DNA of 64,000 bases, taken from Pseudanabaena sp. PCC 7367. GTDB taxonomy: Bacteria > Cyanobacteriota > Cyanobacteriia > Pseudanabaenales > Pseudanabaenaceae. Every line of letters starts with the position of its first letter. Position 1 is the first letter of the stretch. Where the stretch lies: NCBI RefSeq assembly GCF_000317065.1, contig NC_019701.1, positions 930,001 through 994,000 on the forward strand. Reading direction: 5' to 3'. Below the pieces are notes generated by a model. It was not told the DNA's origin, made no database searches, and was given only the letters and a program-made list of their open reading frames with translations. A program made the translations under genes and the position numbers. This document shows positions 1 to 64,000 of the stretch, in pieces.

Positions 1-636
1 TAAAACATTATTATGTCCGCCCGTCTCATCCGCCCAGCCAGTACCAGGATAGAACGGGAACTGATGCATTGAAGCATAGGCAATTTGCGGATTATCCCAG
101 ATCGCTTCCTGGGTGCCATTGCCATGATGCACATCCCAATCGAGGATCGCCACGCGATCGATTTGCGCATGTTCCAGGGCATAGTTAGCCGCGATCGCCG
201 CATTAGAAAAGATACAAAATCCCATCCCCCGTTCTGGTTTGGCATGGTGGCCTGGCGGTCTTGCTGCCACAAAAGCCGGTTGATTGGTCTGCAATACTCG
301 ATCGATGCCGTCCAGCCATGAACTTACTGCCAAAAGCGCCACATCATAACTTTGGCGGCAAACCACAGTGTCATTATCAATGAAATCACCACCCCGTGCC
401 GACATGGCCTGTACCGATCGCACATAGTCAGGGGTATGAATTTTCTCAATCGCGGCAATTACATCGCGTTGCTGGGGTGGGGTGGGCGATCGCCAATCAA
501 TCCGATCGGCCAGCGGCGAGTTTTTCAGCGCCGTTACGATCGCCTCTAAACGTCCTGGACATTCGGGATGATAGCTGCCCGTTTGATGTTGGAGGAATTC
601 ATCAGCATAAAATACCGGAATGCTGGTTGCCGTCAT
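1..636 (-). CDS. Histone deacetylase / AcuC-family hydrolase, C-terminal part beyond the window
   Basis: The frame opens at ATG 636 (MTATSIPVFYADEF) and is still open at base 1, so 212 residues are visible of the 300 or more usual for the family. It has the zinc-dependent deacetylase signature: PPGHHA at residues 127-132 with the paired histidines that act as general acid/base, and DWDVHHGNGT from residue 166 with the zinc-ligand Asp and His. Family members remove acetyl or similar amide-linked groups from proteins or small molecules such as polyamines; the cyanobacterial substrate is not evident here. The gene is followed on its upstream side by an AT-rich spacer. Family assignment is firm, substrate is unknown, and the missing end is only a window effect. 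Confidence 0.9.
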   Translation of the reverse strand, partial: MTATSIPVFYADEFLQHQTGSYHPECPGRLEAIVTALKNSPLADRIDWRSPTPPQQRDVIAAIEKIHTPDYVRSVQAMSARGGDFIDNDTVVCRQSYDVALLAVSSWLDGIDRVLQTNQPAFVAARPPGHHAKPERGMGFCIFSNAAIAANYALEHAQIDRVAILDWDVHHGNGTQEAIWDNPQIAYASMHQFPFYPGTGWADETGGHNNVL

Positions 637-826
637 AGCCACTCTATTTAATTACTGACTTAATTATTGATTAATTAATTATCTACCGATTAATTACTTT
701 AATTACTTACCGATTGCTTATGAATCAATGAGGCAGCAAAATCTTAAATAATTGATGTTAGGTTTACATGCATAGGGTAATTTAGAAACTTAGAAACAGC
801 TTAAAATTAAAATCAGCTCAGATTGC

Positions 827-1018
827 CTAGCAGCAACAATTTTTATTCTTGAGCTGAGCGCCTGATTCAATCCCGTGCTCCCAGGTTCTAAGGGTTGCTT
901 TGTCGCTTGTATCAATGCTCACAGCAATAGCCTGGTGATCATAGCATCCGTTGAGGATGACATTAACAATGGCAATACCGATCGAGATAAAGACAGATAT
1001 TAAAAACTTATTGATCAA
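827..1018 (-). CDS. Possible small lipoprotein, 63 residues, weakly supported
   Basis: An open frame starting at TTG encodes a lysine near the N-terminus, a hydrophobic run, and then LNGC at about residues 22-25, which resembles a lipobox. The tail ends in CCC. There is no clear ribosome binding site and no ATG start. It lies beyond the dnaK terminator, in the spacer between dnaK and the deacetylase gene. I do not recognise the protein; a chance open frame is equally possible. Confidence 0.22.
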   Translation of the reverse strand: MINKFLISVFISIGIAIVNVILNGCYDHQAIAVSIDTSDKATLRTWEHGIESGAQLKNKNCCC

Positions 1019-1059
1019 CTTATTGGATCGTCAACATTGCTTTGTGAGTATAGTTCAGC

Positions 1060-1089
1060 AAAAAAAAGACCCACATCAAATGCAGGTCT
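1060..1089 (-). terminator. Rho-independent terminator of dnaK
   Basis: Read on the minus strand, a 10-bp stem (with two G-U pairs) closes a 3-nt loop between bases 1089 and 1067 and is followed at once by a run of U residues (A-run 1060-1067 on plus). It is about 170 nt past the dnaK stop, which suggests a long 3' untranslated region. Confidence 0.75.
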
Positions 1090-1257
1090 AGAGTATCTCT
1101 CTTGGTTATTAATATTTCACTTTTAGGTTTAAGTTTGGATTTAGGCTGTTAGCCAAAGCGTTGCTCAGGCGGGGCAAACCGAGAACGATCGCCCCAATCA
1201 AACCCTTCAGCTAACTTACCCAAACTTACCCAAATTTGTGGCAGAAGCCAACTAGAG

Positions 1258-3177
1258 CTAAGACTCAGTAAAGTCCGCATCGATTACTTGCTCATCATCA
1301 CTGGCTGCATCCTTGGTGGCCTCATCCGCACCCATGTCAGGGCCAGCACCAGAAGCACCAGCAGCATCAGTTGGCGCACCTTGCTGATAAACCGCCGTAC
1401 TCATGGCATAGAGAGCCTGCTTCAGTTCTTCAGTTTGGGCAGTGATGCGATCGAAATCTTCCTGGTTGATCGCTTCGCGCAGATCCTTGATTAGCTCTTC
1501 GATCTTGGCCTTATCGGCATCTGGGGCTTTGTCACCCAGTTCCTTGATCTGCTTTTCGGCTTGATAACACAGCGAGTCGGCCTGATTCCTGGCATCGATC
1601 CGCTCCCGTTTTTGCTTGTCAGCATCAGAATTGCGCTCGGCTTCTTGTACCATCCGATCGACTTCCGAGTCGGGCAGGGTCGAAGCACCAGTGATCGTAA
1701 TCGATTGTTCTTTTTCAGTCCCCTTGTCCTTGGCTCTTACCGACAGGATGCCGTTAGCGTCAATATCAAAGGTAACTTCAATTTGCGGCACACCACGGGG
1801 CGCAGGGGGGATGCCATCGAGCCGGAATGTACCCAGACTCTTGTTATCGGAAGACATTTCCCGTTCACCTTGCAACACATGGATTTCCACGTTACTTTGG
1901 CCATCCACGGCGGTGGAGAACACTTCTGATTTTTTGGTTGGGATCGTGGTGTTGCGGGGAATAATTTTGGTCATCACACCACCAAGGGTTTCTACCCCCA
2001 ACGACAATGGCGTTACATCCAGTAGCAAGATGTCTTTGACCTCGCCAGCCAATACACCAGCCTGAATTGCCGCACCAACTGCCACCACTTCATCGGGGTT
2101 CACCCCCTGATTGGGGTCTTTGCCCAGAATGCCCTTAACCAGTTCTTTTACTGCTGGGATCCGGGTCGATCCACCAACCAAGACCACTTCATCAACTTCA
2201 TCCTTGGATAGTTTGGCATCCTTAAGCGATTGCTCAACTGGATGACGACAGCGATCGATTAGGTCAGAAACCAATTCCTCGAACTTAGCACGGGTCAGGG
2301 TTTCTTCTAAATGCTTGGGGCCATCCTGAGTCGCCGTAATAAATGGCAGGTTGATTTCGGTTTGGGTCACGCTGGATAGCTCAATCTTGGCCTTTTCAGC
2401 GGCCTCGGTCAAACGTTGCAGGGCTTGCTTATCCTTACGCAAATCAATTCCTTCATTGGCTTGGAATAAGCCGGCTAGCCAATCGACAATTTTCTTATCA
2501 AAATCGTCACCCCCCAAGTGGGTATCACCACTGGTGGACATTACCTCAAATACGCCATCACCCACTTCCAGGATCGATACGTCGAATGTACCACCACCAA
2601 GGTCAAATACCAGAATCTTTTCGTTGCTCTTATTATCCAAACCATAGGATAGGGCAGCGGCAGTGGGCTCGTTGATAATCCGCAATACTTCCACACCGGC
2701 GATCCGGCCTGCGTCCTTAGTGGCCTGGCGTTGTGAGTCATTAAAGTAAGCGGGGACTGTAATTACCGCCTGGGTTACTTTTTCACCCAAATACTTACTG
2801 GCATCGTCTATCAGCTTACGCAGCACCTGAGCCGAAATTTCTTCTGGGGCAAACTGCTTCTCGGCGGCTGGGCAATCGAGCTTTACATTACCGTTTACGT
2901 TTAATACTTTGTAAGCAACTTGCTTCGATTCGCTCGTAATTTCGTCGTAGCGTCTACCAATAAACCGTTTCACCGAATAAAAGGTATTGTCGGTATTCAT
3001 CACGGCTTGACGCTTGGCGATCTGACCGACGAGGCGATCGCTATTTTTTGCATATGCCACTACCGAAGGAGTAGTCCGGAAGCCCTCGGCATTAGCAATT
3101 ACCGTTGGCTTACCACCTTCCATCACGGCAACAACAGAATTTGTTGTACCTAAATCTATTCCAACAACTTTCGCCAT
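1258..3177 (-). CDS. dnaK: Molecular chaperone DnaK (Hsp70)
   Basis: A 639-residue full-length Hsp70. It binds exposed hydrophobic segments of client proteins in the cytosol and releases them in an ATP-driven cycle with DnaJ and GrpE. The nucleotide-binding domain covers about residues 1-385, with the phosphate-loop motifs GIDLGTTNS near the start and [12 protein letters not shown] near 190-200. The substrate-binding domain follows, with [14 protein letters not shown] near 390, then a helical lid and a flexible Gly/Ala/Asp-rich tail ending in an acidic segment. The ATG at 3177 is preceded by AAGGAG. Cyanobacteria carry several dnaK paralogues; the N-terminal sequence resembles the essential DnaK2 type, but paralogue identity is inferred. 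No CIRCE operator was seen upstream. Confidence 0.97.
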
Positions 3178-3794
3178 AAGGCTTCCAACTCCTTGATATT
3201 AATCTTTTTTGTCCTTATCTATTGATATCCAGATTAACTATTTTTAACTTTTCCCACAGCAGGTTATTGCCCCGATTCAGGTAGGGGTTACCGAACAAAT
3301 TGGCCTTTTCAAGGCGATCGATGGATGATCTGAGCCCAATCTGAGCCCATCTAACACAGGTTGCGATCGCCTGGTAGATGGATTTAGAGCCACAATAAAA
3401 GCCTAATTGCCCTGCCTAGCGCTAAACATGCTTTGCCCTCACGCAGACCCGCAGACCTCCATGCAAGTCTTAAGCTGCGATGCTTAGCTTTTTGTGATTT
3501 CCTATTGTTTTCGGGCGAGGTTATGCTCTAATCTGCTCTCTATGGGAGAATCCTAGATTTAAGGGCAGGGAGTCACCTTGCAATCTTACTTAACTTATAT
3601 TTTAGATTCAATAGCCTGGATTCAATAGTTTAGATTCAATATCCGGCAACCTATTATGCTTTTTAAACCCTGATTTATGCTTTTCAAACCCTGACTCTAT
3701 CTCACGATCGCAGCTATTACTGTTTAGAATAGAGGCGATCGCAAACAAATTAATCATCAAAGATCTTAAAACCTAGTCAAATCAAGCTGTAGAA
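3178..3794. other. Divergent spacer between dnaK and ycf54, no gene seen
   Basis: 617 bp that must hold the promoters of dnaK (minus) and ycf54 (plus). No open frame of interest was found. The part nearest ycf54 has short degenerate repeats of a GATTCAATA motif (about 3604-3642) and the 20-bp direct repeat listed separately. No convincing -35/-10 pair could be fixed by eye. Confidence 0.5.
3654..3694 (+). repeat. Tandem 20-bp direct repeat upstream of ycf54
   Basis: Two copies of a 20-bp sequence beginning TTATGCTTTT and ending AAACCCTGA lie at 3654-3673 and 3675-3694, separated by one base. They differ at one position. They sit about 100-140 bp before the ycf54 start. Confidence 0.7.
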
Positions 3795-4139
3795 ATGTCA
3801 GATAACGTATCAGCGCAAACCTATTACTTCATTGCCGCCAGCCGCAAATATCTAATGGAAAATGTGCCATTGGACGAAACTTTCAAGGAACGAGCCCAAA
3901 ACTATGCAGCTCGTAACAAAGAGATTGACTATTGGCGGATCGCTGAGCCTGCTTTTTTGGAAGCCCCGGAGTTTAGCGAAATCAAGCAAAAGTGTCCCAA
4001 ACCAGCGGCGGCGATCGTTTCAACCGATGCCAACATAATCCGCTGGATGAAGTTGCGCTTGGAGTTTGTGGCAATGGGCGAGTTTGTGGCTCCCAGTGAG
4101 TTGATCCCTGATCCGTTGGCTTCCCTTTCACAAGTGTAA
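3795..4139 (+). CDS. ycf54: Ycf54, Mg-protoporphyrin monomethyl ester cyclase assembly protein
   Basis: A 114-residue protein of the Ycf54/DUF2488 family, full length. Ycf54 is known to bind the aerobic cyclase AcsF/CycI and is needed for its accumulation, so it acts in chlorophyll biosynthesis at protochlorophyllide formation. Family hallmarks visible here are the N-terminal YYFIAASRKYL segment, KEIDYWRIAEPAFLEAPE near 43-60, the CPKPAAAIVSTD block near 66-77 and GEFVAPSELIPDPLASL at the C-terminus. It is monocistronic or upstream of psaC, which starts 286 bp later with its own spacer; both genes serve the photosynthetic apparatus. Start at ATG 3795 gives the usual length. Confidence 0.93.
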   Translation: MSDNVSAQTYYFIAASRKYLMENVPLDETFKERAQNYAARNKEIDYWRIAEPAFLEAPEFSEIKQKCPKPAAAIVSTDANIIRWMKLRLEFVAMGEFVAPSELIPDPLASLSQV

Positions 4140-4142
4140 TCA

Positions 4143-4172
4143 GGTCAAAATATAGCAATTATTACCTTGACC
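4143..4172 (+). terminator. Weak inverted repeat after ycf54
   Basis: GGTCAA at 4143-4148 pairs with TTGACC at 4167-4172 across an 18-nt loop, with CGTTTCT after it. It begins 4 bp past the ycf54 stop, which suits a terminator, but the short stem and poor U-run make it doubtful. Confidence 0.3.
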
Positions 4173-4407
4173 CGTTTCTAGCCCTAGCTGGGTAGATGTT
4201 ATCCCCGCAATCACAAATAGAAACCATAGAGACTTAGCGATCGATCGCCTGTAACTATTAACTTCTTTTAAGTTTTATTGAATCAGCGTAGCAACTCCAG
4301 AAACTGAGATAGACTTAATTTTGATGATCTAAACGTAAAACCCCTGATGGGGTGTGAGTTTGGTTTGTCAACTTGAACCACTTGGTGTTAATTCTTAGCA
4401 CTAATAG

Positions 4408-4671
<264 letters not shown>

Positions 4672-4784
4672 TTTTATTAATTTAATCGTTAATTTAACTA
4701 GTATTAGTCCTAGGCATTCGTGCGGCTATGTTTTGCATAGCTTCATGCGAGTAATATAAAAGTGCCATTATATATTTTTATTTT

Positions 4785-4822
4785 TTTGGAGGTGTCATTT
4801 TTTTGATGCCTCCAAACTTTTA
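4785..4822 (+). terminator. Strong rho-independent terminator after psaC
   Basis: A 13-bp stem (4785-4797 with 4804-4816, including two G-U pairs) closes a loop made of six T residues, then ACTTTTAT follows. The unusual all-T loop makes the hairpin unmistakable. It is 114 nt past the psaC stop and about 40 bp before the next gene, so psaC and the ATPase gene are separate units. Confidence 0.85.
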
Positions 4823-4859
4823 TGAGCACAGCGATCGTAGGATAAGGGTATAGCGATCG

Positions 4860-6242
4860 ATGGAATTGATCAAATTGTCTAGCTTCTTTACAGCCTGCAA
4901 TCCCAGCCAGGTATTAACATTCAACCAAGCAACCGATCGCCAATATTACCTTGACTTTGCCAAACTGCGGCGATCGGTCAAGCAATTTCGGCGCACGATC
5001 AACCTTTCACCCCAAAAGCCCACCTGCCATTATTTGAGTGGTTTTCCGGGCTCTGGTAAAACCACTGAGCTAAATTATTTGGCAATGGAGTTAGCGCACC
5101 AGAACTTTGCGGTGGTGGCGATCGATGCGGCTAAACATTTAAACCTGGCTGATCTGGAATTGGTCGATCTGCTGCTGTTGATCTGGTGGCAAATTGTGGG
5201 GCAGGTTAATGGACAACTGGCTGCCGCGCAGGGATCGTCACAATCTGGCATGGATCTAGAGCTAAAGTCAGATTATCTCGATCGGTTCCTGATAGAAGTG
5301 CTAGAGCAATCAGCGATCGATTTGCCTGAAGTAAATAACTTTAATGATTTAGGCGATCGCTTAGGGGCTGCGGTGTTGGTAATGCAAAGGTCAGGTGAAT
5401 TAAGGCATCAGATCCGGCCAGCCTGGGAACCTAAGCTTAAATCGCTGATTGAAGCAGTGAATCAAGACTTGTTGGCCAAAATCAAACCCTTACTCAAGCA
5501 AAACTCGCTAAAAGGGTTAGTTGTGATCGTGGATAATCTCGATCGGTTGCGATCGGCTCAAGCCCAGCAATTATTCATGGCCAAGCAAGACCTATTGCAA
5601 CTACTAAGCTGCCATTTGGTTTTATCAGTGCCGGCGGTAATTTACTTTAATCCAGAATTTAATTCTATCCAAACTACTCAGAGTTTAGGCGCTGGTGCTA
5701 ATGCAAATAAGACCCAGCCTGAGTCTGTGGTGTTGAGTTGTTTGCCAGTGGCACCAGACAATCCTGGCGATCATAATCAAGGGCTTGAATTGCTTGGGCA
5801 AATGATTTTGGCGCGAGCTTTTCCAAATCTTACGCCTAGCGATCGCCTGGGGCAAATGCATGAGATTTGCGATCGCCCCCAAACCCTGCAACGCCTTTGT
5901 GAACTGAGTGGCGGCAATACCCAGCAATTATTGCAATATATTTATGGTTGTTTACAGCGGGAAGACTTGCCGATCCGCCAAAATACGCTGTCTGAGGTGA
6001 TCAGAGCTTTGCAATCGAACCTGCTGGCCACAATCTCAGCGGTGGAAAAACAAAGGTTGGATTATGTGCGACAGCATCACCGTTTGCCAGCGGAGGTTTA
6101 TGGGCGATCGCCTGAAGCCAGAGATGCTAAACAAGATGTGCGGGCTGGCTATCTGGATTTGTTGGCGCGATCGTTGTTACTTGAATATGCTGATGGTCAG
6201 GGGTTTTGGTATGGGGTTAATCCTGTTTTAGAATTAAACTGA
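4860..6242 (+). CDS. P-loop ATPase of unknown function
   Basis: A 460-residue protein with a clear Walker A motif, GFPGSGKTTE at residues 61-70, and a Walker B-like VVIVDNLDRL at 221-230 containing two Asp. The layout (about 60 residues before the P-loop, an N-terminal ATPase core, then a helical C-terminal half) is that of KAP/AAA_16/STAND-like NTPases that often work as regulated switches. No membrane segment is evident, so a cytosolic location is likely. There is no recognisable partner: psaC upstream is insulated by a terminator and the next gene is convergent. Weak ribosome binding site (AAGGG). I do not recognise a named family and assign no process. Confidence 0.75.
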   Translation: MELIKLSSFFTACNPSQVLTFNQATDRQYYLDFAKLRRSVKQFRRTINLSPQKPTCHYLSGFPGSGKTTELNYLAMELAHQNFAVVAIDAAKHLNLADLELVDLLLLIWWQIVGQVNGQLAAAQGSSQSGMDLELKSDYLDRFLIEVLEQSAIDLPEVNNFNDLGDRLGAAVLVMQRSGELRHQIRPAWEPKLKSLIEAVNQDLLAKIKPLLKQNSLKGLVVIVDNLDRLRSAQAQQLFMAKQDLLQLLSCHLVLSVPAVIYFNPEFNSIQTTQSLGAGANANKTQPESVVLSCLPVAPDNPGDHNQGLELLGQMILARAFPNLTPSDRLGQMHEICDRPQTLQRLCELSGGNTQQLLQYIYGCLQREDLPIRQNTLSEVIRALQSNLLATISAVEKQRLDYVRQHHRLPAEVYGRSPEARDAKQDVRAGYLDLLARSLLLEYADGQGFWYGVNPVLELN

Positions 6243-6279
6243 GATGTAATCAACTTATATTGACTAAATTTTCATTTTA

Positions 6280-7239
6280 TTAGATCCCATTTTTACCATC
6301 CCTGAATGTGACCACTTCATTCTTCAAAACATTTACAGAAACAGTCATGTCGATCGACTCAAAATAGAAGTTTTTAAGGATATCTGGGTTACCTCTACTA
6401 ATTGGGAATTCCTGCCATGAGCCAAATCTATCTAGCCATTCTGAGGGATTCCAAGGATATCCGGAATAGACGTTTGATGATATCCATTGTTGCCCCTCTA
6501 GGCGTTTTGCAAAAGATTCTACGGACATTCTTGAACCACCAAGAAAAAGTTGGGATTCATCCTTGATGCTTTCGTTAATACCTATCTCATTTGCCAAAGT
6601 CTTGTTAGAATCTATTCCTGGGAGAAAAGAGACTTTTACTTTATAGTCGGCTTTTGGAAGCGCACTAGCATCGTATATTGCCTGAGCCGTACCGTTTTGA
6701 ACAGTTAGTTTTCTAATATTAGTTCCAATATATAAATCACCAGACTTTTGATTGGCTAAATCTATGCGAATTACTGTTTCTATAGTGCCTGGAATATTTG
6801 TTTGAACATCCACCTGAACCCGACCATCACCTAAGTCTTTTCCAAAAACTGAAAGATTATAGTATTCATTAGCAGACGGGCTAGACTCTGCTTTTTCCTT
6901 TGCGTACTCTAGATTAGGTTGATATTCAACCACTTTTTGCTGAGCAACCTCATAATTAGGGTTAGACTCTGGGACAGCTTTCATCAAGTCGATTGCTTGC
7001 TGCCATGAGGCTGAGACTTTTGTCCAGTCTTCTGAGGTGTTAGCTATTTGGACAAGATTTGCGGATTGCATCGCTTTCTCTACAGCGTCCTTAAATGGAT
7101 CAGCCTGCAAGCTAGCTGACTGGTCAACTGGCTGAGGAGCATTGGTCGGAGGCTGAGCAGTTTTGCTAGATTGGCATCCGTTAGTAAGCACAAAAGAGCC
7201 GAGTATCAGACTGGCTATAAGATATTTTTTTATTTGCAT
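6280..7239 (-). CDS. Predicted lipoprotein, function unknown
   Basis: 319 residues starting MQIKKYLIASLILG with a typical lipoprotein signal: two lysines, a hydrophobic core and the lipobox LTNGC with the acylated Cys at position 22. The mature part begins with a Ser/Thr/Pro/Gln-rich linker, then a stretch of about 70 residues with the look of the helical region found before many cyanobacterial secreted repeats (EDWTKVSASWQQAIDLMKAV), and a beta-rich C-terminal half. It should be anchored to the membrane facing the periplasm. It is convergent with the ATPase gene (38 bp between the stops). No catalytic motif is visible and no family name is proposed. Confidence 0.7.
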   Translation of the reverse strand: MQIKKYLIASLILGSFVLTNGCQSSKTAQPPTNAPQPVDQSASLQADPFKDAVEKAMQSANLVQIANTSEDWTKVSASWQQAIDLMKAVPESNPNYEVAQQKVVEYQPNLEYAKEKAESSPSANEYYNLSVFGKDLGDGRVQVDVQTNIPGTIETVIRIDLANQKSGDLYIGTNIRKLTVQNGTAQAIYDASALPKADYKVKVSFLPGIDSNKTLANEIGINESIKDESQLFLGGSRMSVESFAKRLEGQQWISSNVYSGYPWNPSEWLDRFGSWQEFPISRGNPDILKNFYFESIDMTVSVNVLKNEVVTFRDGKNGI

Positions 7240-7351
7240 ATAAAATCAAAATGCTTATCTGTCATCGCTAGGTTTGACAAATATCATTTTATACTCAGAT
7301 TTCAACTTTAACAAATAATTATTTTATTTTGATGCAGTTCTTTATGTAGCA

Positions 7352-7384
7352 AGAAATATAAAAAGTGGGCGATCGCTCACCCAC
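7352..7384 (-). terminator. Rho-independent terminator of opcA
   Basis: On the minus strand GTGGGTGA pairs with TCGCCCAC-type sequence (7384-7365, one mismatch, 4-nt loop) and is followed by TTTTTATATTT. It lies 32 nt past the opcA stop and ends the zwf-opcA unit. Confidence 0.8.
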
Positions 7385-7415
7385 CTCAAACACCTATAAC
7401 GAAAAACTCAAGCAA

Positions 7416-8534
7416 CTAAGCGCTAAGGATCTGCGCCGTAACCGCCAGACTCTCTTCATATAAAACCTCCTGCCCCCAGCGCTGTAACTGTTGCGCCAAC
7501 AGGACATCAGCAGCCTGATCAGCCAGCGGCGAGACCTGATGAATATTACAAGCCTGGGCTCCACCAGAAGCCTCCATCCGCATACAGCCCGTTGATTCAG
7601 AGCAAAATACATTACAAGCATCGGTATTATCAGAAGAAAGGCGCAACCCGATTAGATCGCCCACCACCGTACCAGCATCACCCACTGGGATCGCCGCTAA
7701 TTCTGCTTCAATTTGCAAGTCATTCTTTTGCCCCTTGAAGGTAACCCGCTTGATGTCATAGTCGCCCCCTTCACTGGCAATTTTAATCGGTTCCCAATCG
7801 AGCCGACTGGCGATCCAACCGAGGAACATAAATGCCTGGGTGCTGTTGCCCTTTTCATAGTCAATCGTGATCCGATCGACATCCCAGATCGCGGCACGAC
7901 GTTCTGGTGGGTCAAAAGCTTGAGCAGTAAGCTCTTGCCAGGGAGCCAGCCGCCGCCAGTTTAGATCGGCAATTTGAATTCCAACCTTAACCATTTCCTG
8001 AGCTTTGACCAGATCGGCTTCTGACTCCTGGAAATGGGACGAGTCAAAAATAAGCCGATCGCTCATATTGACCAAACGCTCAAACATACGTGTATTTGGC
8101 GCAGGGCTAGTCTTCCACCACAGGAACACAGGCAAGTCAGGGATTAGTAAGTTTTGGATCAAAGAATGTACCCGCCCAAAAGCTTCGTGGGTACCAGTGA
8201 GAGTAATATATTCACCGCAGATCAGGGCACTGCGACCTTTGTTAATCGGGCAATAGGCTGCGACCTGGGCGCTGACCCCTTCATCTTCACCCTCGGCTGG
8301 AACCAGATTGATTACCCGACAAGGACTTTGTGAGGCGATCGCATCGATCGAAGCCATCCGCGACATGGGATCGTCTTCTGGCTCATATACTAACAGGTTA
8401 AAAGTGGTTGCCCGTGCCGCTGCGCTTTCACCATAGGATTGCCAAATTTTACTCAGTTCGGCTTCAACCTGCGAGACAGAAACATCCTTGGGGGTTTGCA
8501 GTGAAAGGACTGATGTTGCTTGTGTGTTAACCAT
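7416..8534 (-). CDS. opcA: Glucose-6-phosphate dehydrogenase assembly protein OpcA
   Basis: A 372-residue full-length OpcA. In cyanobacteria OpcA binds glucose-6-phosphate dehydrogenase and is needed for its oligomeric, active form; it lets the pentose phosphate pathway run in the dark and is reported to be a thioredoxin-controlled redox switch. The family look is clear in the VYEPEDDPMSRMASIDAI, LPVFLWWKTSP and AFMFLGWIASRLDWEP segments. The C-terminal part is cysteine-rich (CNVFCSESTGCMRMEASG and a further Cys), which are candidate redox residues. The gene lies downstream of zwf in the same orientation, separated by 352 bp, and is closed by a strong terminator. The spacing leaves room for its own promoter. 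Confidence 0.93.
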   Translation of the reverse strand: MVNTQATSVLSLQTPKDVSVSQVEAELSKIWQSYGESAAARATTFNLLVYEPEDDPMSRMASIDAIASQSPCRVINLVPAEGEDEGVSAQVAAYCPINKGRSALICGEYITLTGTHEAFGRVHSLIQNLLIPDLPVFLWWKTSPAPNTRMFERLVNMSDRLIFDSSHFQESEADLVKAQEMVKVGIQIADLNWRRLAPWQELTAQAFDPPERRAAIWDVDRITIDYEKGNSTQAFMFLGWIASRLDWEPIKIASEGGDYDIKRVTFKGQKNDLQIEAELAAIPVGDAGTVVGDLIGLRLSSDNTDACNVFCSESTGCMRMEASGGAQACNIHQVSPLADQAADVLLAQQLQRWGQEVLYEESLAVTAQILSA

Positions 8535-8886
8535 AGCTGTTGTGGGGGTTAGAAAAGTTTGGCTGGGTAAGAAAACTAAATATTTATTGATGATTAATTT
8601 GGGTAAACCAAGTAAGCTTTATTTAAATTGATTTAAGACCGGAAGCACAGGCAAAGAAAGATGACAGGGGTAAGTATGGATAACTATTTAACCTGTATTA
8701 ATTGTTGATACCCATACCGCTTACAACTAATCATTTCTAAATCAACATATAACTGTTACAGAAGTATTGAGCTGAAACCGTTTAGGTTAAACAAAATCCT
8801 AACTAAGCACATAAATGCTCTATCTAAATAAACTCGATCGGTTACCCCTAGGCGCTAAAAATGCCTAAATACCTACAGGTTCTAGT
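8535..8886. other. Spacer between zwf and opcA, no gene seen
   Basis: 352 bp, AT-rich, with no credible open frame. It may hold an opcA promoter or be the intercistronic part of a zwf-opcA transcript. I could not fix a promoter, and the small inverted repeat near 8850-8868 has no U-run on the minus strand. Confidence 0.45.
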
Positions 8887-10413
8887 CTATAAACGTCGCC
8901 ATTGCCTGCCATCTTGATTCAACATCTCCTCAGATGCCTTTGGCCCCCAAGTACCAGCTTCATACTGGGGCACAGCACTTGGATCACCAGGTGCTTCCCA
9001 GGCATTGAGGGCAGGTGTAATCAATTTCCAGGCTGCCTCTACCTCATCCGCACGAGTAAACAAAGTTTGATCACCTAACATACAATCTAGCAAAAGTCGA
9101 TCGTAAGCGTCCGATCCACCGATCCCAAAGGTTTTTCCATAGGCAAAATCCATTTCTACCGATCGAGATCTTAGTTCTGCTCCTGGCATTTTGGCTTCAA
9201 ACTTCAGCGCTACCCCCTCATTGGGTTGCAGCCGCATACTTAGCACATTGGGGCTAACCTGTTTGGCGGCGGATTGAAATAGCAAGTAGGGCACTTCCCG
9301 GAACTGGATCGCAATCTCACTCACCTTTTTGGGCATTCTTTTGCCAGTGCGTAAATAGAAAGGCACACCCTGCCAGCGCCAGTTATCGATCGTAAACTTC
9401 ATCGCCACATAGGTGGGCGTGAGTGATTCTGGGCTAACGTTTGGTTCCTGGCGATAGCCAGCCACATTTTCACCCTTCATCCACCCGGCCGAATATTGGG
9501 CGCGGGTACAGCAGTTCTGCCAGTTGCGATCGGCCATGCGGGTAGCCTGAATCACCTTCACTTTCTCATTGCGCAATGAATCAGCATCAACGGCATTGGG
9601 TGGCTCCATCGCTGTCAGGCAAAACAACTGCATCAAATGGTTTTGCAGCATATCTCGCAATGCGCCAGCACTTTCATAATAACCAGCGCGATCTTCTACA
9701 CCCACTGATTCCGCCACCGTAATTTGCACATGATCGACAAATTGGCGATTCCACAGCGGCTCAAAAATGGCATTGGCAAACCGCAATACTAAAAGGTTCT
9801 GGACAGTTTCTTTACCCAGGTAGTGATCGATCCGATAGACCTGGCTTTCATCGCAGGCTTCTTGCACCACCCGATTGAGTTCCTGAGCGGAGGAGAGATC
9901 GCGGCCAAAGGGCTTTTCGATCACCAGGCGGGTTTTCTTGGCATCGCTAATCATCCCTGCCTTACCCAGATTGGCGATCCCTGGCGGGAAGAACTTCGGC
10001 GAGACAGCCAAATAAAAGACGCGATTGCCCTTGGTGCCTCGCTGTTCGTCTAGCTCTGCCAAAAATTGCTTCAGGCTCTCATAATCCTCTGGATTACTCA
10101 TGTCGGCGGCATGGTAATAAAGCCCCTGGGCAAAATCATCCCACAGGGCATCAGAACCCACTCCATCAGAAAATTGCTCGATCCCTTCGCGCATTTGCTC
10201 GCGGAAATAATCATGGCTCCAGGGTCTTCTGGCTGTACCAACGATCGTTAGTTCTGGGGGCAAGCGCCGCTGTTGTTTGAGGTGATAGATCGCCGGGACT
10301 AGCTTCCGCATCGTCAGATCGCCCGATGCACCAAAAATTACAAGGATGAGTGGTTCGGGGGTTCTTTCTTGCTGCAGGCCGACCCGCAATGGGTTTTCCA
10401 GTAGTTGAACCAT
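8887..10413 (-). CDS. zwf: Glucose-6-phosphate 1-dehydrogenase
   Basis: A 508-residue enzyme that oxidises glucose 6-phosphate to 6-phosphogluconolactone with reduction of NADP+, the first step of the oxidative pentose phosphate pathway and the main night-time source of NADPH in cyanobacteria. The dinucleotide-binding motif [11 protein letters not shown] is at 28-38 and the active-site signature RIDHYLGK at 194-201, which holds the catalytic His and the substrate-binding Lys. The whole family core is present with a short N-terminal extension. It is followed by opcA, whose product activates it. ATG start at 10413. Confidence 0.97.
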
Positions 10414-10531
10414 AAATTTGCTGGCTGTTGTTCTTGCTAATTAATACTTACCAGCATTCTAACTAAGCTATGCATCAAAGCATCTTTATGCCTTTTTTTC
10501 TTTAGCTTTATGGCTTGGCTTAATTTTCAGC

Positions 10532-11149
10532 TTAATATTGCCGATCGCTACGATCGCTCTTTTTCTGATTAGCCAAAAGCTTCGCCGCGATCGCCCCGCC
10601 AATAAACCCAAACAAATGCCCCTGCCAGGAAACCCCAGCCTCCGTGGGCGCTACCCCAAAAATCAAACTACCGTAAGTAATACCCACGATCACCGAAATC
10701 ACAATTGAAATGACATTGCGCTCAAACACTCCCCGCAGCAGCAGATAGCCAAAATAGCCAAAAATCATGCCGCTGGCACCCACATGCACTGTGTTGGAGC
10801 CACCGATCAGCCAGGTGCCAATCCCCGCGATCAACGCCGCAAACACCGACACAAAGAAAAACTCACCTACACCGCGAATAATTACCAACCAGCCCAGGAT
10901 CAAGAATGGCAGTGTATTCGCCGCCACGTGGGCAAAATTGCCGTGCAGAAAGGGAGCCAGAAAAATCCCCCGCAAACCAACAATATGCAGCGGGATAATC
11001 CCAAATTGGGCTAGATAACCACGAAAAATAACCGCATTGATAATTTGCACGATCCAGATGATCGCCACAAAGCCGCCCAAGATCGTTACCTGGGTCTTGA
11101 GTTCCTTGCCGACCTGAGCGCCAAGATCTTTAATGTTGCGATCGTTCAC
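10532..11149 (-). CDS. Rhomboid-family intramembrane serine protease
   Basis: A 205-residue polytopic membrane protein with about six hydrophobic segments. The catalytic dyad is visible: Ser126 in GASGMIFGY and His178 in SWQGHLFGFIGG. The HGNFAHVAANTLPF block (residues 69-82) supplies the conserved His and Asn of the oxyanion region. Such enzymes cut single-pass membrane proteins inside the bilayer; the substrate here is unknown. Translation appears to begin at GTG 11149, since AGGAA stands about 10 nt upstream and no better ATG is in frame. It lies upstream of zwf on the same strand with 118 bp between them, so no firm operon claim is made. Confidence 0.92.
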   Translation of the reverse strand: MNDRNIKDLGAQVGKELKTQVTILGGFVAIIWIVQIINAVIFRGYLAQFGIIPLHIVGLRGIFLAPFLHGNFAHVAANTLPFLILGWLVIIRGVGEFFFVSVFAALIAGIGTWLIGGSNTVHVGASGMIFGYFGYLLLRGVFERNVISIVISVIVGITYGSLIFGVAPTEAGVSWQGHLFGFIGGAIAAKLLANQKKSDRSDRQY

Positions 11150-11605
11150 CTTAAATTCCTACTCTGGCTTACTACTTCGCTCTACGTTGGTTTAGCTATT
11201 GCTTGTATTTGGTTGCTTTATCTACTATGCCAAAAAATTGCGGCGATCGCTGTTTAGGTTGGCTCGGTAATTGCGATCGACAAATAAATTATTGATCACT
11301 AAATTACTTTTAGCTCTGGTAAGCAAGGATAGTTGGACATGCTATTTTTGCTTGCCCAGTATGTTTGCTTGTTCAGTATGATCTCAACCACAATGATCTT
11401 AATCAAAAATCAAAATCCCAACTTTTAGGCTGCTACTAAGTAGCTGTTAATCTGCTCAATTCTATTACTTTAAAAAATTTAGCGATCGGCACTAAGTCTA
11501 GTAAAGTCTAGTAACTAAGATCATTAATGCGATCGCTGACTATCTCGATTTCCTCTATAGCAAAAATATGCAATGACTTTTAGTCGATCGATGCGATTGA
11601 GTTAG
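11150..11605. other. Spacer between rhomboid gene and apt, no gene seen
   Basis: 456 bp. A plus-strand open frame reaches in from the rhomboid gene but has no recognisable product. Otherwise AT-rich sequence with scattered GCGATCGC-type motifs; nothing else supportable. Confidence 0.45.
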
Positions 11606-12118
11606 CTAATAGGTGATCAACGAAAAGACATTTACATCTGGCAAAGCCTGACGACCTTGCAGCGCCAAAAGTTCCACCATAAATCCATAGCCAACCAATT
11701 CACCACCTGCCAGGTTGACCAATTTCGCAGTAGCAGCGGCAGTTCCGCCCGTGGCGATGATGTCATCAACAATCAAAATCCTGCTACCCTGGGCGATCGC
11801 ATCCTGATGCACTTCCAGCTTATCGGTGCCATATTCCAATTCATATTCAACCCGATGCACGGCGGCTGGCAGCTTGCCCGGTTTACGCACTGGCACAAAC
11901 CCACAACCGATCGCATGGGATACCACTGTGCCAATAATAAAACCACGGGATTCGATCCCCACCACATAATCGATCGCCTGATCCGCAAAGGCCGCTGCGA
12001 TTTCTTTGGCTACGGTGGGCAATCCCTGGGGATGAGCCAGGACTGGGGTAATATCGCGGAAAACGATGCCAGGTTTAGGAAAATCGGGAATGTCGCGGAT
12101 ATATGCCTTGAGATCCAT
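11606..12118 (-). CDS. apt: Adenine phosphoribosyltransferase
   Basis: A 170-residue cytosolic enzyme of purine salvage that joins adenine to PRPP, forming AMP and pyrophosphate. The PRPP-binding loop [14 protein letters not shown] lies at about 114-127 and the family segments [13 protein letters not shown] (near 13-25) and [12 protein letters not shown] (near 52-63) are intact. Length and start (ATG 12118, sequence [13 protein letters not shown]) match the family. It is divergent from the Ycf49-like gene with 164 bp between them and convergent with nothing, so it is probably monocistronic. Confidence 0.96.
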
Positions 12119-12282
12119 ATTTTGTTGATTACTGCAAATTAACTAACTCTACTTGCTCGCAATTTAATCCAACTAAAGCTTAAGGCAAACCTGCGGCGAT
12201 CGGCTAGCGCAAATTTAGCAGATCAGGTTAGCTTGGTAATACCTGTAATATTCAATCTCTCTAAATATATCTATATACATCT

Positions 12283-12615
12283 ATGCATGCGCTCTCATTA
12301 CCCACCTGGATTATTCATATTTCCAGCGTGATCGAATGGGCATTAGCGATCTGGTTGATTGCCACCTATGCCCAACTGAACCACAACAAAGCTTGGTTGG
12401 GTTTGTCCTTTGCAATGCTGCCGGCTCTGGTGAGTGCTTTATGTGCTTGTACCTGGCATTTCTTTGATAATGCGACATCCCTGGAATGGCTGGTAATTTT
12501 GCAAGCGGCGATGACCCTGGTGGGGAATATTGCCCTGGCGATCGCGGGCTATTTCATCTGGCGCTATGCCCAGCAAAATCAGCAAAATAATGCGCCAACA
12601 GCTCAGGAAAAATAG
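12283..12615 (+). CDS. Ycf49-like DUF2499 membrane protein
   Basis: A 110-residue protein with three hydrophobic stretches and the DUF2499/Ycf49 pattern: LPTWIIHISSVIEWALAIWL at the start, LPALVSALCACTWHFFDN in the middle and a final membrane segment near 75-95. The family is conserved in cyanobacteria and some algal plastids; its role is not established. The conserved His and Trp residues around the second segment are present. It is divergent from apt. Call is by family resemblance only. Confidence 0.8.
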   Translation: MHALSLPTWIIHISSVIEWALAIWLIATYAQLNHNKAWLGLSFAMLPALVSALCACTWHFFDNATSLEWLVILQAAMTLVGNIALAIAGYFIWRYAQQNQQNNAPTAQEK

Positions 12616-12890
12616 ATTAATTGGTATTGCTAAACAAGTGATGAATTGTAATAGTGAATAAAAAGCCAGAGTGCACCAATATGGTTACTTATGGTTACTT
12701 TATAGTCAGCAAGACATTCACATATCTAGACCACTACCCGATCCAGCAGCCAGGATTGAGGCAAGAAGTCTATTCACTAGGCGATCGGCCTGGCGAACAG
12801 CGTAAATATAGAAAATAGATTTTAAGAAAATCAAATCTTGGCAACTTGTGCATTAGAATGCAAGGTACTGCCACTTGATCGAGCAAAATT

Positions 12891-13274
12891 ATGACTAAAA
12901 AGCTTTTAATCGTTGATGACGAGCCCCATATCCGATTGCTTTTGGAGCAAACCCTAGAAGAGCTTGAAGATATAGGGGTGGAGCTTTTGAGTGCCGAGAA
13001 CGGGGAAGAGGCACTAGAGACAATTAAGGAAGAAAAGCCAGATCTAGTCTTTCTGGACGTGATGATGCCCAAGATGAATGGGTTTGATGTGTGTAATACA
13101 GTTAAAAATGAACTTAAATACACCGACGTTTATATCATCATGCTCACCGCCAAAGGTCAGGAGTTTGATAAGCAAAAGGGCAGCGAGGTCGGCGCGGATA
13201 TTTACATGACCAAGCCCTTTGATCCCGACGAGGTTTTAGAAAAGTCCTGCGAAATCCTGGAGATTGAGTTGTAG
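12891..13274 (+). CDS. Single-domain response regulator (CheY-like receiver)
   Basis: 127 residues that make one receiver domain and nothing else. The acidic pocket is Asp9-Asp10-Glu11, the phospho-acceptor Asp56 lies in LVFLDVMMP, the switch Thr86 in IIMLTAKG, and Lys108 in MTKPF, so it should be phosphorylatable. Without an output domain it must act by protein contact, as CheY-like proteins do in phosphorelays or in control of motility. No histidine kinase gene is adjacent, so it is an orphan. It is convergent with the RNase Z gene 165 bp away. Confidence 0.93.
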   Translation: MTKKLLIVDDEPHIRLLLEQTLEELEDIGVELLSAENGEEALETIKEEKPDLVFLDVMMPKMNGFDVCNTVKNELKYTDVYIIMLTAKGQEFDKQKGSEVGADIYMTKPFDPDEVLEKSCEILEIEL

Positions 13275-13439
13275 GCGTTAGCTCGCTGTTCTATTCTAGA
13301 GATCCTATTGCCCACCGCAATGCTTGCACTTGTAGTTCTGTTTACCATGATGGCTTCTGCCATTTTTGACGATTTGGGATGAACTACCTTATCGATATCG
13401 ATCGAGATTAAGACATAGCATTGTGACAAAACTTTCAAG

Positions 13440-14393
13440 CTAACCCGCAGCCGCCATGACTGGTGTATGTGCTTTGATTTCATAATTCATAAAATCATGA
13501 GCCATGCGCGTATTGGCAAAAATCGATCGCGCCTCCGCCAACAAGTCATTTAATTGGATCGCATTACCAGGGGCATAACGGGGGCTGAAGTGAGTCATAA
13601 TCAGGTTCTTGGCGTTTGCTCCCAGTGCTACCTGTGCCGCCATCGTGCTGGTGGAGTGCAATCTTTGATAAGCAAGACCAGCATCCTGATGGGCAAAGGT
13701 GGCTTCATGAATCAAAACATCGACATCTTGAGCGAGATCAACCGCACTATCGCAATAGATCGTATCGGTGCAATAGGCCAGTTTGCGTCCTGGCTGAGCC
13801 GCACCACTAAATTCTTTGCCATCAACCATGCGGCCATCATCTAGCTGCACCGTCTCGCCCCGCTTCAGTTGGGCATACACAGGGCCAGGGGGAATATTCA
13901 TAGCCTGAGCCTTTTTGAGATCGAAGCGGCCAGGGCGATCGACTTCTTCGACCCGATAGCCATAGGCAGTTACCCGATGCTTGAGCGGAGCGCAATAGAC
14001 TGAAAATTCAGGATCGCTAACTACCAAACCAGGTTTGACCCGATGTACCTGCACCTCGTAGGACAAATGGGTCTCGCTGTAGCGCTGGCAAGCATCCAGA
14101 TATTCCCCTAGCCCGCTGGGGCCATAGATATCGATCCGCTTGGCATTGCCAGCCATGCCGCAACTAGCCAACAGCCCAGTCAACCCAAAAATGTGATCGC
14201 CATGCATGTGGGTGATGAAAATTTTGCTAATTTGACTTAGCCGCACATCACTCCGCATAATCTGGTGCTGGGTGCCTTCGCCGCAATCAAATAGCCAGAC
14301 TTCCGATCGCTGGGGCAAGCGAAGGGCAATGCTGGATACGTTCCGGCTACGGGTAGGGACACCAGAACTGGTTCCCAGGAATGTCAAATGCAT
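13440..14393 (-). CDS. rnz: Ribonuclease Z (tRNA 3' processing endonuclease)
   Basis: A 317-residue metallo-beta-lactamase-fold nuclease that cuts precursor tRNAs after the discriminator base. The zinc-binding motif THMHGDHIFGL (His62, His64, Asp66, His67) is intact, and further ligands occur in HEATFAHQ and at MTHFSPRY near the C-terminus. The N-terminus MHLTFLGTSSGVPTRSRNVSS is typical. Its product would be needed for the neighbouring tRNA-Val, which lacks an encoded CCA; this adjacency is probably fortuitous. Confidence 0.96.
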   Translation of the reverse strand: MHLTFLGTSSGVPTRSRNVSSIALRLPQRSEVWLFDCGEGTQHQIMRSDVRLSQISKIFITHMHGDHIFGLTGLLASCGMAGNAKRIDIYGPSGLGEYLDACQRYSETHLSYEVQVHRVKPGLVVSDPEFSVYCAPLKHRVTAYGYRVEEVDRPGRFDLKKAQAMNIPPGPVYAQLKRGETVQLDDGRMVDGKEFSGAAQPGRKLAYCTDTIYCDSAVDLAQDVDVLIHEATFAHQDAGLAYQRLHSTSTMAAQVALGANAKNLIMTHFSPRYAPGNAIQLNDLLAEARSIFANTRMAHDFMNYEIKAHTPVMAAAG

Positions 14394-14800
14394 AGGCTTT
14401 GGCGGGACTGGTGAGACGATTTAGATGATTGCTGTGCTTTGATCTATTATTCTAGGGCTATTTATGACAACGATCGAATATCGCCATCCAACCATCCTAA
14501 TCTAACACTGGATCTTTAGCCTGCTGTTTGGTTTAACCCGGCGGATCGGGGTTATCCATGATGGCATTAGGGTAGTTAAGAACTGGAGCAATATTTCAGC
14601 AATGTTTCTACCCGCTATTGTTTATGGTTCTATTTGCCTTGCTTAATTGATATTTGCAATTCTTGCCTTTGCAGCCTGCAATTGTTTAATGCTTAGCGAT
14701 TTAGTTGGTGGCAGGGATTAGAAAAAATCGATCGTAAATTTGCTATGTTCTGCTAGGATATTTGAGGCGCAAAAAGTGCTATGATATCAATCCCGAATAA
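14394..14800. other. Spacer between rnz and tRNA-Val
   Basis: 407 bp without an open frame of interest. A small GC inverted repeat, AACCC/GGGTT at 14535-14553, has no U-run. The end of the spacer holds the tRNA promoter listed separately. Confidence 0.5.
14777..14785 (+). promoter_or_regulatory. Extended -10 promoter element of tRNA-Val
   Basis: TGCTATGAT is an extended -10 box (TGnTATGAT) that ends 15 bp before the first base of the tRNA. No good -35 hexamer is found at 17 bp spacing, which an extended -10 can tolerate. Confidence 0.55.
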
Positions 14801-16512
<1,712 letters not shown>

Positions 16513-18012
16513 ATGTCTGGTTTTGATCAATCTTTAACTCTAGTTCCCGGTGCGTCCCAAACAATCATTATTCCCAGTAGCATTTTGACTGTTGGTCAGA
16601 GTGCGAGTGTTACTGTGCTTAGTGCTGATATTACCGGTGAAGATTTTAGCCCTTTTATTGAGGTGCTTAATCCCGATGGCTCGGTGCTGACTAATGGCGT
16701 GGCAACGCTTGACTCGGATGTGCAGCCGAATACCTTCACGCGCACGATTAATATTCCCAGTGTGGTTGATGGAGGCAGCTATCAGGTTGTGATCTCAGAT
16801 TCACGGGATGGCGATAATCCCAATCCTGCCACCCGGTTTACGGTTGAGGTCGATAGTGAACTTGGTACTTTTAATAACCAAGCGAATGAGAATACACCGG
16901 AAATTGGCAGCGATCGCAGCTTTGCTGGTTGGGTTGGTGCCACCGATCCCGATGACTTCTATCAAATTCCGCTCACCGCCACCGGCACGATCGAAGCTTC
17001 GCTATCATCCGTATCCGCTGATGCTGATATTGAATTATTGGCAGATGACGGCACCACGGTTTTAGCTACGGGCGGCGAGGATGACAGCATTACGTTTGAT
17101 GTGATGGATGCTGACTCTACTTTCTTTATTCGTGTTTTTAGGGCGGCCGAAGAATTACCAGGGGATGCCAGTGATGAGGGTAATGGCAGCACCACCTATA
17201 CCCTGGATTTAACTATACCTGAATCGCCGCAGGAAACTCCGGTCACGATTACGCCGCCTACCACCACAACCGAAAGCCCCAATGAGCCTACCGGCTTAGA
17301 TAACATTGTCGGTGGTGGCTTTTTTAACTTCACTGACGGTGATGATAATGTCAACTTGGCGGATGTGCCAGAATCGGCTGGGATCTCGATCCGAGCCCTA
17401 TCGGGTAATGATCTGATCATTGGCACCGATGGTAATGAGTTTGATATTAATGGCAATCAGGGTAACGATACGATCGAAGCTGGTGATGGCAATGACGCAG
17501 TGATGCGCGGTGGCAAAGGCTCCGATTCGATCGATGGCGGCTCTGGCAATGACATCCTGAATGGCAATAACGACAATGACACCGTAGTTGGTGGTAATGG
17601 TGACGATACGATCCGGGGCGGCATGGATAATGATATCTTGCTGGGCGGATCGGGGAATGACTTCCTGATTGGCGATCTTGGCCAGGATATTCTCACCGGT
17701 GAAGGTGGTAGTGATGTGTTTGTGTTACGCAGTGATGGTGGCGCGGCAGCCAGCACGCTTGCGGAAGCGGACGTAGTGACGGATTTCTCCAATGTGTTCG
17801 ATCGGATCGGCCTAAGTGGTGGCACTAACTTTAGTGATCTAACCTTTGAGGCGGTTAATTTGACCCTGGGCGCTGATACGCCGGTGGCGGCAACGGCGAT
17901 TCGGGTTGGCACTGATGGCGACTATTTGGGAATCGTGGCCGGAATTGATATTGCTACGCTTGATAATGCATCGTTGTTCATTGATGCTAGTGGTCAATTG
18001 AATTTTGGTTAA
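16513..18012 (+). CDS. RTX-type calcium-binding secreted protein with PPC-like domain
   Basis: 499 residues, starting at ATG 16513, since AGGGGG stands 7 nt before it; an in-frame TTG 6 bp earlier is less likely. The N-terminal half is beta-rich and includes a pre-peptidase C-terminal (PPC)-like domain (about 135-235, FAGWVGATDPDDFYQIPL onward). A Pro/Thr linker follows. Residues about 285-395 carry RTX nonapeptide repeats of the GGxGxDxLx type (GDGNDAVMRGGKGSDSIDGG and so on), which bind Ca2+ and fold outside the cell. There is no N-terminal signal peptide, as expected for type I secretion with a C-terminal signal. No ABC exporter or HlyD gene is nearby. Role (surface layer, adhesion, other) is unknown. 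Confidence 0.88.
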   Translation: MSGFDQSLTLVPGASQTIIIPSSILTVGQSASVTVLSADITGEDFSPFIEVLNPDGSVLTNGVATLDSDVQPNTFTRTINIPSVVDGGSYQVVISDSRDGDNPNPATRFTVEVDSELGTFNNQANENTPEIGSDRSFAGWVGATDPDDFYQIPLTATGTIEASLSSVSADADIELLADDGTTVLATGGEDDSITFDVMDADSTFFIRVFRAAEELPGDASDEGNGSTTYTLDLTIPESPQETPVTITPPTTTTESPNEPTGLDNIVGGGFFNFTDGDDNVNLADVPESAGISIRALSGNDLIIGTDGNEFDINGNQGNDTIEAGDGNDAVMRGGKGSDSIDGGSGNDILNGNNDNDTVVGGNGDDTIRGGMDNDILLGGSGNDFLIGDLGQDILTGEGGSDVFVLRSDGGAAASTLAEADVVTDFSNVFDRIGLSGGTNFSDLTFEAVNLTLGADTPVAATAIRVGTDGDYLGIVAGIDIATLDNASLFIDASGQLNFG

Positions 18013-18054
18013 GTTTTGATTTCCTCTAACCAGACTTAAGCATCATAAATAACG

Positions 18055-18097
18055 AAAATCCACTGCGCAGTTTTTAGCTAGCTCGGTGGATTTTTTG
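18055..18097 (+). terminator. Terminator after the RTX gene, possibly bidirectional
   Basis: AAAATCCAC at 18055-18063 pairs with GTGGATTTT at 18086-18094 and two further pairs, followed by a T-run to 18096. The A-rich left arm gives a short U-run on the minus strand too, so it could also end the J-protein transcript coming from the right. Confidence 0.8.
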
Positions 18098-18193
18098 TTC
18101 TATCGGTCTTGCATAGAGTTAGCTAGTGCCGATCGCTCCGGTAGATTGATTGAAAGAAATAAGCCCAAATATCTAAAATTTAAATACCGCGAT

Positions 18194-18721
18194 TTAAATG
18201 CCAAGATTTAAATAGAAACAAGAAGTAATCGCAACTCGCAGGTAATGTAAATAAGCCGCCGCACCAGTGACTAGCTCAGGCATGAGGCGATCGCCCCGTA
18301 ACCAGGCCACCGCAACAACCAGGGCAATACAGCCCAAAAAAGTCAATGCCATTAACAACAACACAAATATTTCACCATTGGACAGGGGTCTTTCGATCGG
18401 CAGGTCGTCGATATCATACTGAGTCGATCGATCGCCATAGGGATTGTCCTGCCTGGCTTGCATCACCTGGAGAATATACATTTGAATGCTGCGATCGTAG
18501 GTGCTGCGTCGTTCTGGACTACTTAAGATCGCATAGGCATCATTGATCTGGCGAAATTTTTCGACCGCCTCCATCGCTGGCAACTCGGTTGTATCGGGGT
18601 GATATAACTTACTCAATTCTCGATAGGCCTGCCGGATCTGGCGCTCATTTGCCCAGGGCGTAAGTCCTAGCAAAGCATAGTGGGTATTGATTTTGCCTAG
18701 CTCTAAGCTTTTATCAATCAT
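18194..18721 (-). CDS. Membrane-anchored J-domain protein
   Basis: 175 residues. A J-domain occupies about 12-78 with the HPD motif at 41-43, which stimulates Hsp70 ATPase activity. After a linker with DxxxD acidic residues there is one strong membrane segment at about 117-141 and a short C-terminal tail. It therefore looks like a co-chaperone that recruits DnaK to a membrane; no zinc-finger or client-binding domains of full DnaJ are present. It converges on the RTX gene. It is one of two J-proteins in this window, the other at 30.4 kb being soluble. Confidence 0.88.
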   Translation of the reverse strand: MIDKSLELGKINTHYALLGLTPWANERQIRQAYRELSKLYHPDTTELPAMEAVEKFRQINDAYAILSSPERRSTYDRSIQMYILQVMQARQDNPYGDRSTQYDIDDLPIERPLSNGEIFVLLLMALTFLGCIALVVAVAWLRGDRLMPELVTGAAAYLHYLRVAITSCFYLNLGI

Positions 18722-19202
18722 GATTTAGATCTTAAATAACTTGTCGATAATGCAAGTTCGCCACAATCTAATTTAACCTGAGTGCAACAGATCTTGATCA
18801 CCCCAAACTTGTGATTACTAGTGCATCTTCAAAAGACTTCTTTTGCATTGGTATCTTGTGGCTCTTAGCATTCGGGTTACTCCTTGCACAACATCTCGAT
18901 TGAAACAGCACTAGGTATCATCTGAAAACCCGGTTGCTTCTTAGCGATCGTTTCTCACCAACTTTTATCGAATTGGCATTTAACTAAATTGTATTTGTAT
19001 CTTACTAGGATCGACCATGATTTTAGCCGTTCCGAAAGTCTTAAATTTTGAAAAAGTTTGCGATCGGAAAACTTTTTATGGTCGATAGCTTGATATCCTA
19101 ATAACTTTAGGTTGTGGTTCGGTTAACGTATTGATATAGCTTTTTGCAATCTGTTTATACGATCTGCGGCCACATATTCTTTAACGCGCGGGTAAAACAT
19201 AC
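18722..19202. other. Divergent spacer between J-protein gene and cdsA
   Basis: 481 bp without an open frame. It contains the nested inverted repeat at 19010-19086 and must hold the promoters of both neighbouring genes. Confidence 0.5.
19010..19086 (+). repeat. Nested inverted repeat, candidate structured RNA or MITE-like element
   Basis: ATCGACCAT (19010-19018) is a perfect inverted copy of ATGGTCGAT (19078-19086). Inside it, TTCCGA (19030-19035) matches TCGGAA (19064-19069), and inside that AAATTTT (19043-19049) can pair with AAAGTTT (19053-19059) leaving a 3-nt loop. Three coaxial stems of 9, 6 and 7 bp suggest a folded RNA of about 77 nt that ends about 115 bp before cdsA, or a small non-autonomous mobile element. 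Confidence 0.5.
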
Positions 19203-20075
19203 ATGCCTTGGACTCGGATTATCAGTGGAGCGATCGCCATTCCCGTGGCATTGGCGGCGATCATATTAGGGGGATGGGCATTTACAATTGCGTTTGGCAC
19301 CCTAGTGTGTCTGGGTTTACGCGAATATTTTAATCTAGTCAGAGCCACCGACGCAGCCCCCGCCGCCAAAACTACAATCACCGCCAGTATTATTTTGTTA
19401 TTGCTGGCGCAGATCAATGGCGAAATTGTTACCGCTGCTTTTCCGATCGCTGGTACCTGGATTTGTTTCTATTTGCTGTTTCGACCCAAGCTGGCCACGA
19501 TCGCCGATATTTCCACTTCCATTCTGGGGCTTTTCTATGGCGGCTATTTGCCCAGCTATTGGATTCGGTTACGGCAATTTGACCAAACGGAAATTTTTAG
19601 TTGGCATTGGCTCCATCTCAATCAGAGCGCCATTTATGTGTTTCTGGCGTTTATGTGTATTTGGGCTTCGGACATTGGCTCCTATTTCTTTGGCAAATTG
19701 ATGGGACGTACCAAACTGTCGCACATTAGCCCCAAGAAAACCGTTGAGGGGGCAGCCTTGGGGTTGGCTAGTTGTATGGCAGTAGCGATCTTGGGGGCAT
19801 GGCAACTGAGCTGGCCGTTTTGGCTTCTCACTGGCACGGCATTAGGAGTATTAATTGGCATTTCCAGTTTGCTAGGCGATCTGACCGAATCGATGATGAA
19901 ACGGGATGCGGGGGTCAAGGATTCCGGCCAAATTATCCCTGGGCATGGTGGCATTTTGGATCGCACTGATAGCTATGTGTTTACTGCGCCTTTGGTTTAT
20001 TACTTTATTGTGCTGGTGTTGTTGCAATTGCCCAATACTTTGAATCTGCCAATCTTGAATATTTCGATCGGCTAA
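19203..20075 (+). CDS. cdsA: Phosphatidate cytidylyltransferase (CDP-diglyceride synthase)
   Basis: A 290-residue integral membrane enzyme that makes CDP-diacylglycerol from phosphatidic acid and CTP, the branch point to phosphatidylglycerol, a lipid needed by the photosystems. About eight hydrophobic segments are seen. The family signature lies near the C-terminus: DLTESMMKRDAGVKDSGQ and IPGHGGILDRTDS (about 225-262), with the metal-binding Asp residues, and ASDIGSYFFGKLMGRTKLS near 158-176. ATG 19203 gives the normal length. It follows the spacer with the nested inverted repeat and precedes the DUF3616 gene on the same strand with about 200 bp between. Confidence 0.95.
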   Translation: MPWTRIISGAIAIPVALAAIILGGWAFTIAFGTLVCLGLREYFNLVRATDAAPAAKTTITASIILLLLAQINGEIVTAAFPIAGTWICFYLLFRPKLATIADISTSILGLFYGGYLPSYWIRLRQFDQTEIFSWHWLHLNQSAIYVFLAFMCIWASDIGSYFFGKLMGRTKLSHISPKKTVEGAALGLASCMAVAILGAWQLSWPFWLLTGTALGVLIGISSLLGDLTESMMKRDAGVKDSGQIIPGHGGILDRTDSYVFTAPLVYYFIVLVLLQLPNTLNLPILNISIG

Positions 20076-20276
20076 TTTGATTAGTCCAGCAATAAATTGC
20101 CTAGCTAGTGATGCAATCAAATCTAACTGTTTAGATTGTTTATCCATAATTGTTTATCAATATTGGTCGATCGCTTACAAGCCAGGGTTTTGATTTGCAC
20201 AAGTCTCGATTGTAAGTAACTTGAGCATCACCCAACCGATTTGAGTTTTACCCACCTTCAATCAGTCAATTTCAAT

Positions 20277-21488
20277 ATGTTAATCGCCTCCCCCCGATCG
20301 CGCCTCTTATTAGAATTTGATCCCCAAGTTCAAGACCTGACCGCTATTACTAACAACCTTTCAGCGGTTACCCTGACCAATAAAGGTAAGTACATGTGGT
20401 TAGGCGCAGATGAATTGACTGGGGATACTCCCTGCATCGATCGCCTGGAGCGAATTAGTGAGGGTGTATATGGCAATCATCAACGCTTTGATTTAACTGA
20501 GCTGTTGGACATTCATAATGCCGAAGAAGAAATCGACATTGAAGGATTGGATTATAGCGATCGCTATTTGTGGCTGACTGGCTCCCACTCCTCTACCCGT
20601 AAAAAGCCCAAGCCAGAAGAGCATAAAACGACCAAATCGATCGATCGGCTCGGCCAAATCAAGCCCAACCTCAATCGTAGTTTTATTGCGCGGATTCCAC
20701 TGGTCGATGGCAAACTACATAAATCCGTGCCTCATCCTAACAAGAGTAAGAAAACTCTAACGGCGGCCTGCTTGCAAAAAAACGACTTGGGCAATGAGCT
20801 GCTAACGGAATTGAGCCAAGATTCCCACCTTGCCCCCTATATCAATGCCCTTGTGCCCATGCAAACTGGTGCAAGTGATGATGCAGGTGGTGCGATCGAA
20901 TCGGTGCGATTGCCATCCAAAGAAAATGGCCTGGACGTAGAAGGTCTAGCAGTGGTGGGCGATCGCCTGTTCTTAGGACTGCGCGGGCCGGTGCTGCGGG
21001 GTGAATGGGCAATTATCTTAGAGATTGAACTCAAGGAAACCAAAGCAGGCATACTAAACCTGAAGTCGATCGGTGATGGCAAAACCAAACGTAACACCAA
21101 ACGTAACACCAAACGTAAAACCAAACGCAAGTATAAAAAGCATTTTGTAGCCTTGAATGGCTTGGGGGTGCGGGACTTGTGCTACGACCAAGAGAGTCAA
21201 AGCTTGCTGATCCTGGCTGGGGCAACCATGAATATTCGCGGCGGGATGCAATTATTTCGGCTCAAAGATGTGGTGGATTTGAGCGACGATAGTATTGCTA
21301 CTCAAGCCGATCGGGGTCTAGAACGGATTGCCAAACTCGATTGCGCCTTTGGTACGGAGAATGCCGAGGGGATCGAAATTTTTGATGATGGCGATCGCCC
21401 TAAATCCTTGCTAGTGGTCTATGATGCGCCGTTGCCTGAGCGGAAGTTAGCTGAGCATAAGGTTTTAGCGGATATTATTACTTTTTAA
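20277..21488 (+). CDS. DUF3616 domain protein
   Basis: 403 residues from ATG 20277; an upstream in-frame TTG at 20241 would add 12 residues but has no better ribosome binding site. The sequence has the look of a beta-propeller-like DUF3616 protein: LSAVTLTNKGKYMWLGADE near the start, EIDIEGLDYSDRYLWLTGSH near 85-105, NGLDVEGLAVVGDRLFLGLRGP in the middle, and NAEGIEIFDDGD near the C-terminus. The repeated DxEGL pattern is typical. Function is unknown. A lysine/arginine-rich insertion made by a 12-bp repeat (about residues 270-285) lies in a loop between strands. No signal peptide is evident. Confidence 0.82.
   Translation: MLIASPRSRLLLEFDPQVQDLTAITNNLSAVTLTNKGKYMWLGADELTGDTPCIDRLERISEGVYGNHQRFDLTELLDIHNAEEEIDIEGLDYSDRYLWLTGSHSSTRKKPKPEEHKTTKSIDRLGQIKPNLNRSFIARIPLVDGKLHKSVPHPNKSKKTLTAACLQKNDLGNELLTELSQDSHLAPYINALVPMQTGASDDAGGAIESVRLPSKENGLDVEGLAVVGDRLFLGLRGPVLRGEWAIILEIELKETKAGILNLKSIGDGKTKRNTKRNTKRKTKRKYKKHFVALNGLGVRDLCYDQESQSLLILAGATMNIRGGMQLFRLKDVVDLSDDSIATQADRGLERIAKLDCAFGTENAEGIEIFDDGDRPKSLLVVYDAPLPERKLAEHKVLADIITF
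21084..21131 (+). repeat. In-frame 12-bp tandem repeat, four copies
   Basis: Four units of ACCAAACGTAAC, the last two slightly diverged, encode repeated Thr-Lys-Arg-Asn/Lys within the DUF3616 protein. The number of units is probably variable between strains. Confidence 0.85.
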
Positions 21489-21650
21489 AAGATGTCAGTA
21501 AAGATGTCAGTACAGTATAAGTGTCAGCTCGATAAAAAACGCTGATGAAGCAAGGGGAGCATCTGGCGATCGAGATTAACTATAAGTTTGAAATTTCAAT
21601 GCTCTATTCGGCCCCCGGTTGATCGGGTCTGATCGCGGTGTAGCAGCCAT

Positions 21651-21682
21651 AAAAAATCGAGCAGGTATTTACCCGCCCGATT
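21651..21682 (-). terminator. Terminator of the YHS lipoprotein gene
   Basis: On minus, AATCG-GC-GGT-type sequence pairs across a 4-nt loop (21682 to 21655, two mismatches), followed by six U residues (A-run 21651-21656). It lies 104 nt past the stop of the YHS gene. Confidence 0.7.
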
Positions 21683-21785
21683 GCTTTAGATGTAATTAAG
21701 AGTTTTAGAAACCGTAAGGTTACGACAGTAGAAAAATTTGGTTGAGCTAATTATGGCTTTAGTTTAGATCGCCATAACCATCGAA

Positions 21786-22457
21786 CTAGCTATCGAGCAC
21801 ACCAGGCCAGTTGGCATCAGCCTGGCTGATGTAACCAGGGATGTCTTTTTCCCAACGTTTCTGGATTTTCTTGCTCACGTTGAGGTAGAGCTTGCCATCA
21901 ACAATTGTCCAGGCATCAGGATCGATCGGTGCAGTGGTTCCCTGGCTGACCGCATAGGCGCAATAGCCACCATATTGGGGCGCAAATTCTTCTGGGTTAC
22001 TGGCAAACTTATCGCGGTTCTCGGCGCTAGAAAAATGCCAGATTGCCCCTTGCCATTCATAGGCAAATTCATCACTTCCCTCTACTGGGCCGCCCTCAGT
22101 AAAGTAGGCCACCGGGTCAATGCCACGGATCGCTACGCCATTGTCAACAAACACAGCGTTAGCATAGTTCTTTGCGGCACATGGATTAGAGGCACCAGCG
22201 CAAGGGTCTTTAGCAGCGCAAGGATCAGCGGCGCAGGGGTCTTTAGCGGCGCAGGGGTCTTTGGCAGCGCAGGGATCTTTGGCAGCGCAGGGATCTTTGG
22301 CAGCACAGGGATCTTTGGCGGCACAGGGATCGGCAACATCAGTAGTGGTAGCGGGAGAGCCAGGATCAGGTGCTGTAGTTGTGCCAGGACTACAGCTAGC
22401 CAATAAAGTCAACAGGACGATCGAGGAGATCGTGGTGGCAAAATACTTAACTTTCAT
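21786..22457 (-). CDS. YHS-domain lipoprotein with nine-cysteine repeat
   Basis: 223 residues. The N-terminus has a lipoprotein signal with lipobox LLASC (Cys22). Residues 43-96 are built of DPCAAK hexapeptides with nine Cys at regular 5-7 residue steps (45, 51, 57, 63, 69, 75, 80, 86, 93). The C-terminal part, about 103-175, is a YHS domain (GIDPVAYFTEGGPVEGSDEF, then WHFSSAENRDKFASNPEEFAP and YGGYCAYAVSQG). YHS domains occur in metal-handling proteins and heavy-metal ATPases, and short Cys-rich repeats can bind Cu, Zn or Cd, so a periplasmic metal-buffering lipoprotein is a reasonable inference. It stands alone with its own terminator; no metal transporter gene is adjacent. Confidence 0.85.
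   Translation of the reverse strand: MKVKYFATTISSIVLLTLLASCSPGTTTAPDPGSPATTTDVADPCAAKDPCAAKDPCAAKDPCAAKDPCAAKDPCAADPCAAKDPCAGASNPCAAKNYANAVFVDNGVAIRGIDPVAYFTEGGPVEGSDEFAYEWQGAIWHFSSAENRDKFASNPEEFAPQYGGYCAYAVSQGTTAPIDPDAWTIVDGKLYLNVSKKIQKRWEKDIPGYISQADANWPGVLDS
22170..22331 (-). repeat. 18-bp tandem repeat encoding DPCAAK
   Basis: About eight and a half units of an 18-bp sequence (one shortened to 15 bp, the last ones diverged) within the YHS gene. Near-identity of the central units points to recent unit-wise expansion. Confidence 0.9.
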
Positions 22458-23377
22458 GGAGATTATTTTCCCTCTACTAATAAATTACTTGAGTTACGAA
22501 TGAATTGATTGGAATTGAGTCAGAACTAATCGGTTTGTGCGATCGAAAATTGAATAATTCTACTTTTTGGTATGATTGAGGTTGAAATTAAGCCCTATCC
22601 CAATCGCAACATACACATTGCTTGAGTCTGTGATGTTTGCTTGACAATGTTCAATGGTTCAACCTATTGGTAATTTAACCAAGAGCGCGTTAAGCCATTT
22701 AGTTAACCGGGAAATCGGTGCAGTCCAAAATTACTTGTTCAACCGCGTCGCCCATTTGGGTGATTTGTAATTTTTACGGTGGCGATCGCATTTTGGATTG
22801 CTAAATCGCTAAAAAAGTTGTTATTCCCCTGTAGATCAAAGGTGTTAAGAGCTGAGAATATTCATATACATAGGGCTGTACATAGCGCTGTACATAGGGT
22901 TGAGTCATTAGCGATGCCCATTAACTAAAATAATTACCTCACATCTAGCGATCAAAGATTAGAGCAGCTTGAGTAAATGCCAAAAAATTTTTAAGCTCTG
23001 CTTAGATCCATCTCATCCATAGCCACGTATATTAAATGGAGCAAAACTATAGTTAAGCTGGCAACCCTTAAAATCAAAAGCGGCTAGTTAGGTGTGTTGA
23101 AGGATAACCAGTTTGTTTGCCTACAGCTTGCAGGCGATCGCAAAGGAGCTAACTCCTTGCTTTGCTGGATCAGTTTTGGCAAAAGACTGAATCAAGGGCG
23201 GCAGAGATTTTTAATCTTATCTTTGTTGCTTTATATTGATATTGCAATTTTGATCACAAACCGATCGGCCGATAAACACTAAATAAACACTAATAAAAAC
23301 CGATAAACGTTGATAAAGTAAGCTGCCAGCGATCGACTATAACCATATATCCTCACTCATAGGCAAGACTCTGGGCT
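22458..23377. other. 920-bp spacer before the ECF sigma operon
   Basis: Divergent spacer. A plus-strand frame at about 23094 has no recognisable product. It includes the 12-bp triple repeat at 22867-22902. Promoters of the YHS gene and of the sigma factor must lie here but could not be fixed. Confidence 0.45.
22867..22902. repeat. 12-bp direct repeat, three copies
   Basis: TACATAGGGCTG occurs three times in tandem (22867-22878, 22879-22890, 22891-22902) with one or two changes. It lies about 480 bp before the sigma factor gene; operator function is possible but unproved. Confidence 0.6.
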
Positions 23378-23935
23378 ATGAATCTATCATCCAAATCAGA
23401 CACGGAATTATTCCGGGCGCTCCAGTCTGGCAATCACAAAGCCCTTGGTGTTCTTTACGATCGCTACGGCACTGTTGTCTATCGTCTCGCGTTGCGGATT
23501 TTGGGGAATCCAGCGGAGGCAGAAGATCTTACCCAAGATATCTTTGTCTCATTCTGGCGCAAAAATAATTACGATCCCGATCGCGGTTCGGTGAGTGTGT
23601 TTTTAATGACTCTGACTAGATCTAGAGCGATCGATCGGATTCGGAAATCACGCACCAAGCAAAAATTCTTGCAAAAACTCGGACGTGGTGATTCTTTGTT
23701 TAGTCCCGGTAATCTTATGGAACAAGTTTCATTATCGGAGGTTGCTAAACTGGTGCGATCGGCACTCCAACAACTGCCAGAAAATCAGCGACAGGTTTTA
23801 GAGATGGCCTACTATGACGGTATGAGTCAATCGGAAATCAATCGCGCGCTGAATATTCCGCTAGGGACTGTGAAAACTCGCGCCCGTCAGGGGCTGATTA
23901 AACTTAGACATATACTAAAAGATTTGGTGGAATAG
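23378..23935 (+). CDS. ECF-type (group 3/4) RNA polymerase sigma factor
   Basis: 185 residues with region 2 (about 12-95: YDRYGTVVYRLALRILGNPAEAEDLTQDIFVSFWR and SRAIDRIRKSR) and region 4 (about 125-180: LPENQRQVLEMAYYDGMSQSEI and IPLGTVKTRARQGL) but no region 1 or 3, the ECF layout. It directs RNA polymerase to a stress regulon and is normally held inactive by an anti-sigma partner. The next gene begins 3 nt after its stop and encodes such a partner, so the two are one operon and translationally close. The inducing signal is not visible. Confidence 0.94.
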   Translation: MNLSSKSDTELFRALQSGNHKALGVLYDRYGTVVYRLALRILGNPAEAEDLTQDIFVSFWRKNNYDPDRGSVSVFLMTLTRSRAIDRIRKSRTKQKFLQKLGRGDSLFSPGNLMEQVSLSEVAKLVRSALQQLPENQRQVLEMAYYDGMSQSEINRALNIPLGTVKTRARQGLIKLRHILKDLVE

Positions 23936-23938
23936 GAA

Positions 23939-24721
23939 ATGGAATCCCTGCAAGAGTCGCAAAATTGGCAAGAGCTTTTGGCTGGTTATGTGCTTGGTGA
24001 TCTGAACCCCCAGGAGGAGGCTCAGGTCAAGCAATATTTGAGCGAGCATCCCGAAGCAGAACGCGAGATTTTGGCGTTGGAGCAAAGTTTGGCGCTGTTG
24101 CCATTTGCCTTGCCGGAGGCTGCCCCACCGGAAAGCTTGAAATCAAATTTATTGGCGCAGGTGGAAGCTGATATTGCCCAGGAGGCTGCATCGTCATTGC
24201 CGCAAATTGGACAAGTTGAGCGGGTTTTTCAACCGCACCGATCGCCAAAATTTGGCCGCTTAATCGCCGCCGCGATCGCAATTGTGGCAGTTGGCTTAGG
24301 TGGTTATAGCTGGAGTTTGCAAAGGAAATTAGCCATCGCCCAACAGGATTTGGATGCATACCACAAGGCGATCGCCATGTTGCGACAGCCTGACAATCGT
24401 TTGTTAGCTTTGCAAGGCATGAAGAATCTAGAAGGTGCTACGGGCAGCTTTGTGATTACGCCAGGCATGGAAGCCGCGGTATTATCAGTGCAAAATCTAG
24501 AGCAGTTGCCACCGGGGATGGTCTATAGCATGTGGGCCTATGTGGATGGTAAAAAGGTCGATTGTGTAGAATTTCGCCCTGGTCAAGATGGCAAGGTGTT
24601 TATGACCGTACCCCTCGATCGCGTTTTAACCAATACCCAACTGGTTGAAGTGACGGTGGAGAAAGCAGGCACGCTCAAACCATCAGGAGAAATGGTGATG
24701 AAGGGCGATCTCTCGGTTTAG
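23939..24721 (+). CDS. Anti-sigma factor, RskA-like membrane protein
   Basis: 260 residues. The N-terminal cytoplasmic part (LLAGYVLGDLNPQEEAQVKQYL, about 14-36) is the anti-sigma helical domain seen before RskA domains. No HxxxCxxC zinc motif is present. One membrane segment lies at about 100-123, followed by a short coiled segment and a C-terminal periplasmic RskA-type beta domain (about 155-258, PPGMVYSMWAYVDGK near 187-201). It should sequester the ECF sigma factor encoded just upstream and release it on a periplasmic or envelope signal, probably by proteolysis. A rhomboid protease is encoded elsewhere in the window but no link is shown. Confidence 0.9.
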   Translation: MESLQESQNWQELLAGYVLGDLNPQEEAQVKQYLSEHPEAEREILALEQSLALLPFALPEAAPPESLKSNLLAQVEADIAQEAASSLPQIGQVERVFQPHRSPKFGRLIAAAIAIVAVGLGGYSWSLQRKLAIAQQDLDAYHKAIAMLRQPDNRLLALQGMKNLEGATGSFVITPGMEAAVLSVQNLEQLPPGMVYSMWAYVDGKKVDCVEFRPGQDGKVFMTVPLDRVLTNTQLVEVTVEKAGTLKPSGEMVMKGDLSV

Positions 24722-25031
24722 TCTGTTCAAATCCAGTTTGGAGCTAAAACTGAGAGTATAAATGGAAGTCTAATTTTCCAGGTTTCTCACTAATAGACTG
24801 TTCTGATCTGATCATTCTGAGCATAAGGAGCAGTCTGCCACGATCATTACTAAGTTTGGTATTCATTTGCGATTGAGCATAATTTGCCAACGTGGATTAT
24901 TTACACTGCAATGGCATATCAGGTTATCAAAATATACAATACATCTAATTATTCGAGTTATTCGAGAAAGTCGCCCGCGCTCTACCAGCATGGGCGATTT
25001 AATTACTATTTCAGGGTTGTTTGATCAACAA
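24722..25031. other. Convergent spacer between anti-sigma and porin-like genes
   Basis: 310 bp. A 6-7-bp inverted repeat, TCGCCC/GGGCGA at 24971-24997, is followed on minus by CTTTCT and might end the outer-membrane protein transcript, but its U-run is poor. Nothing else is supportable. Confidence 0.4.
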
Positions 25032-25562
25032 TTAGAATTGGAATCCGACCCCACCCTGGAAGGAAGCAGTAGTGCCAGCACCACTCTCAAAGCTATCGAT
25101 CGCCACGATCGCATTACTATAGAGCAATACATTTTCATTTAAACTAACTTCTACCCCTGGCTGCACCACATAGGCATTGCGATCGCCCAGCAGGGTACTA
25201 TTGTCATCTACTACAAACGAGCCACCCGCACCCACAAACAGGTTAGTGCGATCGCCTACCGGTAGGTCATAGGAAATAGTCGGTACAACCGCAGTACCAC
25301 CATTACCGAACAAAACCGAAGTACGCAACGAAACTGGTGCATCTTCAAACTTATAGCGACCGGAAATGTTTGCCCCTAAATTATCATCAGGATTCCCCTT
25401 GTCAGTGGTCAGTGAAGCACCTGCTCCTAAATAGCTACCGGGGGTCAGATCGCCAGCCCTGCCGAATTCATTTGCACTAGCTGGATTAGCAAAGCCGAGG
25501 GCAGAAACGGCGGAAACAGTAGCGATCGCTAAGGAGGTCAAAATTTGGTGTGAGGTTTTCAT
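25032..25562 (-). CDS. Outer-membrane beta-barrel protein, porin-like
   Basis: 176 residues. A signal peptide (MKTSHQILTSLAIATVSAVSALGFANPASA) is cut after the ASA at about residue 30. The mature part alternates hydrophobic and polar residues in short strands with turns rich in Gly, Asp and Asn (LGAGASLTTDKGNPDDNLG, LFVGAGGSFVVDD) and ends in GGVGFQF; a C-terminal Phe is the usual beta-barrel assembly signal. It fits a small 8-stranded barrel. The gene is convergent with the sigma/anti-sigma operon, whose signal is expected to come from the envelope; a regulatory link is a guess. Confidence 0.72.
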   Translation of the reverse strand: MKTSHQILTSLAIATVSAVSALGFANPASANEFGRAGDLTPGSYLGAGASLTTDKGNPDDNLGANISGRYKFEDAPVSLRTSVLFGNGGTAVVPTISYDLPVGDRTNLFVGAGGSFVVDDNSTLLGDRNAYVVQPGVEVSLNENVLLYSNAIVAIDSFESGAGTTASFQGGVGFQF

Positions 25563-26096
25563 AGGATTACTCCTGATTCTGATTGAATCTAATTGATTGG
25601 TGTGGTTTGAATCCTGGCGCGATTCTGGGCAGTTGTTGATCCAAGCGGTAAATCTGGGCTATGCAACAGATCCCGTCTCGTTACTGCATTTTTGAATCGA
25701 TCGCCGTACTAACCTGTTTTGCATATGTGTTTGGTTAGTACACCCCTTTTGACTGGCCTGGTTCCCTGGCAGTTCCAAAGTTTAACCAGATCCACCTGCT
25801 CGAATTAGGCAAATATGCTTAGTTGCTAATGGTGTTAATCGTGCAAACCTTGCCAACTAATTTTTAACTCACCTCAACTTGCTATGATCAAGGCGATCTG
25901 TGCAGGATTCTTGATCGCCAACCTGGGACGTGCCAACTCTCAGGCGGTCTGATCAACTGACCGAAATAGTGATTTAGCTGCTTACCAAATGCTCATATAG
26001 CCACTGAGATAATGATTACCGCATTTCAAGATTGGACTTTTACAAAAACTCTAATTCAAGCAAGATTAAAGCGATTAATTTAAGGAATGATTTGAT
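25563..26096. other. Divergent spacer between outer-membrane protein and SDR genes
   Basis: 534 bp with no convincing open frame. It must hold both promoters. AAGGA lies about 11 nt before the SDR start. Confidence 0.45.
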
Positions 26097-26840
26097 ATGA
26101 GCGCAGCCGCTAGAGCAAAAGTAGCGCAAGTAGCGAAAGTAGCAATGGTAGTGGGGGTTGGCCCTGGCTTGGGGGCAGCGATCGCTAAAAAGTTTGCCCT
26201 GGGCGGTTTTGCGGTGGCGATCATCGCCAGAGATGCTGAGAAGTTAAGCGATCTCAAAACTGAAATCAATCATGATGGTGGTATTGCAGTTCCCTTTGCT
26301 GCCGACATAACCGACCCGGATGCAGTAGTGGCGATCAGCGATCGGATCAAAACTGAATTAGGCGCGCCAGAGGTGTTGATCTATAATGCCGGAGCTTTTG
26401 CGATGAAGGGCATTTTGGAGCTAGAGCCAGCCATGTTTGAGCAAAGTTGGCGAGTTAACTGCTTTGGCGCTTTCCTGGCTGTGCAGCAAGTTTTACCAGA
26501 AATGCTAGAAAAAGGCAGCGGCTCAATTTTGTTTACGGGGGCAACTGCGGCACTGCGCGGTGGAGCCAAGTTTGCCAGCCTGGCGGTGGGTAAGTTTGGC
26601 CTGCGGGCATTAGCGCAATCGCTGGCGCGGGAGTTTGGGAGCCAGGGCATTCATGTGGCGCATATTATTATTGATGGCATGATCAACACCGCCAGAGTGA
26701 GGGAGATGGTGGGCGATCGAGATCCAGCTACACTTCTAGATCCTGCGGCGATCGCTGATGCTTATTGGCAAATTTATCAACAGCCCCCCACTGCCTGGAC
26801 GTTGGAAATAGATTTGCGGCCAGCTACGGAAAAGTTCTAA
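26097..26840 (+). CDS. Short-chain dehydrogenase/reductase-like protein lacking the catalytic Tyr
   Basis: 247 residues with a Rossmann fold: the glycine motif VVGVGPGLGAAIA (about 18-30), an NAG-like YNAGAF near 98-103, and SDR elements up to the C-terminus. In classical SDRs a YxxxK pair is followed by an aliphatic helix; here the aligned segment is FASLAVGKFGLRALAQSLA, where Lys is kept but the Tyr position is Leu (or Phe, depending on the alignment). The GIHVAHIIIDGMI tract after it is typical of a particular SDR group often seen in proteobacteria. The protein may bind NAD(P)(H) without classical dehydrogenase activity. ATG start with AAGGA upstream. No adjacent partner. Confidence 0.85.
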   Translation: MSAAARAKVAQVAKVAMVVGVGPGLGAAIAKKFALGGFAVAIIARDAEKLSDLKTEINHDGGIAVPFAADITDPDAVVAISDRIKTELGAPEVLIYNAGAFAMKGILELEPAMFEQSWRVNCFGAFLAVQQVLPEMLEKGSGSILFTGATAALRGGAKFASLAVGKFGLRALAQSLAREFGSQGIHVAHIIIDGMINTARVREMVGDRDPATLLDPAAIADAYWQIYQQPPTAWTLEIDLRPATEKF

Positions 26841-26872
26841 ATCAAATTAGTTCTACTTGGCTCTACTTGGTT

Positions 26873-27058
26873 CTACAACAGCGGCACAGAAATTGGCGTG
26901 ACCACACCAGTAATGATAGCGATCATGAGGCTAAAGAATAATAACAACAGGCCATCGGTAATACGCATAGTCATAATTTTTGATAAGGCTTGTGAGCATT
27001 GAGCATGGGGGTAAGGATGAGGCGATCGATCATGTTGATAATTTTGGTGCTTATCCAT
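26873..27058 (-). CDS. Possible small membrane protein, 61 residues
   Basis: An open frame from ATG 27058 encodes a His-rich hydrophilic start and a C-terminal hydrophobic segment (DGLLLLFFSLMIAIITGVVT, about 35-54). It is just downstream of the alpha/beta hydrolase gene on the same strand. No ribosome binding site is obvious and I do not recognise it as any known small photosystem or NDH subunit. Confidence 0.28.
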   Translation of the reverse strand: MDKHQNYQHDRSPHPYPHAQCSQALSKIMTMRITDGLLLLFFSLMIAIITGVVTPISVPLL

Positions 27059-27074
27059 AATTAAAAGACTTTGA

Positions 27075-27887
27075 TTACAACGCTTTAGAAACCTTGAGTG
27101 GGTTGGCTTCAAGCTGCTTAGCCTTGTTGATATCATTGCTAGTGGCAATCTCGGCCTGTAGTGGCGATCGGCGATCGGTGCAATTCATTAACGTCCGCCA
27201 GAACAAAATAAGCTGCCTACCCACCAACTGTGGCTCAAAGTAATGGAAAAAATGCTGCCCCTTGGCACATTCCCACAGGCGATCGCCCTCCTTGAAATAC
27301 TGCAACCACCCATGCAGGGCATCGCTATCCACAATCAGATCATCGCGGCTACCACAAACCAACAATGGCACAGTCACGCTAGCAGGCTCAATATAGGTTT
27401 GCTGGACAAGGGAGTGAAGCGACAGGGAATCGTCGATATCCCTGGCCAAAATTTCAATTAGCCCCTTCAACATCTGGCGATCGGTGCAGCCAAACAAGCG
27501 ATGTACCATTTGCGCCAGAACCATCTCACGGCTATAGGGCAAAAGATTCCGCGCCACATAATATTGAAATTTCCAATCCTGAGCCGGATTCACCCCTACT
27601 GCCAGGAGCGTCAATGATTTAACCAATTCGGGATAATGGCGGGCATATATTAGCCCCAGCAAGCCATTGATGCCATGCCCCACTAAATGGATCGGCTGAT
27701 TATGTTGGACTATATATTCATGTAAAAGCGTTAGGGCAGTATCGATCGAGTTGGGCTCATCTGGCTCCAGGCTAAAATCCCATCGCGCGACCCGTTTTTG
27801 CTTGGCCAGATAGTTTTGCAAGGGGCGATCGAAACGACGCAGCGCTTTGCTGGTGTTGAGATAGAGCACTTCAGGGGCTAAGTTCAT
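27075..27887 (-). CDS. Alpha/beta-hydrolase-fold protein with altered nucleophile motif
   Basis: 270 residues from ATG 27887, with AGGAA upstream (an in-frame TTG one codon earlier is the alternative). The fold is indicated by HLVGHGINGLLGLIYARHYPELVKSLTLLAV (about 69-99), the beta-strand/turn/helix region of the nucleophile elbow. The consensus GxSxG is here GHGING, so the serine is replaced by Gly. A late His region (GQHFFHYF near 219-226) and an Asp (GSRDDLIVD near 194-202) occur at the usual places of the other triad members. Most likely a non-classical or catalytically altered member; a chaperone or binding role is possible. It is divergent from the spacer leading to ppa. Confidence 0.8.
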   Translation of the reverse strand: MNLAPEVLYLNTSKALRRFDRPLQNYLAKQKRVARWDFSLEPDEPNSIDTALTLLHEYIVQHNQPIHLVGHGINGLLGLIYARHYPELVKSLTLLAVGVNPAQDWKFQYYVARNLLPYSREMVLAQMVHRLFGCTDRQMLKGLIEILARDIDDSLSLHSLVQQTYIEPASVTVPLLVCGSRDDLIVDSDALHGWLQYFKEGDRLWECAKGQHFFHYFEPQLVGRQLILFWRTLMNCTDRRSPLQAEIATSNDINKAKQLEANPLKVSKAL

Positions 27888-28735
27888 CAAATCTTGTTTC
27901 CTGGTTTATTGGTCTTTATTGGTCAAAAGGACTGGCGATAAATAGCTAATGCTTATTGCAAATGATTATTATTTATCGATTAGTCTAAGCGATCACAGGG
28001 TAGTTGACAATAGTTATCAATAAGTAGCTAGCCATAACATGTAAAATGCGGGCATAGATATAGGCAGAAAGCTATACTCCGAAGACTATTGCCACTTAGC
28101 TAAGATTTATTGCTTGCCCTGAGCTGAAGGCAATTTATTTAACTCCAGCCTTAGAGGTTGATGTCGATCGCGTCAGGTCAGTCAGGATCTTGCCCCAAAG
28201 CCCAAGATATCTATCTGCAAGCCATAGCCCATCTACCAGAGGCCGCTCAATCAATCGAACTTTATAATTGATTAATTGACATTCATTACTGATAAGTGTA
28301 AATTACAAATGGACATATTAAAAACAACTACCTACCAATGCGACATTGGGGTTTTATGTGTTCCTCTCTTGATTTCTATTCAGGCGAAGCTTATGTGGCG
28401 ATCGCCTGTTTTTGCTTGGCTGATTGCGATTGAAGGGGGAGAGGCCAGGCTGATGTAATGGGTATTGAAGTATATGAATATCCCTTGAAGCAGCGAGCAG
28501 CAGCCGGACTTTAGAAGAGCCTTATTGAAGATGGCAAGTGATGGAGCGATCAAAATATAAAACCTTGGCAAATAACAAACCAGCCACTGCAACGATCGGC
28601 GAGTGACTGGTTCCAGCTAAATATTCGATCAATATTCAGCACATATTCAATGCCTGTTTAATGCATATTCGATCTTGGGGCTAAGGGTAATTGGGGGTTG
28701 GGCAATTACCGATCGCTAGTTTTTTGGTAGATAGA
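27888..28735. other. 850-bp spacer between hydrolase gene and ppa
   Basis: No gene is supported. A 60-codon plus-strand frame near 28276 has no recognisable product. The right end carries the probable ppa terminator. The left part is AT-rich with short repeats of TTTATTGGTC at about 27905. Confidence 0.45.
28578..28612 (-). terminator. Probable terminator of ppa
   Basis: AACCAG-CACT at 28578-28588 pairs with AGTG-CTGGTT at 28602-28612 (one mismatch, 13-nt loop). On minus it is followed by TGTTATTTG. The hairpin is clear, the U-run is interrupted. It lies 124 nt past the ppa stop. Confidence 0.5.
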
Positions 28736-29245
28736 CTACTTGGCTGCCGCGATCGACTTTGCTACCAATGCATTCACCGCATCCAAGCCTTCCCAACCTC
28801 TAATTTCGGTTTCTTTTTTCTCCAGATTCTTGTAAGAACGGAAGAACTCGGCAATTTCTTCGAGACGGTGGGAAGCAATATCCTTCAGGCCAGTTACTTC
28901 GGCATAGCGGGGATCTTTGGCCGGCACGCAGAGGATCTTTTCATCCCGATCGCCACCATCAATCATAATCAACATGCCCAACGGGCGAGCGGCAATCACG
29001 CAACCAGGGAAAGTCGGTTGATCCATAATTACCATGCCATCGAGGGGATCGCCATCATCGGCAAGGGTGTTGGGCACAAACCCATAATCATAGGGGTATT
29101 GCACCGACGAATAAAGCACGCGATCGAGGGCAAAGGCGTTGAGATCTTTGTCAAACTCGTATTTGTTTTTGCTGCCGCCGGGGATTTCGATCAATACGTT
29201 GAGGATGCCTGGCTTGGGCTGTGGTGCAATCAAGGACAAATCCAT
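28736..29245 (-). CDS. ppa: Inorganic pyrophosphatase
   Basis: A 169-residue family I soluble pyrophosphatase that hydrolyses pyrophosphate to two phosphates and so drives biosynthetic reactions forward. The metal-binding signature [10 protein letters not shown] (near 63-72) is intact and the segments [11 protein letters not shown] (near 20-30), [11 protein letters not shown] (near 50-60) and CVPAKDPRY are as in the family. Start ATG 29245. It is divergent from the GIDE-like gene with 278 bp between. Confidence 0.97.
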
Positions 29246-29523
29246 ACCTAAGTTTAAATACTCCTAAATTAAGATCTAAAGTGCGAAGTTTTATTAACTA
29301 CACTAACCACGGCCATGAATAGCCTGGTTGTGGTTCTTACTAAGTATAGGTTGTTAGGTAACATCAATTTTGAAATTTTGGGATCACTTCTGTTTGGCTT
29401 AATATTTGTTTTAGGCAGCTTGCATACTTAAGTGGCTCTACAGTCTATTTGGGTGCGTTTCAAAATTGGGTAATGTCTGAGCAACCATATTGCAATGACA
29501 GCTCAAAAATATAATTAACCAAA

Positions 29524-30237
29524 ATGGAAAAACTAGTATTTGGCCTGGTTGGCACGATCGTTTTGCTGGTTGGCAGCGGCTTGATCTATGCTGCCTATCG
29601 CAAGATGAAAGTTTTTATGGATTGCCCTCCTGGCAAAATCTACGAGGCCACGATCGGTAAAAATATTGCCCTCAATGGTAACATCTCAGCAGAATCGAGC
29701 TTAAACAGTCCATTTACCCAAGCCGATTGCCTATTCTGGCTGGATTCCGTGGTGGAAGTTGTGCGCAGGGGCAAAAGCACCAAGACGATCGTGCTTCATA
29801 ATCAGTTTTCCGAGCAACCGTTTATGCTCTCTGATGGTTCTGGACATATTGAAGTGATTCCAGACAACGTTCAGCTTAAGGGCAAACCCCATTTTCAGTC
29901 TCGTCAGGGGGCATTCAGAGGTTTTAAAGACGAGCGCGCCGATCGGATTCTGGCGGATTTGGACATCAATCCCAAGATGATGATGTTCAGGCGAGCAATT
30001 ACGGTCGAGGAGCGTTTACTTGTGCCGAATCAAGAAATTTATGTGTGGGGTGAGGTAGTTAATATGCCCCAATTAGACGATCGCCATGATCGCAAATTAT
30101 TTCGCAAATTATTACCCAAGCTAATGTCCGATCGGCCTAAGAGCGCTTTCTATTTGGAAGTTGCTGGATTTGCTTTATTGGGCTTGGTGTTTGTGCTGGT
30201 TGGCTTGGGGATGCTCGTGAATACTTTCCAGATGTAA
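29524..30237 (+). CDS. GIDE-domain-like two-membrane-segment protein
   Basis: 237 residues. A membrane segment at about 4-23 and another at about 209-232 flank a soluble domain that matches the pattern of the GIDE/BAM domain known from mitochondrial and chloroplast E3 ligases (MULAN/SP1) and their bacterial homologues: SLNSPFTQADCLFWLDSVVE (about 59-78), PFMLSDGSGHIEVIPDNV (about 99-116) and ITVEERLLVPNQEIYVWGEV (about 159-178). No RING finger is present, as in bacteria. The role in bacteria is unknown. Start ATG 29524; no close neighbours on the same strand except the J-protein gene 185 bp later. Confidence 0.72.
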   Translation: MEKLVFGLVGTIVLLVGSGLIYAAYRKMKVFMDCPPGKIYEATIGKNIALNGNISAESSLNSPFTQADCLFWLDSVVEVVRRGKSTKTIVLHNQFSEQPFMLSDGSGHIEVIPDNVQLKGKPHFQSRQGAFRGFKDERADRILADLDINPKMMMFRRAITVEERLLVPNQEIYVWGEVVNMPQLDDRHDRKLFRKLLPKLMSDRPKSAFYLEVAGFALLGLVFVLVGLGMLVNTFQM

Positions 30238-30422
30238 GCTCAAAATCTCGCTCTACTTGAGTTCAGTTTCTTCTGCCAGGATCTTGCACCCAATTTAAGC
30301 TACCCCTACTATGGGATCAGGCTGAAGCCGTGAAACTAATTATTCGCGTGAATATCGATTGAATATTGATTGCATATACTAAAAAAAGGCTCAGCCAGTG
30401 TTAGCCAGAAATTTATTCCTCT

Positions 30423-31121
30423 ATGCCGCACGTAGGTCAGCAATCTAACCATTACAGCACCCTTGGCATTGACTTTCTTGCCTGTCAATCGACGATTAAG
30501 AGTGCCTATCGGAGCTTGGCCAAGCAGTTCCATCCCGATTCTAATCAGGAACTGGATAACCACGATCGCATTGCCGCGATCAACAACGCCTATGAGGTGC
30601 TGAGCAATCCCCAGAGCCGTGAATTTTACGATCGCAGTATTGGCCTTGCCACCAGTCGGCGGCGGGTTCAGGCTGGTTATGCCCCCAAGGGGCGATCGGC
30701 TAAATCCAGCGTTTATGTCGATCAAGACCAAAAATTAGAACTATGGCTCAAACATGCCTATAAGCCGATCATGAATGTGGTCAACAATATCCTGGATTCA
30801 CTAGAAGAACAGATGGAGGAACTGGCCGCCGACCCTTACGATGATGAGCTAATGGGTGATTTTGAGGAATACCTGGAGGAATGTCGCGGTTCGTTTGCCA
30901 AAGCCCAAATTCTGTTTAGGAATACACCTAATCCGGCAACCGCAGCAGGGGCAGCCGAATATCTTTATCACTGTTTGAATCAATTGGGGGATGGGATCGA
31001 AGAGTTGAATTACTTCACCCTCAATTATGATTATCAGCACCTACACACTGGCCAGGAGCTATGGCGGATCGCCCACGAGATGCGCGAATATGCCCAGGAA
31101 TCAGTCCAAAGTTTAATTTAA
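30423..31121 (+). CDS. Soluble J-domain protein
   Basis: 232 residues. The J-domain lies at about 10-75 with HPD at 37-39 (AKQFHPDSNQ). The rest is helical and acidic (about 110-232, LEEQMEELAADPYDDELMG), with no zinc-finger or Gly/Phe region, so it is a specialised co-chaperone that brings DnaK to a particular client. No membrane segment is seen. It is on the same strand as the GIDE-like gene, 185 bp downstream, and convergent with hisF. Confidence 0.87.
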   Translation: MPHVGQQSNHYSTLGIDFLACQSTIKSAYRSLAKQFHPDSNQELDNHDRIAAINNAYEVLSNPQSREFYDRSIGLATSRRRVQAGYAPKGRSAKSSVYVDQDQKLELWLKHAYKPIMNVVNNILDSLEEQMEELAADPYDDELMGDFEEYLEECRGSFAKAQILFRNTPNPATAAGAAEYLYHCLNQLGDGIEELNYFTLNYDYQHLHTGQELWRIAHEMREYAQESVQSLI

Positions 31122-31240
31122 GTTATCGCAAGCGAGGAGATAAATTAGGACATGAAATGCTTAGGATTATGACTACAGGATGCCAAAAAACATATACATT
31201 TTCCTAACCCACTCTGCATCCGCTATAGAAGAAATAGAAA

Positions 31241-32029
31241 TTAACCAAACCCATTGTGCGCCACATGGCGAGTGGGTACTTGCTGGGAGATTAAATATTC
31301 TTTGATCTCGGCGATCGACAATTGGCCGTAATGCAGCAATGATGCCAACAAGGCTGCTTCTGCTTTGCCCTCGGTTAGGGCTTCATGGATGTGGGCGCAA
31401 GTGCCTGCACCACCTGAGGCGATTACTGGCACGCCGACCCGATCGGCAATTTGCCGGGTCAAATCCAGGTCATAGCCAGCCTGAGTCCCATCCGCATCCA
31501 TACTGGTGAGTAAAATTTCTCCAGCACCGCGTTTTACCACTTCCTCCGCCCAGGCGATCGCATCCAGCCCCGTATTCTCACGGCCACCGCGCACATACAC
31601 ATCCCAACCAGGGTTATTTGGGTCTTCTCGCCGTCTGGCATCGATCGCCACCACAATACATTGTGCGCCAAAGCGATCGCTACCCTGGTTAATTAAATCC
31701 GGATTCCTGACCGCAGCGGAATTCATACTCACCTTGTCAGCACCCGCCCGTAGCAAGTTGCGAATCATTTCCACATTCCGCACGCCGCCGCCGACCGTGA
31801 GTGGGATAAACACCTGTTCGGCAGTGCGATAGACCACATCAAGAATAATATTGCGATCTTCATGGGTGGCGGTAATATCCAGAAAAACCAGCTCATCCGC
31901 TCCCGCCAGGTTATAAGCCTGAGCTAGCTCCACCGGATCGCCAGCATCCTTGAGATTGACAAAATTAATTCCCTTCACCACCCGACCAGCTTTGACATCC
32001 AGACAGGGTAAAATCCGCTTCGCTAACAT
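31241..32029 (-). CDS. hisF: Imidazole glycerol phosphate synthase subunit HisF
   Basis: A 262-residue (beta/alpha)8-barrel, the cyclase subunit that uses ammonia from HisH to convert PRFAR to imidazole glycerol phosphate and AICAR in histidine biosynthesis. Catalytic Asp11 ([15 protein letters not shown]) and Asp130 ([11 protein letters not shown]) are present, as are phosphate-binding loops such as LTVGGGVR and ASGGAGT. Length and ATG start fit the family. hisH is not nearby, so the histidine genes are dispersed, as usual in cyanobacteria. Confidence 0.97.
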
Positions 32030-32181
32030 AGGTATAGTTTGTTTTTATGGTATTAACTGGACTAATCATGGTTTTAGGGCTAATCTTGCCTACAACTCAG
32101 CCTGGAACCATACCAGACATTTAGCGGTCAATCATCGAGCAAATCGATCAATATGCCTGAACAGTCTAAAGAGGCTAACAA

Positions 32182-33042
32182 ATGGGTTCAAGTAGAGAGA
32201 ACAAGACAGAATTAATGCATAAATTCGCATCTCAACCATCTCGATCATCAGGCTTCCCAGGTTGCGCTTTTGGCCAAAGAACTAGAAATAATAATGAAAC
32301 TCCCAGCCGATCGCCTCATGGTTGGCACTATTGGCTAAGAATCTTTATTCTATCAATCTGCTTGCAAATTATGCCGCTTACTACGGCGATCGCCGAGGCC
32401 GCTACCACCTGGCGAATTGCGGGGAAACCAGTGATCTCTTTTGCCTACGAAGACGCGATCGCCAACCGTAAAATCAACCAACTGGATCAGCGTCTAGAAA
32501 AAATTGTGGTGCAGCTTAATCCTAATCAAGCCTGGCAGGTTGATGTTCAACCCACTCAGGTGGAAGAGGTGGCAGCTTCCAGCAGTAGTGCGGGGAGTGA
32601 GCCAGCCGCCAAAACAAAAATTGTCAAAGCCGCAGCGATCCGCTTACAGGGACAAACCCTGATCGAAGTAACAGAAACAGATGTGCAGGTGCATAATGCT
32701 ACTTCGGTGCTGGATCTGGCCAATAGCTGGGCGCGATCGCTCTCGCAACTGTTTGCCCAGCCAGATGTAAGGCAAAGACTTACAGCTACCGTTGGCCTGC
32801 CGCCGCAAATCGGCTATCGCGGTGCGATCTATCAACTAGAGGCAGAAGTAGCGATCGATCGGGGGCTGTTTCGCACCAATGGCGATCGGGTGAATGGCAA
32901 AATTATTTTCTGGCAGGTGCCCGTCGATCAAAATGTTTATAACATTGGCCTCAAGCCGGAAGCGCCGGAAGAGATCCCTGAGCAAATTTTTACGCTCAAT
33001 CGTAACTTGCTATTTATTCCCTATCGATTGCGCCAGAATTAA
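32182..33042 (+). CDS. Exported protein, unknown function
   Basis: 286 residues as opened at ATG 32182; a second ATG 33 bp downstream is an equally possible start. A basic N-terminus (residues about 1-52) is followed by a hydrophobic segment with ICLQIMPLTTAIAEAA and a probable signal cleavage near residue 73. The mature part begins TTWRIAGKPVISFAYEDA and has a repeated 'LNPNQAWQV...RLQGQTLIEVTE' beta pattern that resembles the periplasmic domain found before some cyanobacterial MscS-like channels, an inference from memory. A low-complexity Ser/Ala stretch (VAASSSSAGSEPA) is a linker. It is followed 28 nt later by a FAD oxidoreductase gene, suggesting cotranscription. Confidence 0.62.
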   Translation: MGSSRENKTELMHKFASQPSRSSGFPGCAFGQRTRNNNETPSRSPHGWHYWLRIFILSICLQIMPLTTAIAEAATTWRIAGKPVISFAYEDAIANRKINQLDQRLEKIVVQLNPNQAWQVDVQPTQVEEVAASSSSAGSEPAAKTKIVKAAAIRLQGQTLIEVTETDVQVHNATSVLDLANSWARSLSQLFAQPDVRQRLTATVGLPPQIGYRGAIYQLEAEVAIDRGLFRTNGDRVNGKIIFWQVPVDQNVYNIGLKPEAPEEIPEQIFTLNRNLLFIPYRLRQN

Positions 33043-33069
33043 GCTGCAAATTAATTGTTAAATGGTGGC

Positions 33070-35106
33070 ATGAGGAGACCAAAATCAAGATCAAGAACAA
33101 GAGTAAGACCAAAGCCCAGGCGTAGGAATCGATCGTCTTGTCTTTCGGTTTTGATGATGCTCATTGTCATACCATTTGCTCTGGGGGCGATCGCCTGGAC
33201 TTTCCCGAATCTAACTGGCATCTGGCAACAGGATGCTCAACTGAGTAATCGCCCTGATGATGCTATTAATAATTCGAGCGATCAACCCAATCCTGAAAAT
33301 ACACCAGTAGCCCCCGTAGCGCTGTGGCATCCCAGTGGATTGCCATTACTAAACCCACCACCCCCAGCAGATGCAGAGGTGTGGGAATGCGAAGTGGCGA
33401 TCGTGGGTGGTTCCCTCGGTGGGATCGCCGCCGCCTATCATGCTATGCAAGCGGGAGCGGTAACTTGCCTGATTGAGTTAACGCCGATGCTGGGTGGCCA
33501 GATTAGCGCCCAGGGGGTCAGTGCGATCGATGAGTCGCTTACCATGCGCGATCGGCAGAATTTTAGTGATAGCTGGCAACACCTCAAGCAATTGATCGCT
33601 AGCCAGGATGCCTTGCCCAGTGGTTTTCCGGCTCAAGAATTTAACAATTTAAGTAGCGATCCACCCATCAAAGTTGCCGACGTGAATAGTTGCTGGGTTG
33701 GCGATCTTTGCTTTTTACCCAATGCGGGGGCAATGGCAGCAGCAGCTTTACTAAAAGAGGCCACCACTAATTCACCCCAAAGCCGCTGGGGCACTGAGAT
33801 TGCTTTTAAAGGCGCAAGTTTTAATCAGGCTGGGAATACGATCGACGCAATCCATGCGGTCAGGCGGAGCGCTAAAGATCCTGATTATTTACCCAAGGGC
33901 AAGCTATCGCGGGAGATTACGGCCTGGTATAGCTGGAGCGAAGACACTCTCTATGCCAAGCAACCGATCCGGCTTCAGCCGCCCCCTGGAAAACAAATGC
34001 TGGTGATCGATGCCACTGATACAGGCGAGCTAATTGGTTGGGCGAATTTGCCCTATCGGGTTGGTTCGGAAGCACCAGAGACCACTGGTGAAGTTAATGC
34101 GATCGCGGATAATCCTGAATGCACCCAGGCGTTTACGTTCCCATTTATTTTGGCGATCGCCGATGATGGCGGCAAATCTTTGCAAAAGCTCAAGCAGGTT
34201 AAGCCAGGGATTACCAGAGCAGAACATCGCCGCGATTATGACCTGGGTAGCCATCCCATGTATTCAGGGCAGAGCTTTTTTAACTATCGCCGCGCCTTGA
34301 GCGTGAATAACGATAACCCCTTTACGGCCACGCCGCGATCGGGCGACATGACGATCGTGAATTGGAACAATGGCAACGATTGGGGGATCATGAATCCGGC
34401 TCTGATTATGACCTCTGCTGAGATTAAAACCTCTGGCCAACAGCATAATTGGCTGGGGGGATTGAATTTGCAAGCGCTAAAGCAAGCTGAAAATCATGCC
34501 TTACTCTTTTCTGAGTGGCTGATTGAAACCTACGCCAGCGAGGATATGCCACTGCAACATTTAGCTGGGGCAGGAATGCCGATCCCTACGCAATCGGGCT
34601 TGAGTTTATATCCCTATATTCGAGAAGGGAGACGGATCCTGGGGCGATCGGCCTATGGCCAGGATAGTTTCATGATCCGCGAGCAGGATATTCGGGTTGA
34701 TATGAGTGGCCGTGATTTTAGCGATACCCTGATTGGTATTACTCACTATGCGATCGATATTCATGGTTGCCGCTACCGTAATTGGCATCCATCCAAATCA
34801 GCCAGCTCTGCCCCCGCCACCGAGAACTTTGTCACGCCGATTTATATTCCCCTAGAAAGCTTAATCCCACAACAACTAGATAATTTGCTAATTGGCGGCA
34901 AGGCGATCGCGGTTAGTCATATTGTCAATGCCTCCACCAGGGTGCATGTGGGTGAATGGGCGGTGGGGGCGGCGGCTGGTACGACGGCGGCCTGGTTAGT
35001 TAAGCAAAATGATTCTACTCTGACTCCCCAGGGCATCCTCGATCGGGCTTTAATTGGCAGTTTGCACAGTGAGTTGCGATCGCAGGGGATTCGTTTGGAA
35101 TGGTAG
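33070..35106 (+). CDS. Membrane-anchored FAD-dependent oxidoreductase
   Basis: 678 residues from ATG 33070 (an in-frame TTG 15 bp earlier is possible). An Arg/Lys-rich N-terminus leads into one hydrophobic segment (about 25-45), then a Pro/Asn-rich linker, then a large FAD domain. The dinucleotide-binding motif is IVGGSLGGIAAAYHAMQAG with the Glu of the strand end in LIELTPMLGG (near residue 120-140). A second FAD motif (IPLESLIPQQLDNLLIGGKAIA) and a conserved C-terminal HVGEWAVGAAAGTTAAWLV match the PF12831-type oxidoreductase family. Orientation: positive residues first, so the enzyme domain is likely outside the cytoplasm or in the thylakoid lumen, an inference. The exported protein gene upstream may be its partner. 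It is convergent with larE (21 bp between stops). Confidence 0.78.
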   Translation: MRRPKSRSRTRVRPKPRRRNRSSCLSVLMMLIVIPFALGAIAWTFPNLTGIWQQDAQLSNRPDDAINNSSDQPNPENTPVAPVALWHPSGLPLLNPPPPADAEVWECEVAIVGGSLGGIAAAYHAMQAGAVTCLIELTPMLGGQISAQGVSAIDESLTMRDRQNFSDSWQHLKQLIASQDALPSGFPAQEFNNLSSDPPIKVADVNSCWVGDLCFLPNAGAMAAAALLKEATTNSPQSRWGTEIAFKGASFNQAGNTIDAIHAVRRSAKDPDYLPKGKLSREITAWYSWSEDTLYAKQPIRLQPPPGKQMLVIDATDTGELIGWANLPYRVGSEAPETTGEVNAIADNPECTQAFTFPFILAIADDGGKSLQKLKQVKPGITRAEHRRDYDLGSHPMYSGQSFFNYRRALSVNNDNPFTATPRSGDMTIVNWNNGNDWGIMNPALIMTSAEIKTSGQQHNWLGGLNLQALKQAENHALLFSEWLIETYASEDMPLQHLAGAGMPIPTQSGLSLYPYIREGRRILGRSAYGQDSFMIREQDIRVDMSGRDFSDTLIGITHYAIDIHGCRYRNWHPSKSASSAPATENFVTPIYIPLESLIPQQLDNLLIGGKAIAVSHIVNASTRVHVGEWAVGAAAGTTAAWLVKQNDSTLTPQGILDRALIGSLHSELRSQGIRLEW

Positions 35107-35127
35107 CAGAGTAATAATTAGTAGCAA

Positions 35128-36027
35128 TTACTTTTGCTTTAACACATCATTGAGCTTGCCACTGCGGAAGCCTTCGAGATCCAGGGTAATATCCAGAAAA
35201 CCAAAGCATTTAAATTGTTCGGTTAGGGCAACCAGATCGACCCGATCGATAAATGCGCTAATTTGCGATCGCGGTAGTTCAATTTTGGCCATGTCAGCGA
35301 TCGACCTTACCCGCAAGTCACCTTTCCAGTCAGTATCTTGAAGGCGATCGCGCAATAGATTCCGCAAAAAAAATTCCGCCTTGCCTACCCGCTCTAGTTT
35401 TTCTTTAGTGATTGCTTCGCCATAGGGAAACCGCGAACTCAAGCAGGGTTGTGAAGGTTTATCCCACCAGGGCAAACCCAGATACCGCGATAACATGCGG
35501 ACTTCCAGCTTGCTGATGCCCACCTCTGCCAGGGGCGATCGCGCTCCCCTTTCTTTGGCTGCCTGGATGCCAGGGCGATAATCCTTGAGATCATCAGCAT
35601 TCACCCCATCGATCACATAGTCATAACCAAGGGAATTTGCCAGCGGTCGCAGCGTCTCGTGTAATTCGCTCTTGCAAAAATAGCAGCGATTGATTGGATT
35701 AGCAGCATATTCGGGATTATCCAGTTCAGCGGTTTGAACAATTTTGTGGGTAATGCCGATCGCCTGGGCTTGGATCTTGGCATCTTCGAGATCGGCAGGC
35801 AATAACGAAGGCGATTCAGCGGTCACCGCCAGGGCATTCTCCGCCAAAACGTCATGGGCGATCTTGGCCACCAGGGTACTATCGATCCCACCAGAATAGG
35901 CAATCAACACCCGCTGTGCCTGCGCAAAAATATCCTTGAGCTTGACTAGCTTTTGTGCCAGTTGGGGCTCTAGATCAATTTTTGCGGTAAGGTCAACGCT
36001 ACTAGCACTACTAGTTAAATTATTCAT
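35128..36027 (-). CDS. larE: ATP-dependent sulfur transferase LarE
   Basis: 299 residues of the PP-loop superfamily. LarE inserts sulfur into the precursor of the nickel-pincer nucleotide, the cofactor of lactate racemase and related enzymes. The ATP-binding PP-loop is SGGIDST (45-51). Three Cys are at positions used in the three-Cys type of LarE: Cys115 and Cys118 in RCYFCKSE and Cys195 in QPCLSSRF, an arrangement reported to hold a [4Fe-4S] cluster rather than to sacrifice one Cys. No larB, larC or larA is present in the window. Start ATG 36027. Confidence 0.9.
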   Translation of the reverse strand: MNNLTSSASSVDLTAKIDLEPQLAQKLVKLKDIFAQAQRVLIAYSGGIDSTLVAKIAHDVLAENALAVTAESPSLLPADLEDAKIQAQAIGITHKIVQTAELDNPEYAANPINRCYFCKSELHETLRPLANSLGYDYVIDGVNADDLKDYRPGIQAAKERGARSPLAEVGISKLEVRMLSRYLGLPWWDKPSQPCLSSRFPYGEAITKEKLERVGKAEFFLRNLLRDRLQDTDWKGDLRVRSIADMAKIELPRSQISAFIDRVDLVALTEQFKCFGFLDITLDLEGFRSGKLNDVLKQK

Positions 36028-36052
36028 CCTATGCCAATCCCATTGTTTCTCG

Positions 36053-36235
36053 TTATGCCACTAATTTAGACATTAACACCAGTGCCACCATCACCATTAC
36101 TAGCATAAGAAGGACTGTAAATATGAGTATGAGAGAATTTGTATTTTGTTTTAAGCTAATTCCTAACCGCTTTAACAGCCGATCAGATGATTGATTAGGA
36201 CAAAATTGCTCTTTGTAAGCATTCCTGAAAATCAT
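36053..36235 (-). CDS. Possible small C-terminally anchored membrane protein
   Basis: 60 residues from ATG 36235 (an in-frame TTG at 36271 would add 12). A basic polar part (YKEQFCPNQSSDRLLKRLG) is followed by one strong hydrophobic segment near the C-terminus (SLILIFTVLLMLVMVMVALV), the layout of a tail-anchored protein. It ends 25 bp before larE on the same strand. No ribosome binding site is obvious; I do not recognise it. Confidence 0.35.
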   Translation of the reverse strand: MIFRNAYKEQFCPNQSSDRLLKRLGISLKQNTNSLILIFTVLLMLVMVMVALVLMSKLVA

Positions 36236-36413
36236 GACTGCCTTTACAAGTCGCCCTAAACCAGCCTTCAATTGCTATATTGCATCAGAATCAATTAGAA
36301 TCAATTATCTAAATATATATTTTAATAGCGACTGACAATAGTTCTACCAACCATTTACGCACAACATCTCTATGCTTGCTATGACACTAATGATTGAGAT
36401 TTAAAAGAATGCT

Positions 36414-39400
36414 CTAAAAGTCATTGTGAAGTTGAGCAAGCTCCGTCATATCCTCGATCCACATTTCCAAGGCACTGCCACCCATTTGCTGTTGTTTTAG
36501 CTTTTGCTTACAGCGGGTAACTTGGATTTGCGCCACCCGATCGCTGGGGTTCATCTCTGCACAGGTTTGAAATAAAGCCAGAGCCGCACTGATTTTAGCT
36601 TCTTCATAGAGGGTTAGCGCTTCCGCCAACATTGCCGCAGTGGCTAATTTACTGGCCTTAGCCATAGGTGGATCGGTTTCAAATACTTCATAAAGCGCTA
36701 CTGGCCTGTTTTTGCCGCGTACCCTGACCCGATCGATCATTCTGATTGAGTAGCGACTTGGATCTTCTAATTGCTGATAGGTATCTTCACTAATCAGCAA
36801 TGACACTACATATTCCTTGGTTTTGCCCTCAATTCGAGAAGCCAAATTCACCGCATCACTAATCACAGTGCTGTCCATGCGTTCTTTACCACCGACAGTG
36901 CCCAGCATCAGCAAGCCAGTGTTGATGCCAATGCCGATCGCAATCGGTGGTTTGTTCTTTTGGGCTCTGGTCTGGTTATAGCCGATGAGTGCCTGGAGCA
37001 TGGCGATCCCAGCCCTGACTGCATCATCGGCACTGTTAGTGTGGGTAGTAGATTCCTGATCAGGCTCTAGGGCGATCGCGGCTCCATCGGTTTGCTGGTT
37101 TAACTGATCTAACGGTTCTAACTGACTGGATGTTGATGCATAGATATTTTTAGCTAAATTGCTGTTAGTATCGCTGATCTCATCGCTGGTCTCACCGCCA
37201 AACAGAGCCATAATGGCATCGCCAATGTACTTATCAATAAAGCCATTCTCCTGGGCGATCGCTGGCTCCATCCGGCCAAAGAAACTATTAATAAAATGGA
37301 AATTCTCTTCCGGGGTCATGGTTTCCGAAAGACTTGTAAAATTACGGATATCCGCAAATAAAACCGACATTTCCTTTTGCACTTGATCCCCCAATTGCAC
37401 TTCGACAATACTGTCTTTGTTTAAAAAACGTAGGAATTGTCCCGGCACAAAACGTTCATAGGCTTTGTTTAATTCCGCCATGCTGTTATAAAAACGGGCA
37501 TTCTCAATGGCGATCGCTGCCTGCCCCGACAGCAAATCTAATAGATCTAAGCTCTCTTGGGTAAACGCATGGGTAGTTAGATTATTCTCTAGATATAAAA
37601 TCCCACTCAGTTTCCCCTGATTGGTCAGTGGGCTACACAGCACCGACTTGGGTTGATTTTTGACCACATATGGGTCTTTGGTAAACCGACCAGATTTGGC
37701 AGCATCACTTAAAACCACGGTTTCTCCAGTCCGAGCCACATAGTTAATTATGCCCCTGGCCACCAGTTCACTGGCTTCCTGGCAATCGAGGGTGAGTGAT
37801 TGCAGCACTGCCACGCGATCGCGGTTAATTTGACCAGCCGCTTCTATATATAGTTTACCCTTGGTTTCCAGGAGCAAATAACCAAGCTGGGCTCCAGCAT
37901 TTTCGAGCATGATCTGCATCAGCTTCGCCAAAAGCCGATCGAGTAAAATCTCACCGGAGATCGCCTGAGAAGCTTTCATTACTGAGGCTAGGTCTAAGCT
38001 GGCCGGATCGATGCCCCCAGTAGTGCTAGAAGTGACGCGATTGCTGCCTCGATTGAGACTGTTCAGACTACTCAAGCTACTCAGCGTACTACGTTTGCTC
38101 AATGTGCTGGTTTGTGGGTTGGAGAGCGCCAATCTACTGCACAACAATTCTGGATAAGTGGCAACTAAAAACTCGGCCTTAGCGATCGCACCCCAGCGAT
38201 TATAGAGGTAGTGGGCTTCCTGCATATAGGCCTGGGCATTAAGCTTTTTACCCTGTTGCGCATAACATTTGGCCGCCAATTCATAGGCTAATGCTGCTTC
38301 ATTGGTATAGCCATGTTCCAGGGCAGCATTAATCGCCAGGTCATAGAATTCCAGGGCATGTCCACAGCGATCGAGCACCCGTTGTTTTTCCGCCGTAATC
38401 AGGTAGTATTTATGCAAATAATTCATTGGCGCATATTTCGCCCACCGCTGCATCCGTTTTTGATGGCGATTGACCTGCTTCAGCAGTTGTTTTTGCTGCT
38501 TGGCTGAAGTGTTGGAATAGGCAGCTAAATAGGTTAGCGACACATAAAAATACAGGCTGGGTACACTGGTGCTGGCTCTGGCGGCGAGGTATTGCTGAGC
38601 TTGTTTAGCATGGTCTAGGGCGGCTTCTGTCTCTTCAAACCAATAGCACAGCATCAGTTTGAATAAATAAAACCAATAGCAAGAGAGGCGATCGCCATAC
38701 TTTGCTGCATCCGCCAGGCAGGTGGCTTCATTAAAATACTGGCCATCAAGACTGGTCGAGGAGTGGAAATTATTAGCAGCGGAGGATTGACCTAATTGAT
38801 TCTTAGAATCTAACTCAGCACTAGTTTGCGCCGTTTTAGTTGTGTTGCCTTGATTAGTTTGACTATCATCGATCGGAGCATCTCTATTAATTTCTGCATC
38901 AATTACTTCTTTAATCTGTTGAGCTTGGCCAGAAACATTGGATTCACAACCACCATAGCTAGCGATCAACTTGTGCACCACCTGCTGCAGCATTCTGGTG
39001 TGGTTGAGCGTCATTTGCTGATTGAGGCGGTTGATCGCGGTGATGTAAGTCGCTAAATCCTTGGCTAGTTCTGGTAGCGGCTTGCTGCTAAAAAAGCCAT
39101 GCAGACAATAGAGCATCGAGGCATTGGCGGCAAATTGTAGATCGCCTGTTTCTAAACCACTTTGATAGGCTTCCAGCAGCGTCGGCAGGGTGTCAGCTAG
39201 GGGCGTATGCCAGTGGCGGATACTGCTAGCGATCGATACGCCCACCTTTGCTTTTAGTTCCGGTGTCTTGAGCTGGTTCACCAACCCATGCGCCAGGGAA
39301 CCAAATTGATAGCCGCGATCGATGTTGTCACGGTAGCTGCACAAAATCAAACCATAGTTAGCATAGGCCCAGGCCGAGGCAGGTGCGTTGCCATATCTGG

Positions 39401-42400
39401 CCGACAGACCCACCATTTTCACCATAATCGCAAAAAACAACGGTGGGGAAGCGAAGAAAGCTGCCGGAGTCATGGCGATCATAATTCGTATCGCTGCTAA
39501 TTTGGCTGGATCTTGCATGATTGGCAGTTGGGCTAGATCCGCTACCTTTTTGCCCAGCAATAATAATTCGGTGTTAATAAAAGTCAGCCCCAGCACCGTC
39601 TGGTTGATCCGATCGGGGGTGGGTAGTTTGATGCCCAATTTTTTGAGCAGGTCGATCGCAATCCTAATTGCCTGGCTGGGTTGGTTTTGGGCAATTTGAG
39701 CTTGAATCAAAACTTCATAAACAGCCACTTGATCGAGCAGGCGATCGCTATCTTGATTGCCTTGATCGCCTTGATCGCAATGTTCTAAAACCTGTGCGAT
39801 CCACTGTTGCATCAACTCAAAGTCACCATTCAAATAGGCAACCCTAGCGCCGTTGGTATACAGTTCTAGGGCGAGTTGATAGTTAGTTTGCCAGCAGGAT
39901 TTGCCCTCGTGCTGATCTAATAAGGACAATAGCTCGATCGCAGTTTGTAAATAATTGAGCGCGGTTTCATAGGCATTGGCAGCCTGGGCTTTTTGAGCCG
40001 CCTTCAGGTTCAAACTAGCTAACTCAATCAAGCTAATTTGGGCATTGGCAGATGTAGATGTAGATGTAGATACATTTGGGGACTGATCAAATTCAAATTC
40101 AAGTTTAATCTGGCTAAAGTCTTGTTGATCAGGAGTTTGATTAGCTATATCTCTCAATTTTGGGGCGCTTTCTTGTTCGATCGCTACCGATCCCGTTGAC
40201 GGAGGATCAAAAGGTTGCTCTGCCAATTCATAAGGCTGTTCAGGCTGATTAACTTGATCTTCCTGGCCAAATTTACTTACCACTTGCTCATCTTGGCTGT
40301 CATTAGCGCGTTGATTAAGCTGAGCAATCAAGCTAGATTTACCCAGATTGAGTTGATTGACGATCGCAAAAATCTGACTAGCAGGCTCCTTTACTTCATC
40401 CTTGCTAGTTTTATGATTTTCCTGCCAGAGGATTTGGCCAATCTGCCAATGCAATTCCTGGCACTGGTGATCGCTGATCAACCCATAGGCGGCCTGTTGA
40501 ATCCGATCGTGGGCAAATTTATATTCAACCCTCACATCGGGAGCGTCGCAATCTAACTTAGCCTGGGTTAGCGGCAAGATTAAATTAGTGGCGATCGCTG
40601 CCTGTAAATCCAGCCGAGCTTGACTACAACTGGTTTGTTTAATAATTGCCAGAGTGGCTAAATTAAACTGATTGCCAATACAAGCGGCCAGACTGAGCGA
40701 TCGTTGGGTGGGCAGAGGCAGTTTTTGCAATTTACCTGCCATCAGCGTTACCACATTGTCGGTAAAGTTGCGCTCTCTTATTTTGGCGATCTCCCAGCGC
40801 CAGGCAAGCTCCTGCCAATCGAAGTAAATAAGCTGTTCGGCGGCCAGGGACTTTAAAAACTCATTTACAAAGAAAGGATTACCACCGGTTTTTTCATTTA
40901 CCAGTTCGGCTAGTTCCGTTACTTGCTCAACTGGGCAATGCAAGGTATCGGCGATCAATTGACTGATGCTGGTGAGGCTAATGGGGGCGATCGTAATTTG
41001 ATTGACCGTAGCGCCACTCTGTTTCATTTCCTCAATGCATAGCATCAGCGGATGAGCCGCATCTACTTCATGATCGCGGTATGCCCCAATCAGCACCAGA
41101 GAATGGCTTTCTGGCGCAGTAATCATGAGATTGATCAGCTTCAGCGAGCTGGGATCGGCCCATTGTAAATCATCTAAAAAGATTGCAAAGGGCTGCTCTA
41201 GACAAGTGAATACTCTTACTAGATCCTGAAATGCCAGATTAAACAGGTTCTGTACTTCTGCCGCATCAAGCGATGGTGGCGGCGGCTGATTGCCCACAAT
41301 CAATTCTAGTTCTGGAATTACCTGGCTAATCAGGCTGATATTACTCCCCAATGCCGCTAGAATCCGCTGTCGCCATTGCTCTAGTTGGGCTTCTGTTTCG
41401 GTCAACAATTGCCGAATTAAATTAGTAAAGGCATTGACGATCGCTGAATAGGGGATATTGCTCTGTAATTGGTCAAATTTGCCAGCGACAAAGTAGCCGC
41501 GCTTGCTGGTGATTGGCTTATAGATTTCCTGTACCAGGGCAGTTTTACCAATGCCGGCATAGCCAGTGAGCAACACCATTTCGATCGCCCCCTTGCTGAT
41601 CCGCTCAAACGCCGCCATCAGGGTAGCAATGTCCTGGCTACGGCCATAGAGCTTCTGGGGGATTTGAAACCGATCGCTGAAATCACGGCTAGCGATCGGC
41701 AGCTCGGCAATCATGCCCTGTTGCTGGAGTTGCTGCCAGCATTGTTCTAGATCAAACTTGAGCCCATAGGCACTCTGATAGCGATCTTCGGCCATTTTAG
41801 CGATCAGCTTCATCACGATCGCGGCCAAGGCAGGCGGAACTTGTTGATTAGTTAAAGTAAGTGATGGCGGTTGTTTGGCAATATGGGCATGAACCAATTC
41901 GATCGCATCGTCATAGGCTTCATCGGGATTAGTTAAAAATGGCAGTCGCCCGGTTAGGAGTTCATAGAAAGTAATGCCGAGGGAGTAAAAATCAGTGCGA
42001 TAGTCCAGGGCTCGATTCATCCGCCCTGTTTGTTCTGGCGAGATGTAAGCCAATGTGCCTTCCAGCATACTGGGCACAGCGATCACGGGGCTCTGACGCT
42101 CTAGCAGGGTGGAAATGCCAAAGTCAATGATTTTTAATTGACCCGTTTGCAGATTAAATAAAATATTTTCTGGATTCAGATCCTTGTGAATCACATGGGC
42201 AGCATGTATTTGAGCCAGGGCATCGGCCGCAGCGATCGCCATTGGCAAGAACTCGGCTGGGGTAAAGGGACGATTTTGCTCAGCCAGTAATTTGCCCAAA
42301 GAGACACCACCAAAATCCTCCAGAATTAAGAGGCAGCTATGCTGATAGGACTGAAGATCGATCGCGCGAATAATCCCCTTTGTATCGGTTTGGCGATTGA

Positions 42401-42581
42401 GGTAGCAAATTAGATCATATTCCTGTTGATATCGGGCTAGCTCCGCAGTGCCAGGGCGATCGTAGCGCAACAGCTTAATAATCACCGCCTGGCGATCGCT
42501 GATCCGTTTAGCCCTAAAGACGATCGCTTCAGCGCTTTCACCAATTTGAGTTAGGTCTGCATAACCAGGAATTTCAATCAT
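36414..42581 (-). CDS. Giant Ser/Thr kinase - ATPase - GAF - nucleotide cyclase protein
   Basis: 2055 residues. Domains in order: protein kinase (about 1-285; Lys36, HKDLNPEN with Asp134, DFG with Asp153, but a degenerate Gly-loop); AAA_16-type ATPase with Walker A GYAGIGKT (340-347) and a Walker B-like FLDDLQWADPSS; a long helical, TPR-like middle part with a Gln/Ser/Thr-rich linker; GAF (about 1534-1695); class III nucleotide cyclase (about 1735-1967) and a helical tail. The cyclase has both metal Asp (1743 in FADIRNF, 1788 in GDAIM) and the VNLASRIE segment; I infer adenylate cyclase. An insertion of about 55 low-complexity residues (about 1797-1850) separates the metal Asp from the rest. 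It is a signal-integrating enzyme of the type common in filamentous cyanobacteria. Follows the hybrid kinase gene by 422 bp on the same strand. Confidence 0.92.
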   Translation of the reverse strand: MIEIPGYADLTQIGESAEAIVFRAKRISDRQAVIIKLLRYDRPGTAELARYQQEYDLICYLNRQTDTKGIIRAIDLQSYQHSCLLILEDFGGVSLGKLLAEQNRPFTPAEFLPMAIAAADALAQIHAAHVIHKDLNPENILFNLQTGQLKIIDFGISTLLERQSPVIAVPSMLEGTLAYISPEQTGRMNRALDYRTDFYSLGITFYELLTGRLPFLTNPDEAYDDAIELVHAHIAKQPPSLTLTNQQVPPALAAIVMKLIAKMAEDRYQSAYGLKFDLEQCWQQLQQQGMIAELPIASRDFSDRFQIPQKLYGRSQDIATLMAAFERISKGAIEMVLLTGYAGIGKTALVQEIYKPITSKRGYFVAGKFDQLQSNIPYSAIVNAFTNLIRQLLTETEAQLEQWRQRILAALGSNISLISQVIPELELIVGNQPPPPSLDAAEVQNLFNLAFQDLVRVFTCLEQPFAIFLDDLQWADPSSLKLINLMITAPESHSLVLIGAYRDHEVDAAHPLMLCIEEMKQSGATVNQITIAPISLTSISQLIADTLHCPVEQVTELAELVNEKTGGNPFFVNEFLKSLAAEQLIYFDWQELAWRWEIAKIRERNFTDNVVTLMAGKLQKLPLPTQRSLSLAACIGNQFNLATLAIIKQTSCSQARLDLQAAIATNLILPLTQAKLDCDAPDVRVEYKFAHDRIQQAAYGLISDHQCQELHWQIGQILWQENHKTSKDEVKEPASQIFAIVNQLNLGKSSLIAQLNQRANDSQDEQVVSKFGQEDQVNQPEQPYELAEQPFDPPSTGSVAIEQESAPKLRDIANQTPDQQDFSQIKLEFEFDQSPNVSTSTSTSANAQISLIELASLNLKAAQKAQAANAYETALNYLQTAIELLSLLDQHEGKSCWQTNYQLALELYTNGARVAYLNGDFELMQQWIAQVLEHCDQGDQGNQDSDRLLDQVAVYEVLIQAQIAQNQPSQAIRIAIDLLKKLGIKLPTPDRINQTVLGLTFINTELLLLGKKVADLAQLPIMQDPAKLAAIRIMIAMTPAAFFASPPLFFAIMVKMVGLSARYGNAPASAWAYANYGLILCSYRDNIDRGYQFGSLAHGLVNQLKTPELKAKVGVSIASSIRHWHTPLADTLPTLLEAYQSGLETGDLQFAANASMLYCLHGFFSSKPLPELAKDLATYITAINRLNQQMTLNHTRMLQQVVHKLIASYGGCESNVSGQAQQIKEVIDAEINRDAPIDDSQTNQGNTTKTAQTSAELDSKNQLGQSSAANNFHSSTSLDGQYFNEATCLADAAKYGDRLSCYWFYLFKLMLCYWFEETEAALDHAKQAQQYLAARASTSVPSLYFYVSLTYLAAYSNTSAKQQKQLLKQVNRHQKRMQRWAKYAPMNYLHKYYLITAEKQRVLDRCGHALEFYDLAINAALEHGYTNEAALAYELAAKCYAQQGKKLNAQAYMQEAHYLYNRWGAIAKAEFLVATYPELLCSRLALSNPQTSTLSKRSTLSSLSSLNSLNRGSNRVTSSTTGGIDPASLDLASVMKASQAISGEILLDRLLAKLMQIMLENAGAQLGYLLLETKGKLYIEAAGQINRDRVAVLQSLTLDCQEASELVARGIINYVARTGETVVLSDAAKSGRFTKDPYVVKNQPKSVLCSPLTNQGKLSGILYLENNLTTHAFTQESLDLLDLLSGQAAIAIENARFYNSMAELNKAYERFVPGQFLRFLNKDSIVEVQLGDQVQKEMSVLFADIRNFTSLSETMTPEENFHFINSFFGRMEPAIAQENGFIDKYIGDAIMALFGGETSDEISDTNSNLAKNIYASTSSQLEPLDQLNQQTDGAAIALEPDQESTTHTNSADDAVRAGIAMLQALIGYNQTRAQKNKPPIAIGIGINTGLLMLGTVGGKERMDSTVISDAVNLASRIEGKTKEYVVSLLISEDTYQQLEDPSRYSIRMIDRVRVRGKNRPVALYEVFETDPPMAKASKLATAAMLAEALTLYEEAKISAALALFQTCAEMNPSDRVAQIQVTRCKQKLKQQQMGGSALEMWIEDMTELAQLHNDF
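40051..40074 (-). repeat. 6-bp microsatellite inside the giant kinase gene
   Basis: Three GATGTA units and a fourth diverged one (GATACA), encoding alternating Ser and Thr in a linker of the kinase-cyclase protein. Confidence 0.8.
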
Positions 42582-43003
42582 GAACTAGTTACTTGCCAAG
42601 TCAAGGGTTCTATTTAAATTACTCAGAGGATCAGGCCAGATTTTGACCTTGAGTCCCCACACCCTGAATAAGGTTAAAGGCTTTAGCTAGGCATATTACC
42701 ACCATAATCTGCTCAGAGGCGATCGCCCATAGTTCAATATGCTTAGATTCAAATTTACATCCAAATTTAGATCTAAAGCTAATGCATTGTGCAGCTAAAG
42801 CTCTGAAATCTTCATATTCTCAAGTTACTTAGCCTGGATACTGCTGGAACAAAGAGATACTAAGATTTGGTAGTCATGTAGTAGTAAGGATAATTGGCAA
42901 TCGATTTAAAATTCGGAGCTTAGCTTGTTTGGGTTATAGATATTCAACTATCTCCTAGATCCTTACTTGTTCAGCACTACCTAAGATTTTAAAGCCCAAA
43001 CAA
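42582..43003. other. Spacer between the two giant signalling genes
   Basis: 422 bp, no open frame of interest. It may hold the promoter of the kinase-cyclase gene. No terminator was found for the upstream histidine kinase gene, so readthrough is possible. Confidence 0.4.
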
Positions 43004-46000
43004 CTATAATTCTTGGCGATTAGGGCGATTAGGGCGATTGGTACGATCAATTTGGTTAACCCATGTCATTAGAGTCGATTGCAGACGTGCCAGCTTGATT
43101 GGTTTGGCAATATGGTCGCTCATCCCCGATGCCAAGCAGCGATCACGATCTTGACTCATGGCATTGGCAGTCATGGCAATAATAATTGGTTGCTGGTCTT
43201 CTGGCCACTCTTGCAAAATCGCAATGGTGGCTTCAATCCCGTCCATTTCAGGCATTTGGACATCCATTAACACCAGATCATAGTCTTTCTGGCGTAGTGC
43301 TGCGATCGCCTCCAGGCCATTGTTGGCAATATCAGCACTGTAACCAATTTTTTGCAACATTCGCACCGCCACTTTCTGATTGACCAGGTTATCCTCCACC
43401 AGCAAAATTCTCACATCAGCGCTAGCAATGCCATTACCTTGAGCTTGACCTGCTTGTCCTGTTTGATTGGGGCGATCGCTGGGATTATCTGGCAACAAAT
43501 CGGGATGAGCTAGAGCGGACTGATTATTCAGGTTGGCTTGGCGATCGTGCAAATCAGCTAAGCCCTTATTCAAAGCAATGGTATCTAAATCAGGCAATTC
43601 CAAAGCTTGGACATTAAAACTAAAGGTGGTGCCCTGGTCTAAGGTGCTTGTTACGGTAATATCCCCGCCCATCAATCGCACAAATTCACGGCTGATCGAC
43701 AGACCTAAGCCAGTTCCCTCGGTCGATCGCAGTCCTGATTCAGACTGAATAAAAGGATTGAAAACTTCTTTAAGATCCTCTGGCGCAATACCGACCCCAG
43801 TATCGATCACCTTGAACCACAGATCCAGTTGGTTATCCAGTTGGTTATTACTGCGATTGGCAGCCTCTTGCGGATCAACTGAAATATTTGGCTCATTATC
43901 AGTTGGTATTATTTCGGTTGGTGGTTCTGGCTCCACCCAAACCGATAGAATCACCTTGCCAGCCTGGGTGAATTTAATTGCATTACCAGTTAAATTAATC
44001 AAAACCTGTCGTAACTTAACCGGATCAGCTTCAATATATTTGGGCACATTTTCGGCACAGACAAACTCTAGTTGTAATTGCTTCTCGCGGGCACGCCATT
44101 GCAACATGCTAATTAGATTGTTGAGTAAATTGTGTAAATTAAATTTAGACTGATTTAGAATTGCCTTGCCCGACTCAATCTTAGACATCTCCAGTACATC
44201 ATTAATCAGTGATAGCAAATGTTCACCGCTGTTATTGATGATCGAGAGGTTTTCTTTTTGTTCTTTGCCCAGCATTGGCTCATCGGACATCAATTGGGTC
44301 AAGCCCAGAATTGCATTCAGCGGCGTGCGTAGCTCATGGCTCATATTCGCCAGGAATTTGCTCTTGGCAATATTGGCGGCATCGGCGGATTCTTTTGCTT
44401 GTTTGAGGGCTAGTTCTGTTTGGTGTCTGACCTGGGAGATGGCAATAATATCGGCGATCCGGGTCAGTAGGCTAATATCTTCGGGATTCCACTCAGCCTG
44501 CGATCGCCATCTTACTAACCCCACAAAGCCAAGTACCTTATCTTGATGGACGATCGGCATATTTTCTAGCGGTAAATCGGTGATATCCACTTCACCAAGT
44601 TCTAGTTGCTCAGCATTACAATTACCACCTTGATCGCAGTCAATAAAGCGTTCAATGGAGGTATAAAAATCAGCTAATTCAATTTGCTGCCAATGGGCAA
44701 GTAACGGTTCAATGCCATCCGCGCACCATTCATGGGCATTGCCAAGCAGGAAAGAATCTGCCAGGTAATTAATCACATAGGCACGATCGCTATTGGTGAA
44801 TTTACCAATTGTATCTAGAGTAAAGTCCAGCGCCACATCCAGGGGGCGATCGATAAAGCATCTAGATATCTGGCTCAGCAAGCTCTCTCTGGCAATGCTC
44901 AAGGCCATATTTTTCTCTGCCAGTTTGCGCTGGGTAACATCGCGCACGATCACCAATACTTCGTCCACGCCACAGGCAATAATCCTTGCTTCTTCATCGC
45001 GCAATTCGCCATTAATATTTAATTCATATTCATACACTTGTAGTTGATCGGTTTGCAGGGCACGATTGGCGTAGGTAAGCCGCTCTGCTGCTTTGGCTGG
45101 CGGTAGATTGTCGTGAACGGTAAGGTGGCGATCGAGGGCTTGGGGGGTAAATGACAGATTGTTACCGCCCGTCATCACATCCAGGACTGTGCCGTCACGC
45201 CGCATCCGAATTAGTAAATCAGGGATCGCACCTAAGAGCGCTCTCTGGGTGGCTTCGCTCTGGCGCAGGGCTGCTTCAGTTTGTTTGCGATCGGTAATAT
45301 CAGCCAGGGTACCTTCATAGTAAAGAATTTGGCCTGTTGCGTCACAGACCACCCGTGCATTTTCAGAGACCCAGATTATTTGGCCATCGGCTCGATAGAC
45401 CTGGGATTCAAAATTAGTTACCTTGCCATCGGTTGCCATTGCCGCTACAAACTGCGCTCGGCGTTGGGGATCGACATAAAGCTGGGTGGCAATATTTCTT
45501 TGATTGGCGATGAGTTGCTTGACGCTGTCAAAGCCATAGATCCGAGCCAGAGCAGGATTAGCGCTGACATATTTGCCGGATGGGGTGGATTGGTAGATCC
45601 CCTCCACTGAGTTCTCAAAGATACTGCGATATTTAGCTTCGGCTTGCTGTAGGGCTGCTTCTGCCTGTTTGCGATCGGTAATATCACGAGCCACCCACAA
45701 TACCCGATCTTCTGCGACAGGGGTAATGTTGGCAGCCGACCAGGTTTCTTTACCATCAATTTCTAGCATATATTCAACCTGGAGCGTAGCTTTTTGCGCC
45801 AGGGCAACTTGAATATAGCCAAGGAAGAAGTCAGCTTGCTCGGATTTGAATACCTGATGCAAGGTTTTATTAATTCGGTTTTCTGTCCGATTGTTCATCA
45901 GGTTGGGATTTTTGGAGATTACCTTGAGATGCTTGCCGTTACGATCGAACAGGAAAATTAGCTCGGTCATCGCTTCAAACAAACCGCGTAGCTCCGCTTC

Positions 46001-47758
46001 TGCTGCCATCAGTGAGGCGGTGCGTTCTTCGACCTGTTCCTCTAGGGTGCGATTATATTTAGCCAGCAGTTTTTCGGCTTCCTTGCGCTCGGTAATATCT
46101 TGGAATGCGGCGATCGCATAGACCAGTTGCCCAGATTGGTCATAAATTGGCGCAGCAATTGTCTCTAGGCGAATGCGGCGATTGGCTTTGCGCAAATCCA
46201 TATCATCGGCTTTGACCGTATCCCCGCTTAAAGCTCGCACAATGGGGATTTGGGCTTCGGGATAAAGCTGGTCTGTGTCGGCAATATAAACCTGAAAGTC
46301 CTTGGCCAAGCGGTTAGTAGTATTTTGAGGTACTTGCTCTAAGCCATAGAGGTTCTTAGCCGCCTGGTTAAAAAACACTAATCTGCCCTCATGGTCACGC
46401 ACCGCGATCCCCACCGGCACTGCTTCAAGAAACTGAGTGAGCTGATTCTCGTTTTGTTTGAGCGCCTGGTTGAGTGATTCTAGGTTAATAAAAGACTGTG
46501 ATAATTGGGCGGCCATGTGATTAAAAGCCTGAGCTAGTTGCCCTACTTCGTCAGTGCGATCGCTAGCCACATCTACAACTACTTTCTGGCTGAAATCCTG
46601 GGTGGTGAGCTGTTTTGCGGCAATATTTAAATCTTTAATTGGCTTAACGATCCATCTGGCCATCACAATGCCAAGCTCAGTAGCAACCAATAAAGCCACT
46701 ATGCATAAAAGCAATGTTTGCAGGGAGCCATCCTTTACTTCCTGCATGAAGTCGGCCTTGGGCACTGCCACCACCACCAGCCAATCTACATCACTGCTAT
46801 CGCCGATCGGCGAAACCTGCACAAATATATCTCTACCTTCTTCTGTAATTTCCAGTTTGCTTTCCTGGACAATCTGCTCCAAGTCTGTAAATTCATTAGC
46901 CAAACCTTCGGCGCTGAGCTGGATCAGTGAGTTTTCACTTTCGATCGCCCGCAAGCGCATCGAGTTCTGCATAATTGGTGTATCTGGAGCCGAACTGGCA
47001 ATCAGTCTGCCCGATCGCTCAATTATGTATGCCTGGCCGGATTTACTTATGTCTAATTCTGCTAAAAACTGACTCAATTGATTCAGGTTCAGCTCAATGC
47101 TTAGCACTCCGAGTAAATTTTGATTCGCATCATAGATGGGGGTAACGGCGGTAACTTCAACCGCAGCCGATGATTCAGAAGAATAGGGACGACTCCAGGC
47201 ATAGCGACCTTGGCTGATGGCCGTTTTGTACCAGGGGCGATCGCGTGGGTCATAAATTTCTCTTGCTTCTAATCCACCGCGTTGGCATTGAGTATTAATC
47301 GCATAGGTATGGCGATAAATGCCGGTATTTTTATCTTTGACCTTAACTTCAAACTCGCCATCTTTACGTTCAATTGCGATCGTCTCGCCCGTGCTGCTGG
47401 AATAAGCAATGTGATTAAATCTCTCAGATTTGCGCACCTGAGCGAGAAAGTAACATTGCATTTGTGCCAAATCATTAGGATCAATTTCACCGCTTTCGAT
47501 CGCTGCCCATACGGTTGTTTGGATCAAGCGCGGGTCTTCTAGATAATCCTGCACGTGAGCCTCGATCCGATCGCCCAATTTGTTAATTAATTTACCCGTG
47601 AGAGTCTCAACCGTCTGGCGGCCACTGCGAAAAGACAAGATGCCAACTGCGCCGACAGCAATTAGCACTTGCAGCACAAAGGCAGAAATAATGATGGTTT
47701 GAAGGGAAATCCGTCCTGAGATTCTGTCAAATAATTTCCCTGGCGAGTTAATCGGCAT
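43004..47758 (-). CDS. Hybrid sensor histidine kinase with Cache, HAMP, four PAS, GAF and receiver
   Basis: 1584 residues. Membrane segments at about 21-43 and 346-368 enclose a periplasmic dCache-type sensor (contains DPRDRPWYKTAISQGR, typical of Cache_1). HAMP follows (369-422), then PAS domains at about 440-560, 585-700, 710-830 and 840-945, GAF at about 960-1110, HisKA with phospho-acceptor His1141 (FLANMSHELRTP), HATPase with N-box Asn1259 and G-boxes DTGVGI (1319-1324) and GTGLGL, a linker, and a receiver with Asp1499 (LVLMDVQMP). All catalytic residues are present. The C-terminus is extended by NRPNRPNR, made by a 9-bp repeat. It senses an extracellular ligand of unknown kind and passes phosphate to its own receiver. 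Confidence 0.95.
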   Translation of the reverse strand: MPINSPGKLFDRISGRISLQTIIISAFVLQVLIAVGAVGILSFRSGRQTVETLTGKLINKLGDRIEAHVQDYLEDPRLIQTTVWAAIESGEIDPNDLAQMQCYFLAQVRKSERFNHIAYSSSTGETIAIERKDGEFEVKVKDKNTGIYRHTYAINTQCQRGGLEAREIYDPRDRPWYKTAISQGRYAWSRPYSSESSAAVEVTAVTPIYDANQNLLGVLSIELNLNQLSQFLAELDISKSGQAYIIERSGRLIASSAPDTPIMQNSMRLRAIESENSLIQLSAEGLANEFTDLEQIVQESKLEITEEGRDIFVQVSPIGDSSDVDWLVVVAVPKADFMQEVKDGSLQTLLLCIVALLVATELGIVMARWIVKPIKDLNIAAKQLTTQDFSQKVVVDVASDRTDEVGQLAQAFNHMAAQLSQSFINLESLNQALKQNENQLTQFLEAVPVGIAVRDHEGRLVFFNQAAKNLYGLEQVPQNTTNRLAKDFQVYIADTDQLYPEAQIPIVRALSGDTVKADDMDLRKANRRIRLETIAAPIYDQSGQLVYAIAAFQDITERKEAEKLLAKYNRTLEEQVEERTASLMAAEAELRGLFEAMTELIFLFDRNGKHLKVISKNPNLMNNRTENRINKTLHQVFKSEQADFFLGYIQVALAQKATLQVEYMLEIDGKETWSAANITPVAEDRVLWVARDITDRKQAEAALQQAEAKYRSIFENSVEGIYQSTPSGKYVSANPALARIYGFDSVKQLIANQRNIATQLYVDPQRRAQFVAAMATDGKVTNFESQVYRADGQIIWVSENARVVCDATGQILYYEGTLADITDRKQTEAALRQSEATQRALLGAIPDLLIRMRRDGTVLDVMTGGNNLSFTPQALDRHLTVHDNLPPAKAAERLTYANRALQTDQLQVYEYELNINGELRDEEARIIACGVDEVLVIVRDVTQRKLAEKNMALSIARESLLSQISRCFIDRPLDVALDFTLDTIGKFTNSDRAYVINYLADSFLLGNAHEWCADGIEPLLAHWQQIELADFYTSIERFIDCDQGGNCNAEQLELGEVDITDLPLENMPIVHQDKVLGFVGLVRWRSQAEWNPEDISLLTRIADIIAISQVRHQTELALKQAKESADAANIAKSKFLANMSHELRTPLNAILGLTQLMSDEPMLGKEQKENLSIINNSGEHLLSLINDVLEMSKIESGKAILNQSKFNLHNLLNNLISMLQWRAREKQLQLEFVCAENVPKYIEADPVKLRQVLINLTGNAIKFTQAGKVILSVWVEPEPPTEIIPTDNEPNISVDPQEAANRSNNQLDNQLDLWFKVIDTGVGIAPEDLKEVFNPFIQSESGLRSTEGTGLGLSISREFVRLMGGDITVTSTLDQGTTFSFNVQALELPDLDTIALNKGLADLHDRQANLNNQSALAHPDLLPDNPSDRPNQTGQAGQAQGNGIASADVRILLVEDNLVNQKVAVRMLQKIGYSADIANNGLEAIAALRQKDYDLVLMDVQMPEMDGIEATIAILQEWPEDQQPIIIAMTANAMSQDRDRCLASGMSDHIAKPIKLARLQSTLMTWVNQIDRTNRPNRPNRQEL
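43015..43041 (-). repeat. 9-bp tandem repeat at the end of the histidine kinase gene
   Basis: Three units of GGCGATTAG (last one GGCGATTGG) encode Asn-Arg-Pro repeats (on minus) in the tail of the hybrid kinase. Confidence 0.8.
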
Positions 47759-48508
47759 TGACCAAGACTTCTAGTCTATTAGTTGGTTATTCCAAAAGCA
47801 TAGGGGAAGTTCGGTAGCTGAGTAATCAAATTAAACATCTTACTGTTTGACGTTTACATATAAATTTCTTGGCTTACTCCTTATTGCTCTATGCTTTACC
47901 CCTAGTTTGTGGATCAAGGCAATGAGTCTAAACGGTTTGCCAGTTTAAGTAATCAATCGAGGTAAATTAAATTCCAGTAACCAGACTTTAAATAAATGAC
48001 TTTAAATATTTAAATATTTAAATATCTAAATCTAAATGAGTAAAATAGCCCTGAATTGATTCGCAGGATGAGCCAAGTCAAGTAGTCCTAATAGTTATTA
48101 TCTACCAACTATTTATTAATTTATCGCTTTATTAATTTATCGCTACTGCAATCACATATAGCTAAGGATGCTAAGGCTTCGATCGACTGGCTAAAGGCTT
48201 TCAAACCTAGCTCCTTCAATTTGCAGGGCAGAATCACGGTTAGTGTTGATATTTATATATTCTGATATTTTATTTTGATATTTGACTGCTTGATATAACT
48301 AAAAATCGAGCGCTGGTTCAAGAGCAGTTAGATTTATTAGGCGGTTAACCTAGTGCTGTCCTGGGTTGTGCTTTGCCCTAGCACTCCAGTTATTAAATAT
48401 TTAAATACTACCCTAATCCACCAAGTCTAAATCTTAAAGGTGGGCATCTTAATCTTTTCTAACCCAAATTGCTCAATAGCTGTTGATAGCTGCCTAACAG
48501 TTATTCAA
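47759..48508. other. 750-bp AT-rich spacer, no gene seen
   Basis: Between the histidine kinase start (minus) and the cyclo-ligase stop (minus). It contains the 8-bp repeat at 48001-48030. No recognisable gene, terminator or element. Confidence 0.45.
48001..48030. repeat. 8-bp tandem repeat TTTAAATA
   Basis: Three perfect units (48001-48024) followed by a diverged one. AT-only sequence that could melt easily, but no gene start is near on the plus strand. Confidence 0.65.
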
Positions 48509-49099
48509 TTATTCAATAATATGGATCTCTGTTTCCGTACATACTGCTTGCAGAGGAATGTCCCATTTATCTGATGGGATTGTGACCCCAAAATTTTCTG
48601 CAAATAATACCCCCACTCTATAACTATGCCCTGGTTGATGGCAATTATTCACCTGGGCAAAGAAGCGATCGTAATAGCCACCACCATAACCGAGCCTGGT
48701 TCCTTGCCGATCGCAAGCGAGGGTTGGCGTTAGAATCAGATCAATATTAATATCAATCAAATTAATTTGCGGCAGGCTGGTAATTGGTTCCAGAATCCCA
48801 AAAGTGCCAGCGGTCATGCTATCGGCAAAGTCGGCGATCGCTACTTGGTGCCAGACTAATTCTGAGCCCACGCAACGGGGAAATACCCAGCTTTTTTGGG
48901 GAGTTTGTTGCCATAGATATTGCAGATCTGGCTCCTGCCGAAAGCTGGTATAGGCCAAAATTACCTGCGATCGCTGAAAAACATGCCAATCTAGCAGTCG
49001 ATCGCAAATTGCCTGACTCTGCTGCCGCCAGATCGTTACTGGTAAGTTTTTGCGGCTGATTAATAGCTGTTTGCGCAATTGCGGCTTACTCATGCCCAT
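48509..49099 (-). CDS. 5-formyltetrahydrofolate cyclo-ligase
   Basis: 196 residues. The enzyme converts 5-formyl-THF to 5,10-methenyl-THF with ATP, recycling a stored folate form. The family signature is LGYGGGYYDRFFAQ (near 137-150), preceded by LTPTLACDRQGTRLG, and the N-terminal KxxxRKxLL-type basic stretch (KPQLRKQLLISRKN) binds ATP phosphates. Two ATG codons (49099 and 49093) are two codons apart and neither has a clear ribosome binding site. It is divergent from acpP with about 130 bp between. Confidence 0.93.
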   Translation of the reverse strand: MGMSKPQLRKQLLISRKNLPVTIWRQQSQAICDRLLDWHVFQRSQVILAYTSFRQEPDLQYLWQQTPQKSWVFPRCVGSELVWHQVAIADFADSMTAGTFGILEPITSLPQINLIDINIDLILTPTLACDRQGTRLGYGGGYYDRFFAQVNNCHQPGHSYRVGVLFAENFGVTIPSDKWDIPLQAVCTETEIHIIE

Positions 49100-49231
49100 A
49101 TCAGAGCCAGTTGTAAAAGTGTCACTTGGTTGGGTTAAGATTTTGTCTGGCGCGGATTAAACTACCCTTAATCCGATAGAATTGTTAACGCTAATAATAT
49201 TGATTGAAATAATAGGATAGAGTTAATTTAA

Positions 49232-49474
49232 ATGAGTGAAACCCTTTCTAAAGTTCAAGATATAGTAGCAGACAAGCTCAGCGTTGATGCGGCTGAAGTC
49301 AAACCTGAAGCAAGTTTTGCCAATGATCTAGGAGCCGACTCCTTGGATGTTGTGGAATTGGTAATGGCCTTAGAAGAAGAATTTGAGGTTGACATTCCCG
49401 ATGAGGATGCCGAGGCAATTGCTACTGTTCAGGATGCGGTTAACTATATTGAGCAGAAAAAAGCTGCCGTATAG
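49232..49474 (+). CDS. acpP: Acyl carrier protein
   Basis: 80 residues, strongly acidic. The phosphopantetheine attachment site is Ser37 in [12 protein letters not shown], and the recognition helix that follows is typical. ACP carries growing acyl chains in fatty acid synthesis on the cytosolic face. In many bacteria acpP is directly followed by fabF; here fabF is on the same strand but 993 bp downstream. Confidence 0.97.
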
Positions 49475-50467
49475 AGTCGCCGTAAATCGATCGTTTTGGT
49501 TTGCCAGTTAGCTACGGCTTATGGCTAGATAGCTAGATCCTATATAGCTAAATACCATGCAAATTCAGGATTGATTTCAGGATTAATCATGGCTGGTTTA
49601 ATTTCTGGTAACTAGGTTAGTTGATTAGCTAAATTAATTTATTGATTATTTAGTTACGATTAGTGATTGGCATTTGTAATGCTTTTGGAGCAGCTAATTA
49701 CTAATATTACTAATAATAAATAATTACTAATAATAAATATAAGTTCAATAGTTGGATCAAGGCTAGTTTTGGCTTTTAGCCACTAGATCGCTTATTCTAA
49801 CCTAGAAAATAAGCCTGAGAAATTAGTAATTAGTTTGATCAAGTTCTTGCTTGCCTGATTTGCCTGACAAGGTTAAACCATGTTGCTAGCCTTCCTAATC
49901 TTGGATCTGAGTGAATAGCAAAATGGCAAATGATCTCGGTGATTTGTAGCGATCGCTGCTTAAACAATCGATTCTGGGGTGCTGAGGGCGATCGCTGCGG
50001 TAATTTGCAAATATACAAAATATACAAATTGCTGATCACCAGCTTTAACTGAGCTAGTCTAATATTATGTGGGACTATATGTTGTGGCACAGCGGCCAGG
50101 CCAAGTAAATAAGGCTGGGTGAAAGTTGATTAGCCCACAATTGGCACCTTGTAGTTCTGTTGATTCGGCAAGTTTTAACTGCTCTGTTGTAATCGAATGG
50201 TTCTTTAGTTGCTCTACTTTTTTAGTCTCTACTTTATTTAGTTAAGAGATTGATGGAACAATGGCTTAGCGATCGCAGCAACAGTTCTGGTTACTAGATG
50301 AAAAACTAGCTTAAAAAATTAGCCCGCAAATGATCTAGAAGTGATTAAGGCGATCGCCCTCTGGCACAGAACCGTTTATCATATTTTATGTTTAGTTACA
50401 TTTGGCTCAAATATTCAATAGTGGTAGAGATGAACTAGTGGGTACCAGTTGAGCAAGGCAAGATAAT
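49475..50467. other. 993-bp spacer between acpP and fabF
   Basis: No gene is supported. A minus-strand frame of 83 codons near 49839 lacks a recognisable product. The sequence is AT-rich with small AATTACTAA-type repeats (about 49697-49735). It must contain the fabF promoter if the two genes are uncoupled. No terminator was seen after acpP. Confidence 0.45.
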
Positions 50468-51724
50468 ATGCAAAATTTACAGCCCATTTCCCGTGTCGTA
50501 ATAACTGGCCTGGGTGCAATTACGCCGATAGGTAACAATATTAATGATTATTGGCAAGGATTGGCCTCTGGCAAAAATGGCATTGATACGGTGACCCGCT
50601 TTGATGCATCAGGTCATGATTGCCGGGTTGCAGGCGAAGTAAAAGGGTTTGACCCCCAAGAATATGTCGATCGCAAAGATGCCAAACGGATGGATCGCTT
50701 TGCCCAATTTGGCGTGGCGGCAAGTATGCAAGCACTCAAAGATGCCAACTTAGAAATCAGCCCAGTCAATGCGGCGCAAATTGGGGTTTTGATTGGGACT
50801 GGGATTGGCGGCTTGCAAGTGTTGGAAGATCAACATGAGATCTTGATGACCAAAGGCCCCAAACGCTGTAGCCCATTTATGATCCCGATGATGATCGCAA
50901 ATATGGCGGCGGGACTAACGGCGATCCACACCGGTGCGCAGGGCCCCAATTCATGCACAGTAACTGCTTGTGCGGCAGGCTCAAATGCGATCGGTGATGC
51001 GTTCAGAATGGTGCAGCGTGGGTATGCCCAGGCGATGATCTGTGGTGGTACCGAAGCCGCAGTTACACCCCTGAGTTTTGCAGGCTTTGCTTCAGCAAGA
51101 GCCATGTCCAGACGTAATGACGACCCGACCCATGCCTCTCGTCCATTCGATCGGGATCGAGATGGGTTTGTACTCGGCGAGGGTGCTGGGATTATGATCC
51201 TGGAAAGTCTGGACCATGCCAAGGCCAGAGGCGCAAGAATTTATGCGGAAATTGTTGGCTATGGTGCTACCTGTGATGCCTATCACATGACCGGTATGTC
51301 CCCAGAGGGTGAGGGTGCGATTCGTGCCATTTCCCTAGCCCTCAAGGATGGCAACATTACCCCCGATCTGGTTGACTACATTAATGCCCACGGCACTAGC
51401 ACCCCAGTTAATGACCCAACTGAAACCAAGGCGATCAAAAAGGTCTTAGGTGAACATGCCCATAAGATTGTGGTGAGTTCCACCAAGTCAATGACCGGCC
51501 ACTTGCTCGGTGGTTCCGGTGGCATCGAAGCGGTTGCCACAATTTTGGCAATGCAGAACAACTGCGCACCGCCAACGATCAACCTGGAAAATCCCGATCC
51601 CGAATGCGATCTCGATTATGTGGCTAATCAGGCACGCCAGGTAAAGATCGATGTAGCGGCTTCCAATTCCTTTGGTTTTGGTGGCCATAATGTCACCCTG
51701 GTTTTCAAGCGCTATCAGGACTAG
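50468..51724 (+). CDS. fabF: 3-oxoacyl-ACP synthase II
   Basis: A 418-residue condensing enzyme that elongates acyl-ACP with malonyl-ACP in fatty acid synthesis. The active-site Cys168 lies in TVTACAAGSNAIG and the two catalytic His are His308 (INAHGTSTPVND) and His345 (KSMTGHLLGGSGG). Lys and other family residues are in place. AAGG is 8-10 nt before the ATG. No fabF-clustered biosynthesis genes other than acpP are nearby. Confidence 0.97.
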   Translation: MQNLQPISRVVITGLGAITPIGNNINDYWQGLASGKNGIDTVTRFDASGHDCRVAGEVKGFDPQEYVDRKDAKRMDRFAQFGVAASMQALKDANLEISPVNAAQIGVLIGTGIGGLQVLEDQHEILMTKGPKRCSPFMIPMMIANMAAGLTAIHTGAQGPNSCTVTACAAGSNAIGDAFRMVQRGYAQAMICGGTEAAVTPLSFAGFASARAMSRRNDDPTHASRPFDRDRDGFVLGEGAGIMILESLDHAKARGARIYAEIVGYGATCDAYHMTGMSPEGEGAIRAISLALKDGNITPDLVDYINAHGTSTPVNDPTETKAIKKVLGEHAHKIVVSSTKSMTGHLLGGSGGIEAVATILAMQNNCAPPTINLENPDPECDLDYVANQARQVKIDVAASNSFGFGGHNVTLVFKRYQD

Positions 51725-51873
51725 AACCAGATTGATAGATTAATTACAAATTTAAATCAGGCTGATCGGTGAGCCATAATTGCCTGAAATCTACTAATTT
51801 CAAAAAAGGCATTAAATTATTAGTTGAATTTTTTAGGTTTGGCGATCGCTAAGCCTAATTTTTATAATTCAGT

Positions 51874-51902
51874 AAAAAAAAAGCGATCGTAATTACGATC
51901 AC
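51874..51902 (-). terminator. Rho-independent terminator of the rubredoxin gene
   Basis: On minus, an 8-bp stem (51902-51895 with 51890-51883) closes the loop AATT and is followed by nine U residues (A-run 51874-51882). It is about 100 nt past the rubredoxin stop. The core is a perfect 16-bp palindrome GATCGTAATTACGATC. Confidence 0.85.
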
Positions 51903-52001
51903 CGATCTTGTCTTGAAATAGGATTTGTAATTAGTTACCGATCGCTCAAATAATTAATTCATTGCCATTGATTTAGAACTCGTCGATCAATTAATCTTGC
52001 T

Positions 52002-52163
52002 CTAATCGATCGGCTTAAAACTGGACTTTGATGCCCCGCAAGTAGGACAAACCCAATCATCAGGAATATCTTCAAAGGCCGTACCAGGATCAATGCCGCC
52101 GTCGGGATCGCCCTGTTCTGGATCATATATATATCCACAAGCGCTACATTTATACTTTTGCAT
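52002..52163 (-). CDS. Rubredoxin
   Basis: 53 residues from ATG 52163, preceded by AGAGGA at the normal distance; a longer upstream frame is not needed. The mononuclear iron site has two CxxC-type motifs, [16 protein letters not shown] and [15 protein letters not shown], in the usual positions. It transfers single electrons in the cytosol, often to oxygen-protective enzymes. It lacks the C-terminal membrane segment of RubA (the photosystem assembly rubredoxin), so it is a soluble rubredoxin. Monocistronic with its own terminator. Confidence 0.93.
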
Positions 52164-52403
52164 AATATTTCCTCTCTCTGATTTATGGAACCAGGTATGC
52201 TGGCAATCGATTAATATTGAAATAAATTTGCACCGCGCCGACACAAAGTTTCAGTTATTAACCAGGCAAATGATTAGGACATTAATTGCCTAAAGTCTTG
52301 CTAGAAAAATTACTAGAAAACTATTAAGAACACATATATTGCCCTAATCAACGCCCCTACTGCCCCATATATCTATTATCTATTAATAGATCTTTGTGAA
52401 AAT

Positions 52404-52436
52404 CTAAGAATAACTAAGAATAACTAAGAATAACAA
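52404..52436. repeat. 10-bp tandem repeat downstream of the dehydrogenase gene
   Basis: Three copies of CTAAGAATAA at 52404-52433, immediately past the stop of the isocitrate-dehydrogenase-type gene (minus strand). Confidence 0.7.
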
Positions 52437-52442
52437 AGATAA

Positions 52443-53516
52443 TTAAGCCATTTTCTTGGCGATCGCCGTAGCCATTTCCTGAGTACCAACGGGGTCAATG
52501 CCTGCCGGAGCCAGATCATAGGTCACATTTTGACCAGAACCGATCACCGCCTCCACCGCCGCTTGTAAGCGCTCCGCCGCCTTGATTTCGCCCAAATGCC
52601 GTAACATCATCACGCCAGACAAAATCAAAGCAGTAGGATTAACTTTATTTTGGCCCGCATACTTGGGTGCAGAACCATGAATTGCTTCAAACACAGCATA
52701 ATCAGCGCCAATATTAGCGCCAGGTGCAACCCCCAAGCCGCCAATCATGCCAGCACAAAGGTCGGAAATAATATCACCATAGAGATTCGGCAACACCAAC
52801 ACATCGTATAGCTCTGGTTTTTGCATCAGTTGCATACACATGTTGTCAACGATCCGATCGTCGAATTCAATATCTGGGTAGTCTTTGGCCACCTCCCGCG
52901 CCACTTCCAGAAATAGCCCATCGGTAAACTTCATGATGTTGGCCTTATGGACAGCGGTAACTCTCTGGCGCTTGTTAGCACGGGCATAATCAAAGGCATA
53001 CTTCACGATGCGTTTGCTACCCAATTCAGAAATGGGCTTAACCCCGATCGCCGAACCTTTTCTGATCGGCTTGCCTGCTAGTTTGCTCAAAAACTCCAGT
53101 GCTTCAACGGCCTCACTAGTGCCGGTTTCAAACTCGATCCCCGCATAGAGGTCTTCGGTATTTTCGCGCACCACGATTAAATCAATATCAGAAAAAGTGC
53201 TTTTCACCCCCTTGATCGATCGAGCCGGGCGCAGATTTGCATATAGATCTAATTCCTTGCGGATCGCCACGTTCACTGATCTAAACCCCGATCCCACCGG
53301 CGTAGTGATTGGACCTTTGATTGCAGTTTTGGTGGTTCGAATCGCCTCCAAAACATGCTCCGGCAGGGGTGTACCATATTCTGCCATCACATCCACCCCC
53401 GCATCAACGATCGTCCAATCGATCGCCACGCCAGTAGCATCAACCGCTGTTTGGGTTGCCTGAGCCACTTCAGGGCCAATACCATCGCCTCTAACTAATG
53501 TAACCGCATACGCCAC
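52443..53516 (-). CDS. Short isocitrate/isopropylmalate dehydrogenase family enzyme, probably isocitrate dehydrogenase
   Basis: 357 residues starting at GTG 53516, with AAGGAG about 10 nt upstream. The substrate motif [19 protein letters not shown] (79-97) with Ser80, Asn82, Arg86 and Arg96 is of the isocitrate dehydrogenase type (IDH3-like). Lys191 and Tyr124 complete the active site. The coenzyme region reads [15 protein letters not shown] (280-294); Lys285-Tyr286 and Val292 match E. coli NADP-dependent IDH, while the position of its Arg395 (after Tyr333) is not Arg. Cofactor choice is therefore uncertain. Typical cyanobacterial Icd is about 475 residues, so this compact form is unusual for the phylum. 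Confidence 0.8.
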
Positions 53517-54545
53517 GGGCGCTATTCTCCTTACACTCTGGATTGATTTACTTGTTTAGTTTAGAACCTAATTGCTACAGAATCGCCTCCAAATCATCTT
53601 TGAAGTTGCGATCGGTGTCAGGCAATTATGACCCATTTGGGTGTTTCGGGCTCCTAAAGCTAATTGCTATAAGTTATATAGACGTTAATAGCAATCAAAA
53701 TAGCCTGTGTCTGGCTCAAAATCTGTGCGGTAGATGCCAAAAGTAGCGGAGGTGAAAAATAGAGCTAATTACCAGCTTTTATGTATACATGATGTTCACA
53801 CCTTGATGCTTTATTTAAGCTGTAGGAGTAAGACGGTGCGATCGCAGCAGTGCAAGTTTCTTAACCTAATCAGTTGCTTGACCTAATTAGACTGTTTGAA
53901 ATTTCTCAATAGTTAAAGGTTGAGGTAATTGTGGAGGCAGATTCATTGTCCTGGTGTTGCTCTGGTGGCATGGCGAACTAGTTTGTTAGCTATTTCGATC
54001 ATAGCCTGACTAAGCAGCCTAACTAATTAGTTAATTTCATCCTTAATCAAGATATTAAGTCCCTGATTCCTAAGTATGAATTATTGATAATTAGGGAACA
54101 ATAAGTTTAAGGATTCGGTCTATTTAAAATAAGCCAATTACTAACTATTTTTGGTAAGGCGTGGGTAGTTTTAATCAGTTTTGCTAACCAATTTCTGCGC
54201 CGATCGCATGCTTTTAAAGCTACTAAACAAACTAAGCAAATCGATCGCCCAACCTTAAATTAATCGCAGCAAGTTGCAAGGGGGTATTTTTGCAAATTGA
54301 GTGTAAATACTTACATGCAAAAGCCAAAAAGTGGTATTATCACTAGTTTTACTTTTGCTTCTAAATCTGTAATAATATGTAATCCAAAGGCTGTTGGAAA
54401 AAACCCAATCTTTCATCATAGTAGATAACATCCCAACTACAGGTTCTTGGTTTTAGATGTTAACAAAAGTTAGCCAAGCTGAGAAATTAATGATAAAGAT
54501 TAGAAGATCTAGCTCAGCCCTCGGAGTCAGTAAGTAGGGAGTTCC
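53517..54545. other. 1-kb spacer upstream of the sigma factor gene
   Basis: Divergent spacer. No gene is supported. The region 54289-54344 contains the operator-like palindromes listed next. The rest is AT-rich with GCGATCGC-like sites. Confidence 0.5.
54302..54344. promoter_or_regulatory. Pair of near-palindromes upstream of a group 2 sigma gene
   Basis: TGTAAATACTTACA (54302-54315) is a 14-bp palindrome with one mismatched pair, flanked by TTGCA (54290-54294) and TGCAA (54316-54320). AGTGGTATTATCACT (54330-54344) is a second, with one mismatched pair around a centre base. Their centres are about 28 bp apart. They lie 200-260 bp before the sigma gene and look like binding sites of dimeric regulators, but the regulator is unknown. 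The first is not an NtcA box (spacing is 6, not 8). Confidence 0.45.
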
Positions 54546-54560
54546 GTGAAGGTAGCGAGT

Positions 54561-55601
54561 ATGTCTAGAAAAAAATCAATTCAAGCTAAGGCTGGGGTTA
54601 GAAGCGCCACAGGAAGCGCTACAGAACGATCGGCTGACAAAGGTGTTGCCAGGCCCGGTGTTTCTGCTGATATGGTGCGCACATATTTACATGAAATCGG
54701 CAAGATTCCTTTGCTGACTAGCGAAGAAGAAATTATTTTTGGCAAGCGCGTGCAACAGCTCATGCGGTTGAGCGAATTGTATGAAGATCTAGCCGAGCAA
54801 CTCGATCGCCAACCCACCCAAGCTGAGTGGGCTGATAAAGCTGGCTTAAACATAGAAGAATTAGAACAGATTGTGCGGGATGGCACCAGGTCTAAGCGCA
54901 AGATGATTGAGGCGAATTTACGCCTGGTGGTTTCAGTTGCCAAAAAATACCAAAAGCGTAATCTAGAGCTGTTAGATTTAGTCCAAGAAGGAACATTAGG
55001 CTTAGAAAGAGCAGTAGATAAGTTCGACCCCACTAAAGGGTTTAAGTTCTCTACCTATGCATATTGGTGGATTAGGCAAGCAATTACCAGGGCGATCGCG
55101 CAACAGGCAAGAACAATTCGCCTCCCCGTCCACATAACTGAAAAACTGAATAAAATTAAAAAAGCACAACGCCAACTCTCCCAGTCTCTGGGTCGGGTCG
55201 CAACTGCGGCGGAAATAGCCGATGCTTTGAAATTAAAGCCCGAACAAGTCCGTGAGTTCCTATCAATGGCACGGCAGCCCGTGTCTCTGGATTTGCGGAT
55301 TGGTGATAACCAAGATACTGAGCTAGCGGAATTGCTTGAAGATGAGGGCGATTCGCCGGAAAGCTTTGCCCTTAGTGAGTCCTTGCGTGATGACATTGCT
55401 GGGTTGCTTTTGGATTTGACTCCCAAGCAACGGGAGGTAATGATCATGCGCTATGGGCTAGAGGATGGCAAGGAAATGTCGCTAGCAAGTATTAGCAAAC
55501 GGATGGAGCTAAGCCGTGAGCAGGTGCGCCAGTTAGAGCGTCAAGCGATGGACAGTCTACGCAAGCGTAAGGCTGCGATCCAAGAATATCTGGCTAGTTA
55601 G
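54561..55601 (+). CDS. Group 2 (sigma-70 family) RNA polymerase sigma factor
   Basis: 346 residues from ATG 54561, with AAGG 8 nt upstream; a GTG at 54546, with AGGGAG close before it, would add five residues and is also plausible. Region 1.2 (DMVRTYLHEIGKIPLLTSEEE), region 2 (ANLRLVVSVAKKYQKR, LDLVQEGTLGLERAVDKFDP, FSTYAYWWIRQAI), region 3 and region 4 (LTPKQREVMIMRYGL, SREQVRQLERQAMDSLRKRK) are all present, but there is no long region 1.1, as in nonessential group 2 sigma factors (SigB/C/D/E type). It redirects transcription under stress, nutrient or light change. Which paralogue it is cannot be told by eye. The upstream palindromes suggest it is itself regulated. Confidence 0.93.
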   Translation: MSRKKSIQAKAGVRSATGSATERSADKGVARPGVSADMVRTYLHEIGKIPLLTSEEEIIFGKRVQQLMRLSELYEDLAEQLDRQPTQAEWADKAGLNIEELEQIVRDGTRSKRKMIEANLRLVVSVAKKYQKRNLELLDLVQEGTLGLERAVDKFDPTKGFKFSTYAYWWIRQAITRAIAQQARTIRLPVHITEKLNKIKKAQRQLSQSLGRVATAAEIADALKLKPEQVREFLSMARQPVSLDLRIGDNQDTELAELLEDEGDSPESFALSESLRDDIAGLLLDLTPKQREVMIMRYGLEDGKEMSLASISKRMELSREQVRQLERQAMDSLRKRKAAIQEYLAS

Positions 55602-55835
55602 ACTCGTTAGACTAGTTGGACTATGAAGCAAACAAAGTAGAGCCTGTAATCAGAATAATTACTATGCAGCATCACTGAGTTGCTTCGCTCTATTTGCTTA
55701 GATCTATAAACATGAGGCGATCGATTGCCATAACTTATGGCTGCATCTAGTCGCATGAGAGTGTCAGTAGGTTGCCTAATCTCACTATTGGGTAGGATCT
55801 ATTAGGATCAAGCAACAGAGTTAGGAAAATCAGGG

Positions 55836-56237
55836 ATGGACAAATTTATTAACCGAGCCCGTCGCTTCCTGTTTGACTTCGCCACCTAAAGAACGATCCA
55901 GGGAGCGATCGGCTTTTACTTTGCCCATTTGCTGCTAGGGACTTTAGCTACTGCCACATTTATTTTCGTAGCATGGTTGATTGCTGGCTTATTTGGCGTT
56001 GCCTGGATGGTAACTAGTGCAATCATTCTCGCGCTTCTTCTTTATATCTGTTTTGCAATTTACTGCAGCATAATCACTTTCTTGATTGTAAAGCACAAGG
56101 GTTTGGCAAATCGCTACTATGGCTGGGTGGTGTTGGCTGGATTGCTAACTTTCGCTCTAGCATTGGCAGGATTGATTGTGCCTGCGATCTTAACTACCAA
56201 ACCTAATCTCAGGGGCAAACAGCTTACCTTAGTCTAA
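55836..56237 (+). pseudogene. Membrane-protein gene interrupted by an in-frame stop at codon 18
   Basis: A good start (ATG 55836, AGGA 9 nt upstream) encodes MDKFINRARRFLFDFAT and then TAA at 55887-55889. The same frame continues without a further stop to 56237 and encodes a clearly hydrophobic protein with three or four membrane segments (LLLGTLATATFIFVAWLIAG, SAIILALLLYICFAIYCSII, WVVLAGLLTFALALAGLIV). The downstream part can only restart at TTG 55929, without a ribosome binding site. A nonsense mutation of one base (for example from CAA, GAA or AAA) would explain it. The protein family is not recognised. It could also be a true short leader peptide or a sequencing error. Confidence 0.6.
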
Positions 56238-56612
56238 TGTTTGTGAGTAGTGAGACAAGATCGTTATACCGATATAACTACCAAGGATTACGGTTAATCG
56301 ATCGTTATGCTTGCCGAGCAGGCTGTTTCAAGTTGGGTTAGATCAGCTTCTTTGATTTGGCGGAATTCTACAATCTTGATAGCAGGTACCTTAATATCAA
56401 TCAATAATATCGATCGATTTGCTTATAATAGTAATCACAATTGAAAAAATGAGCTTAAGTTAGTATATAATTGTATGCCTGTGCCCATATAAAAAAACAA
56501 CTCACCATTGGGGCTCAGAGGTGGTGATGTAGACCGCGCTGTCGATCGCAGTTGCTCTTACATTTCCAGGAGGAACTTGAGGGAAAAACACTAGGAGAAT
56601 AAAAATTCAAGT
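56238..56612. other. Leader and spacer of rpsA
   Basis: 375 bp. It contains a possible hairpin (TCACCA, about 56503-56508, with TGGTGA, about 56522-56527) and a perfect Shine-Dalgarno-like AGGAGG at 56568-56573, which lies 39 nt before the rpsA start, too far for it. A TTG at 56577 followed by four codons and TAG could be a tiny upstream frame served by that sequence. Confidence 0.5.
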
Positions 56613-57788
56613 ATGATCAGTCAGAGAAAACCCACTGTAGATATAGGCTTCACCCACGAAGATTTTGCTGCATTACTAGACAAGTACGATTATCACTTCA
56701 GTCCTGGTGATATTGTGCCAGGTACCGTATTTAGTCTGGAACCAAGGGGGGCTCTGATTGATATTGGTGCAAAAACTGCCGCCTATATCCCGATCCAGGA
56801 GATGTCGATCAACCGGATCGATCACCCCGATGAAGTGCTTCAAAACGAAGATACCCGTGAATTTTTCATCATTGCCGATGAAAACGAAGAAGGTCAGCTA
56901 ACCCTTTCGATCCGCCGGATTGAATATATGCGGGCTTGGGAGCGGGTACGTCAGCTTCAGGAAGAGGATGCCACCGTGCGATCGCTCATTTTTGCCACAA
57001 ACCGTGGTGGTGCGTTGGTGCGGATCGAAGGCTTGCGTGGGTTTATCCCCGGCTCCCACATCAGCACCCGTAAACCCAAGGAAGATTTGGTGGGTGAAGA
57101 ATTGCCACTGAAATTCTTGGAAGTTGATGAAGATCGCAATCGCCTCGTGCTCAGTCATCGCCGTGCCCTAGTTGAGCGCAAGATGAACAAGCTAGAGGTG
57201 GGCGAAGTCGTGATCGGTGTGGTGCGTGGGATCAAGCCCTACGGTGCCTTTATCGATATTGGTGGCGTGAGCGGCCTGCTGCACATTTCCGAAATCTCTC
57301 ACGATCACATCGATACACCTCATAACGTCTTCAACGTTAATGATGAAGTTAAGGTGATGATCATTGACCTGGATGCCGAGCGCGGCCGGATTTCACTCTC
57401 GACCAAGCAGTTAGAAGCTGAGCCCGGTGATATGGTACGCGATCCCCAGTTGGTCTATGACAAGGCTGAGGAAATGGCAGCTAAGTATCGTGAGCAGATG
57501 AATACACCGCCAATTACAATGATGTTGCCGGCGATCGGTGGCTATGATGCACCCCGCGAATCTCCTGCCAAGCCAGTGAAGGAAGAGCCGAAGCCTGAGC
57601 CGGTGGCTAGTAGCGATGATGATAGCAGCACTGAGCAAGAGCAATCTGAGCCTGAGCAAGTTGAAGTTGAAGTTGAATCAGTAGCAGATGAGCCAGCAGT
57701 GGCAGTGGATGAATCAGAAGCAGAGTCCTTACCTGAGGTAGAAGGAACAGTAGAGCCAGAATTGGCTACTGATCCAGTGGCTGAGTAA
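56613..57788 (+). CDS. rpsA: 30S ribosomal protein S1, short three-domain type
   Basis: 391 residues. Three S1 OB-fold domains are at about 31-102, 118-184 and 196-267, the last being the best conserved (VGEVVIGVVRGIKPYGAFIDIGGVSGLLHISEIS). The rest is a linker and an acidic, Glu/Val/Pro-rich low-complexity tail (about 310-391). S1 helps mRNA bind to the 30S subunit; cyanobacteria have a shorter protein than the six-domain E. coli form. The nearest ribosome binding site (AGGAG) is 15 nt from the ATG, and another AGGAGG lies 39 nt upstream, so the leader may be regulated. Convergent with clpP. Confidence 0.93.
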   Translation: MISQRKPTVDIGFTHEDFAALLDKYDYHFSPGDIVPGTVFSLEPRGALIDIGAKTAAYIPIQEMSINRIDHPDEVLQNEDTREFFIIADENEEGQLTLSIRRIEYMRAWERVRQLQEEDATVRSLIFATNRGGALVRIEGLRGFIPGSHISTRKPKEDLVGEELPLKFLEVDEDRNRLVLSHRRALVERKMNKLEVGEVVIGVVRGIKPYGAFIDIGGVSGLLHISEISHDHIDTPHNVFNVNDEVKVMIIDLDAERGRISLSTKQLEAEPGDMVRDPQLVYDKAEEMAAKYREQMNTPPITMMLPAIGGYDAPRESPAKPVKEEPKPEPVASSDDDSSTEQEQSEPEQVEVEVESVADEPAVAVDESEAESLPEVEGTVEPELATDPVAE

Positions 57789-57847
57789 TTAAGCTAGAAC
57801 CTAACTAGACTAATCTGCTCAACTTGTGGATAAAAATAATAGTCAAA

Positions 57848-57895
57848 CAAAAAAAGGCATCGATTAGTTAACCTAGTCAATGCCTCTCTTTTTAT
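57848..57895. terminator. Bidirectional terminator between rpsA and clpP
   Basis: GGCAT...ATGCC (57856-57884) forms a stem with two mismatches and a 5-nt loop. On plus it is followed by TCTCTTTTTATT, on minus by a run of seven U residues (A-run 57849-57855). It can end both convergent transcripts. Confidence 0.8.
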
Positions 57896-57953
57896 TGATC
57901 GTTGCGTTGATCGAATTTATTGGTCTGCGCAGTTTATTGAGATTATTCAGGGG

Positions 57954-58553
57954 TTATTCAGGGCGTTCTTCGATCACCCGATCGAGCAAGCCATAATCCT
58001 TGGCCTCGGCTGCTGACATGAAGAAGTCACGATCGACATCCCGCTCAATCTTTTCCAATGGCTGACCAGTGCGGGTTGCATATTCACGGTTGAGTAGATC
58101 CTTAATCCGCAGGATTTCTTTGGCTTCAATCTCAATATCAGTGGCCTGGCCACGGGTACCACCCATACTCGGTTGGTGCATCATGATCCTTGAATGGGGT
58201 AGGGCATAGCGTTTGCCAGGGGTGCCAGCCATCAACAGGAATGAACCCATCGAAGCGGCAAGACCAACACAAATTGTGCTCACATCAGATTTAATGTGCT
58301 GCATTGTGTCATAGATCGCTAGGCCAGCGGTGACCGATCCACCGGGGGAATTGATATAGAGACGAATATCTTTGCCAGGTTCTTCGGAATCGAGATATAG
58401 CATCACTGCCACGATCCGATTGGCGATCTCGTCGTCTACTTCCTGGCCGAGAAAAATGATCCGTTCGCGGTAAAGGCGATCGTAGATGCTGATCCAGTCT
58501 GTGTACTGCGATCCGGGCATCCGATAGGGAACTCTGGGTACTCCGATGGGCAT
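57954..58553 (-). CDS. clpP: ATP-dependent Clp protease proteolytic subunit ClpP
   Basis: 199 residues. The serine protease catalytic triad is Ser101 ([14 protein letters not shown]), His126 ([13 protein letters not shown]) and an Asp near 175 (RDVDRDFF). It forms ring complexes with ClpC or ClpX that degrade unfolded or tagged proteins. It follows clpR on the same strand by 141 bp; in cyanobacteria such a clpR-clpP3 pair encodes a mixed ring. ATG 58553 with AGGA upstream. Confidence 0.96.
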
Positions 58554-58694
58554 ATTTTTTATCCTTGCACTCTGGCTCTAAATATCTAAATATATGTTGA
58601 CGGTGGGCGATCGAAATACTCTTGGCGTTAAACAATCACTGATCGCTAAATGAGTAAATGAGTGGATTGATTAAACGTTTAAGTTGTTATGTAG

Positions 58695-59351
58695 TTAGAT
58701 TGAGGCAGGAACTGCCGTGGGTAAATCCTTGCGACTTTCCAATACCCGATCGATCAAACCATATTCTTTAGCATCATAGGCACTCATATATAACAAGCGA
58801 TCCATATCCTTGCTAATTTTCTCGCGGGGCTGACCTGTGTTCTTAGCCAGCATCTCCAGCACCGTATCGCGGTTCGCCAGCACTTCCTTCGCCCGAATTT
58901 GGATATCGGTGGCTTGCCCACGGGCATAGCTTTTCGGTTGGCGTAGCACAATGTTGGCGTTGGGCAAACTGGCACGGCAACCTTTAGTCCCAGAGGACAA
59001 CAGCATCGCTGCCGATCCTGCCGCAGTGCCGATGCAAATTGTATGTACCGGTGGCTTGATATATTTGAGCGTATCGCAGATCGCAAAGGCTTCCGTTTCA
59101 AACCCGACTGGTTCACCATCACCGCGATCGGTGCCAGTGGAATTGATGTAGATATAAATTGGTTTTTCAGTATCTTCGTATTGCAAATAGAGCAATTCAG
59201 CCACAATTAACTCGGTGACCGATGCTACTAAGGGCATACCAATATAAACAATCCGCTCTTTTAATAACAAGGATTGTAAATCTGGCGGTGGAGAACGAAA
59301 GGCAGCATCTCCGTAATAACCTGCTTGGACAGCGTTTGGTGATTGATTCAT
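58695..59351 (-). CDS. clpR: ClpR, inactive ClpP-like subunit
   Basis: 218 residues. The ClpP fold is clear (ELLYLQYEDTEKPIYIYINSTG, DTLKYIKPPVHTICIGTAAG), but the active-site Ser is replaced: the motif reads GTAAGSAAMLLSSG, with Gly at the Ser position, and the His position is Arg in NIVLRQPKS. Both changes are the hallmark of ClpR, a structural partner that shares a ring with ClpP3 in cyanobacteria and plastids. It is upstream of clpP on the same strand, consistent with cotranscription. Confidence 0.95.
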   Translation of the reverse strand: MNQSPNAVQAGYYGDAAFRSPPPDLQSLLLKERIVYIGMPLVASVTELIVAELLYLQYEDTEKPIYIYINSTGTDRGDGEPVGFETEAFAICDTLKYIKPPVHTICIGTAAGSAAMLLSSGTKGCRASLPNANIVLRQPKSYARGQATDIQIRAKEVLANRDTVLEMLAKNTGQPREKISKDMDRLLYMSAYDAKEYGLIDRVLESRKDLPTAVPASI

Positions 59352-59558
59352 ATGCTCGACAATTGGCTATTTAAGACTACGGCTAGGCTTTATGCTAGCT
59401 TATCACAGCGCTTTTGCGGTTTTATGGCATTTATGAGTAGGGTTACCCGCCAATCGATCGGCTAGGATCTGATTAAATTCGATCGGCTATTTTGTTTTTT
59501 GATCGGACAGTCGAATTTATTTAAAACACTGGTATTTTCAGCGGTGCTCATCCTAACC

Positions 59559-60479
59559 TCAACCAGCTTCCTGTTGCGACTTAACTAAGAAAGAAATATT
59601 TGTAGCGGTTAGATTTAATACATAGGCAGCCATACTTTCCAACTCCTCGGTTGGCTTGGCGGCGCGATCGCTTTCCGATGGAATACTATGGCGCAAGGCA
59701 CGGCAGATATCATAGAATTGCGCTTGCAAAAATTCCGGCACCAGTTGCTTATTCTGGCAATTATCCACTAATGTGCCAACCGTGTCTTCGGGGCCATATT
59801 GCCACCCTTTTTGATCGCAAATGGTTTTAAAAGCCAACTCAAAGGATTTGAGGCATTGCCCCAGGCATTCTTGATATTTACCCTGATTGAAATATTCATG
59901 GGCGCAGCGGAATTCTGCATTGGTTTGGCTAAATTTACAATCATCCAGCAGCGTTAACGCCGGTTTCACCACCTCCGCATGGATATATTCGGAATCGATC
60001 CGCATGATTTTGCCATCGTTGAATTTATAGCCCACGCTATGTTCTAGAAAGCGCTGGTTTAACTCATCGATCGCGTGGTCGGGGTGAATCTTGGCGCCAT
60101 ATAAAAAGGGATTGCGCCGCACCACCTGGTCGATCGCCCGGAAGCTAATTTCAATGATATCGAGGGTAATATCTAGATAATCAAAGGATCGCAACGACGG
60201 CTCCAGACTATTGAAACTAAGCAATGCTTCTAAAATGGGGATCGATTCCGGGTGGGGGAGTGCCACCAGGCTAAATACACCATACTCCCGGCAAAGATGA
60301 CGGTGGATTACATCGTAGAGCTTGACCGCTTCGCTATGCCGCCCCAATCCGATCGAATCGCCAATGATATGAATAATTTGAATGCGCAGATTAACCGGAA
60401 TATTTTCGTATTGAAATACTTCCGATCGGTCTTGCTGAGATTGTTTTTTCCGCTTGGAGTAAATATCCAGCACTCTCAT
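59559..60479 (-). CDS. AbiJ-NTD4 / STM4504-CBY_0614 family protein, candidate defence protein
   Basis: 306 residues. The N-terminus (MRVLDIYSKRKKQSQQDRSEV, then QYENIPVNLRIQIIHIIGD) is the conserved start of the STM4504/CBY_0614 family, whose first domain is AbiJ-NTD4, a domain seen in phage abortive-infection proteins. The rest is helical and ends in ALRHSIPSESDRAAKPTEELE, a block typical of the C-terminal part of these proteins. Members of this family are common in phage-defence islands but also occur alone, and their biochemical activity is not established. Here it stands alone: clpR and a DUF302 gene are its neighbours and no other defence gene is seen. A CRP-like site lies about 340 bp upstream. 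No signs of recent transfer. Confidence 0.75.
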   Translation of the reverse strand: MRVLDIYSKRKKQSQQDRSEVFQYENIPVNLRIQIIHIIGDSIGLGRHSEAVKLYDVIHRHLCREYGVFSLVALPHPESIPILEALLSFNSLEPSLRSFDYLDITLDIIEISFRAIDQVVRRNPFLYGAKIHPDHAIDELNQRFLEHSVGYKFNDGKIMRIDSEYIHAEVVKPALTLLDDCKFSQTNAEFRCAHEYFNQGKYQECLGQCLKSFELAFKTICDQKGWQYGPEDTVGTLVDNCQNKQLVPEFLQAQFYDICRALRHSIPSESDRAAKPTEELESMAAYVLNLTATNISFLVKSQQEAG

Positions 60480-61119
60480 ATTGGCGCACCCTAAAATTAA
60501 CTAGTATTAAATTGATTGATTGCTGATTGATTGCGGCAAGCCCTAAATCAATGAAGAATCTGATCGCTGGGCTTGAATTGGTTCCAGCGAGTTAGTTCAA
60601 GATTAAGTATGAACTAAACATTCGCAAGTCACTCGTATCTATTTCAATGGAATCTATGGCTCTTTGTCTATAAATCGATATCTAAGAACGATATCTATGC
60701 ATCGATTGGCCATTATCTTTAAGCTAACTGCTAAAGATATTAATATCTAGCGATCGTTTCACTATGGCCTTACTCAACATTTGCAATTTGATTCTATGGG
60801 ATCTAATCACAGCGCTTGTGTGATCTAGATCAAACCTGCTAATTTAGCTAGTTTTTAAGTAATGGCAGTAATGGCTAAAATCATTTAGTTAGCAAAACAA
60901 CCAAATAATTGGCTAATAAATCAACTCAGCATTTCTATGTATGTAATGATTGCAGTTATTGGTTAGGAATGTTGCTATGGGTGGCGATCAATCTACACCG
61001 GATTTGTGCTAAAAACAGGCATAATCTACACCGATTTAGTTGGTGGATTTTTTTGTGAATCCAGAAGCAAGTACATGTAGAATCTGGACTTAGGCGATCG
61101 ATCCGGTGAGGCAATCTTT
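60480..61119. other. Divergent spacer with a CRP-like site
   Basis: 640 bp between the AbiJ-like gene (minus) and the DUF302 gene (plus). No gene is supported. The CRP-type site is listed separately. GAGG stands 8 nt before the DUF302 start. Confidence 0.5.
60819..60834. promoter_or_regulatory. Near-consensus CRP/SyCRP1-type operator
   Basis: TGTGATCTAGATCAAA matches the palindromic CRP consensus TGTGA-N6-TCACA in nine of ten half-site bases, and even the spacer TCTAGA is the consensus one. SyCRP1 of cyanobacteria uses the same type of site. It lies about 290 bp before the DUF302 gene and 340 bp before the AbiJ-like gene, so which promoter it controls is not clear. Confidence 0.5.
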
Positions 61120-61677
61120 ATGTTCTTAATTAGTAAATCAAGCATTAGTAAATCAAGCAATATAAGCATCATAGGTAGGGCAAAAGGCCGATTTAACCTG
61201 TTACTTGGTCTAACTTATTTCCTCAGCTTTATTGTTATTTCCTCCCTAAACATACCCATGACCAAAGCAGAAGAGAGATTCGATGACGGCTTGGTACGAG
61301 TTGAGAGTATCCACAGCGTCGCGGAAACTGGCGATCGCCTAGAGGATTTACTCCGCAATCGCGGCATTACAGTGTTTACCAGGATTGATCATGGTGCTGG
61401 AGCGACCAGCGTGGAACTGGATCTCCGACCTACAGAAGTAATTATATTTGGAAACCCCAAAGTTGGCACGCCTTTGATGCAGTGCAATCCCACAATTGGC
61501 ATTGATCTGCCGCTAAAAGCGCTAATTTGGCAGGATGCGGAAGGTAAAGTTTGGCTTGCTTACAATGCACCGGAATATTTAGCCGATCGCCACGAGCTAG
61601 GTTCAGAGTGCGATCCCAACATCCAGAAACTTGGCGCAGTATTATTAAACCTGGCGGAAACAGCTACCGGAAGCTAA
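61120..61677 (+). CDS. Exported DUF302 protein
   Basis: 185 residues. The N-terminal 51 residues are a long signal sequence: Ser/Lys-rich start made by a 15-bp direct repeat (61131-61160, SKSSI/SKSSN), then a hydrophobic core (NLLLGLTYFLSFIVISSLN) and a probable cleavage after TKA. The mature part has the DUF302 signature: GITVFTRIDHGAGATSVELD (about 85-104), PTEVIIFGNPKVGTPLMQ and IGIDLPLKALIWQD. The domain is structurally known but its function is not; it occurs in periplasmic proteins that may bind small ligands. GAGG precedes the ATG by 8 nt. Confidence 0.88.
   Translation: MFLISKSSISKSSNISIIGRAKGRFNLLLGLTYFLSFIVISSLNIPMTKAEERFDDGLVRVESIHSVAETGDRLEDLLRNRGITVFTRIDHGAGATSVELDLRPTEVIIFGNPKVGTPLMQCNPTIGIDLPLKALIWQDAEGKVWLAYNAPEYLADRHELGSECDPNIQKLGAVLLNLAETATGS
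61131..61160 (+). repeat. 15-bp direct repeat in the DUF302 signal region
   Basis: Two copies of TAGTAAATCAAGCAT (61131-61145, 61146-61160, last base changed) encode Ser-Lys-Ser-Ser-Ile repeats before the signal peptide. Confidence 0.8.
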
Positions 61678-61896
61678 AAATCCCCGACTTCCTAAAATCT
61701 TCTAAAGATTTCTTAAGTCTAAGCCATTCAAATCATATGCATATGGTGTTTGGCTTGCTGTGACTGCGCTATATGCATTAGTACGTCAGGATAGAATAAA
61801 CATCAATATTAATTGTTGAGATTATTATTTATTTTATATCGATATATCGATCGCCAACCCGGACTTAACCTAATTAACTTTATTAATCATGCCGGA

Positions 61897-63159
61897 TCAT
61901 GCCGGTAAAGGCAGGTCGATCCGCCCCAAAATAGCCTCTGCCCGCGCGCCAGTAACCGAAGGTAAATTACCCGGTAGATCGTGCAAGCACAGAAATCCCA
62001 ACACCGCAAAGGCGATCGCCTCCTTGAAGTCCGCATCCACGCCGCAAGCATCTGTGGTGGTCACAAAAACATTGGGTGCCAGTAAATCACTTAACCGCCC
62101 CATTAAATAACGATTGCGACTGCCCCCGCCACATACCAACACCTCATCCGGTCGGCAGGGCAGGAATTGATCATAGCTATTAACGATCGCTCTGGCGGTA
62201 AATTCAGTCAGGGTGGCCAAAACGTCATGACCGGAAAGCTGAAGCCGATCGCAATGTTGGATCAGCGCTTGTAAATAGGCCGGACTGAATAATTCCCGTC
62301 CCGTTGATTTGGGCGGTGGGGTGGTAAAAAACTCATGCTCTAGCCATACTTCCACCAGGGATTGGTTAGGTGAGCCTTGGCTGGCCAGGTGACCATCCCG
62401 ATCGAAAGGTTGACCAAAAAGCTGTTGGGTGGCCATGTCGATCAAGACATTACCTGGCGCATTATCCCAACCGGTAACTGCGTTGCGATCGCCGCCAGCG
62501 GCCAGAAAAGTAAGATTGCCAATGCCGCCAATGTTTTGACAGACCCGATTTAACTGCTGGTGGGAAAGTAATAACCAATCGAGAATTGGTGCTAATGGCG
62601 CACCCTGGCCACCAAGATTAATATCAGCGGTGCGGAAATCACTGGCGGTGGGAATACCAGTTTGATGGGCAATCACGCTGCCTCGCCCCAGTTGAACTGT
62701 GTAGCCCAACCCATGATTGAATTTGCTGGCATTATTCTGGTGATGCTCTAGCGGTTGGCGATCGAGACTTAAATTAGGGCTGGGCGGACGATGATAGACA
62801 GTCTGACCGTGGGAAGCAATCAAGTCTGGTTGCAGCGGTTGAGCTAGCCCCACATCGATCGCCTGCTGTTGGATTAAGTCCTGGGCAGCATTAGCAAAGG
62901 CATGGGCGATCGCATCATCCAGGACACAAATTTGCGCCAACGATCGCGGTGCTCCCGCACATACCGCCAGAATTTCCGCACGCAGATCGGCACTGTAGGC
63001 AAAAGTTGCCGCTGCCTTGAGGTTAATCTGAATTGGATTGACAACCTGATCAAAGCGATCGAAGCAGGTAACTTCCACCAGGGCGGCATCGATCCCATCA
63101 ACTGAGGTGCCACTCATCATGCCTAAAACTAACTTTCGATCCAGTTTTTGTTCACTCAT
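61897..63159 (-). CDS. anmK: Anhydro-N-acetylmuramic acid kinase
   Basis: 420 residues from ATG 63159; a TTG three codons upstream is possible but less likely. AnmK phosphorylates and hydrates 1,6-anhydro-N-acetylmuramic acid, feeding peptidoglycan turnover products back into amino-sugar metabolism. The phosphate-binding signature GMMSGTSVDGIDAAL is near the N-terminus, DLIASHGQTVYHRP (about 108-121) and IGGIGNLTFLAAGG are in place, and VCGGGSRNRYLMGRL is the C-terminal ATP region. It is divergent from the DUF2997 gene. Full length. Confidence 0.95.
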   Translation of the reverse strand: MSEQKLDRKLVLGMMSGTSVDGIDAALVEVTCFDRFDQVVNPIQINLKAAATFAYSADLRAEILAVCAGAPRSLAQICVLDDAIAHAFANAAQDLIQQQAIDVGLAQPLQPDLIASHGQTVYHRPPSPNLSLDRQPLEHHQNNASKFNHGLGYTVQLGRGSVIAHQTGIPTASDFRTADINLGGQGAPLAPILDWLLLSHQQLNRVCQNIGGIGNLTFLAAGGDRNAVTGWDNAPGNVLIDMATQQLFGQPFDRDGHLASQGSPNQSLVEVWLEHEFFTTPPPKSTGRELFSPAYLQALIQHCDRLQLSGHDVLATLTEFTARAIVNSYDQFLPCRPDEVLVCGGGSRNRYLMGRLSDLLAPNVFVTTTDACGVDADFKEAIAFAVLGFLCLHDLPGNLPSVTGARAEAILGRIDLPLPA

Positions 63160-63374
63160 ACTGCTCAAGACTGCTTTAATAGTTGCTTACACCTATTTCG
63201 ATCGATAGATTTGTCTCTATGGCATTATGTATATTTGTAAATTTTCGATTTGATTGTGTTGTGTCTATTCCCGTCAAACATTACGTTTTCACAACTTTTG
63301 CTTAACTAACTGCCTAGATTGACTCATAGCGAAAAATCAGGCAAAACTATATAAGGTTTAACCTACGAGGGTAA

Positions 63375-63635
63375 ATGGAAACACTAGAATTCATTATCCA
63401 TGCCGATGGTCGGGTCGAAGAAAAAGTGACCGGCATTGTTGGCTCCAGTTGTGCGGAAGTGACAGCGGCGATCGAAGCCAAATTAGGAAAGGTGGTCAGT
63501 TGTGAACTCACTTCAGAGCACTTTGCTACTAATCAGGCCTGTGCTCAAACCACTGCACAGCATAATTCTCAATATGAGATGGTCGGCGATCGTTTGGCCA
63601 CTGCAGGCGAACCCGGTAGTTTTAGCCAATGGTAA
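63375..63635 (+). CDS. DUF2997 domain protein
   Basis: 86 residues. The domain is recognised from METLEFIIHADGRVEEKVTG at the start and GSSCAEVTAAIEAKLGKVV, with the Cys and acidic residues of the family; the C-terminal third is Ser/Gln-rich. In cyanobacteria DUF2997 genes are typically next to ycf35 (DUF1257), as here: ycf35 starts 318 bp downstream. The role is unknown. GAGG precedes the ATG by a normal spacing. Confidence 0.88.
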   Translation: METLEFIIHADGRVEEKVTGIVGSSCAEVTAAIEAKLGKVVSCELTSEHFATNQACAQTTAQHNSQYEMVGDRLATAGEPGSFSQW

Positions 63636-63953
63636 TGCCACATTAGCAGGATCATAGCAAGTGACTAATGCTAACCATTTACAGTTACTTATTATAGTTA
63701 CTTAGGATTAGCGGTAGCGCCAGCCTTGATTAACTTGATTAAACTGTTAAGATTATGTAAGTGGATACTACTGCCTAAGTAAACATAGATTAATATGGGG
63801 CAAAATCATCCGACTACTTGAGCCGATCGTTCTGATTAGTTCTTCTTCTCCCCAATTTGTGAACCGGATCAACTAAATTAGTCTTTGCTTGACTTTAAAC
63901 TAAATTTTAAAATTTCAAATTAAAAAACTAACTGGAGTAGTAGATAGGGACAT
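63636..63953. other. Spacer between DUF2997 gene and ycf35
   Basis: 318 bp. No open frame or terminator is supported. TAGGGA shortly before 63954 is the likely ycf35 ribosome binding site. Confidence 0.45.
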
Positions 63954-64000
63954 ATGTCGCATTTTAGCCAAATTAAGACCCAAATTCGTAGCCTTGAGCC
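63954..64000 (+). CDS. ycf35: Start of ycf35 (DUF1257 protein), cut by the window edge
   Basis: Only the first 15 codons are visible: MSHFSQIKTQIRSLE. This is the conserved beginning of Ycf35/DUF1257 proteins, and the position after a DUF2997 gene supports it. Function of Ycf35 is not established. Confidence 0.8.
   Translation, partial: MSHFSQIKTQIRSLE

Follow-up and report, generated by a model that had tools for sequence, protein, structure and literature searches.

A probably disarmed AbiJ-NTD4/HEPN gene in Pseudanabaena sp. PCC 7367

Gene and domain organization

The window analyzed here is a 64,000-nucleotide stretch of the Pseudanabaena sp. PCC 7367 genome (NC_019701.1, positions 930,001 to 994,000), and all coordinates are positions within it. 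It contains a stand-alone gene with two recognizable halves:

59559..60479, minus strand: AbiJ-NTD4 plus HEPN (DUF7014) protein of the STM4504/CBY_0614 family, 306 aa, ATG start
59958..60467, minus strand: AbiJ_NTD4 domain (NTD), residues 5-174, the proposed sensor half, with 29 of 29 near-invariant residues kept
59562..59942, minus strand: C-terminal domain with a predicted HEPN fold, residues 180-306 (DUF7014 at 180-302)

Members of the STM4504/CBY_0614 family are expected to carry AbiJ_NTD4 followed by DUF7014, and this order is observed in the window protein. Pfam AbiJ_NTD4 (PF18863) matches residues 5-174 with 78 bits (cut-off 34), Pfam DUF7014 (PF22809) matches residues 180-302 with 76.2 bits (cut-off 27), and NCBIfam NF046078 (STM4504_CBY0614) matches residues 23-300 with 266.1 bits (cut-off 150). 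The frame is open over all 306 codons, free of stops and frameshifts. By sequence, the gene is therefore a member of the STM4504/CBY_0614 family. The original prediction had made this assignment, together with that of AbiJ-NTD4, and had proposed a profile search for AbiJ_NTD4; the domain was found, and all three profiles, each above its cut-off, bear the assignment out. CBY_0614 is named as the prototype of AbiJ-NTD4 in the part of PMC3710099 drawn on here, and the window gene resembles the family in having the same two domains at full length in a stand-alone gene. The profile of a PADLOC candidate system, PDC-S32, gave a partial and weak match to the window protein (residues 16-223, 22.9 bits, E 1.5e-05, with no cut-off given), a score too low for a claim of membership. 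A search of solved structures by sequence with the window protein returned nothing relevant.

The C-terminal half is predicted to adopt a HEPN helical fold. An AlphaFold2 model of the window protein, built from an alignment of 76 sequences, has a mean pLDDT of 90.5 and a pTM of 0.68. When residues 180-306 were compared with known structures, the best 20 rows were all HEPN-type chains or proteins; the match to 1o3u has a Z of 14.8 and an rmsd of 2.7 over 118 residues. The comparison tool warns that unrelated helical bundles can reach Z near 13, a level exceeded by the first two rows, and Foldseek of the modelled C-terminal half gave a probability of 1.00 with a best E of only 0.22. Structure prediction had also been proposed at the outset, and its outcome, with Z up to that of 1o3u, agrees with a HEPN fold in this half.

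Genomic neighborhood and insertion site

On one side, the gene is flanked by clpP and clpR (PF00574), and on the other by DUF302, AnmK and DUF2997 genes. None of the eight window neighbors scanned is a defence gene, and the earlier description of the gene as sitting among housekeeping genes, in no obvious island, holds for these neighbors. A search for tRNAs near the gene found none, and promoter and terminator scans in the same region did not rise above shuffles.

The surroundings of clpR were compared with those in seven relatives (G002, G004, G048, G049, G050, G052 and G056); the host genus is represented by one genome, the window's own. AbiJ, DUF302 and AnmK proteins sought around clpR in the seven relatives had no match at any site, and in the 3 kb upstream of clpR at eight sites, the window included, no two sites matched each other at the protein level. 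There is no empty site to compare because no relative read has clpR adjoining a DUF302 gene. The seven clpR sites thus demonstrate no shared site, conserved or empty, and no clean insertion.

An imperfect 26-nt direct repeat, identical at 21 of 26 positions, flanks the gene:

59391..59416, plus strand: left copy of the repeat
60795..60820, plus strand: right copy of the repeat

As a control, the window was divided into 64 half-overlapping pieces of the same length, none of which reaches 21 of 26 (the best, 20, occurs in two), in a test that was chosen after the repeat had been noticed. The two best genome matches of the repeat core are these two flanking places. With up to two mismatches the core occurs 19 times in the genome, against once for the pattern read backwards, and its count in the window with two mismatches is no more than expected by chance. 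Since core-like words are over-represented in this genome, the repeat does not demonstrate an insertion, and we regard it as a weak hint of an insertion footprint. The codon-position GC of the gene is similar to that of neighboring genes, which suggests that the gene, if it did arrive from elsewhere, probably did not do so very recently. A perfect tandem duplication of 15 nt, with ATTAGTAAATCAAGC present twice (61129-61158), also lies where the DUF302 coding sequence starts.

Of the 140 nearest neighbors of named relatives, 136 were scanned, the four of at least 900 aa being left out. Among the families listed, Pfam identified Resolvase (3), Phage_integrase (3), N6_N4_Mtase (2) and reverse transcriptase (2), and PADLOC identified mad2 (5) and AriA (3). 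As no listed family recurs more than three times by Pfam or five times by PADLOC, no constant partner is seen.

Distribution

An abortive-infection system is expected to have a patchy and mobile distribution, and such a distribution is observed for this family. It is present in 7 of 38 genomes of the window's own order and in 12 of 388 genomes of the class (both counts including the window's own genome), two of the latter being incomplete copies (G546 and G595). In the phylum, the NCBIfam model matched 6 of 386 genomes, own included and incomplete matches counted, with five above the cut-off. Plasmids contribute 338 records; 298 are predicted to be conjugative, and 287 of them come from Escherichia. 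The phage collection contributes four records, including one whose own description is that of a Zymomonas plasmid, and 12 viral contigs carry relatives when searched with an alignment query; the same contigs searched with the window protein alone gave no relative. The pattern is that of a mobile gene that stands alone. Conservation in all cyanobacteria at this site, named beforehand as an observation that would speak against a defence gene, is not what the class and phylum counts show, nor is the gene found at any of the seven clpR sites. In three Nostoc-type genomes (L061, L065 and L051), the family gene occupies a common site, between a gene starting MDAEAALAWLDA and one that, by its N-terminal sequence, appears to encode an isoprenyl-transferase.

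Loss of the R-x5-H loop

HEPN RNases and AbiJ effectors are expected to carry an R-x4-6-H catalytic motif. Four features of the effector half are listed here:

59652..59687, minus strand: shortened, motif-less loop, residues 265-276, SIPSESDRAAKP; R-x5-H stands here in 91 of 93 homologues
59664-59671: HIP1 octamer GCGATCGC inside the shortened loop
59688..59702, minus strand: R260-A-L-R263-H264, at the end of the helix preceding the loop, a speculative candidate for a substitute active site
59826..59840, minus strand: E214-x3-K218, kept, with S215 replaced by Leu

The motif was counted in 93 non-redundant sequences, comprising the window protein, 9 sequences from whole-genome searches, 74 from a genome collection and 9 of viral origin. 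Among the other 92, 83 had been fetched by peptide patterns from the NTD or the linker, not by the loop, and the remaining 9 by whole-protein or family-model searches. The genome scan retained the best 80 of 150 relatives, ranked by likeness to the window protein. Before counting, 103 rows were reduced to 93 by leaving out L134 and L135 (the same contig stretches as L045 and L046), L126, L129, L136, L049 and L152 (fragments or frame-changed), and L145, L085 and L143 (identical to, or contained in, another row).

The two sequences without R-x5-H are the window protein and L109, from a metagenome-assembled genome (MAG). In the 91 others the motif takes the form RN..GHG (84 sequences), RN..AHG (4) or a form with D or S after the R (3), and its position corresponds to the loop joining the last two HEPN helices. 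A model of one motif-bearing homologue, L065 from Nostoc, has a mean pLDDT of 89.4, with the motif loop at low confidence. The motif is also kept in the six rows inspected among the first seven left out (L134, L135, L126, L129, L049 and, in the next frame, L136) and in six homologues that were read separately, namely the annotated records L185, L186 and L187 and the copies in G508, G546 and G595; the surroundings of the G508 copy match those of L090, a row already among the 93. The G546 copy (L163) has an in-frame stop and the G595 copy (L164) matches only from residue 131 on; both retain the motif.

In the window protein, 25 residues run from L262 to Y286, compared with 31 in 89 of the 92 others, so that the loop is six residues shorter, and R-x5-H is absent from all three frames of the gene. 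The protein thus fails the motif test that defines a HEPN RNase. The E-x3-[KR] motif, which is common across HEPN families according to the excerpted text of PMC3710099, is present as E214 and K218, with Leu at position 215 where the 92 others all have Ser. In the same source, the His of R-x4-6-H, and in some families the Arg, is required for RNase activity in KEN, RloC and PrrC, and R and H presumably have a catalytic role in the STM4504/CBY_0614 family as well. Because its predicted RNase loop is shorter and has no Arg and His in place, the window protein most likely cannot cut RNA. It differs from its family in the absence of both R-x5-H and S215 and in its divergent HEPN half.

The other motif-less homologue (L109:4992-5915, from a Desulfobacterales MAG) has, like the window copy, lost the motif with an in-frame loss in the loop. 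It belongs to the same family; it differs in falling into another, starred tree group, apart from the window copy, and in coming from a metagenome assembly. Among the AbiJ-NTD4/DUF7014 homologues, the sequences without the motif stand singly and form no clade. Motif-less HEPN proteins are known from other families: the excerpts of PMC3710099 describe a subset of MtlR proteins and HEPN domains fused to nucleotidyltransferases as non-catalytic, with a HEPN fold and no R-x4-6-H. Those proteins belong to other families and have other partners, whereas the HEPN of the window protein is joined to AbiJ-NTD4. Among open-licence papers, we found no report of a motif-less HEPN in AbiJ-NTD4 proteins and recognized no experimental study of the STM4504/CBY_0614 family.

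Unequal conservation of the two halves

To compare the halves, each sequence was left out in turn and its residues were counted at columns where at least 90% of the other rows agree. The window protein keeps 29 of 29 such residues in the NTD, 17 of 23 in the HEPN half outside the loop and 1 of 9 in the loop. Every NTD invariant is kept in 38 of the 92 others as well, so the complete NTD is a good but common result. The viral rows L150 and L151, which keep the motif, are equally low in the HEPN half outside the loop (17 of 23). In residues kept at conserved columns outside the loop, the window protein ranks 6th from the bottom of the 93 with the 90% cut and 14th with the 95% cut, and so does not stand out there.

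No other end branch in the tree is as long as that of the window copy (1.6, against a median of 0.26), and the copy has no firm place there, the bootstrap not having settled. When the halves are treated separately, the end branch ranks first of 93 for the HEPN half without the loop (1.13, median 0.178) and sixth for the NTD (1.0, median 0.332). The excess change thus falls mainly in the effector half, with the NTD also above the median. In a rough neutral simulation at 26% residue change, which leaves indels out of account and takes today's sequence as its starting point (the true ancestor may differ), the chance of no stop in the whole gene is about 0.002; for the halves alone it is 0.067 (HEPN) and 0.084 (NTD), values that leave room for neutrality of one half.

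Interpretation as a probably disarmed copy

In the portion of PMC3710099 used here, Abi-NTDs are proposed to interact with viral targets, the C-terminal HEPN domain is proposed as a suicide RNase, and AbiJ-NTD4/HEPN proteins are proposed as single-protein abortive-infection devices; their phage-defence role is a prediction in that source. Following these proposals, the N-terminal domain of an intact family member would sense a phage component and may restrain the C-terminal HEPN RNase, which on release would cut RNA and halt the cell. In the window copy, the prediction still gives a folded HEPN scaffold, the predicted catalytic residues are gone from the shortened loop, and RNA cutting would most likely be lost with them. 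A role that involves no cutting may have preserved the protein: it might bind RNA or a phage factor, or cap other HEPN proteins. The full NTD and the intact frame suggest that it is, or until recently was, retained for such a role. The reading that we favor, itself an even call, is that this AbiJ/HEPN protein has been disarmed catalytically and that selection acts on its sensor half now or did so until recently.

It is highly improbable that this is an ordinary active copy whose loop was misread in sequencing or wrongly assembled. L136 did at first seem motif-less and turned out to be frame-changed, with its motif intact in the next frame; however, the search of all three frames recovered no motif here, the loop has different in-frame codons, S215 is altered too, and the assembly consists of two contigs with 100% completeness. 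It is also quite improbable, if less so, that the protein is still an RNase in which R260 or R263, together with H264, substitutes for R-x5-H from the end of the preceding helix. The segment containing these residues, CRALRHS, adjoins the lost loop. Arg at 260 or 263 and His at 264 occur in none of the 92 others, so that these residues are new in the window copy, and E214 and K218 are kept. The excerpts of PMC3710099 describe HEPN families in which another His lies N-terminal to the motif; they also state that motif-less HEPN proteins can still be toxic and that alternative active sites may exist, both of which count against the disarmed reading. Nevertheless, the R260-x3-H264 spacing falls outside R-x4-6-H, the arrangement is common to no other sequence and so has no conservation in its support, and the otherwise invariant Ser is gone.

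Decay of a defence gene can be put forward tentatively. Its RNase would have been knocked out recently, in escape from self-toxicity or cost, leaving a gene without function whose NTD is intact for lack of time. The long end branch favors decay, and the alteration of 6 of the 23 near-invariant HEPN residues outside the loop is consistent with it, as are the visibly broken cyanobacterial copies in G546 and G595, although both keep the motif, and the chance that each half alone escaped stops. Retention, in contrast, is favored by the perfect NTD, kept despite the long branch, and by a frame open over its whole length, which in the rough simulation would improbably survive neutral drift of the entire gene. 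A more specific version of the disarmed-protein reading seems unlikely as it stands: here the protein would be a domesticated AbiJ, its RNase disarmed and its phage sensor under selection. It would then act by binding alone, perhaps as a decoy, by capping other HEPN toxins in a dominant-negative way, or as a regulator of the host next to clpR-clpP.

The gene had been put forward as a candidate for phage defence. That candidacy is less strong than was stated, since the effector domain lacks its predicted RNase motif, and the gene is probably disarmed rather than active in phage defence. The loss of the motif, a reason not given at the time, lends support to the accompanying remark that the role of the gene might be something other than defence. 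Domain profiles name this gene AbiJ/STM4504 at a high score despite its missing predicted catalytic site, and a defence catalogue that counts domains would score it as active. The window copy would represent a natural separation of sensor from effector; should its AbiJ-NTD4 half still bind a phage component, the copy could offer a way, free of toxicity, to find what triggers the family.

A partner of the same kind within the genome was considered and set aside, as the window protein is its only DUF7014 protein. The genome encodes one further AbiJ_NTD4 protein, of 297 aa, with no significant similarity to the window protein (L160:6995-7888, on G000:C2 at about 262.7 kb). The C-terminal half of this second protein is unnamed by Pfam, and its gene adjoins that of argininosuccinate lyase.
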